Assembly: GCA_034509925.1 (NCBI GenBank)
Contig: CM067534.1
Span: forward strand, 7,783,501-7,847,500
Source of the DNA: Hirudinaria manillensis
Lineage: Eukaryota > Annelida > Clitellata > Hirudinida > Hirudinidae
Direction: 5' to 3'
DNA: 64,000 nucleotides
Each line of letters starts with the position of its first letter. Positions within the stretch are counted from its first letter, which is position 1. The notes below the pieces were generated by a model, which saw only the letters and a program-made list of their open reading frames with translations, was not told the DNA's origin and made no database searches. Positions 1 to 64,000 of this stretch are shown one piece after another. The position numbers and the translations under genes are program-made.

Positions 1-657
1 TGGTGGCGTCTGCTCCAGGATCCTTTGGGGGAATCGCTATGGAGAACCGATACTACATCTCATTGTGGCATCCGATAGGCAATGATTTTTATGCTTATGT
101 TTTGCTATTTTGCATTTAAAAAAGGACATTTATTAGTGCATTTTGGTGCAATTTTAAACTGAAAACAATTCTTAAACCAATAAAGATTTCATTTTCAATG
201 CAGAGCTTCAAAGTGCTTTTTGAATCCTCTGCTCTGCATAATATTTAAATGACAAAATTATGTCATTCATTTTTTAAAAAAAATAATTTATCATTTAAAT
301 AGCTAAAATAAAAAAGTTAATTAATTTATAAATAATATTTAATTTAAATTTCAAACCAGACTCCTAATCAACACCAACTCTAGCGTCATCCTTTACGAGT
401 TCTCATCAGACAACAAAACTCCTCTGAAGAACCACGACCCAATCTTCAAAGAGGAACCAAAGTCTCGACCGAGATCCGAGCAGAAAGGAAAATCTAAATC
501 CAAAAAAGCATCATCAGCTCCCCTGTCTCTGCCATTACCATCATCATCATCATCATCATCATCACCATCATCATTGCTTCCAGGATCTCATCAGCAAAAA
601 AAGGCATCGTCTTCTGCTCCCGTGGTCAGAACTGTGACTCTCCACGATCAGCTATGA
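1..657 (+). CDS. 3' end of an unidentified gene (beta-propeller-like fragment, Ser/Lys-rich tail)
   Basis: Two coding exons are visible: 1-78 (open at the left edge) and 360-657, joined by an intron with a GC donor (AG|GCAATG at 79) and an AG acceptor at 358-359. The joined frame reads ...GNRYGEPILHLIVASDR followed by LLINTNSSVILYEFSS, then a charged region and a run of about nine serines encoded by (ATC/TCA)n at 539-575, ending at TGA 655-657. The alternating hydrophobic strands ending in ILYEF resemble a WD40/beta-propeller blade; a WDR75/UTP17-type nucleolar protein is one possibility but I cannot confirm it. The Ser-Lys-rich tail is probably disordered. A poly(A) signal AATAAA lies at 831-836. 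Exon structure is well supported; family assignment is weak. Confidence 0.55.
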
Positions 658-1583
658 GTCATAAATGACTGAAACCTCTCAAAACCTGGACGTCGTGTCA
701 CCTGTGACTTAAGCATTGTCATAGTCATCATTATTATCATCACTATCATAATCACTGTCCATGTTCCAAGGCTTTAGCAGACACCAAATGCTTTCCAGAA
801 GCATATTGAATTTGTAACTTGAAACAATTGAATAAATTCATTTCTTATGATATTGTCAAAATAATACAAGCATCATGAACATGGGCGGTTCATTCGGTGT
901 TTCGCTCGGTCGAAATCGCAACGGCTTCTCCGTTCAATAACTTTTCGTTCCTAAGGATTCCCGACAGGAAAAAGCAGGAAATCAAAAATGCCCTTTTTAT
1001 TGTTTCCGTGAGAAATGGAGTTAAAATAACAATCCACAGGATATTAAGTTGCAAAGAAGCCTCAACAATGCTCAGCACTAGGAAACATCAAAGATATTAT
1101 TCTATTTATGGCCATCTTTAGCTCCTAGGGACATTTGTGGATGGAATGGGTGTGGTGTGTGATAGTGCTGAAAGAAAAAGTCAGAGTCCTTGACCTCCAG
1201 TATTATATTATATTATATATACTATATTATACTATACTATATAAAATATAACGTGTATTATATTAATATATATATACTATATTATATTACTATATGCATG
1301 ATAATTCATAATTTTATGAGGTGACACAAGGTGCTACAAATTGAAAAGTGGAATGTCATACTACCCGAAACCCAGAAGTTATTGAAAATGAAAATAACAA
1401 GTAAGAAGGGTCATGATGATGCCAAGTGTAATCAAATCTTTCAGTGGACAAGGTGCGTGTGAAGGAATAAGAAGTTGGATGACTTCGAACAATTTCGTTT
1501 AAATAAATTAAGAACTAAGACAATGTCATCGAGAGCACAATTGCAAATTCCTAAGCAGACGTCGAGACGCTAGCGAGAACTTT
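658..1583. other. Intergenic, AT-rich, no gene seen
   Basis: This stretch holds the 3' UTR of the left-edge gene with AATAAA at 831-836, a TATATA-rich low-complexity patch at about 1201-1300, and nothing else I can support. The short open frames near 890-1120 have no start context or recognisable product. Confidence 0.6.
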
Positions 1584-2840
1584 CTAGCAGCCAATTTCGG
1601 CCAAAGTTTCGGGACTTTCTGCTCTGAGGAAGGCCACGGAGTTGGCGATTCTGCTCATCAGAGGTCGAAACTTGTCTTCGCCCATGACGGGCTCCCAGAG
1701 GGCGGCGAGTTTTTCCTCGACGAATTTGTCGTTCTCTTCCAAAAGTTCGTCTTCCGCCAGATGAAGGGTGAGGACGATGGCTACTCGCCTGTACGGGGCC
1801 TGTTCGTTGTCGCAGAACCGGTAAAACATCATGGCCGCCTCGGCCGCCAGGGACTCCAGGTGCTCGACCACGGCCACTTTCTTGCCCTCCTCAAAGCCCT
1901 TTTCGAGATCCCCGTCCAACCTCATTTTCACTCTGTCAGCTCTGACGTCCTGGTAAACCAGGCCATTGAAGTGAACGACATCGCTCTCCTTCTGATCAAA
2001 AAGTCTGGCGACTGTAGCTTCATACTTGCGCAGGAAACATCTGCCGCTCGCCGCAGCCTCCTTCGGGACGACCAATAGAATCACGGCAGGATCTCTGGGT
2101 TCGACTTCACTGATGATCGACATCGTAGCAGATCCAGTGATCGTCCAGAACCTCTGTGGCTGATTCTTAAAACTCTTCTGCAATTTCATCCAACTGATGG
2201 CAAACTTGGCCTCAGGGATACCATCCTGATGAGGACTTGGGTTTCTTCCCACCATCCAAATCATCAAACAAAAGATGATGATTGCTGTTATCACTCCACT
2301 AATGATACCTACAATGGATGAATATGAAGATGTGCTGCTCCCTTTCTTATGCTCAGTTTGTTCAATGTAATGTGAGCTGCAACGAACATTGTTCAAGTCG
2401 TTGTGATCTGGTGATGTCTTCTGGCAATCTCTAATTCCCCTTCTGGTGAGACTCGATCCTCTTGAACTACTTCCAGGCGAATTTAAAATTTCCACACGTT
2501 TATAGTATTCGTCGTATTCAAGTTTTATTGACTCTTGAGTTATTTGTTTTTCACCCTTGATTTCTGGAGAACGACCTCTGTCAAGATTTTTCCTTTGTTT
2601 CAACTTTGGTGATCCTTTTGGTGAAGTTTCACTAAGTGATTTCATAGGGCTCTGAAACTTACTTGGAGAAAGGATAGAACATTTGGAAACTTCATCGGGT
2701 GGCAATTCTTCACTTTCTGAATCAGTGAATTCTTCTTTTCCAATATCAAAATGATCATCGACCCCCTTATGGTCTCTAAAGCTTAAGCTGGTATCTTTTC
2801 CCTGTGGACGACTGGAAGGGGATAGAGACCTCTCAGACAT
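1584..2840 (-). CDS. TOR1AIP: LAP1-type torsin-1A-interacting protein (torsin ATPase activator)
   Basis: Single coding exon of 418 codons starting at ATG 2840 (MSERSLSPSS). Residues 1 to about 170 are charged, Ser/Pro-rich and probably nucleoplasmic. One transmembrane segment (IVGIISGVITAIIIFCLMIW) sits near residues 175-198, and the rest is the perinuclear-space domain. That domain matches LAP1/LULL1: PAVILLVVPKEA, a KVAVVEHLESLAAEAAMMFY block, YRFCDNEQAPYRRVAIVLTL, and LMSRIANSV, where the Arg sits in the position of the known arginine finger that activates torsin. A cysteine closes the protein (EIGC). From family knowledge, the product anchors in the inner nuclear or ER membrane and switches on torsin ATPase. 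A 5' UTR intron is visible: donor ACAG|GTTTGA just below 2916 and an acceptor a few bases before the ATG. It is transcribed away from the TASOR-like gene, probably from a shared promoter. Confidence 0.85.
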   Translation of the reverse strand: MSERSLSPSSRPQGKDTSLSFRDHKGVDDHFDIGKEEFTDSESEELPPDEVSKCSILSPSKFQSPMKSLSETSPKGSPKLKQRKNLDRGRSPEIKGEKQITQESIKLEYDEYYKRVEILNSPGSSSRGSSLTRRGIRDCQKTSPDHNDLNNVRCSSHYIEQTEHKKGSSTSSYSSIVGIISGVITAIIIFCLMIWMVGRNPSPHQDGIPEAKFAISWMKLQKSFKNQPQRFWTITGSATMSIISEVEPRDPAVILLVVPKEAAASGRCFLRKYEATVARLFDQKESDVVHFNGLVYQDVRADRVKMRLDGDLEKGFEEGKKVAVVEHLESLAAEAAMMFYRFCDNEQAPYRRVAIVLTLHLAEDELLEENDKFVEEKLAALWEPVMGEDKFRPLMSRIANSVAFLRAESPETLAEIGC

Positions 2841-2915
2841 TTTCAAGTCTACTATGGAGAAAAAAACAATGCATGTTAAATTTGTCCATGTTGAAAATAT
2901 AAATAGAGTTCAAAC

Positions 2916-3461
2916 CTGTAATTTCAGAACTAAATTTTTCTCCTCCGTACCAACAATCACTCGGGGCGACAATCACGGCAAAACAAGCTTCTGCTTTCGA
3001 TTTATCCTTTTATAGGCGATACTATATTTTTAAAAGTAATACAATAATGTGTCACCATTCAGATAGTATCACATACTATTATTTTTACAATATGTTGTAT
3101 AATGTTTAATATTTATTTTAAAATTGATTAACTTTTTGCGCAAAGAAGCCTTTGGATATAATTAATCGGCAAATATGCGGCGTAAATGCACGCGTTAATT
3201 TACGACTTTTAATTTCTTTTGTAGTTTTATTAATATAAAGCGCGTTAATCGATTTCATTGTTAAGCCATGAAATAAGATTGTTGTTGAATTACATAAGAA
3301 CGCGGTCTGCTGGTTGCTAGTCGTTTTAGGATTCTTACAGGTGGCTTCGTGAAGTATTTGACACACTTGTGTAAATATTAAACCAACTCAGTCCATATCA
3401 AATTTGATTTATCCAGATCACTCAGGAGCAATGTCGCTCGTCTCGAAAGGTGATTGCAAAG
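2916..3461. promoter_or_regulatory. Putative shared promoter / 5' UTR region between TOR1AIP and the TASOR-like gene
   Basis: The minus-strand 5' UTR exon of TOR1AIP begins above 2916, and the TASOR-like gene starts on the plus strand by 3462. About 450 bases therefore hold both transcription starts and the unresolved first coding exon of the TASOR-like gene. I see no clear TATA box. Placement follows from gene geometry, not from a motif. Confidence 0.4.
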
Positions 3462-6217
3462 TTTCGAATTAAGGCTTAGAACTGACGACATTTTAAAATT
3501 TTATCGAACAGAATTGTTTCAAGAAGTTCAACTGAAAGGCACTAAAGGAAAAGAAATAGCAGAAGCAATCACCAAATCATATTTAGACCCAAATTATGAT
3601 ACAAAATGGATGCCTGCCAAAATGTTCTTGATTCAGAATAAAAATCTTGAGCAGGCATTTCAGGGTAATTCCATTTCCTTTGCTTTGGGCATTAAATTGG
3701 TCCATCTCGTTTCTTAGGATTAATTTAGAGTCAACTGTAATTTTTGCTATGAATAAAATTGTACTTTTCAGAAACTCTCCAAGAAGAAAAGGTTTCCATA
3801 TGATGTCCAATTTTAATTAAATAAATGTTTTATTACGATCAGAGAAAATCAGAGAGTTCGAAAATTCTGGTTCGAAGGGCGGAGAGTTGGAGCCAAAGCT
3901 TGGATTTCTGATTGAGAATGACCTCGTCTCTCTCCTGGGCACATGTCAAACGGGACTAAGTGCAAAAGATTCTGAATATAACACCATTGGCTACAACTTT
4001 ATGGGAGTGTACCTCTGCAAGCACAGCGACATATGCCTCCAACATGCCATAGTTAAGTTCTCAGCATCAGATGTCATCAGAATGATCATCTTCAAGGTGG
4101 CGGACTCGTTATTTTCTTGCCATATTCAATTCAATTCCTCCAATATTTTAAGTGCCTTTTTTATCCAAGTCCTAGGATGTCAAGGAACTGCCGACGCACA
4201 TTAGCATAGACATGACCGAGCACGTTATTCGTGTATTACGTAGTTTTGTTTTGTTTGAGAATTGAAAATTACTTTGTTCCCACTTCACCATGTTTATGAA
4301 AAAAAAAATTGTGGATCACCTCATTCATCGTTTGTCCATTCATCCAGTATGTGACCGGCAAAACCACCACCGCCATCCCCAGGGTGGCCACCGTCGGAGA
4401 GTTCATCGAACCGACGCCTGGGTTCAACTCGCACGTGTCCGTCATACGACCTTCGTGCAAGGACTCTCTCCAGATGCAGTACGACAGGTCCCAGGTGCGT
4501 TTGACTTCCGCAAGCACGAGTTTTTGTTGAGCGAGATTTTTTTTTTAAATGTTTGACCAGAAATTATTTTATTTCTATGTAAAATTTTTTTCATCGACAT
4601 TTTTTATATTAATATACTATTGAAATGCTGTGGTTCATTTTATTATTTATCAGGCAACTATTAACATAATTTATGTTAATTATTCCCCACTAATCGACCA
4701 GGTGTACCTCTACGAGATCGACAAGTTCTTCCAGCCGGTAGCTCAGCCTCGGCACCTGGTGCCCCATGCGGTGGTCCTCTTCACGATCAACGGCGTCGCG
4801 CTTCCCCAGCTGGAGACAGAGTTTTCTGCCTTCAAGGCGACCGGATCGCCTTCCGTCGGTCTGCCGAGCACGGCCAACTCGAACCCGGAGGTCCTGTCGA
4901 ACCCGAAGCTGCAGCAGGCCATCGAGCAGATCAATGCCAAAGCACCGCCGGAGGTCCTGCTCCTCTCGAAAGGCTGCCGCTCTGCAAAGGCCGCCGCGGA
5001 GTCGGAGGCCTCGTCCATCTGCGTTCTCGGCTCGAAGGTGCCGACCTGCTCGAAGCCGGGCGTCGGCTCGAGCGGATCTTTACTGAACCGGAACGAGAGC
5101 TCCCAGCTGCAGAAGGTCATCGAAGAGTTGAATGCCAGGTACGAGATGGCCGAAGGGAGGGGGCTCGCGATGGCCGAGGAAAGCCTCCTGGCGAGTCAGG
5201 CGACCGCGTCCACGAGCGTCGCCACGATGATGGGCCTGGACGAGGTCCTGAGTGGCATGGCCAATAATTCCAGGACTGCTGCTCTCATTGGAAAGACTGG
5301 GAGGTTTGGTTGAGTTTAGAGTTGCTTTTTTTGTTCTTAAGTTAAGTTAAGTTGATCAATTGCTTGTTGAAGATAATGGCAAAGATAGTATCTAAGATAC
5401 TTAATTGCTCCTCTGTCAGTTGGGTGTTGATGAATAAGCACGGTTGGAGTCATTCGACCACATTGCAAATGATGCTAATCAACTGTTTGCCCTTTGGACA
5501 GTGATTTTGACTTTGATTTCAGCGAGGGTCAATTAACATCAACATTCTTGGTATTTATATAGGATAGGATAAGATGGAAAAGAATACAGAATTTTGAGAA
5601 TTTACTTATTAAATTATTTCATTGCCCAATTTGTTTCAACATTTCTGCCCCACTCGTGAAGGTTGGCCACGGGCCTCCAGCACTCCGGGTATTCGTCTTT
5701 GGACCTGCTATCTGCCGGCTCCGGCGGTCTGATCCACCTGACGAAATCCGAAATGTCTGCATTGGCCTCGCAGTCTCTCCTCGGCTCGTACTCCACGGTC
5801 GGCCTCCAACTCCAGGGCTCCAACCAGCTGGGCCTCCTCGGCGGAGACTCCACCCTCGCCGACCTCGCGGGTGCCGGCGTCGTCGATCTCTCCGGCAACG
5901 CCTACGCCCAGCTCCAGGGGGTCGCCCTGCCCACCGTCGCCGTGCCGACGTTTGTCGCGGGACTCGTGGACCCGATGGGATCGGCCATGCTGGCACAGAA
6001 CGGCGGCGCTCAGACTGCCTTTTACCAGCAGGAGTTCATCCCGGTCGAGTACCTCTCCTCCGTCGTGGCTGGTGCCGGCAAGGGCTCGGCACTCCAGGCA
6101 GCCTACTATCCTTTGCAGAGTGCTCCCTCTGGCTACGCCCTTCTCAATCAGGGTCTGAAGAGACCGCTGGCCGAAGCTGGAGCGTCATGCGTGGAAAAGA
6201 GGCAGAAGATTGCTTGA
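3462..6217 (+). CDS. TASOR-like protein with DUF3715 (pseudo-PARP) domain, compact form; 5' exon unresolved
   Basis: Five exons join in phase: 3462-3664, 3843-4096, 4348-4494, 4702-5303, 5662-6217 (about 587 residues plus an unseen N-terminus). The first four encode a DUF3715 domain as in TASOR, TASOR2 and TEX15: ITKSYLDPNYDTKW..MFLIQNKNLEQAFQEK, then VSLLGTCQTGLSAKDS, then YNFMGVYLCKHSDICLQ, then IEPTPGFNSHVSVIRPS and SQVYLYEIDKFFQPV..RHLVPHAVV. In vertebrates this domain is an inactive PARP fold needed by the HUSH silencing complex. What follows is unlike TASOR: Ala/Ser-rich helices, then a Gly/Ala/Leu-rich last exon ending GLKRPLAEAGASCVEKRQKIA, a likely nuclear localisation tail. In-frame TGA at 3451 means the start codon lies in an upstream exon; ATG 3432 is in the wrong frame. 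A poly(A) signal ATTAAA lies at 6516-6521. Confidence 0.75.
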
Positions 6218-7768
6218 GGTTTTTTTGTCTTTTCGTTTTGTTTTTGTTCTTCGTTTTTTTTTCAGGGACAGGACCAAAGTTAGCGATCTGTTTTGCTCCG
6301 AAAAAATATCGAGCCCACCTACGAATTAGCTGTAAAGATCGGATCGGAACATTTTTTAAACTCTTCGTTCTTTGCCGATCATTCCTTAGAGACGTTCGCG
6401 CGTTTGTGTCGTTGCGTGTCCGTTACTCAGTTTTAGTCGTCTTTTGAATCTAGTTGCGGTGATTTGTGAGTCGCCTTTCTCTTGGATTGTTAGTTTGTTT
6501 TTTATTTTAAATTTAATTAAAGCATTGAATAATGTAGTATTGATGTCTTTTATTTTGCCATCTTTCTTCAATCCCTCCTAGTCAATCCCATCGTTTAAGT
6601 TTTGTTTTTTCCATTTTGTTTCATTTATTATGAACTATTTTACGACGACAGCCGTTTTGGTTTTTCAGCGGTTCGTTTGAAATCTAGAAGACATTCCACC
6701 AATCTTTTGATGATCACCTGTTTTGATCTGTTTTTCTAACTTAATTACTTTAATCTATTTGTTGTGTGTGTGTTCTTGTTGGCTCATTTGCATTGGTCAT
6801 CATCGTCATCATCATCATTCTCACATGAATACCAGTCATTCTTCGAACCGCTAGTGAGCGTTATTTAAGTGCATTTCATGGTTTATTATCAATTAATTAC
6901 AATTGCGTGCATTTCACTCTGTGGTTCTTCTTAAAATTGGTTTAGTTAGTTCATTTCTGAATGTTGCATCTAGGACGAGATGAGCAGAAATTATCACAGG
7001 TCGTTTGAAGCGCAAGAAGCAGGTAGTTACGTAGCGCAAAGTGATTTAAACCAGGAATGCGTTTCGTATGGCGATATTTGCTGCCATTAACAACTTACGG
7101 AAAATAATCTCGGGTGAGGTGGCGTCGCGACTTCAGGTGTAAATATTCGTAAGACCCCTTGGCGAGTGGAATTTGTGCAGAAGTCGAAATATTAATCGAG
7201 GTTTTAGGTGGGAATGCCCATGTCAACCTGGTTTATTCCATTAAAGTATTAAAAAAAACAACTTTATAAGACAAGAACACAAATATAAAGAAAAAATTTT
7301 ACATGGACAAAATTTAAAACTTTACCAAACAAATTTGAAACTAAAACCTCCTAAGAAAATTCTGGGCCACATCTGACGAACGCCTGACGCAATGCCTTCT
7401 GGAATCTTCCAGACACTTCTTTTGTTTAAACAATAAGGCTTCCAGAACAATGACATATTATTAAAAATCATAATTTTATAAATATGAAATGAAACATTAA
7501 CCATAATATAACAACTGCAAATACAAATAGATTGACCTACCTTTTTAAGTAATTACAAAATATAAATATAGAAATAATTATTTCTACAATTTGACAACAA
7601 TTTCATCATTTTAAAAATACTTAAAAAAAACTATATCAGCGGTTTCATAATCAGGCATGAGTATATAACCTTGACCGCCCCCGGTTTTCGTTACTACTGA
7701 ATCCGAACCGCGTGCTTTTTGTCTTTGAGATCTTTTGCGCTTTTACGAGTTTGACTTTATCTGCTACA
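6218..7768. other. TASOR-like 3' UTR and mortalin 1 promoter region; no gene seen
   Basis: The first 300 bases are a T-rich 3' UTR ending near ATTAAA 6516-6521. From about 7220 to 7650 the DNA is very AT-rich. The 100 bases before the mortalin ATG are GC-richer (GACCGCCCCCGG near 7671) and are the likely core promoter. I see no convincing heat-shock element. Confidence 0.5.
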
Positions 7769-11066
<3,298 letters not shown>

Positions 11067-11608
11067 AAGATTATTTCACGCTGACTGATTTGTGTTATTG
11101 TTATCCATCTTTTTTTTTATAGGAAATTACTGCACAATCTTCTGTCTTGGTTCAATAAACGCCTAAATTTATTTTGATTTGTTAGTTTGGTGTGGATTTG
11201 TGTAGGGGTTGACCTTGGCTTCGTTTGGGTGGCTCGGTCTGTTATGCATAATATAGTAAGTTAATTTAGAGGAATTATTAATTAGTGTAAATGTTGTTAA
11301 AGGTTTCTCATACCTATTACATTCGGGTGCTGGGAAAGGCCAGGTGGCTCAGCTTGCAACCAACATTGTCGTACAAATTGAGGTCTTATGGAGATAATAT
11401 AAGAACGTTTTTTTTGTGCCGATGTTAATCTAAAAAGACATCTTTGTCGAAATGCAACATTATTTATACATTAACTTTTGCACATAAATATTTCGGGATT
11501 GACCTTCTGATACTTCCGGACGTACTGCGTCGATGCGCGTGTTTTCCTCAGGCTTTGGCTGTGACTTTATTTTAGTGTTTCACATTTCAGATTTGAGTAA
11601 ATAGTTAC
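11067..11608. other. M1 3' UTR and M2 promoter region
   Basis: AATAAA for M1 is at 11154-11159. An ACTTCCGG element at about 11512-11519 matches the ETS/GABP (NRF-2) consensus, common in promoters of nuclear genes for mitochondrial proteins. It sits about 95 bases before the M2 start codon. No other feature is seen. Confidence 0.45.
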
Positions 11609-16364
<4,756 letters not shown>

Positions 16365-16904
16365 CTTTAACATGATGCTACCAATTGATTCATAATAAAT
16401 TTATTGACTGTCTTATCACTGGCTTCTCAATGACTGTAAAGTTTGAGAAATAACGTACTTTTTTCGTTACGGTTCTCTGAAATCGCTTATTTTGTTAAAG
16501 TACTGAGTTTATTTGGCTGCCATTAAACCACGAGAGCACAGCCCTTTTTTTGTTTGATGAGGCGTCGTTAGAATGGTGGGGTGTGTACGTTTCTGGACCA
16601 CTTCGGTGAAGTCGGGATTTTTCCGATTGTCAAATCACAACAAAGCTTATGATTTTCGGTTTGAGAGTTGTGTGTTTTGCTACTCATTTTGTGAAGCGCT
16701 CCTAAGACTTTTACGTTAGGATTTGTGTTCCGTAAAGTAAATTTATGGCGAGCTGCAAAATTATTATATTCGTAGGCAAGGATTTTGTAGAGCCCCATCA
16801 TTAAGATCGAGTCGGCGATTTAAGCCGTGTTTTTAATTAAATGATTAACAATTAACGAAATTTATTGGGAGAACAAATGGGCTTGATCTTGTCCCTAATA
16901 TTAG
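16365..16904. other. Intergenic between convergent M2 and gene A
   Basis: M2 polyadenylation signal AATAAA at 16394-16399 (+) and gene A signal AATAAA at 16866-16861 (-) face each other. Nothing else is seen. Confidence 0.6.
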
Positions 16905-19900
16905 TTAACTATCCACATCACTGTCGTCGCTATCATCACCTAGACTATTTTCTATGCAAAACCCTCGACTAACCGCGCTGTTTTCCTCGTAAGCTGGGTA
17001 ATCGTCGAAGGTATTTATGCTATAGCCTTTGTTATTCACAGCAAAGTATAAATCTTCCTCTTCTGCCTAGAGAATATAAAATTTTATTTATTTTCGAGGA
17101 GTTCGAAGGACCGAAGATGTTAATATCATTAGTAATTATTAATGAATTGATATCGTATCTGCATTTTTATTAATTTGCAGATCAAACTCCACCTTTGTTA
17201 TCTTAACATTTTTTAAAACCTTTATGAAGTTTTCCAGGTGACATCCATGGTCATATGACAGGAACAGAAATGGACTGTGAAAGCATAGGTTTGCAAAAAA
17301 TTTAAATTAATATTTTGTAAAATTACACTTTTTTTGGTATTGATTTTGTTGTAATTTCTCACCATTTCTTAAACAAATATTGATACCACCATCGAGTTGT
17401 ACCTCTCAGTGATGGATCTCTTAAAATGTCAGTGAAGAATTTTTTGAATGGGGATGAATGTGGTCTGAACTCTTCTGTTATACATGTTGTGTCGAATACT
17501 TTTGACTGTAATTTTATAAATCATGAATGATTTAAAGTGTTGTTTATATTATCAGTCTATTTAACTAACCTCATATGCATCATCGTATATTAAATAGGCA
17601 GTGTGTAATGCATCCATTGTCTTTACGTATATGATAAAGTCTCTAAAATAAAACATCTTTGAAAGTGAGTGCTGAGGCTCATTGACTAAGAGAGTATTAG
17701 TAACTGGGAAATATTTTTCCATTAGTTTTTGAGTTTTTTTTCTGAATTGTAAATAGGCCGAGCATTTCTCTCCTATTGTTAAATAAGGTTGGTCACTGAA
17801 TGACTCATAAACTCTTTCCATCACCTCCAATTCTATTTTTGACAAAGTCGAGCTTGCCTTTTTTATGCAAAAAATCAACAAAGACATTAAAATTAATAAT
17901 AATGGTAATATTGTTATTATTATTATTACTGTTAATATTATTATTAATTAGTGGGTAATATTGTTCTTCCAAAATTAGAATTACTTTCAAGTGCCACTGC
18001 TAGTTCAGTTAAAAGACTTACATGTTGTATGAACGTAATGGAATTCAGAAATTGGTTGAAAATCCTTCTCAAAAGTGGCATGTTTTCATCTGTGTCTCCC
18101 TCTTCCGTGCACGTCTGGAGGATGTAGAAGAGGTCCCCGACTCTTTCGAGTCTCCTTTTTTCGGTGTACAGGAAAAAGTAAGACAAATTTTCAAAGTAAA
18201 ATGGAGTCTGGAGCTCGCCCATAACGGCGAGGCATTTCATTATGAAGCGAATGAATTTGACTGTACAATGTTCCTAGGAATAAATAATTTGGTCTCATTA
18301 ACTATTTGTGTTAAGTTCACGTGTTCATTTATAAGCACAATATATTATATGTTGTATTTATGTTTTGGGGATTTTACCGGCTTCAAAGGGTAGTAAGTTC
18401 TTATGTACTCCAACATTAGGGCAACTGGGCTACATTTATTAGTAGGTTTTAAGTTTGGAAATTCCATGTTAGCTAGGTCCAATTTATTTAAAACTGCTTT
18501 CACTGTTGGAAAGAATCAACATTTACAAACACGAAATTATAAATTGACTAATGAGTGTAATATTTGTTAAATATCACCAATAAATTTAATTATTTTATCA
18601 TAATTGTTTGTGTTAAGGATTATTACTTTGTTTGGAAAGCCATAAAATAACGTCATTTGTCCGTGCATCAGTGGAAGTAGAAATAGGTATTCTATTCATC
18701 CATATAAATTGTGGAGTGACTGTAATTATTAATTTAAAATTTAGTTTAAATTTTATTACTAAAAAATAGTTTTATTATTAATGATGAACAAAATATTTCA
18801 CTGGATTAACATATAATTTTGTGTTAGGATTGAAAGATTATGGGGTGATAATAACAATTATTGCAACATGTTATCATTACACTCCTGTTGATTTTTATCC
18901 TTATGATTAACATATTCTTTAACATATTAATTTAAATTAATCCATAATACCATCTAAGATCTTCTGCTCTATTTGCTCTTGAACCAACATTAAATGGTTG
19001 TCTAATGCTACCGAAAGGATCTTGATAGCAATCTCCATGTTCAAAAAATGGTGCATTCGGTAATGTATTAATAAATACACAACACTGGAAAAAGATTTTT
19101 TAAAATTATCTTATTAAGTAATACATTATAAAAGTAGCAGTGACCAAATTAAATCGAGTAGCTATAAGCAGAATAAATTGGTAAAATATTGCATTAAACA
19201 TACGTAATAATGTCTGTTTCCTCGAAAGCATTTATATCTCTGAATGTCTTTTCTGGTGAATTTTCAATCAGTTGTAGAAATGCCATGTCTACCATGCGGC
19301 TCAGACCACGTGCCTAGTTTGATATTTTCATTATTGTTATCATTGTTATTATTGTTAATATTTTGAAAATGTATTTTGCCGTTATTTACCGCATATATGT
19401 ATAAGTTGTAGTAACAATGAAAGCCATTCTCTATGAGGTAAGCAATTGTTTCTTCTGAACCAATTTCTAAACATATAAATTGATGAATGAGTTTTACTTA
19501 AAAATTGACTAATAACTAATAATTCATGGCTATTGGTAAATATGTCATGTGTACAAAATGTTCCACGTACTAGTTCCAGAAACATCTTTGCAATTCTCCT
19601 CGCGGTACCAGGTGTTGTCAACTTCAAAAAGCGATTCATTCTTTATTCTTGGTAAGAGGGAACTGAAATTATGTAAAGTTGCTAATAATTATTATTACAT
19701 ATTTATAATATTAATATTTCATAAGATATAAACCAATTATAAATCAAGATTAAATGTTACATTATTTTCCTGTTGAGATTTTAATAATATCTATTTTAAT
19801 CTATTAATTTAATCTATTTTAATAATATTTTTAATAATATCTACATTTAAAGTCGATAGTGTTTTTTACAACTATTATTATTTGTGCAAAATTAAATTGT

Positions 19901-20301
19901 TATTTTAAATATCAATGAAAACATTTCTTAATTATTAATGTACTGATGTACAAATACATGATGTTGAGTCAAACCTTAAATCTGTTGCACATTGTATAAA
20001 TCTCTGATGTGCTTCTTTCTGTAAAGGTTTGTAACCAACTATCCACAGCGTGCGATCCTATAGAATTTAATTAAAAATTTATGTAATTTCATTCAAAATC
20101 AATAAACGTTTTAATTCTTACTCTTCGTTTTGACCAATATTGTTTACTTATGTCATTCAACGTGTCAATTATGTCCTGAGGATCTGTGATCAATTGAAAG
20201 TGGTTAAGGATGTTTACTGGACCAATGCTTAGTTAAATGCCACACAATTTTACTAAAAACTCACTAGGTATGTTAGTCTCCATAGTCTTATTGAAATTCA
20301 T
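16905..20301 (-). CDS. Gene A: unrecognised helical protein with acidic tail, tandem copy 1
   Basis: Eleven exons from the minus strand: 20301-20265, 20183-20122, 20057-19975, 19647-19571, 19466-19390, 19313-19204, 19084-18951, 18502-18378, 18273-18022, 17857-17570, 17066-16905. They close to 468 residues. I do not recognise the family. Reading order: IIDTLNDISKQYWSKRR, then DNTWYREENCKDVSGT, IGSEETIAYLIENGFHCYY, GLSRMVDMAFLQLIENSPEK, KAVLNKLDLANMEF, MGELQTPFYFENLSYFFLY, MDALHTAYLIYDD, AEEEDLYFAVNN, and an acidic end DDSDDSDVDS. It looks all-alpha (HEAT/ARM-like spacing is possible) without signal peptide or membrane segment. Every intron position and phase is shared with gene B, and differences are mostly whole-codon, so both appear under coding constraint. 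Poly(A) signal 16866-16861. ATG 20301 is the only start in the first exon frame; ATG 20283 is an internal alternative. Confidence 0.72.
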
Positions 20302-20953
20302 ACACAATTAAACTCTTAATGATGGTTGATCTCCATTATGAATTCTAACTTGGAAACAGAAGATTTAAATAGATTGTGAATTTTGAAATTTTATTGCTGA
20401 TTGTTTTATGATTTTATATCTTCATATTTTAACTCAAACTCAATCATCATTACACATCTAAGGACATATGCATTTCTATAAGGATTGATATTGTATTGGG
20501 ACCCAGAGTTTTTACATGGTGCCCTTTATGTTTTCTGGGAATTTTATTGATCCCGGGTCAGAATTGGTGATGATCGACCTCCTGTCTTTTCCAAGTCCAT
20601 GGGCCAATGGGCCTTCGACAGAACTTTGATGGGGCACCATAGATTGTTTGGGCAGTGGAAAACATGAGTTAACCCTGAACAATGGAGAAGATGAGAGCAG
20701 CAATGTAAGAATGAAACAACTTATGTATTGACATTTATAATCAGGATTTCAGTTGTTTTAGTCCGTGATATGTGAATATAAACAAATATAAAACACAGCT
20801 AACAACAATAAATGTTCTTGAATTTTTCATGCTAAATAACATTTTATAGAACCCCATGGTGAAGATCAAGTTGACAGTTTAAAACATTGCATTTAATCAA
20901 TTAATGGCATTTATTGTGAGAAAAAATGGGCTTGATTTTATTACTGATATTGG
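20302..20953. other. Gene A upstream region and gene B 3' end
   Basis: Gene B has AATAAA at 20915-20910, about 40 bases beyond its stop, matching the arrangement of gene A. A block at about 20500-20700 resembles the block upstream of gene B at about 25340-25430 (both contain GGGAATTTT followed by a GTCAGAATTGGT or GTCGGAATTGGT core), so the duplicated unit seems to include promoter-side DNA. Confidence 0.45.
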
Positions 20954-24990
<4,037 letters not shown>

Positions 24991-27655
24991 TTAGATTCTT
25001 AATGATGGTTGAACTCCAATATGAGTTCTAACTTGGAAATAGAAGATTTAAATAGAGTTTTAATTTTGGAATTTTATTATACATTGGTTTATGATTTTTT
25101 ATATTCATATTTTAAATGTATTGTCTGTAACTCAGTCCCATCCATCATAAGGACATATGCATTAGTCTATGGGTTCTACATTGCAGCTGCAAAAAACAGA
25201 TGGTTTTTGTGTGGGGAGCCAGAGGTTTAATGAGATCAGATCAGTTAATGACCTGGTCTTCCCTTGTGTATAACCTCACTGGCCCACTCCTTTCCCAAGC
25301 CAAAATCCATTGATCTGGGATAGATTGGTAGACCATCTCCAGCTTGCATGTTTCCCTTTTCGGTATGCTTGCGGGGAATTTTGTGCACCTCTGCCTGGTC
25401 GGAATTGGTAATGAAAGCGTCCGGCGACACCGATGTACCATACGTCGGTCGTGAGGTGTTTAGAGTGTGCCCGGAAGAGGTTGCTTCTAGATGCCGACCC
25501 GAGTCCGCTTCTAATCTGGATTTGCGCAATGCAGGCTCCCTCTCCCGCCCCAAGCCAATCGCGTTGCCCTCAACGGGCCTGCCGATGTCGTTGGTCCAGA
25601 AACATGGAACAGACTGGATCCTGCGGTGACGACAGCACCGCCCTGAAGACTTTTCCATTTAGGGAAAACCACCCACGCTCCCCTCAGTGGCTTTGAAGTT
25701 TACCTGGACATACGCCACTATAATCAACTGAATTATTATTATTATTACTATTACAGATAAGGAAAATTTTGGTTGTTTTAGTCTGTCGTGTAAATATAAA
25801 CAAATATAAAATACGTCTAATAATATTAAATATTTTTTATGCCTTTTGAATTTTCATGCTAGACAACATTTAGATATATTTTGTATTTAATTTCTTGGTG
25901 GAGTTCGTTCTCGTTTGTTTATTTACTTTTGTTATCACCCGGCAGGATCGATTATCCTTTGCAATGGCCTCAATGGAAAATGCTGCAGAATAATTCTTAG
26001 TGCTCGGGCAGCGTAGGGATTGGGATTTTACATGTCAGATGCCGATATTTATAACAGTCGGATTTGTTTGAGAATTTTTAAGGAGAATAACTGGATTTTT
26101 TTATGTTTTAAAATCATGAATTGATGTTTTCGGCACATTAATTTTATTTGTATGGTAGGAAGAATTTTACTTTGTTTACTTTTTCATATTATGGCCATGG
26201 GTTTTTCTTAAATGCTAATTTGATGGCCTGCAGTTCAAAAAGGTTACCCCATAGGAGCTGGAGCTTACAGAGTGGTGATCAAAGTTTTAAGAGGAATGTG
26301 TTTTTGAGTGCATCAAGAGTTGTACTATATGGGGGCTAGGGATTGTTCTTGTTTCATAATTAGGGCTATTTATTATACCAATGATTTTTGGATTTATACC
26401 TTTTTAGGTGTTGGATTAGGGCCCTGTCTGGTATGGTTGCAGGAATTTTGATGTTGGATTTTGTTTTAGACTGTCATGGATCCTTGGTGTAGGGATAGTG
26501 GCACCTTGGTAGGGTGCCTACAGACTTAGAGTACATCAAGTTCTTCAGGTTAGGTTTTGTTACTTGTTGGACCACATTGTATGAGAAAAGTGATTGCAAG
26601 ACCATTGCAAGATTTTAGTTTGTCATGAGACAGTCCTTGCTTTGTTGACTAAGAACATTGTTATGATTTAAGAGCTTTCTTTGTGGTTTCCCATAGTTTA
26701 CTGATAGAATTGGCCATTGTATGGTCAAGATTTTGGTCTGATTAAAGTTTTCATAAGTGGATTTTAATCTAAATGAGTATTCATCTCATTGTGTATTTGT
26801 CTGATGAATTGGAATTTAATAAATTTCTTTATTATAATATGTGTTTAAGACAGTTTGTGGAGAACCAAAGGACAACCTGAGAAAGTAATGGAGTGCTGTT
26901 TTCAAAATGTGAATTCAGTTACATTTTAATGTCAGATATTAGTGTTGATAAATATAAGTTGATAATTTGATGAGAGAATATTTGCATTCATAGGAATCAC
27001 TCACTGAACAAAACTGTCGTCTTTCACGTTGTTACCCAACGCTGCAACAATCATGGCCTAATAGTATCATGAGTTTTTATGAAGTTGATTTTTATTTTTT
27101 GGTTTTGTTGGACATTGTTGGTGAGAAACCCCCTTCGTGGCATTTTAGTTTGCGTACTTGGAGTCTGTATTTGTTGTTCAGAGCTCTTATTTGTTATGTG
27201 TATTTGTATTTTGATTGTTTACGAATTGTTTAATTTATTACTCGAATAAAAATATAGAGTGATTTATGAAATGTTTCGTTTCAGGTGTTAAATGTATTTA
27301 TTAAGTTAAAAATATTAAATTAAACGATGCGGGATTTGGAGCGATTGGAAAATAATTTCAAGCGGGGATAATGATTAAAATAATTTGAAAGTAAATAATT
27401 TATGCTTAATTGAAGTAAAATTCATCCGAGGCGTGCGTTGTGCTACGAACCTGCACTTAGCGAACTGTCGCGTACAGCTATTAAGTGCACTCCGGCTGGT
27501 ACATTGGGATGGTGTAGAACGATGGTTTAATTTACATAAATTTTGATTATTCTGCGGTGTGGGAGTGGATTGTTTTTTGTCATTTTCATTTGTAAGCCCG
27601 TATTTGGTTTCAAAATTAAGGTTCGAGTTCTTACTAACTATAAAAGTCGCTTAAA
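24991..27655. other. Intergenic between gene B and M3; possible old repeat at 25340-25690
   Basis: A GC-rich block at about 25340-25690 contrasts with AT-rich flanks and has a partial relative at 20500-20700. It may be part of a transposable-element remnant. The region 25700-27650 contains no gene I can support. The last 250 bases (27400-27650) are GC-richer near 27430-27530 and probably include the M3 promoter. Confidence 0.4.
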
Positions 27656-30600
27656 ATGGATAAAATAGTTTGCCTTACAAATGCGTTCGATTCAAAATAT
27701 TATTGCTCTTATAAATACTGCAAGGAGGGATTTAAAACACTTCATGAAGTTAATTACCACGAATTTATCTACGGGCACAGTAAGTTTTGAAATATATTAA
27801 GTTAAATTATACTTCTGTAAAAATAAACTATTTATTATAATCGAACTATTTTATTAATAGGTTCTATTTTTAAACAATTCTGCATTACTTGTTTGACATT
27901 CTACAGGAGATGCTGAGCACGGAGAGTGGCTATGCCAACTTTGCGATGCAAAGAACGAAACTGCGAGATTTCTGACTAAGCTACAGGCTATGAACCACCT
28001 TCGCTTCACTCACAAGCTTGACACCAATGAAAAGATTTCATCCAAGAAGCCAAAATTCACGACACAAGATGTTGACGTGAGAGTCAAAGCCACTGGCATC
28101 GATTTCGGAAGGACTAATTCCAGTATTTCCATCATGAGGGGTAACGGCCCTACCATCATTGAAGTTGATGGTGAAAGAACAATCCCATCAGCTGTGGCAT
28201 TCGCAAAAGATGAGGTTCTTTTAGGTAAAGAGGCAAAAAGGCAGCTTCTTGAAAACTTCAAAAGTACGTTATGTGCAAGCAAGATGTTGATTGGCACAAA
28301 ATATGAGGATGCTGAAATGCATAAACTCAGGTTTGTGTTCATTTGTTCATGATACTAGGAGATTAATAGGAAAGAAATATGACGATGCTGAAGTTTTTCA
28401 GGATAAGTTAGCAATTAGGCTTTAGTTGTAGATCTTTACTAGGGTTAGGACTAATAATTTGGATGAGAATCCTGTGAATGGATTATGATTTTCAATCATC
28501 CTTTATGGAACTGATATGTTCTGAGCCACAAACTTGACATACAATCAAACATCCAAATTTCAGAAAGAATCTGTCTTATGCCATCGTGAAGGCATCAAAT
28601 GGAGATGCTTGGGTCCAAGCTCAAGGTGTGACATACTCCCCTGCCAAGATTGCTTCTTTGATTCTCAAAATGCTGAAGACATCAGCAGGTTTGTGAATAT
28701 CGTATTAATTTTAATATTATAATCTTACGATGCATTTCCTTAAATTTCTTTCTTGTTTTTTTTAATTCTAGAAGAAATCCTGCACCAACCAATAGAAAAA
28801 GCTCTAATTAGTGTTCCTGCATACTTCAATGGTCATCAGAAAGAGGTCACTTTGCATGCTTTGAATACCAAATGCAAGCAGTATCAAAAGATGCTTGTTG
28901 TTTTGTCAGGCCACCAAGAAAGCAGGTCAATATGCAGGTTTGAACGTCGTTGGAGTCATCGATGATCCCATTGCTGCAGCCCTATCTTATGGTCTCAACC
29001 TGGAGGATGGCATGTTAGTTAGATTGTTGTCGTGAACTTTTTTTGTGGCCTGAGAGTCTTAGAGGGTTTTATTGATTAATCTAACTTAATAAATAAAGTT
29101 TACAACTAAAGCTAAACGAATCTCATAAATAACTCTAAATTTGATTTAATTATTAACTCTTTTAATATCAATAAATTGGTGACTCCATTGATCATTTCAA
29201 TAGAGTTGCAGTCTGCGACTTTGGAACAGTTTTCGAAGTAACGATCCTGGATGTCAAAGATGGTCGCTTTAAGATCAGAGCAACAAGCAGTGACATTCAT
29301 CTCGGAGGAGAGAGCTTCGACGAAGCCCTGCTTGACTTTCTTGTTGACATGATCAAGAAGGAGGTTGAACCTTGACCTTTCTTAAAGGGTTTTTTCTTAA
29401 TGAATATTTTTGGTAATCACCTCAAATGGAATTAAATAGATTGTTTTTCACAGAACTTATTCTCTTATCTAGGCCAGTAGCCTAATAAAATCATGAGTTG
29501 TAGTTAATATTTTTAATCAAGGTGACCGTTGACTTTTATTGAAGAGTTATTTTCGTATGGATTCAGAATGAAATGCTTACAGTCAAAATTATTTTTCTTT
29601 TCTACTAGGCTACTAGTATTAGAATCATCGTTTTTTTTTTATTAATTTCTAAAATTTCAGCACGGAGTCGACGTCTCTAAAGATCCTGAAGCCATCTCGA
29701 GACTGAGGGAAGCCTCGGAGAAGGCCAAGATCGATCTCTCCGGAGCGGACTCTCACGACATGATGCTGCCGTTCCTCTTCATGGCCAACGGAAGCCCTGT
29801 GATCTTTCGCCATACCATTTCCAGGTCAGAATACGAGAGACTCGTCGATCCTCTCATCAAGAAAACCGTCTTCCTCTGCGAGAATTTGATCGGAGACATG
29901 GAGATCAGCGACATTCACAACATTCTCTTAGTTGGCGGGATGGCAAAGATGCCAAAGGTTGCTACCCTTTTTGGAAATTTGAAAAAATCGATTGAAAACA
30001 TGGTCATGTTCGTGGATGGTTATGTTGAACTCGTTGGGTAATTCTAATTGGATTATATTTCGTCGGTGCAGATCCAGCAAATGGTCAGATCAATCTTCGA
30101 TAGGGAGCCGAACCTCAGCGAAAATCCGGAGTTGTGCATAAGTTTGGGAGCGGCCATACAGGTTAGGCCGGATGTCATCTTTAATTAAATTAACTTTTAA
30201 TTCAAAAAACAACTGAATGAAATGATATAATTCTGTTACAGGCCAATATCTTGTTCAATTCGGTCGCAGATCCTGATTCACTTCATGTCGTACCCCTCTC
30301 TCTTGGCATCGCGACTTTCGGAGGAGTCTTCAAAAAGTGTATCAACAGGAATACCACTATTCCAAGCAGGGGAAGCCAGGTTGAACATTGTGTTTTTTTG
30401 ATTGCAATAGTTAATTTAAACAGATCCTTGCTTATGTCAACCAACTCGAATTCATTCCAGGTCTGTTCAACGGAATATGATGGTCAGACTAAGATCGTAC
30501 TAAAGTTGTACGAAGGCGAAAGAATGATGGCAGCTGACAACACATTCCTCAAGGACTTCCAGTTGGTCGGTATAAATGTCTTATTATAATTGGATACGTA

Positions 30601-31744
30601 ATATTTTAATACGTCGGGATATTCCTCATCTTCATTCATCATCAGATTGGAATTCCACCTGCTCCATGGGGTGTGCCGCAGATCGAAGTCACCTTTAACG
30701 TGGTTGCCGAAGGCGAAGCCAAGGTCACTGCACGAGATAAGGGGACTGGAAAGGAGTGGCAGAGTACGTTTGATTAACCTCTTATTACGAATGGAATGGT
30801 TTAATTAATATTCCTAATATTTGCATTCCAGCTTCGGTCAAATTCAGAAAGTCAAGTGACATCAATCAAAACCGGATACAAGACATCGTAAATGCCGCTG
30901 CACTACATGAGGAGGATGATGAAGCCAGGAAGGTAGGTCCACTTGATAATTAAACTATTTATTAATAATAATTGTTTCAATAATTATTTAAAATGGTTTG
31001 GCCAATTCATTTATATAAGGCATTAACTGGGAAGGTTTGCTTTCAATGATGCCTTGTCATTTAGGATCTCGTCGTTGAGGTGAAGACCGTGCTTTCCGAC
31101 ATAGATTCCGAGATGGAAAAATGCAAGGGCCTTTCTACAGAAGAGGTGAGCAAATTTGAAGTGTTTTTGTTCTGGATGTGTCGAGACTTGCTTTGATTTC
31201 TGTGATTTTAAAACTATTAAATGCTGATGTTGTTGAAATGATTTCGTGAATCGACTCAGAGCTTCATACACTGTTGCAGACCGACCGGTTGAAGGAAGAA
31301 ATCACGAGGATCGACGAGATGCTGAACGACGCATACGAAACTGCTGAAAACGTCAGGAATGCCACGGCAGACTTCCAAAAATCTACCTCCCTTCTAATTC
31401 AGTCAGCTCAGAAAAGGTATCTTCATGTCTTTGCATATGTAGGACGATGAGCTAATCAATGAACACAGTGTAGATTGTATGATAAACAGATAAATGACGG
31501 GCAAGACATTTCACGGGCATAAGTCTTATTGATCTCACGTAGATTTCCAGAGTCAGAAAATAGGGTTAGTTTAAGGGTCTGATTGGAACAGGTCCTCAAA
31601 GATCCCTGCTTATGGGCTGCTCAATTGGCTAAGGCCTGTCAATTGTCCAGCAATTGATTGGATGCATGACGTTTGCCTTGTGTTTTCAGATGGCTGCCTA
31701 GAAAGAAGTTGAAGGACCTGGGTAAGATAAGGGCCAGGAGATAA
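27656..31744 (+). CDS. M3: chimeric C2H2 zinc-finger / degenerate mortalin (HSP70-like) protein
   Basis: Fifteen exons: 27656-27779, 27907-28330, 28564-28688, 28772-28845, 28910-29013, 29204-29363, 29661-29957, 30072-30161, 30242-30379, 30461-30565, 30646-30763, 30832-30932, 31065-31145, 31280-31416, 31690-31744. The frame is open for 710 codons. Instead of a mitochondrial leader, exons 1-2 encode two zinc-finger-like motifs. The first is canonical (C-X4-C-X12-H-X5-H in [12 protein letters not shown]...); the second is spaced C-X2-C-X17-H-X4-H (WLCQLC...NHLRFTH). The same second exon runs on into HSP70. ATPase motifs are altered: [25 protein letters not shown], and [10 protein letters not shown] where DLGGGTFD should be. 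The substrate-binding part is better kept ([29 protein letters not shown]). A frame change near 31400 gives a basic end ([17 protein letters not shown]). It is probably not mitochondrial; nuclear is an inference. A decaying gene remains possible. Confidence 0.78.
28357..28408 (+). pseudogene. Relic second copy of a mortalin exon end inside M3 intron 2
   Basis: The intron after 28330 contains GAGATTAATAGGAAAGAAAT and continues through GACGATGCTGAAGTT to AGTTAGCAATTAG. This aligns with the end of M2 exon 3 and its donor (12605-12660), which encode [16 protein letters not shown]. The exon used by M3 just upstream resembles M1 instead. The relic therefore marks the point where M1-like and M2-like sequence were joined. 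It has no usable donor and is probably spliced out with the intron. Confidence 0.75.
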
Positions 31745-32682
31745 AGCATCACCATGATGCTAATAACTGATCAAAACTAAATTTGGCAGCTTAATAGGTA
31801 ATTGGCCATTTACGCTTTTTTGTTGTTGAAATACTCTGAAACGCTTTTTGTTTCCAATGATGAGTCATTTATTTGTACTGCACAATGTTCGCGAGAGCCG
31901 GACGGTCGCAGCATTTGTTTTTGTGATTCCATTATCAAAAGTGCCGAGAATCTTTTTTGAGCGGACGTTTCTGATTTTTTAAACGCTCGGATCAAAAACA
32001 CTTAAATTTCTAATGGGTCTCTTGTTTTGAAATTACACATTACGAACGTCACAAACAATTGGTCAGAAAAATATCAATGCAGCCTGGAGGGAGGTGACTT
32101 TTCCAGAGTCTGGAGGATGCAAGTCGTTACTTGCCCTAGACTCAGACGAGGCAGGTTCCGTGCATCAACTTGAAAGCCATTTCCACGGCATCTTGTCGGG
32201 CGGAATCATGGAAGCAGACGTAAAATTCCGAGTCGTTTTCGCGGCCGGTTTTCGTCTTCCTCCTGTCGGGTTTCGTTTGTTCGTGGGTTGAGTTTTGGAA
32301 AAAGGGATGAGAACAAAAAGAGAACTTGTAATTCTTAAAATACTTGGATTACGTTGCAGGGAATATATTTTACTAATTTGGGGAGGAAGACAATTATTGA
32401 CCAGACCAATTATTTACGTTTTGTCTGAGGGTTGGTCGTTAATTTATTATTTAATGTTCAAAATAACAGATTCAAACAATGATGCCTCCCTCTGTTTAAC
32501 CATCAAATTCAATTAGATGGTTCATAATCTTAAAATACGATAATACTCAATAATACAATACGATAATACTTACTAATAATATACAATAATACATAATAAT
32601 ACAATACCATAACACTTAATAATACAATACCATAATGCTTAATAATGCTATACGATAATACTTGATACGATCTAGAAGTTTG
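31745..32682. other. Intergenic between convergent M3 and INTU, with a degenerate AT-rich tandem repeat
   Basis: At about 32530-32665 a loose tandem repeat with units like AATACAATACCATAATACTT fills the space. A GC-rich patch at 32090-32290 shows no supported gene. TTTATT at 32443-32448 could be the INTU poly(A) signal on the minus strand. Confidence 0.4.
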
Positions 32683-35600
32683 TTACTTTACTGACCCGAC
32701 CACCCAGTAATCCATCTGCTGTTCCGCATCTTCGGCAGAGCCTCTGAAGTTGAACCTGTTGCACCTGAAGAGGATGCCGTGCTCAAGGACTGCATCTCCG
32801 AACTGATTCTTTAAAGCAATTCGAATGAACAAACACGTGAGAACATATTTCAGGCGTTATTCAAAAGCCTGCGACAAACTGAGCTTAAAAAAAGCGTTTC
32901 TAGTGTTTCACGTAGTTTGTTATTAATTATTTTATTTATTTATTTATTAATTAGTTATAGTTAGTTTATTGGCAGAATAGCAGATCTCTATTCTTATAAT
33001 TGCTAATTGATGGTCAATATGCAATTGAATCCAGACCGGTGATAGAGCGAAGAATTCTTGAATGAGTAGGCAGCTTTCGTTGAACTTCTGCATGACCTCC
33101 GACTGGGTCAGAGATGCCTGGGACATGACCTGCTGTTGTGACGGTGCGACGATGATGCCTCTTGAGGCATCGACGAAAGCGTAGTTGAACACGGTGCTGT
33201 TGTTGCCGCTGTTGATCCTGTTCATTGAACAGTGCTTTGAAAGTATGGACGTTTAAATTGTTCCAGGTTGTAATGAATGCTTGTCTGGAAACACGGCCGC
33301 GTTTTTGAAAAGCCAGAGTAAAAATTAAAGCAGAGCTGATGGTTTTCAGCTGGAATAAAATAATTCCAGGGCCCTAATCCTAACTGGGCAAATTAAATTC
33401 AGCGCTTTCGAGACATTAACGATGATTAATGCATTAATCAATGAAATCATCATTTGATAATTACTTGACGTAGGGTGACCTGATGGAGGGCGGGGGTTGA
33501 GAATAAGATTTTAAAAAGTCAGAGATTTTGTTGAGCTGAAGTTTCTGAAAAAAAAACATCAGCAAATCATCATGCAATTAAATAAATAAATAAATAAATT
33601 TTAATTAAGCAGTCAAGAGAAGGACAGCTAGTTACCGTTGAAGAGGTTTTGTGAATGTTTTCCATGGATGACTGTCGAGTTGGAAAGTCATTTTGACTCC
33701 AGATGTCATCGATGTCTCTCTCGTCATCAAACTCCTCCTCTATGAATCTCTCGTTCTCCTCAAATTGGTTCCTCAAGTACAGATTGCTATCTGATAGAGT
33801 GAGAAATAATGTGAAACTAATCTGATCAAATCTTTATTTATTTTTTAAATTAAAAATTGTATATTTAAAAAAAACATTTGGGAAAAATATTGAATCAATA
33901 TTATTATATTGAATAACAACCCGAAAGTTGTCTGGACAAAGGGCCTCTTGAATTACTGAGGTCAGATTGAGACGAACCAATATTTTGACTCGAGGGGAGG
34001 ACAGCCTTCTGTTCATCTTTGTTCCTCTTGAAAAGCTTTTTAAATTTGTCTGTGATCTTCTCCACGACTTTTGACTTTGGTTTCGTCAGAAACCATTCGA
34101 CATTGGAAATACATGGCCTTCCATTCTTGATGATGCTGCATGGCAGTTGTGGTGTTTTTATGATTTTAAAACAGAGTAAATCAGCATTATGAGTTTGAAA
34201 AATGGCTTGAGAATTTTACATTTTGTAAGTTTTATTTTTATTTATTTAACAAGTCAGTAAATTAAAAGAGCAGGCTTCAACATAATATTTTAAGAATTTT
34301 ATTTCAATGCATTTTGACATTCACCAAATGAATTACAATCGTTCAGCAATTCCGCACTCGAGGCAACTTCAAAACAAAACAAAGTTTCAAGAAATTAAAA
34401 GAAATTCGACTCACAAATCATCCAACAATTCCATCAGGCCTGCAATGGCCATTTGAGCCAATGTGAACTTTAACCTGTTGAGGAGGAAGAGGTCAGCGTA
34501 AGGAACCTGCCCGACGAGGTCGGACGACCTTTCATCGCAGCTGAGAAGGACAACCAGTACAGAGTTGTCCTGAGCAAAAAAGAGCACCGAATACAGTCTT
34601 AGCCGATAACTTTTAACCAATTCAGTCAACTAATTAACAACTTATTAATAACCAATTTATTGACTTCATCTCCGACTACGGATGAACCTGCATATTCACC
34701 ACTGTTAATAATACCTACAATTATACCAACATTTTTGATCTCATTCACCAATGAAGGTCGCAACTCATCAGTCAGTTTCATCAACTAACCCAGCAAACCC
34801 TACACGGACCCATTTCTAGACCCTATCAACCAGACCTGCTCACTTACTCACTCACTTGCTCAACCACTCATCACCTTCCCAATTCTTATCTGAGCCCTTC
34901 CAACCCAACACTCCCTTTGGGTATTCATGACTAACACAGAAAAACTAAGACGCTAAGTCCGAAAAAAGCCAGATCCAGCAATGCCTAAACATTCACATCG
35001 GGAATGTGTCACCAAAACTATCAATCATTCGCCAATATCCAGTTACCACCAGCAAACCCCCATTTTGAACACTCATCCCAACCCCAACATTTACAGAGAC
35101 AATCAACTAATGCATGTTTTCAGTACCAAAACCAAAAAAACAAGACGGAGCAGAAAGCAAACAAGTAAAATTCCATTGGAAACAAAACAAACTGCCATCT
35201 CTGGAGATGAATCGACTCTTAAATTTAAAAAATAACATTTCATGCTTTTCGTGACAAAGGATGAGCAGCAAAGGTTCAGAAAGAAAAAAAAAAGGCGCTG
35301 AAATCAATCAAAATTCCAACGGTCTGCATTTTGAGAAAATCCATCGGTCAGTCTGAGAACAACTGCCATCGATAGAACGACGACTACGACGGCTTCACAA
35401 GAACGTCTTGACTCGACAAAGGACTGCATAGTACAGCTTGGTCAAGTCGGCCTTCGAGGTCTTGTCTATGCCTCTTTCGGCCGTCAGCTTATCGAAGAAG
35501 TCCTTGTCACCGGTCACGATCTCCTTCAGGTTCGTCAGAGTCGGCACCTCTCCGCTCTCGATGAAGTCGCCGAAGAGCTCCTTCAGTCTCTCGACGTGCT

Positions 35601-38600
35601 CGTCGTTCCAGGCCATTCTCCTCTTCTTTCCGTCCTTGGAGTCGAACGACCTGTTCTGAAGAGGAGACTTCTTTTCCTTTTTGCCCGACAGGTTCAGGGA
35701 GGAGCTGAAGACGGGCGAACCGTCCACGGAAAGTCCCGACGTGCCGTCGTCGTAATTTTCCCCGCCGTCTTCCGAGTCGCCGTCGAGATGGAAGTTGACG
35801 TACCTCCTCGGCCTGGCCGAGCGAACGTTCTCCTCGTCGCCTCGAGACTTGCCTCTCGTCACCATGGCGGTTCCTTCCTTCGAGGTCAAGTTCGATGACA
35901 CTTCTGCCGCCAACTCCTTCATGGTCTCGGACGTTATGGATCGACGCAAGTCGTCGTTCTTGAAGGCTTTCGAAAGGATGTCTCGCGACTCGGCAACGGC
36001 CATCTGCAGGCCCTCGGTGGTCGGGAAAACGAACGGACAGGCTGGATGCTGCCTGCCTAGCACTTCTCTGACTTTCAGATAGGCAGCAAAGAGGGGCACG
36101 AGCTCGCCTCCTACCACCAGCCTTACTGAAGTCTTGCCATCGGGAATGGCATAGTAGAACAGGCCGTCAGATTCGGTGCTGGTCAGCAGAGAAGACATGA
36201 CGAAGTTTTTCAAAACACGAGGATTGATGGCATTCTCGACGCTCATTCTCACGATCATGTGGTCCCTGAAAGTCGTGAAAGAAGTCATCCAATCCGTCTC
36301 TAAATTGCTGGTATCGGCCTTGTCCGCGAACTTTCTCATCTCATCTTCGAGATCCTTGACCTCGTCTGACTGGAGGTAGTCCAAATAGTATTGCGATATG
36401 GGCAGCTCAGACGATCTCTTTCTCTTTCTGCCCCGCTTTCTGATCCCTCTCTCCTCGGACAACTCATCACCAGCAAAAGAAACCCTCTTTTCCTGCTTGC
36501 AAGTTTTCTCCTCCTTCTCTGCCGCTTCCACGTAGATTGGAAGTGAACAATCGATCCAAGTCTTCAAACATCTGGCAGTATCTGGAAATCTCAGTGCCAG
36601 GAATTTGGAAAATTGATTAAATGTCTCCAGATTCGACAAAACTTGTGAGGGCCTCCTAAGCTTTTGATAACATTCTCCGAGCAACTTGTCGAAGTAAAAC
36701 TTAATGTCATTGTCATTTTCAAAATCCTTCACATTCTCAAATTTCATCTCCTTTAAAAGTTGTCTAATATGATTCACACTTTGATGAGGATTGCATCCTT
36801 TTGAACAACTGAATTCCATAAAACAGGAAAAATCAGAAAGCAACTCATCATCAATATCTCCTTGGCTTGGAATTGCAATATGCAAAGGACCCATACCATC
36901 TAACTCCATACTGTTTTCATTGCTAGTTTCATTGCTTTTACAAATCTTTCTCCAACCTAGAGATTTATGATTTAAGACACTGGATTTCACCTTCACAGAT
37001 TTCTTTACAGTTTCTGTTAATTGCTTTCCACTCAAGCCATGCTTTGAAGCAAGGTGATGATGCAGTGCCATGAAGCATCCTGCACAAATAGGGCACCGAC
37101 GCTTCTCCACGACATTTGAGGCAGTTGTGAGATGTTGATATTTCAAAAGAAAATGAAGAGAGTTCGACACTTTGTGATATTCCCGAACGTGTAGCGGCAA
37201 ATTCCGCACTTTCTCAGTGCACATAGGACATGGAAATAATATTCGCCTTGCTTTGATCATTTTATCGTCTAAAATAAAAATATCGACCACTTAAAAAAAC
37301 ATCCGAAGAAATAAAGTGTTCGAATCTGAACTAAAAAGTACGCTAACGAGTACTTCGATAGAAACGAAGGAATTTGTCAGACATATTCTCGTAAACCGAA
37401 ATATAAAATAATTTGAAAATCGTACAAAAATAAACAAAGACGCAGTACTAACTATTGTAGTGCGATTCTCCTCTAGAAATGTTATTATAAAACTCCTTAA
37501 ATTATACTCGTATCAGTGGACTTATATCTTCAAACCAGCCACTCAATAATAAACGACTACCAGCAAAGATTAAAAATAAAGCTGTTTTTTTATTGAGGTA
37601 ACAAAATTTTAAAATTATAATAAACAAATTTCTCCACTATAATACGCGATTTAACGGCAGATATAATAATAATAATAATAAAATGTAAACTAGTTTTAGC
37701 GGGCTGACAATAATAATCCACTTCCTCGTCGAATGCTCTCGAAGGTTGGTTAGTTCCATAGGTAGCGTCGACTAACTAGTTATGTTGGAAGCCAACAATT
37801 AACATGCTCCTTGCGGAGAGAATTTAAGTTGCATTTCGCCAGAATAAAGCTAATTATTGCCATAATAAGATAAAGGTAGAGATCGTAATAAACGCTAGCT
37901 GGAGTAATAACTTTGTTTTTGGTCACTTTTTATTAATGGAGAATGAGTGAAAATTTATTTTTGGATGTGGTGACCCGATGGAAAAAAATCCCTTCTGTTA
38001 ATGGGATCTTGTGGTTTGGCCACGGCGGCTTGCTAAAATTCAAATCAGACCAGATTCCCCTCAAATTGACTCAGGATTTTTTGAAGGATAAATTTTAAAT
38101 GTAATAAAGTATAATTTTGTCCCCTAATTATTAATTTTTCTCAGTGATGGGTGCACGAAGCTTTGGATTTTGGCAATGAAAGTTCATTTACGTTTTCTGA
38201 TGATTAATAATAATAATAATAATAATGTCATTTATGTAGCGCCGTGCGCTTGAGCTACAGGAGCGCTGAAATTACTTACTGGAAGTGATGTCAATGAGTC
38301 ATGGAGCACTGCTAGTATCATTTGTAAACAATTTGAAATGCAAAATTACACCAAAAGAAATTCCAATGAACAAGTCGTTACCGGATAATAAGTTGATAAC
38401 AGAATAGCAAAAATTGAAACTCACGGCAGAAAGAGCGAGAACAAAATGCCTGCTATTTGAGGTCTCAAATCGTCTGTAGATGTCAAAGTTTCCTTTGTCC
38501 ATGGAACATCCTTTGGGAAACTTGGACATACTGGACCTGTTCCTAAGGAAGATCTCAGCCCAGAAGTAGAGTTGACCCGTTTGCTCGCCACTGCTGCGAC

Positions 38601-41600
38601 TCAGAATGTCATTGTATTTCAAGATGACGTTGATGTCACGCACGTGTCTGTACGGAATGTGGGACGACACCAGATAACCCTGAACGACGGTCGTGATCAT
38701 GATGACGGTCGAGGCAAAGTAATCGCAGAAAAGTGATTTTTATATATTTTATGAGCGATATTTTATACGTTCCTTCTGACTCAAACCTTGTAATAGAACG
38801 AAGAGCCCAGGATGTCGAATATCTTCCTGCTTCCATAGTAATCCTCTGACTGAAAATAAGGCTGTGTTTAATTTAAATGATCATAATTATCATTTAATTT
38901 AATTATATTAAGTAGTGACATTAATTAGAGAGGTGATTTGATACATAATAAGCAGACGAAAGGCACAGTTGTGAAGTGGCTTACCATATTTCCGAACGCT
39001 TCTGCTTCTAAGCTGCTCAAATGGTCATCTATTTGCATCTATTTATGGAAGAAAGATTTCCTCATCTTTACAAATTGAAACGGTCGAAAAAGCAATAACT
39101 TAACTAATCAATTAGATTAACAAGATTAAACAGACGTTACTTGCACCAACCTTTAGGCTCTGATCGACAACGATGGATCTTGCACAGGCTGAAGAGTCTA
39201 CGAAATCCTCTCTGAACATGGACCGATGAAACTTGACGTTGAAGGAAATGTCATCGGCAGGGGAGAAAATGTTGCAGAAAACGTTGGAAAACAACTCATC
39301 CAGTCTCGGATGGTTCGACCGATCAGTGAAGGCGCTTGAAGATCAATCGTTAAACGAGTTTTTCAATCGATTGCACTTTGGAAACAATTATTTCCCAACA
39401 CGAGGGAATGCCATATAAGGTGTTTCAGAACTTAAAATGACATTTAAAAATACATGGCATGCTTCGTGCAGAAACTGTAAGTGATTTGATTTTAAGTAAC
39501 CATAGCTTTTGTTTTCAAGTAATCTTGATAATGTTGATAAATTATGCAACTATAATAAATAAAAATAGTAATAAATAAGTTGAACTAAAATAATAATAAT
39601 AATAATTTATTAAAATTTAAAACCTTTCAATGGAGGGAAATGAAAGCTCAATCAATCTTTTAATATCACTGGAATATTGTCTCAGTTGGCCCTCTGAAAA
39701 CCTAAAAGAAGATAATTTATTATTTATATTATATTATTCATTTAATTATAAATTTCATATAATAAGCAGTAGTTAATATTTTATGATTTATAAATTTTTT
39801 ATTTTTAATGCTTCACCTGCTCGAAGGAATAAAAATGAGTAAAAGGCCACCATCTGATGGCCAATGTGCTACCCGGATTCTTCTGTTTTTGTGTTCCAGT
39901 GTCGTGCTGCGATCAATGGCCCAATGTTATTTCAGATGTTTAATAGTATCAGTTATGTGATATCAAGGCACAAATGGTATCACTAATTAAGGCACTACCC
40001 AATAAAGCATTATGATATAATAATATTTGATAATGTTAATTTGAAATTAAATTTTTTTTTGTATTTGTGGTTTTTATTTATATTCACTTTGAGAACTGTT
40101 TTCATTTTCTTAAGATTTGCAGTTTCAATCAACAAATTCATCTAATTCGATGACTTTTCATTGAAATTAATAAAAAAATCAATTAAAAACCCATTCTAGA
40201 CGTTAAAAAAAGACTCGCCTCTCGACATGCGAATCGGTCAGGAAAGGAACGAGGGATTGTAAAGTGAGGAATGAACCTCGAAAGTCTATCAAGTTGTTGT
40301 CCGGAATGTTTGGATAGCAGTACAGCACGTCTTCCTGGAGCGACAAACGAAACCGAAAGTAAATCGGGCTCGGGGAATTATGGAATTATTGTGAAAAATA
40401 AATTTTAAATTAAGAAGATTTTTTAAAAAAATCTAGTCAGCATCTGTATTCGCCAATCATTAAATAATAATAATAATTAATTACTAATTATCACGGTTTT
40501 GTTTTATAACCTTGGCATCAAATTCTTGGAGATCCTTTGACCTGACATGATTTTTCAAGAAAAGGACGCAGTGAGGTCGATCTTCGAAGAACCTCAGATC
40601 GCGATCTGCCGAACTTCCAGAAAGGTCGGTCGCGACGGCCGGATACTCCGTGTCGTCCGCTTCCGAGGTCCTGACGGATCTTCTGGATTTCGTGGTCGAA
40701 TCGAACTGCAGGAGGACTTTTTGGAGTTTCACTTTCACAATCTAAATGCAATCGAATTGATGTCAACATGACTAATGGTGATGATATTTGAATTGTCAAT
40801 GGATAACTTGCCTTTTTCTTATCCTCAGCTTCCTTCACAACCTCATGGAAATTATTCGAATGTACTTCTCTGTCGTCAATGGCGACAATCCAATCACCTG
40901 GAAACATAAACGGAAGTGGATGGACACGTTTTATGCTGCTTGGCTTGCAGTTCAGACATCACATAACGTTATGCAACAATAACATTCAGCACCGATAGCA
41001 ACAAAATGTAATTCTTGGTGCAGAGAATTTAATTAATCATAACTCCCTAAGTCAACATAAGGTATTAAAATTTGAATTAGATTATGCAATTATAATGATA
41101 AATCTAAAAAAAAAACAGCATAAACCAAATAAGCAGTTTAAAATATCCATCTTAAGGCACCAACCCAGCTCCACGCCGGCTCTGTCTGCAGGACCCCTGG
41201 GCACCAGGCCCCAGACGTAGATGCCCTTCACGGCTTCCGGGTCCGCCTTCTTCTCGTGGTGTTCGGCAAACTGTGCCGGGACGATACCGAGTAACCTCTC
41301 GCAGTTCGTCAGGAGTCCTCCGAACCTGTCATGGAGTTTTAGGTCCTTGAAGTGCGGTGGTCCGAGCCTGGTGACCAGGTAGGCGTCGCCAGACTCAAAT
41401 TCGTCTCTGATGTCCATTCTCGGCCTCCTCGTCCTTCTCATCCTAGAGACCTTTTCTTTGATCACAAATCCTGGTTCGTCTAGTTCCTCTGCATCGTCAA
41501 CTCCTTCCTCCTCTTCCTTCTGTTTGGCTTCCTTTTCTCCAACTTTCGAGTCTTCAACGGTGTCACCACCCTCCTTCACCTCATCGAGGGCCCCTTCTCC

Positions 41601-42990
41601 CGGCTTCGGCTCTTCCTCGGACTTGGCAGCTTCCTCGACTTCTTTCTCATCGTCTTTCTTGAACATTTTATTGAAGCCAGAAAAGAATCCGGACTTTTCT
41701 TCCTTCTTTTCCTTAGCAGTCGAAACGTCTGGTTTGGGTGCCTTCTTTTCCTCTCCTTCGTCTTTCTTGAAGAGCTTCCCGAAGAAGCCCCCGTCGTTCT
41801 TCTCGGGTTCCTTCGTCGGGAGTTTCGATTCCTCTTCGTCGTTCACTCCCTTCTTCGCCTCGTCCTCTTTCGACGGTTCCTCCTCCTTCCCGAAAAGTTT
41901 GCCGAAAAATCCACCGCTTTTTTTCTCTGGCGTTTTGGCTTTCGTTTCTTTTGGTTTCGTTTCAGCTTCCGGAGGTTTTCCATCTGGCTCGGGCATGGGA
42001 TATAGGGAGTCATCTCTCTTGGCATCTTCCGTTAATTCCTTCTTTTCTGATCCTTCCTTCGATGGGTCGGGCTTGTCTTGGGGTTTGTCGAGTACGGCCT
42101 TCTGCTCGCTTTCTGGGGGAGAAGTTGGTCGGGCATCGTCTGTCGGTCGTTGGGGGATTTCATCTGCAACTTCCTTCGGAGCTTCCTCCGGCTTTGATGG
42201 CAATTCCTCTGGTTTCGCTGCCGGTTCTTCTTTCTTCGGTTCCTCGTCCGTCTTCCCGAAAAGTTTTTCGAAAAATCCTTTTTTCTTTTTCTCGTCCTTC
42301 TTTTCTTCTGCTTTGTTTTTTGGATCATCAGGGGTTTTAGAGTCCCCATCAGATGGGGGCAAGGGGTACCTCGAGTCTCCCGAAGGACCGGGTTGGTCAT
42401 CAGGTTTGGGTGCACCGTCTTTTATTGGGGGTGCAGGCTGGGGATCACTTGGGGGTGGCTGGGGTTCAGGCTCTTTTGGTTTTTCCGCAGGAGCAGTTTT
42501 GTCTTCTGGTGTTTTGAGTCCTTCATCAGCTGGTTTGGATTCTGGAACATCTGCTGGTTTGCTTTCCTGGGCACTTTTGGCATCTTTGTTTTTCTTGAAT
42601 TTGCTGAAGAATCCTTTCTCTTTGTCACCAGCGTTTGATGCTTTCTGGGCGTCGCTAGGTGGAGGAACGTCCTTCGGATCTTCTTTAGCACCTTTGTCTT
42701 TTTTGAAAATCTTGTCGAATGGAGATTTCTTATCCGCCGGAGACTTTGCATCGTCCTTGTTCAGCGTCTGTTCTTGTTTGGGGAGAGGTTTTGAAGAACT
42801 CGGTTGATTCGAGGGAGCTGGGGTGGGTTGACTCGGAGGAGGTGGGGGTGGTTGCTCCTTGGGGGGGTTAAGTTTATTATTTTTTTACCAATTTTCAATC
42901 TTACAAGTTAAGTTTAGAAAACTGTTAAGTAAATTAGAAACTCACTCTGCTTAAATCAAGCAATGTTTTCTTTGGCTTAGGGGCTGCCAT
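32683..42990 (-). CDS. INTU: Inturned (CPLANE complex subunit) with a long repeat-bearing N-terminal region
   Basis: Seventeen exons from the minus strand: 42990-42946, 42857-41165, 40897-40812, 40741-40511, 40334-40219, 39906-39817, 39701-39624, 39334-39151, 39038-38985, 38849-38787, 38679-38425, 34569-34415, 34135-33921, 33790-33636, 33544-33480, 33217-33037, 32802-32683. They close to 1261 residues; the human protein is near 940. Signature blocks are clear: a PDZ-like part (KGIYVWGLVPRGPADRAG, DWIVAIDDREVHSNN), longin-type DVLYCYPNIPDNNLIDFRG, VAHWPSDGGLLLIFIP, SIESAFTD..PRLDELFS, EDYYGSRKIFDILGSSFYYK, and the C-terminus LEHGILFRCNR..MDYWVVGS. From family knowledge, Inturned works with Fuzzy and Wdpcp in ciliogenesis and planar cell polarity. 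The excess length is in exon 2: a Pro/Glu/Lys-rich region with six copies of a GFFxKLFxK-like motif. Two introns have GC donors. The 3.85-kb intron 38424-34570 contains another gene. Confidence 0.92.
35395..37260 (-). CDS. Crypton-type zinc-finger / tyrosine-recombinase-like protein, nested in an INTU intron
   Basis: One coding exon of 621 residues starts at ATG 37260 (MIKARRILFPCPMC). Two zinc-finger-like motifs come first (FPCPMC...HVREYH; RRCPICAGC...HLASKH, residues about 10-75). An acidic and linker region follows, then a strong basic cluster (RKRGRKRKR, near residue 280). The block at about residues 285-425 (SQYYLDYLQSDEVKDLE, VIRMSVENAINPRVL-like helices, GKTSVRLVVGGELVPLFAAY) resembles the core of Crypton-type tyrosine recombinases. 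I cannot see a full Arg-His-Arg-Tyr catalytic set, so it is probably inactive. The last 70 residues (KKRRMAWNDEHVERLKELFG...) look like a Myb/SANT-like DNA-binding domain seen in related host genes. The frame is intact, which suggests a domesticated gene. An acceptor (TTTTAG) just upstream of the ATG hints at a 5' UTR intron. It lies wholly inside an INTU intron on the same strand. Confidence 0.75.
   Translation of the reverse strand: MIKARRILFPCPMCTEKVRNLPLHVREYHKVSNSLHFLLKYQHLTTASNVVEKRRCPICAGCFMALHHHLASKHGLSGKQLTETVKKSVKVKSSVLNHKSLGWRKICKSNETSNENSMELDGMGPLHIAIPSQGDIDDELLSDFSCFMEFSCSKGCNPHQSVNHIRQLLKEMKFENVKDFENDNDIKFYFDKLLGECYQKLRRPSQVLSNLETFNQFSKFLALRFPDTARCLKTWIDCSLPIYVEAAEKEEKTCKQEKRVSFAGDELSEERGIRKRGRKRKRSSELPISQYYLDYLQSDEVKDLEDEMRKFADKADTSNLETDWMTSFTTFRDHMIVRMSVENAINPRVLKNFVMSSLLTSTESDGLFYYAIPDGKTSVRLVVGGELVPLFAAYLKVREVLGRQHPACPFVFPTTEGLQMAVAESRDILSKAFKNDDLRRSITSETMKELAAEVSSNLTSKEGTAMVTRGKSRGDEENVRSARPRRYVNFHLDGDSEDGGENYDDGTSGLSVDGSPVFSSSLNLSGKKEKKSPLQNRSFDSKDGKKRRMAWNDEHVERLKELFGDFIESGEVPTLTNLKEIVTGDKDFFDKLTAERGIDKTSKADLTKLYYAVLCRVKTFL
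38204..38280. repeat. Dispersed repeat with TTTATGTAGCGCC core
   Basis: A (TAA)n run is followed by TCATTTATGTAGCGCCGTGC and a CGCTTGAGCTACAGGAGCGCT palindrome-like stretch. A diverged relative (TTCATTTATGTGGCGCCGT) is at 43801-43819. The pattern suggests a short non-autonomous element with 3-bp microsatellite flank. Confidence 0.45.
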
Positions 42991-45061
42991 GATGTCTTTT
43001 GTATCAAAACTCTCCAAAAAAATATAAAACTAAACACAAAACATTAATGATGAGCACATTCACATATAAAACTTCCGATAATCGTAAAATGTTTTAAATG
43101 TCATAAAGATTCAATCATTCAAAACGCGACTCATAAGTACACAAACCAATCACAGCGTCGTTGTTTACGGCAACAGATGTGTGAAAAGGTAAGTTAGAAT
43201 GGGTGCGTTTTTGTCTCCAGTTCTTAAATTATTTTCCAGGATGTTCTTTTTTTTTAATCAGAGCCACTTTTATACGACATAATAGATTTAAAAATAAAAA
43301 TATGCATAAAATATTCTCGAACAACGCCTCAACTCGGAGGTCTTAAGCAACAATCAAAATTCCTATTTCAGGATTAACCTAACTATACAAGTCCTCCTTT
43401 ATAGGGTTTCATAAAAAAAGTTTGATTTATAACAAAATTCGTTTTAAAACTCCAGAACAACAAGGGCCTTTTTATGCTTTTTACGAGGTAAATTAAATAA
43501 ATGAAAAAATGCATAACTCACGCCGGCACAGAAACAGCGGCTCATTCTGGATTCACCGTCATCTCTCAAAAAGACAGCTTACGATCAACTGAGAAAACGT
43601 TGTTAACTGAAAAACACGCAGCTTATTGTATTGTATTTTAGAGTTGCATTGTATTGTTTGTTCCGACGTGGACCCGGTTCGAATCCCAGCCTCAGTAAAA
43701 CATCAGTAGACTTCTTTTGTCTTATCTGATTGATCGTTCAATCATTCAAACGTTTTTTCTTTATAATTCTGTGCCAGAAATTGTACTATCGCAAATGCCG
43801 TTCATTTATGTGGCGCCGTATTCGTACGCAGTCAGATGCGCTTCCTGTTGCTCTCTTAAGTGCGCCCCTTTTCACTAGAGCACGTAAATTTCAGAAAATT
43901 AGTTTTTCCAGTCAAAGGATTTCGTTTAAAATAACTTTTATTTAATAAAAAAAATATTCACGATAAATTCAGAATAAGTCAAGTAATAATCATAATCATC
44001 ATCGTCCTACTCGTCGTCGTCGTCGTCGTCATCATCACGAGAGTTATACGACATTTCTTCGAAAGAAATGATTGAATAACAGCTGAGCATTTCGGCAATT
44101 TTTTCCTTGGAATTAAAAATAAAATCAAATAAATGAAATAAAATAAAAAATTGTATAAATTTCAATTGTAATTCCGCGAAAACGGAAATCGAAACTTAAA
44201 AAAAAATGTAAATCCTTGTCTCGTGAATGCTTTTTTTTATTTATTCTTTGGACTGAAGGGGAATTCCCATCTCCAGATGTGTTTCAATTTCGTTTTTTTA
44301 AGGTTTGTGTTTGGGGAAACTGTTGACCTTCGAATGTTGACCTTTAAATAAATGCCGACACACGACGTCCTGACGTCTGATTTGAGATAATTTGTTTAAC
44401 ATAACATTATAATAATGATTAATAAATTACTTGATAAGGCCGACGAAAAAATGTTAATGATATACATGTATTACTAGTAAACGATTCCTCATGTCTTAAT
44501 GTAAACTGCAATAACGAATGATTGAATGACGGCGATGATGATGATGATAGTGACGACGACGATGATGGTAGTGACGTCATAGCGACCCGACTGCGTGTGT
44601 GGTCCGATAAGTTAATTGAAACATCATTTGCCAAAAAAAATAATAATCCCTAGCTATTAATATTACTGAATAATAAATAACAGAAATTACAGAAATTACA
44701 CATGAAAATGAAGACGACGACGACGACGATGTTGCTTTCGTGGCCATGATAATGATGCTAAGAAATTAGATGGGGCAGGATAGATATTTGGAATCTGGCA
44801 AGATTCGTCGAGGCCTTTGGAGAAGCTAAATTATAAATTAACATACTAAACTCATGAATAATTGATTACTTAAGTCCATGCATATTTAATCATCGCCATT
44901 GTTATGCAAATGCAATAATTTATGCAAAATTAAATTTGATTCGTTACGTCGTGAGGTGAAAGTGGCAAACTTAATAAATTTAAAGAATCATTCAACCGAT
45001 AAATATCACATGCAAAACGATACACAAGATGTTTTTAGTATTTATTTATTTTTTCAATGTC

Positions 45062-45119
<58 letters not shown>

Positions 45120-45322
45120 TAATAATATTAGTTGCTTTAACAGGTCAGAGTTCAAGAGGTCAAAAGACCGGGAAAGTTATTGTTCAGTAGTTGTGACACC
45201 GGGGACATTGTGGAAATACAATCGGTAATTACAACAACAACAATAAAATAATAATAATAACAAATAATAATAATAATAATAAAAATAAAAACAATAATAA
45301 TAATAATAATAACAATAATAAC

Positions 45323-45353
<31 letters not shown>

Positions 45354-45494
45354 GTCATACTTTCAATGTTTTTGTTTAAAAACTCGGAGGCGTCTGATCG
45401 ACCGGATTTTTGGGCAAATGAAGTTGCAATTAATTTATTGGACCACACGCACACACGTACCAAGTCAGAGGTCATGCCGGTTAGAAGGATCATC

Positions 45495-45526
<32 letters not shown>

Positions 45527-45999
45527 CATCGTCGTCGTAGTCGTCAACATCTCCAGCAATTAGACTTAATTAACTCCTGGAGCAAAAACAAAATCATAAT
45601 AAACAAGAGAATTATTTACCAATAATTTTAAACTTTAAATCAAAAAAATTAGTAATTAATGGAAGAATGACGACGACGACGACGACGATGAGATCAGAAG
45701 TCACCCTCTGCTTGGACAAAACCGTTGAAGTCCTGCCATCTGTCGATCGAACTGAGAAACGAATTTCTAAAAAAAAATAAATAAAAATAAAAAATAAAAA
45801 AATAAATAAAAATTTAAAAAAAAACATTTTGAAGCCGTCAGCACAGAACATCCGGGAAATTCCCGCGAACATTTCCCACTAAGTACAAAATTATTTCTAA
45901 AAATAATCTAGAAAACAAAATGTCTACAGACAAAGAAATTAAGAGGCAAACATTATGGCTATTTAATTGAAAAGAAGAATCCTGTTCCCAGTATCGGAA

Positions 46000-46400
46000 G
46001 CGAGGTCGACTGAACCGGTCCGAGGAATGACATTTTCAAGCGGTTAACACTCCCCTGGGGAGAGTGAGCGGGTGGCACCGGGCCTCACGCCCCACGCCAG
46101 CGTTCCCCACGCAAGCCGTGAATCAATCTAACCCATCCAAATGAGTGCCTTCCAATCTACAATGAACCTCAAGCCATCATCACCGCTGGCTAGCCACGAA
46201 ATCCAATAGGGCGCCAGACGAAACTAATACCCTCCTTTCTCAAGCCGGCTAGTCACAGACTAGAACCGGCTAGCGGCTAATAACCCCGACCGACCCCCCC
46301 AAACCGGCTTTCTCCCCGGCTACTCAACTTCTCCACTCCTCCCAAAATTTCAATCCGTTTCGTTGATCGAAACGCACATAGGGCGTTTATTATTGACAAC
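46000..46400. repeat. GC-rich island, possible repeat element
   Basis: From about 46000 to 46400 the base composition changes abruptly to GC-rich, with repeated GGCTAG / CCGGCTAG(T/C) words (about 46188, 46245, 46270, 46315) and a GGGAGAGTGAGCGGGTGGCA stretch. No long coding frame is seen. It may be a transposable-element fragment; its class is unknown. Confidence 0.35.
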
Positions 46401-46653
46401 AAACAATGTATTCTCAACCTATAGTTTCGAGACCACACGCGAAGCATGGCGTCTGCCACACACGAAGAACGGGTATCATGTTTCTCTCTCTCCTGTGCGG
46501 TGGTCCTGCGCGTATCATTCCCTCCCCGTTTGTGTATCATCCTTTTGTATCATCGTATCGTATCATCATCATCATCATACGATCATGTTGGATCATTACG
46601 ACTTGATCCACTACTTCGTGCTGGGCCAATATCTATCATGACTTCTAAACTTA

Positions 46654-46770
<117 letters not shown>

Positions 46771-47625
46771 GTAATTAATCACATTAATTAAGGCTGCTAT
46801 GATGATCCTCATAGGTTTTTATGGATTAGAATAATAATAATAATAATAATAATCGTCGTCATCATCATCATCATCATTATCATCATCGTCGTCGTCATCA
46901 TCATCATTATCATCGTCATAGTCATCGTCGTCGCTGAGCTGCTGCTGTTGTTGTTTTGCTTCGCGAGGTCGTCATGGTAACGGAATGGACGCCAATTCCA
47001 CTGGAAGCGAGGTCCCATTTACCAGGCGCTTCCGATGAATTATGACGACCAGTAGGAAAAGGTGAAGATGGTGATGATGATGACGACGACGGCGGTGATT
47101 ATGATGACGATAATAATCATCATCGTCGTCGTCGTCATCGCCACCAGAGCACCAGGGCAGTCCCCTCACCATGTCATCATCTTCCAAGTTCTCACCAAAT
47201 CCCTCGGTACGTCAGACCCCCGCTCTTTCTCCTTCATTCGCTCACTCTCTCACTCTCTCACTCGCTCACTCTCTGCGTTCTCTAATAAAAAAGACAATCG
47301 CTTATTATTGCCTTTGAAAGCAAGTGACAGGCGAGCTGTCGCTGGAGATGACATTTTCACTCCACAAACTTTGAGCGAACAGGTGAGGTGAGCGGCTGAG
47401 TGAACAGGTGAGTTGAGTGGGCATGATGGAGTGCAGGCTGGGTAGCCAGCCAAGAGTGCAAGCGAAACCTCTTGTCTTTGTTTTTGTTGTTTGGAAGTGA
47501 AGAGAAGTGCAGAGGAGTGCAGTGCATGCCGCTGAGTGATCGCAACCCTGTGTTTCCTGAATATTTCCACGGATTATTTAGATTTTGGATAATTTATTAA
47601 AATTTCTTTATTTCAAATCAATACG

Positions 47626-47656
<31 letters not shown>

Positions 47657-48897
47657 TCCTAGTAATATAACAATTAATTAAAAGATATTATACACCAAAA
47701 AACTGCATATAAAAAGACAATTATCCTTGTCATCGCCATCAACGTAACGGGGTCTAATCGCATATGCGCCGACGACATCAATCACAACCATAACGATGCC
47801 CGCAACTCTGCAACGACGACGACAACAACACCAGCAGCATCAGGAGGGAGGGTGCGTGGTGCTGAACCGCGGGCCATGTCTGCCCCCACCGTCGGAAGCG
47901 ACTTAATGGCAGCCCTGCGACCGCATTACCCCGTACATCTCCTCTAAGCCGACGTATGCCACCCTTAAGAACCCGCTCAAAGCCGCCGATAGACACGCAC
48001 CGGCAGTCATCACGTACGGGAACCTGCACACTCGTGGGTTCCCTATAAATGGCGGGACGGACGTGGAGAGTGAATCGAAAGCAAAATTCGTTTTTCTCTT
48101 TTGAGTGTCCGGGTTTTTCCAGGCGATTGGTCCGTTCCGGTTGGACAGGTGAGGAAAATTTTCGGATGGAATGAATCTAGGTGAGTGATGACGACCTCGA
48201 TGATGATGATGGCGATGACGGTGATGATGACGATAATGATGACCAGTTGACGATATTGGCCTTTTTTAAAATTTGATAATGATGCCAATTCTATTTCAAC
48301 ATTAAAACGACAGATTTGAGATTAATGCCGCAAGATATTCACAATTTCGCTTTATAAACATTTAAACAATTTAAAAGTAATATATAATAATAATAATATT
48401 AATATTAATAATAATAATAATAACTGTTATTAACACCATAATATACAAATGATAATTAATACTTATAATATAATATAACATAATATAATACTATATAAAC
48501 GATTTAAATATATCGTTCTCTGCATCATAAAAAAAAATTGATGGAAATCTCGCTACATCAAGTCATTATATCCTCGTGAATAATTTCGCACCGGTTACTC
48601 TTTCATCCGTTCCTCCATCCATCCACCCACCAACGCGCTCTTCATTTTTCCAGCTCCGTGAAATCATCTGGTGCCAAGGACGAGGATCCACGCTCGTGTC
48701 CTGTCTCTGCAAATTTCTTTCCGCAATAAAAAACTCCAACGCATTTTCTAGCGCAATCACCATTATCATCATCATCATCACCATCATCGTCGCCATCATC
48801 ATCATCATCTTCGTTGTCGTCATCATCGGATCAACATCCGCCATCGGTCCCTCGGTCACTTAAGCCCCTTTCCAGCACTTCATCAAACCGACCAAAG

Positions 48898-51800
48898 ATG
48901 CCGCTTATGGCTAATCAATTCTCCATCAAAGTTCACTTTTACTCTTGTTGCCTCTTGTTGTTCCTCTTGTCCACTGTCGTCATCGGCCGATCGGCTGCAG
49001 CAGCGACAACGACTACAAACGACACCGACTACAGAAGCAACAACAGCAGCAGTCAGGACATTCAAACCGATGCGACCACTGCATTACTTCCCGTTATGAT
49101 GTCATCTCAGCCAACTCTGACGCAATCACTTTCCTCATCATCCGTGACGTCATCAAGCCATCATCCAACAAGATTAACCAATGCCTCCACCTCCATCGTC
49201 GACAAGGCTCATCCCACGAATGACGTCACCACCCCCCACAGCCTCGACCCACCCCAAATCTCAGACCCCACTTCTCTATTCAAAAGTCTGAAATCCGAAA
49301 CTTTAGTCCCGAAGCAACTGGAAAACGACATAAGTTCAAGCGACAACGAACCTAGGAACAAACCGGTCGGCATGTCTTCCTCTGCTTCTGGAAACGCGAC
49401 AGAAGAACATGAAATCGGAGTCGGAAAAAATGAGTCTTCAAACGGAACCGGAGTATTTTCCGTCGTTTCCAATTCCTCGGATGACGCGCTTGATAAGGAC
49501 TCGAGCGACAAACGATTTCCAATTAAACGTCACCTCACGGATAGCAACATCCCATCCCAGGAGACATCTGACAACCGCCAGTTGTCTTATGTGGAGCAAA
49601 CAGATCTCTATGCGAATGCAACGAACAACAACACAAACAACGACAACAACAACACCATCAACACCACCACCGACAACAACAATAACAACACTAGCAACAA
49701 CGCGATTCCCGATTTTCATCAGCAAAACTTTTCAAATTTCCAAGACACCGGTTTCAATTCCAGTGTCGAGGAGAGCACAAACCTTACGAACACCTCCGTC
49801 GTGATTAACTCCATCGTACTTCACAACCACAATTCCACAAATGAGGATGGATCGACAAAAAAACAAATAAGTAAAGAGTCCGCTGTAGCTTCGCACGTGA
49901 CCACCCAAGAATATCCTCGGCCCTCCAGCGAAACCCCGTTCCCTCACGGTGGCGCAGTTTCGCTTTCCGTGAGTTATGGAAATCCCGAGCCGATCGTTCG
50001 TTCCACTTTCGATTCCCAGAGCCCATCAATCGCAACTACTGCTTTCACGACGACGACGACGTCAGCGACGACAAGTCGACAATCAGCAAAAATCATCGCA
50101 ACGCTCGAGCATTCAACGACAAAAGGCGACACCTCGCTCGTGACACAATCCGAGATCAGCGAAGTCGTTTTTAACGCCGACTACAAAAGAAATGAGCCCG
50201 TCACGGCTCTTCTTGCAAACGAAACTGTCGAAAGGCTCGATAAATCAGTTCCTCAATTGGAGCACAATGATGTGAACAAAAAGGACGGAACAGGTCTGCA
50301 GGAGAATGACTATTCCGACGTCAAGTCCAACGTCAAAAATGGGTTCATGAAAAGTTCACCCGTTGAGCAGAAGAAGATACTCGGCGAAGATCACAGCCGT
50401 CGCTCTGAGACCACTAAGAAGAGACGAGTGGCTAAAGGTCGCAAGAACGGTAGGGGTCATCACTTCAATCATGTACAGGTCGAGACCACTAAAGCGTTTC
50501 CCACCAGACGTCATCACCATCGCTACAACCATATTCAAGAAATATCTTCTGAATCATCATCAGGGGAATCTCCTCTTGGCAACAGGAGAGACAAGAACTT
50601 TAGCAGGAACGGAGAGCGCCAAAGAAGGCCAGGAAGGCGCGAAAGGACGAGCACTACAGACGGTCCATCTTTTGAGAATGAGGTGAGGAAACAGATGGAG
50701 AGAATTATCTTGGAGTACACGAAGCATGGAAGAGATAATTCGGTGGTACTCGACGGTGCAGAAAACAACGGGGCAGAAGATGCTTTCAAGAACTTTTCCT
50801 CTCCACTGGTCCAACCACCCCTTAGAAGCAGAGACCTAAAGAGGCAGAGGTCGTCCTTTCCCTCCTACGTTCACAAGAGGTCACCATCAGTATCCTTTGG
50901 GAACAACGAGATCAGATCTCAGCCCTCGAGCAAAAGTTTTACTTTCAGCGATTGCGGTGAGAGCCTAATTGGGTTATAGAATTATTTAATGAATTAAATT
51001 TCTTAATAGTTATCGTCAACGATATCGATTATTGATGTCAATGATTAATTAAAAGTGAAATCTAAAGGTATCGATGTATATAAACTTTATAAGTTGTTGG
51101 TCTGGATCGACTTACACATTGGGAACTAGGAAAACTAATCCACTTTCCACTGCAATTCAGCTGTTTAAAAAACTTATGAACTTATCGAATTTTAATTCAT
51201 TATCAATCCAATTACTTCAAAAATCAAAGTCAAATTAAAAATAAATAGATAGATAAATAAATAAATTAATGAATAACAAAAGGCAAGGATCCTGACAGAC
51301 CGATCAAGTTCCTGAAATTCAGACTCGATCCGGCGCCAATCCAGTTGTCCACCTGGGGAGGAAAGGTGAAACTCTCGGCCAAGGTCAACATAACCAGGTC
51401 CCTTCCTGACCTCGTGACTGCCAACGTGACCATCATCAAGTTCGTCGTAGGCATGCCCATACCGGTTCCCTGCTTCAACCACATGGGCACTTGGTGAGTC
51501 GACGTTGCCAATGACAACCGATGGCGGCAATAGATTCTCTTCCGGGGTCGTTAGTTTCTACGCGGTCCATGACGATGCAGGGGGGAATGATTTGTTGGGT
51601 CGGATTTTGCGGACGTCCAAAAAGAAAAAGAAAACCAAAAATAAAAGAGGGAGTATTCTCAGAAAAAAGTTTATTTATTTATGCCTCTTTACTTTAAACC
51701 CTAAAAATACTCGCACGCCTCGACATTGTTTGATGGCGCAGGGTATTTTTGAGAAATATCTCGTCCATATATTTCTCCAGAGATGAATCTGGCCACTTTA

Positions 51801-54682
51801 TCCGTGAAATCATGAAAGCAGTCATCGATGAAGAGAACCCGGCCACGTGAAAATGTGTGCGAACAGACATAAATAAGAGAGACGACAGAGAACGAGCTGA
51901 AAAAAAAAATTTGCCACGGTGTTGGTGATGATTGTGGTGCCAGGACCACACGCGATGTTGATTTATGTATCCGCCGGTTGTTTAGCGATGAGAAGGCAGT
52001 CTGCATCTCGGAATCATTGATACATTTTCTAATGCTAAACAATCTATGCTTTGTTCTAAGAGACTTTGGCAGCGCGAAAAATTCATTGAATAACCGATGA
52101 TTGACGTCTAACGATCGCAAAACAAATTGAAGAAGTTACCCGGGACCATGATGGCTTTGTTCTTGCTCGGAACTAGTGCAATAATAGGATTATTATTAAA
52201 CGCTCGTCCCGAAAAGCTTGACAGCCAAAGTAACTGTCTGAAATGAATGCTTCTGAGAGACTGAAGAGATCCCTAAAGAAGAAAAAACAAAGCAAAGGTT
52301 GTGGACGAACGGTCAGTAGTTTGAAAGACATAGAAGGCCACATATCTTCACTAAAGGACAAGGAAGCTGAAGGCGCCGAGTGATGAGAGGCAGTCAAAAC
52401 ATCACGTCGAGGGGTAAATTTAGCGCTAAATGGAAAGTTTGGAAGGAAAACAATCGTTCCTCTGAAAGCGTCGGTGGTCTCGGGGTCGACCGGTGCCCCC
52501 ACGATTCTGATCCGTCGGCAGCTTGCAAAGTCACGGCTACTTTTTTTTTGATAGATCACCGATGTTCTCCGAGTTCATGAATGAATTGGTCGGACTGGAG
52601 AAGTGCAATTCTGTATTTTTATCTTTATTTTCCGTCCAATTTCTCCGAATTAACTGGCTGACCGCCTTCAGATGCTCCTCAAGAATACCAACAATCCATC
52701 TCTTGACTTCCTTTTTTTTCAACGTCTCAACTAACGTCACCCCAATGTAAGATAAGACCCTTCCGCGGGAAAAGCTCCGTAATGACGGGACTTCATCTTC
52801 GCTTAATTTCGCGCAGTTGCTGTTTCGGTGACTGAACGCCGAGCGAGAGGAGTTGTGGAGTTGTATGCGCCAGTTGCCCGCACATCAGTCTCTCCGGCCC
52901 CCGGCATTTCGGCCAGAACTGCGCCGAGGTAATCGACATACCTTAGGCAGCCTCCCGGCGTTTGTTTAGCTTAATTGACTCGATGGGTGGTCCCCTACGT
53001 TGCGATGTTTTGTTTGTTCTTTGCTTTCTTTTCATTTTGTTTTTTCGTTTTTGTGGGACTTTTAGCCGCCAAAAAAATGCGAGTATTAGGCGCACGGCAC
53101 GTTGAAGATCATAAATAACCGCCCTTTTCAGACGAAAATTGTTTCCTTTCTTTCACTTTTCGTCGATTCTTTTGCCGGATATTTTCCTAATTCGAGCAGA
53201 ATTTATTCTCATTGCCGGGGAATCCCGCGGCGGAGCTAAGTGAACTATTTATGACCCCCGTCCTTATGACAAGCAGGAGGGCCCAACTTTTATGCCCCCG
53301 CTCTTTTTCTCTCTCAAGACGATTCCCGGTGATAATTTCCAATTAAGTCATAAAGAGGGGTTCTGAATATTACAAGAAGTTCATAATAAATTTATCAATT
53401 TCCTTGCACTTGCTTTTTCCAATGCCTGGAAAAGATCAAAAGAGATTTTTCACAAATGGGTTTTCTCATAATTAATGCATTCGTAGCTCCGAGGGAATCA
53501 TTTTTTTTTCGTCGGCTAGTCACTGATTCATTTAGACACCCATCGGGCCACCCACCGAGATACTCAGCCGAGCCACCCAACCGATCTTTATTGCATCCAA
53601 CAGATGTTCTAGGTCGGTTCATGTGTCAACCGGTGACCTTTCCATAAACTTTGAGATTTCGGGGTTATTACTTCGAATCCAATTATAAAATGGGGTTTAG
53701 GGATGGTGAAAGTCTACATCGATAAACAACGAACAGGTTGAGACTGAAAGGATGGTGGTTGTGAGAGAAGTCGCTGTGTTGTGTTCCATACCCAGCCTTC
53801 ACCCACAGCCAGGGAGGTCCCTGAACAGAGGCACAAGGCACTCTAAAGATCGGCTAAGTGCAAATAAAAAAAAGCAAACGATATTAAAGAAAAGAAATGA
53901 TTTACAATTCCGTGTCACGAATTAAATCACATTTCCAGCCACTACAAGAACTTGTGCAGGCAACTGGACGATCTGTGGGACAGCTTGCAGACGCGCTACC
54001 AGAGGAAAGCACACGATCAACGGGATTCATTGGAGTCGCGCGACAACGACGTGGAAAGGGATTCGATCCCTCGCCACACCTCGCCCCTTCCCCCTCCTCC
54101 TTCCTGGAGAAAGCCCTCTGCGCACCTTATATCCGCAAATCACAGCGCTTGTCCGAGGCTGCTCCGCAGTCAGTTCGTGCCCTGCAAATGCCCCTTTCAT
54201 CCATCTCTGTACACCCTGAAAAAGTACATCGTTCCCATACCTAGTCTCGGATTTTCTTCAATATTCGTCGAGGTTAGGACCGGTGCAGTGGAATTTGTTT
54301 GCTCTAGGATTTGGCAGAGATTTGTCTCGTGATTTATTCTTTTTAATTTCAAGAAATTTGTTTCCTTTAGTTAGAAGGATTTAAAATTTTATGAAAGAAT
54401 TGCCTGCTTTGTTACTGCTTTTTAATTATTATTATTATTAAATCACTAACTGTTTTAATCCTTAATCAATTTAGCACAATATACGACAAAAAGGCTAGAG
54501 CGATAATCAAGTGAAATTATCCCTCTACTAATTATTTATTTAATATTATTTTAATTTATTAAATACAGGGTGAATATGAAATTAAGCTTGAAATCTTTGA
54601 CGGCCACGACAAGAGCCAACTCGGTTGTTTGAAAGCATCGTTCGAAATGCGCAGACGAGAAAGAAAAGTCTACATCATCTAG
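48898..54682 (+). CDS. Secreted GM2-activator-like lipid-binding protein with a giant Ser/Thr/Asn-rich N-terminal extension
   Basis: Four exons: 48898-50956, 51283-51493, 53939-54272, 54569-54682, closing to 905 residues. ATG 48898 begins a signal peptide (HFYSCCLLLFLLSTVVIG core). Residues about 35-500 are Ser/Thr/Asn-rich with many N-glycosylation sequons. Residues about 500-680 are basic, with possible furin-type sites (RQRRPGRRER, DLKRQR, HKRS). The last 220 residues form a GM2-activator domain: FSDCGKDPDRPIKFLKFRLD, NVTIIKFVVGMPIPVPCFNH, HYKNLCRQLDDLW, CPRLLRSQFVPCKCPF, GEYEIKLEIFDGHDKSQLGC. All eight cysteines of the family are present in order, two of them made at or near exon joins. 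Human GM2A is under 200 residues and presents glycolipids to lysosomal hydrolases. The role of the extension is unknown; mucin-like or propeptide functions are both possible. AATAAA is at 54760-54765. Confidence 0.85.
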
Positions 54683-57600
54683 CGCCTCTAGCGTCTGAAA
54701 AGAAAATCTTCAGACCTATGTATATGTGCAGAAAACCTGGCGAGTGAATTAAAAACAATAATAAAAATGTTAGTAATAATAAAATAATAATAATTGTTAT
54801 TTTTATATAGATTTAAATCATAGTTTGAATTATCGCTTTTCTCTTAATCAGTTGTGACGTGAAATTTAAAAATTGTCCTGGCGCCGATTTTAAGTATAAG
54901 ATTCGATGTACAACTCGTACATCTCAGAACGAGAGATGGAGTGAACGAATATTGCTGCTTGATTGTTTACAAACGTTACCATGGCTTCTCCACGTGTTAG
55001 CTTCGGTCGTACTTTGTACTTGTTGTAGTTAAGAAACTCTTCGATCTTAAATCCACCCTTAGGTTAGCAAAGGTATCGGCGTCGATTTTCCCCTCCGTTT
55101 TGTGTGTAGATTTACAAAATTGCCGCTTTCGTATGGAATCTTCCGACCGGTAACTGTAATGTACTGTACTGTGTTGTACTGGTGATTGTTGTACAGACAA
55201 ATGTACGCTTTCCTTCTACCTCGATTTAGCCGTTGGATGTACTTTTATTGCTACGTCTTCTAGCGAGGATAGCGAGTTGTTGTTTTCATTGGACATTTGA
55301 AAAATTTCTGGAGATTTATTTATTGTTGTCGACTATCGAAAGACGAAAGGTCGTGCGTTTCAGAACCGCTCGCAACGAATTTGCATGGAATTTGCATGGA
55401 AGACCACGGATTTACTGCTTGGAACGTGATTACCTTTTCCAGAATCCCTAATTACTTTGGCGTTAAGAAGTGGTAACGATAAAATACTAAGGGTAATAAT
55501 AATAATAATAATAACGAGAGCACAGCGAAATAATATTACGCCGTAATAAAAGTCTATAATTGTCTTGGAGCGTCCATGCTGCTCATGACTCCATTTATTG
55601 GTCCGCTTCCCTGATTTCAAAGATAAAAGGTCCACACGGAAAATGGCAATCAATTCCGAGCATAAAAGTCAAAAAAAGCGAGCACAATGGGTTCGGTTAA
55701 TTTAATTTTAAAGGCACCACGCAACTGCGGTAAAAAGCTGCAAAAGGTTGCATTAAAAATGGCCGCTCTGTTGAACGATATTAGAAAAAAAGGAGGAAGG
55801 GATGGACACGTGTTTTTTTAGTTTTCAGTGCAGTTTCAGGGAGTACTTGGCGAGAAGTCATCACAAATTCCATTAAAAATAACATTTCGGGTGAAATTTT
55901 GAACCATATTGAAAAATTATTTTATTTGTTTGTTTATTTGTGCAAAACGCATATCACTAAAAATTTCGCCCGGCCGTGGAACGGCTTGGGAGATTCCTGT
56001 TTCTGTGTGTTTAGTTCATCTATGGAAGATGTCAACAACATGGCAAAAGATTCATTAGAATAAATATGGAGATCAGAACTATTTCATTTCCCCTGTCTCA
56101 TATGTTTGTTATCAAAAGCACCAGAATATCCTCAATTAATCAGACTGTCGAACAGAAAAAAGAGCGAACAAAAAAGAGCCCCGAAATCTCGGTTTTCGCT
56201 CGCCTGAATCCCTAAAATTGAAAATCACATTTCACCGGACTCATATTTCCATTCCCCCAATTTTTTTTCTTCTTCCAGCCGAATAATTGGATAAAAATAA
56301 AATAAAATAAAATAAAAACTCTTCGATCTGAAAAGATATCCTATGCGTCTTAAGATTTTCACGAATTGATTTGCCAGGGCAACCTCAAAACTTCGATCTA
56401 AAATTAAGAGCAATCCGATGTCGCGAGGGAAATGAAGGTACAAATAGGGTGGGGTTAGGGACTGGTTGAGCAGCCCCATGAAGATTTATGTCCATCTGCT
56501 GCTCTTCGCGCCTCTTCCATCCGCTCTAAAACCTCAGACTCGGACCAACCCGACCGCTACCTTCAAAGATCTCCATAATTGCTTTGTAAATTTGGAGAAA
56601 AGAGAAATTCAAAATTTGTTTTGTTTTTTTGACGGCCGAAAAATTGCTTTCTTCCAGTTTTTAGTTCGAGTTGAGCTCCGTCGCGGCTGAACGTATCCAC
56701 TTCCACAGGAAGTCGGTGGCATTCGTTCCTCAACTTTTGACGTGCGTTTGTTAGCGGAGACATTAGGGCTTTTCGTTCAAGTTACGACGAGTCTTCTGTC
56801 AGTTTCTGTTCCCATTAAATGCTTCCTTTTTGATTTTTATTTTTACATTTCCAACTGAAAGAAGTGGATTCTGCGCCAGTCGGATGTCAGGATTCATTTC
56901 AGAGTTGAGTTATATTCGTGCATTTGGACGTTTTGACGTGGAAATCGACGAACAAAAGGGCAGAATCCACGGGAGTTCCGTGGCAACCCTGGCACTTATG
57001 GAGACGTTGCTTTGTCCGTTAGAATTTCGTTCAATTTTTTTTTATTTTATGAAAAATATGAAACTTTGACATGTTTATGGTCGACCCTTTTAAAACGACT
57101 CAAAACAAAACAAATTCAGTACAAAAGTCTCCTAAGCTTCTAGAGAATCGTTTTCAGGGAGGATTACATCTTCCATGGAGACATTTTTTGGCCTCCATCT
57201 TTCTTGACTCATTCCTCCTTCTTACCTTCCAGCTCTCTCTTCCATATCCACGTTGACTAATGGCTAGACTGTTTGTTCACACAATATATTGTACGAAGTC
57301 AGTTTTTTTTGTTTTAAATAATGAAAATTCCGGTTAAACCTCGCTGGTTTTTCGTCCTTTAACTTTCTCTCGTTCCGCACGTCTTTTCCAGTTTACAACT
57401 TAGTCCTAAAGTACAACACTCCCGATTTCCCAAGGCGAACCGAAGGTGATTTAGGACCATCTCCGTGCTATCTTCCAGCAACAATCTTCTTTACGAGCCC
57501 CTTTGAATTCACATTTCAATGGGGACGACAAGTCAAACTCAAGGTGAAATTATGAGACCCTTTTGAAACCATGGCGGACTGCAGTTTATCGACCTCGATT

Positions 57601-60206
57601 AGGGCTGCTAATGCAAAATATTTGGCAGCTTCCTCAAAGGCGTTCTAGCGCATTATTTATTTACATTGTTTAGCACGGCCGATCCAAGTAGGGACTGACT
57701 GTACTCAAAACAATGCTTTTCCTTGAAAAAAAAAGAAGAAATAATTATCCTTGTTATTAAGATTTATTACCGCCGCAAGGAAAAGCAATTCTTCTCGAAA
57801 TTTAAAAGCGTACGAGTCGAAGATATATTCTCACGTTTGGGTCATTTCAAGCGTTGAACATTTTTCTAACCAAAGTTAGGTCAAGTATTTATATCCGAGT
57901 ATTTATTACTGCCCTTCCTGTCAAAGGAGCAACATTGGCCAGTTTTCGGAAGGTTTGAAAAGCTGGATAAAAAAGATTCTGTTGTTCTGGCTTTGCAATG
58001 AATGCAAACGAATTCAATTCGCAGAAATTGAGACCTTAGGAATGCAGAATTTATTGAGATATTCTCCATAGGTTCTAACTATCATCGGCCGAGCGACAAA
58101 ATAATAAAAAAATGTAGAAAAAAAAAACGGCTTACAAAATCGCTAAAAGAATTAATCAAGGAATTGATTTGAAATTCTCGAAATGTCTGAAAACGAAGAA
58201 GCCACCGTTTCTCACCTTTTTAAATCCAACCAGACGTAAACAATCTCTATCGTACGAGCCTCAAAACACATCGGCTAATGGTTTAAAAGTGAAGCGCGAT
58301 CGAATGATTCGCCTAATGGCAAAAATGGCGGACGAAACACGACGCGTACAAAATACGATGCTGAGAGTAAATTAATTGTCAATAAATCGATTTTCCAAAA
58401 AAATCTTCATTTTAATAAGAAGTGTTTTTAATTTGTCCTTGAAAGGCTCACAAAAATATCGAGGTGAAAAATAGACATCCCAAAGGGTCGGGTCTAGACC
58501 AGGGACCGGCCTGAGGGCGGGTCCAGTGAATGGCGGATGAATACGAACCGATCAGCTTTTTTAATGTCCGGATGACCGTCTCTTTATGAAGCACTCTTTC
58601 GTCTCGCGAAGGTTTTCCATTTTCAACATATTTCCGGGCTTGCTCTGATTGGAATTTTTCCTCGTCAAAAGAACTTGTCGCCATTTTATCAAAGCAAAAA
58701 GATGAAGATGAAGAAGAAAAAGATGATGACGACGACGACAAAAACAACAATCATTACCATCACTGGGAAACTCAATCTCGGATTGGTCGTAACCGAGAAA
58801 AAGTAGGAGAGCAGTAACCTTTCATGTCGGATCACGAAATTCAAGTGCCTTTTTGGAAAAGAATTATTAATTGCCAGGGGGTCATTTATTTCTCAACTTC
58901 AGTTTGAATTTCCTGCCAGAAGCAATTTCACAGTCCTGCCAAGAGAAAGTTCCCAAGGGAAGGAACAACTGACAAGATCTCTTGAATGATTGGGAAGGAA
59001 AGCAGTGGAACATTTGAGCCCCTATTTGAGGTCAGAGGTCAAGCCCCCAGCCCTATAACCTTTAGTTGTACTGGACCTGCATGTCTTTATCTGTGTTTGT
59101 ATGTCTCTCGACCTCTTACAACTTGAAGCAGTTCAAATTAAATGGTATGTGGATGGATTTAAGCAAAATAAGCATGCCATTCATTAATCATGAGATGATG
59201 AGGATGACGACGACGATGAAGAAGAAACGATGATGATGACGACGACGATGGTATCGACGAAGACGACGATGACGATGATGCTAGGGATTGAAATTGGACA
59301 TTGACAGGCGGAAGTAAATTCAGGGTCGCCATGGTAACGAGAAGTCACGTGAGAGTGATGGATGTGGAGGCTGGTCGGACTGTTCATCTTTCCCATGTCG
59401 GCCTCATTAATATTAATGACGTTGGCAACAAATTTCATTCACGTCATCTTCTGGCTAGGCTAGTCTGATGATTGGCTAATATACGCAGATTACCTGATGA
59501 TGATGATGATGATAGTGTCATCAATAAGGATGATGACGTCGATGATGACGATGACTGCGAAGATGGCGAACAAGGTACTGGTATCGTTGACGATGTTTCT
59601 CGGCACTGTCCCGATGACGATGACGACGACTACGACGATGCAGATCCGCTTATCCATGGCAACGCCAGACGAGCGGTTACCATGGTAACGAGGAGGAAGT
59701 ATTTGCAGGACGACCAATCGTGACTGGTGCTCCTGGCGTTGTTCCTGACTGTTTAAAATGATGAGCATTCAAGGGATTTAATTAGACAATATTTTATATT
59801 ATTATCATTATTTTGAATAAAAAATGTTCATATCATAATCAAATGCGAAATCAATTCCAACAATCCCTTGGACATACTTGAAAAACAACCAAACAGACCG
59901 AAAGACAAGAAGAGGGAGAGAGAGAGAGAGAGTTAGACAAACAAACAAACAAACGAAAAGACAAAACAAAACAGACAAACACAGAGAGGTAGACAGACAC
60001 GAGCTCAGATTCTCGGAAAGCATTCATTTCGGCATGGGAATGACTCATGCTTCCCTGAACATTAATCGATCTGTTCAACTGGAGATGTGGAACGAGACTG
60101 GAAGGGATTCTTCCGTGTCATGGGTTTTTCGCGGGTCTCAGATTAAGAGGTCATTAGACCTAATAACCTGCCCGATGCCGTACTACGGTCACGTTTGACC
60201 GTCAAT

Positions 60207-60250
60207 TCACCTCAATTCACTCCGTCAATTCACCTCAATTCACTCAGTGC
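60207..60250. repeat. Short tandem repeat, 22-bp unit, two copies
   Basis: The unit GTCAATTCACCTCAATTCACTC occurs twice in direct succession. It lies just before the 52-bp CCAAT-containing array. Confidence 0.7.
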
Positions 60251-60379
60251 AGGTGAATCCATCGTTCAATCCAATGCACCGTGATTGGGATTCATCAATT
60301 CAAACGATCCGTCTTCCATCAAGCGTGTCGACATCCGAACTCTTAGATGTTTGGACGAATGGCCGGCAATCAATCGAAT

Positions 60380-60545
60380 GCCGACCAATCATCAATCAGT
60401 GACCATGACAGAGACGAACCAAACAACCATTGCCGGCCAATCATCAATCAGTAACCATAACGACGACAAGCCAAACAATAATTACCGGCCAATCATCGAT
60501 CAGTAAACGCGACAAGGCGGACCAAACAGCCATTATGGGCCAATA
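60380..60545. repeat. 52-bp tandem repeat array with CCAATCAT core
   Basis: Three full units and a partial one start at about 60380, 60432, 60484 and 60536. Each carries GCCAATCATC(A/G)ATCAGT near its start and ACCAAACA(A/G)CCATT near its end. Copies differ at several positions, so the array is not brand new. Confidence 0.75.
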
Positions 60546-61721
60546 ACAAGAGGGGTCAGATGCAGTCGAGCGATCTGATTTGAGAAGCCCCGGGGTCGTT
60601 ATTCGTCAATAAGAATCCGGACACCTGCAAGGTGATGTGACACGTCGTTCCGCATGATTTGTCAGCCGTTAGCCATTACAGAGGTCAAGCTCCGAGGCAA
60701 AAGGTCAAACCGTTCAGTCACGTGCTTTCACGGTTCGGTGAACGTTCAAATGTGCCATTAGTCTTCATCCGGGTTTTTGACTCAGCTAAACAATCGCCTT
60801 TGAAGGTTGTTTATGGCCGTCATTAATAATAATAACAGCAATAAAATAATAATAATAATAATATTTTAAAAAATTATGATGATGATTGTGATGACAAGCA
60901 TCATCATCATCATCAATCACCCAAACCCGTGTTTGATTTTAATCCTTCAGAGTGTTTGAGAAGAAGACGAGAACGGCAATGAGGATGGTGGTGGTGATGA
61001 CGACGACGACGACGATGATGATGATGATGATGATAATGATGACGACGATGCTGTTGACGATGATGTTGAGGCTTTTGACGCAGAAAATAATGAAATGTCA
61101 AAGGCATCCCTGTAGCAGACAGACAGACAGACAGACAGAAAGAAGAGCAAGACATTTAAAAGGTTTAAAAATTTAAATTATTTAATTCGAAACTTAATAA
61201 TTCGTTTGAAATTTTAAAAGTGAGTGAGTGAGTGAGTGAGTGAGTGAGTGAGTGATCGAGTGAAAGAGTAAAGGAGCGAGCGAGCGATAAGAGGAAGGCA
61301 ATCCCCGTGAACAAAGAAGAGTATCAACACGAACTAACACTCCGCACAAAGCTGAACTCCTGTCGCTAGAAATTGGATTCATCGTCTGAGGAGTGGCAAA
61401 TGAGACGCCAACGCGGATTTGGGTTGTTCCGAGGAGGATCGAGTAGTCTCCAATCCCCCCTGAGTGGGTGGGGAGGATCGAGTAGTCTCCTCCCCCTGAG
61501 TGAGTGGGCGTGTGATGGAACGCACGTGAGTGGGTAGACAGCGGCCCGAATGTTAAATTTAAACAAAAAAAAGTGATTTTGAATTGAAATCATTTCACTT
61601 GGTGAAGATTTTGTATGTTTTATTGAAAAACTGTTTCATAAGCGATTTTACCCGAATTTTGACGTGGGCTGAAATGCACACGGATGGATGGAAACGGAAA
61701 TATGGAATAGAGCTTTCCAAG

Positions 61722-61735
61722 AACAGGAAGAAGAA

Positions 61736-61809
<74 letters not shown>

Positions 61810-61891
61810 AGAAGAAGAAGAACAAGAAGAAGAACAAGAAGAAGAAGAAGAAGAAGAAGAAGAAGAAGAAGAAGAAGAAGAAGAAGAAGAA

Positions 61892-61922
<31 letters not shown>

Positions 61923-62108
61923 AAGAAGAAGAAGAAGAAGAAGAAGAAGAAGAAGAAGAAGAAGAAGAAGAAGAAGAAGAAGAAGAAGAAGAAGAAGAAG
62001 AAGAAGAAGAAGAAGAAGAAGAAGAAGAAGAAGAAGAAGAAGAAGAAGAAGAAGAAGAAGAATAAGAAGAAGAAGAGGAGGAGGAGGAGGAGGAGGTGGA
62101 GAAGAAAA
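61722..62108. repeat. (GAA)n purine tract, about 370 bp
   Basis: The plus strand is almost purely purine for about 370 bases, mainly AAG/GAA repeats with a few GAACAAG and AATAAG interruptions and a GGA-rich end at 62075-62095. Open frames here (poly-Lys, poly-Glu, poly-Leu) are artefacts of the repeat. Confidence 0.95.
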
Positions 62109-62561
62109 CATCAAAGCGTTGGTGTCAATTCAATTCCACCACAAGGCTCTAAAAGTGACTGTCGATTATGAATATTTTGTGTCTTTGATGCATTCAAAAG
62201 TTTCAGAACGTGATCTGGGGTAGATCTGGGTAGCTAGGGTTGGGTGGGTAGATACGATCGTATATGACGTGGATACTCGGATAGTGCCAGGACTAGAATG
62301 ACATTTCGGCTCCCATATTCTGACGAGGTCAATCAAGTACAGCTCTCATGGAATTTCTGAAAATTAGCAGAAATGGATAATGGCGCATAAAATGTACATT
62401 GCCGTGCAAATCCATTTGGTTGGAAATGAACACAGTTTGACGCCATTGTTTCCTGCTCGTGACTCACGTGATCTGTGTTTATTTATTTTTTTTTTTAAAT
62501 ATTCTCTCGCGAATAATATTTTGAATCTTCGTTTGTTCTACTCCAGCGTAGGGATTCGTCT

Positions 62562-62695
62562 ACTAATCCATCCATCCTTCTACCCACACCCCTCGCCTCC
62601 CACGCATCAGTCCATCCATCCCTCCATCCGTCCGTATGTCCACCCATCCATCCATCCGCCAATCCCTTCATCCATCAACCCGTCCTTTCATCGAT
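62562..62695. repeat. (CCAT)n imperfect microsatellite
   Basis: Multiple CCATCCATCC blocks with CCGT variants. A second tract with the same motif is at 63440-63505. Confidence 0.9.
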
Positions 62696-63039
62696 TCCTT
62701 CATTTCTCCAGTTCAACCGCAATCTCGTTCATCAATCTCAATTCTATATTCGATGCTGTCATAGCAACTGTCATTCTTCCTATCATTTACCATCGTCAAC
62801 ACCAACGCCAACGTCATCGTCATCGTCATTAACAACACCATCATCATCGTCGTCGTCATCATCATCTCCATCATCGTCACCATCGTCACCATCACCGTCG
62901 TCGTCGTCGTCATCTCAGAAGAGCATGCCAAGCCTCATTTTCCTCGGGGATAAAAATCTCAGGAGAGGAGCGAAATCCACTCAGGTGTGACCAGGAGTGT
63001 CCATCTAGATGTGTCTAATTAATTATTCACGTGACTAAT

Positions 63040-63140
63040 TACTTAATTTATTTATTAATAATATTAATTAATTATTTATTAATAATATTAATTAATTATT
63101 TATTAATAATATTAATTAATTATTTATTAATAATATTAAT
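63040..63140. repeat. 24-bp AT tandem repeat, four copies
   Basis: The unit ATTAATTATTTATTAATAAT plus four more A/T bases is repeated four times in succession with almost no differences. It is pure A/T apart from its edges. Confidence 0.85.
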
Positions 63141-63751
63141 TGTTTCTAATTTCTTATCGTCCTGTTGTTGAGAAGTTCAATGTTAATGAATTTTAGTCTT
63201 TTTTATCCTTGTCGTCGCTGGATGTCGCTGGATGTCGCTGGTGTCAAACTATTATCATAATCCGTCATGGAATAATTTATCATCTTTGGATTATTTTAAT
63301 GGGTCGACACGAGTCTCTGCAATTATCATAATTTATGATAATTTATGTAATGAAATGTTATGAAAAGTTCACAAATCTCTGATGGTAACAGTAATGATGA
63401 TGATGATGATGATGACAAAGACATTATGCAGCCCACCATCCTTCCTTCCATCCATCCATCCATCCATCCACCCATCCGTCCGTCCGTCCATCCATCCATC
63501 TCCGCTTTGCAATACATGCTACCGCTAGGTAAATGGAATAAATTCTCATCGTTAGCGCCTCTCCGTAGCGCCTGGAAAAGAAAGTTGGCGCCATTTTCCA
63601 GGCGTTTTTCTGCACGTCAACATTTTTGGCGGCTTCCGTGAATGCTTCCAGTTGTACCTGCCTTTGCACCTGTGTCTGTGTCTGTAGATGTATCTGTGGT
63701 CGTCTGTGCCTTCGTTCTCTGGTCTTGTCGTAAAGGATATTTTTGGCCGTT

Positions 63752-64000
63752 ATGGATGTTGTTGGTGACGATGACGCTGATGACGATGACATTTGCGTCT
63801 TGTGCTCCGACGAAGCAGTCAGCAGCTGCGACTTCAGCAGTAGCTACAGCAGCGACACCACCACCAGCGACGACGACGACAGTAAAAACATTCAAAAGAA
63901 CAAAAAGACATCAAGAACAGCCCACCACGACAAAAGAAGACGAGCATTCTTGCATCTTGCATGGCCTACCCTCCACCCACTCCCCCCATTCCACCCACTC
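63752..64000 (+). CDS. Possible first coding exon of a gene leaving the window, acidic Ser-rich start
   Basis: From ATG 63752 the frame stays open to the right edge for 83 codons: [20 protein letters not shown], then a Ser/Thr/Asp-rich stretch, then a basic stretch ([16 protein letters not shown]). A CVLC pair and acidic/Ser runs look protein-like. However, the acidic start comes from GATGAC repeats of a kind common in non-coding DNA here. A splice donor (GACA|GTAAAA, near 63880) could end the exon early. Treat as a candidate only. Confidence 0.3.

Follow-up and report, generated by a model that had tools for sequence, protein, structure and literature searches.

A candidate chimeric gene in the leech Hirudinaria manillensis in which a Cys/His head precedes a mosaic body related to mitochondrial HSP70

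Exon shuffling and segmental duplication can give rise to chimeric genes. Few proteins of living organisms are as conserved as HSP70; its DLGTT-, DLGGGT- and NEPT-type motifs touch the phosphate loops, and a linker couples its domains. In the present study, we analyzed a window of 64,000 nucleotides of the Hirudinaria manillensis genome (C9:7783501-7847500; genome searched, 148.4 Mb in 23 contigs), which contains two genes for mitochondrial HSP70 (Stress-70, HSPA9, mortalin or Hsc70-5), M1 and M2, and a third gene, M3. M3 has the same HSP70 body (residues 104-687) as M1 and M2, shares their exons and has several of the M2 introns, but differs from mitochondrial HSP70 in that it has no leader, carries a head with two Cys/His (C/H) motifs, has altered motifs and an altered linker, and ends in a basic tail. 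As in known chimeric genes, the head of one gene appears to be combined with the body of another, and relatives of both parents are still present in the genome (the head relative, and M1 and M2); however, no case of a C/H head joined to HSP70 came up in the database and literature searches made. We read M3 as a lineage-specific chimeric gene, a known protein altered by a known kind of event, with a domain architecture not found elsewhere in these searches.

Modeled with its exon ends matched to those of M1 and M2, M3 consists of 15 exons (27656-31744, forward strand) encoding 710 residues without an internal stop, and all 14 introns are of the GT-AG type (Table 1). Intron 1 is bounded by ACA/gtaagt after 27779 and ctacag/GAG at 27907. 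In the joined translation of 27656-27779 and 27907-28330, exon 2 is a single open frame from the second motif (HLRFTHKL lies inside the head) into the HSP70 start. PF00012 (HSP70) spans residues 104-687 (E 1.7e-162, score 542.2 against a cut-off of 20.6 bits), so that both the nucleotide-binding and the substrate-binding domain are present in full length. Among solved structures, the best matches carry the name Stress-70 protein, mitochondrial. M3 is very probably a fused coding gene. The original prediction, of two C/H motifs encoded by these two exons with the second continuing into HSP70 without a stop, was thus correct in coordinates, motif spacing, frame and splice sites. It had also proposed that the head replaces a mitochondrial leader: M1 and M2 indeed carry two leader exons (starting MLKAAKLS) where the head, encoded by exons 1 and 2, stands in M3, although the origin appears to be more complex than a swap of leaders, with a three-part mosaic and perhaps a co-moved neighbor gene.

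Table 1. Position of M3, its parts and its relatives in the window
Feature	Position	Strand	Evidence or relative
M1, 14 exons, leader-bearing mitochondrial HSP70; related to M3 in exon 2	7769..11066	+	gene model, diagnostic sites
M2, 16 exons, leader-bearing mitochondrial HSP70; related to M3 in exons 3-14 and several introns	11612..16364	+	introns, diagnostic sites
Two tandem copies of the orphan gene, head-to-head with M3	16845-20479 and 20893-25170	-	same arrangement, with an orphan relative, at the other head gene
M3 exon 1, start codon and first C/H motif (C-X4-C-X12-H-X5-H), phase-1 GT donor	27656..27779	+	46-50% identity to exon C9:8847918-8848046 (-)
Head part of M3 exon 2, containing the second C/H motif (C-X2-C-X17-H-X4-H) and a link region	27907..28068	+	pairs with second exon of the other head gene
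M3 exon 2, HSP70 part, M1-like, in frame with head	28069..28330	+	diagnostic sites matching M1 30, M2 9, neither 10; PF00012 from residue 104
M2-like exon 3 end, leftover piece in M3 intron 2	28353..28413	+	83.6% to M2 12598-12658; diagnostic sites M1 2, M2 12
M3 exons 3-14, HSP70 body, M2-like, ATP-site motifs and linker altered	28564..31416	+	diagnostic sites matching M1 46, M2 143, neither 46
M3 exon 15, basic tail ending KIRARR, stop TAA	31690..31744	+	frame shifted one base relative to M1 and M2

The head has a relative in the same genome. When the 98-residue leader was searched against the genome, three matches were obtained, namely its own two exons and C9:8847918-8848037 on the reverse strand (E 4.5e-4, 50% identity); the leader had been expected to trace a donor zinc-finger gene, and it recovered a donor-like relative. 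The reverse search with the head of this other gene also gave three matches, with M3 exon 1 at E 5.5e-4. The other head gene (C9:8847.6-8848.0k (-), L010) lies 1.04 Mb from M3 on the same contig, and its second exon, GAARNGEWTCTIC..., which adjoins the matched exon, matches the second motif of M3; its first exon (MERYFG) is a guess. The Smith-Waterman score between the two heads was 158, against a mean of 27.7 and a maximum of 71 in 3000 shuffles, and that of the exon-2 head part only was 67, against a maximum of 55 in 3000 shuffles. The two heads are 40% identical in protein over 78 aligned codons, with agreement of 51, 71 and 42% at codon positions 1, 2 and 3, respectively. The order of the motifs is common to both genes, and in both the intron of the head splits an Arg codon in phase 1. 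The two genes differ in what follows: in M3 the head continues into HSP70, in the other gene into tandem copies of a KPGEGAVIPPRGQQAGRGFGVPVQRQ-like repeat, which lie after its second motif at L010 517-1389 (-).

An exact genome search for sequences coding for GEWxCxxC found 15 places, against four in the reversed control. Two of the 15, M3 and the head gene on C9, carry the head module; the remaining 13 were judged by eye to be either different Cys-rich motifs or open stretches lacking the head. The occurrence of the head in a second gene rules out a chance motif. Neither a mobile element nor a multitude of donors is supported at the sensitivity used, as two protein searches of the genome gave just two heads; weak head matches in the stretch beside the C9 head gene were judged to be noise.

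The label zinc finger rests on the spacing of the presumed ligands and its conservation, and zinc binding is putative. Each motif has two Cys and two His with finger-like spacing, kept in the one relative. The strongest of the rival explanations, which we consider rather doubtful, holds that the head is real and shared but that its Cys and His serve another fold or form disulphides. In its favor, Pfam gave no zf-C2H2 match for the 98-residue leader at E<=1, but three weak non-C2H2 listings, all under the cut-off; the single-sequence AlphaFold models, of low confidence (mean pLDDT 59 and 72) and in themselves uninformative, contain strands or a long helix and no classical finger; and in the other head gene the eighth ligand, the final His, is displaced by one residue. 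However, seven of the eight presumed ligands stand in identical columns and the spacing of motif 1 is equal in both heads at about 40% overall identity, which speaks against this reading. Elsewhere in the window, a 631-codon open frame (35395-37290, reverse strand) has Cys/His pairs like CPMC...H and CPIC...H in its initial part; it has no Pfam family above the cut-off and no match to the M3 head.

The genes lying head-to-head with M3 belong to an orphan family. The two copies in the window are intron-rich and 78-83% identical in long DNA matches; neither of the two exon pieces scanned matches a Pfam family above the cut-off, and NCBIfam gave no match above the cut-off for four neighbor genes. 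The other head gene also lies head-to-head with an orphan relative (C9:8853.1-8856.5k), 66-71% identical in DNA matches over 200 bases. Because 31 exon matches to the family occur in the genome, with 15 on C9 and five on C7, nearness of an orphan gene to a head is in itself weak evidence, although the same orientation at the only two head-bearing places strengthens the reading as a neighbor block. Thus, because both heads lie head-to-head with one orphan family, the head and its orphan neighbor may have moved as one block. Such a joint move is unproven, since no alignment was obtained across the two places for the spacer separating orphan gene and head, and the 29.7 kb examined at a third close orphan relative (C9:8971k) contain no head.

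The HSP70 body has exons, introns and diagnostic sites (positions where M1 and M2 differ) in common with M1 and M2, consistent with descent from mitochondrial HSP70. The parentage of exon 2 differs from that of exons 3-14 (Fisher p 9.4e-10 on the matches; counts in Table 1). For individual exons, the preference for M2 is marked in exons 7, 8 and 14, while exons 4, 6 and 9-11 show a small M2 majority or are uninformative. After trimming of the ends, nine of the 13 M2/M3 intron pairs exceed 60% identity (566 of 755 aligned bases, summed over these nine), and the other four are at 46-59%, against 44-49% in shuffles; M3 is therefore mostly a copy of M2. M2 as the sole parent was nevertheless ruled out, because exon 2 is M1-like. 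Furthermore, the working end of exon 2, just before the leftover piece in intron 2, is M1-like (M1 10 : M2 2), and we read the M2-like piece beside this M1-like end as the join of an M1-like exon to a truncated M2-like copy.

M1 is 65-70% identical to its 40 best among the 120 database matches listed for M3. M1 9877-10564 and M2 14846-15545 are unusually alike, with just five differing sites over the parts matching M3 exons 9-11, which suggests that gene conversion between M1 and M2 is likely over those exons. M2 intron 8 seems to start with GC and not GT (14568-14569, AAG/gctgag), and the matching M3 intron starts with GT. An HSP70-like exon cluster at C1:324848-333948, with four matches at 39-40% identity to M3, probably represents other tandem HSP70 genes.

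Compared with M1, M2 and human mortalin, M3 has DFGRT in place of DLGTT, DF-GTVFE in place of the DLGGGT-type motif, DDPI in place of NEPT and GGESFD in place of GGEDFD; its linker reads DSLHVVP in place of LLLDVTP, so that the VLLLD consensus is not kept. Some positions are kept, for example the Lys of the M1 ATKRLIG stretch. Because the changed motifs touch the phosphate loops and the coupling linker, a normal ATP cycle is unlikely in M3, and normal chaperone chemistry has probably been lost. The original prediction spoke of a chaperone-like body; with its ATP-site motifs and interdomain linker altered, the HSP70 part would not be a normal chaperone.

One possible interpretation of these changes is that M3 is chimeric as described but decaying, being unexpressed or barely used, with an open frame that persists from earlier selection. 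Besides the altered ATP-site motifs and linker, its faster change points in this direction: branch dN/dS is 0.449 for M3 (dN 0.245, dS 0.546; 593 aligned codons), against 0.042 for M2 and 0.132 for M1, with the caveats that M1/M2 gene conversion is likely and that the mosaic breaks the single tree. A one-base length change, exon 14 being one base shorter than in M2, may be counted on the same side; this shift alters only the end of M3, so that its tail is unlike the KEPEQN- or EEPEQK-type tails of M1 and M2. However, the dN/dS of M3 is clearly below 1 (bootstrap 0.33-0.62; none of 1000 replicates reached 1), and that of the M2-M3 pair in the M2-like part alone is 0.372 (0.28-0.48). In neutral simulations from M2, a mean of 9.4 stops (minimum 1; 500 runs) accumulated at 0.2 substitutions per site and a mean of 17.3 (minimum 6) at 0.54, while M3 has none. 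Furthermore, six of the 12 exons from 3 to 14 are equal in length to those of M2 and five differ by multiples of three. We therefore hold decay to be unlikely; by these measures M3 has been constrained, though far less than M1 and M2.

The splice sites were scored with each modeled site left out in turn. The exon-2 acceptor at 27907 scored 5.7 (median 6.6 and minimum 0.5 among 42 modeled acceptors), and the donor at 27779 scored 3.0 (donor median 7.2, minimum -0.5). Two separate mRNAs, one with the head exons and one for the HSP70 body with its own start or leader exon, are quite improbable. An acceptor-like site at 27987 does outscore 27907 (7.8), and the donor is weak. However, exon 2 forms one open frame across the junction; the score at 28069, the expected start of an M1/M2-type exon, is only -1.1 and thus falls under the minimum of the modeled acceptors; splicing of exon 1 to 27987 would omit 80 bases and break the frame; and a tblastn search of 16500-28070 for a leader of the M1/M2 type, which might have supplied the alternative start just before 28070 raised in the original prediction, gave no convincing match (best E 0.038 at 33% identity, restricted to leader residues 16-48).

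Regarding novelty, when residues 1-100 of M3 were searched against a database of 5.8 billion proteins, three candidates shared words and none reached E<=10; the head of the other gene gave one candidate, again none at E<=10. These searches require shared 5-residue words and have length limits, and can therefore overlook remote relatives of the head. With the full-length M3 protein, 5545 of 7998 scored candidates matched, and among the 120 matches listed, no BLAST alignment begins before residue 50, so that none covers motif 1. In the literature, as far as titles, the beginnings of abstracts and open-licence PMC text go, nothing relevant was found for an HSP70 with a zinc-finger head, and the papers listed on mortalin paralogues are, by title and abstract start, general ones. 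Within this sensitivity and these sources, the view that no HSP70 with such a head has been described holds.

We consider the following origin probable. The two-exon head of a zinc-finger-like gene, probably with its head-to-head orphan neighbor, would have been placed beside a duplicate of the tandem of mitochondrial HSP70 genes; the second exon of the head would then have been joined to an M1-like HSP70 exon, and this unit to an M2-like remainder, and through these joins the mitochondrial leader exons would have been lost. Since it has no leader, the 710-residue protein should stay outside mitochondria. It might act as a cytosolic or nuclear binding protein with the shape of HSP70, in which the body no longer runs the normal ATP-driven cycle and the head, perhaps with the basic tail, could provide a new partner or a nuclear place. 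The sequence itself shows the gene structure, the shared head, the mosaic, the constraint and the altered motifs; the order of events, zinc binding, location and function are what we infer. The cytosolic or nuclear destination and the nucleic-acid or protein binding suggested in the original prediction are equally putative. That M3 is a real chimeric gene, formed and working in this manner, seems to us somewhat probable; the mechanism proposed is tentative, and a zinc-finger-guided, ATP-uncoupled HSP70 "pseudo-chaperone", that is, a mitochondrial duplicate brought to another cellular site, perhaps the nucleus, through the capture of a lineage-specific paired zinc-finger head along with its neighbor gene, is more speculative still. 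On the origin proposed here, a mitochondrial copy of this conserved protein would have been freed from the organelle and given a new head, by steps that can be read in one genome: it holds a donor-like gene and two HSP70 relatives, as well as shared introns and the leftover piece of an exon. If expressed, M3 would be a test case of how a chaperone under continued selection can acquire a new location and give up its enzyme cycle.

Outside the HSP70 genes and their neighbors, the window contains a 441-codon open frame at 1584-2909 (reverse strand) with a LAP1_C domain of the torsin activator type (E 4.6e-25), and a long simple repeat of the AAG/AGG type at 61711-62130, which reads as poly-K or poly-R.
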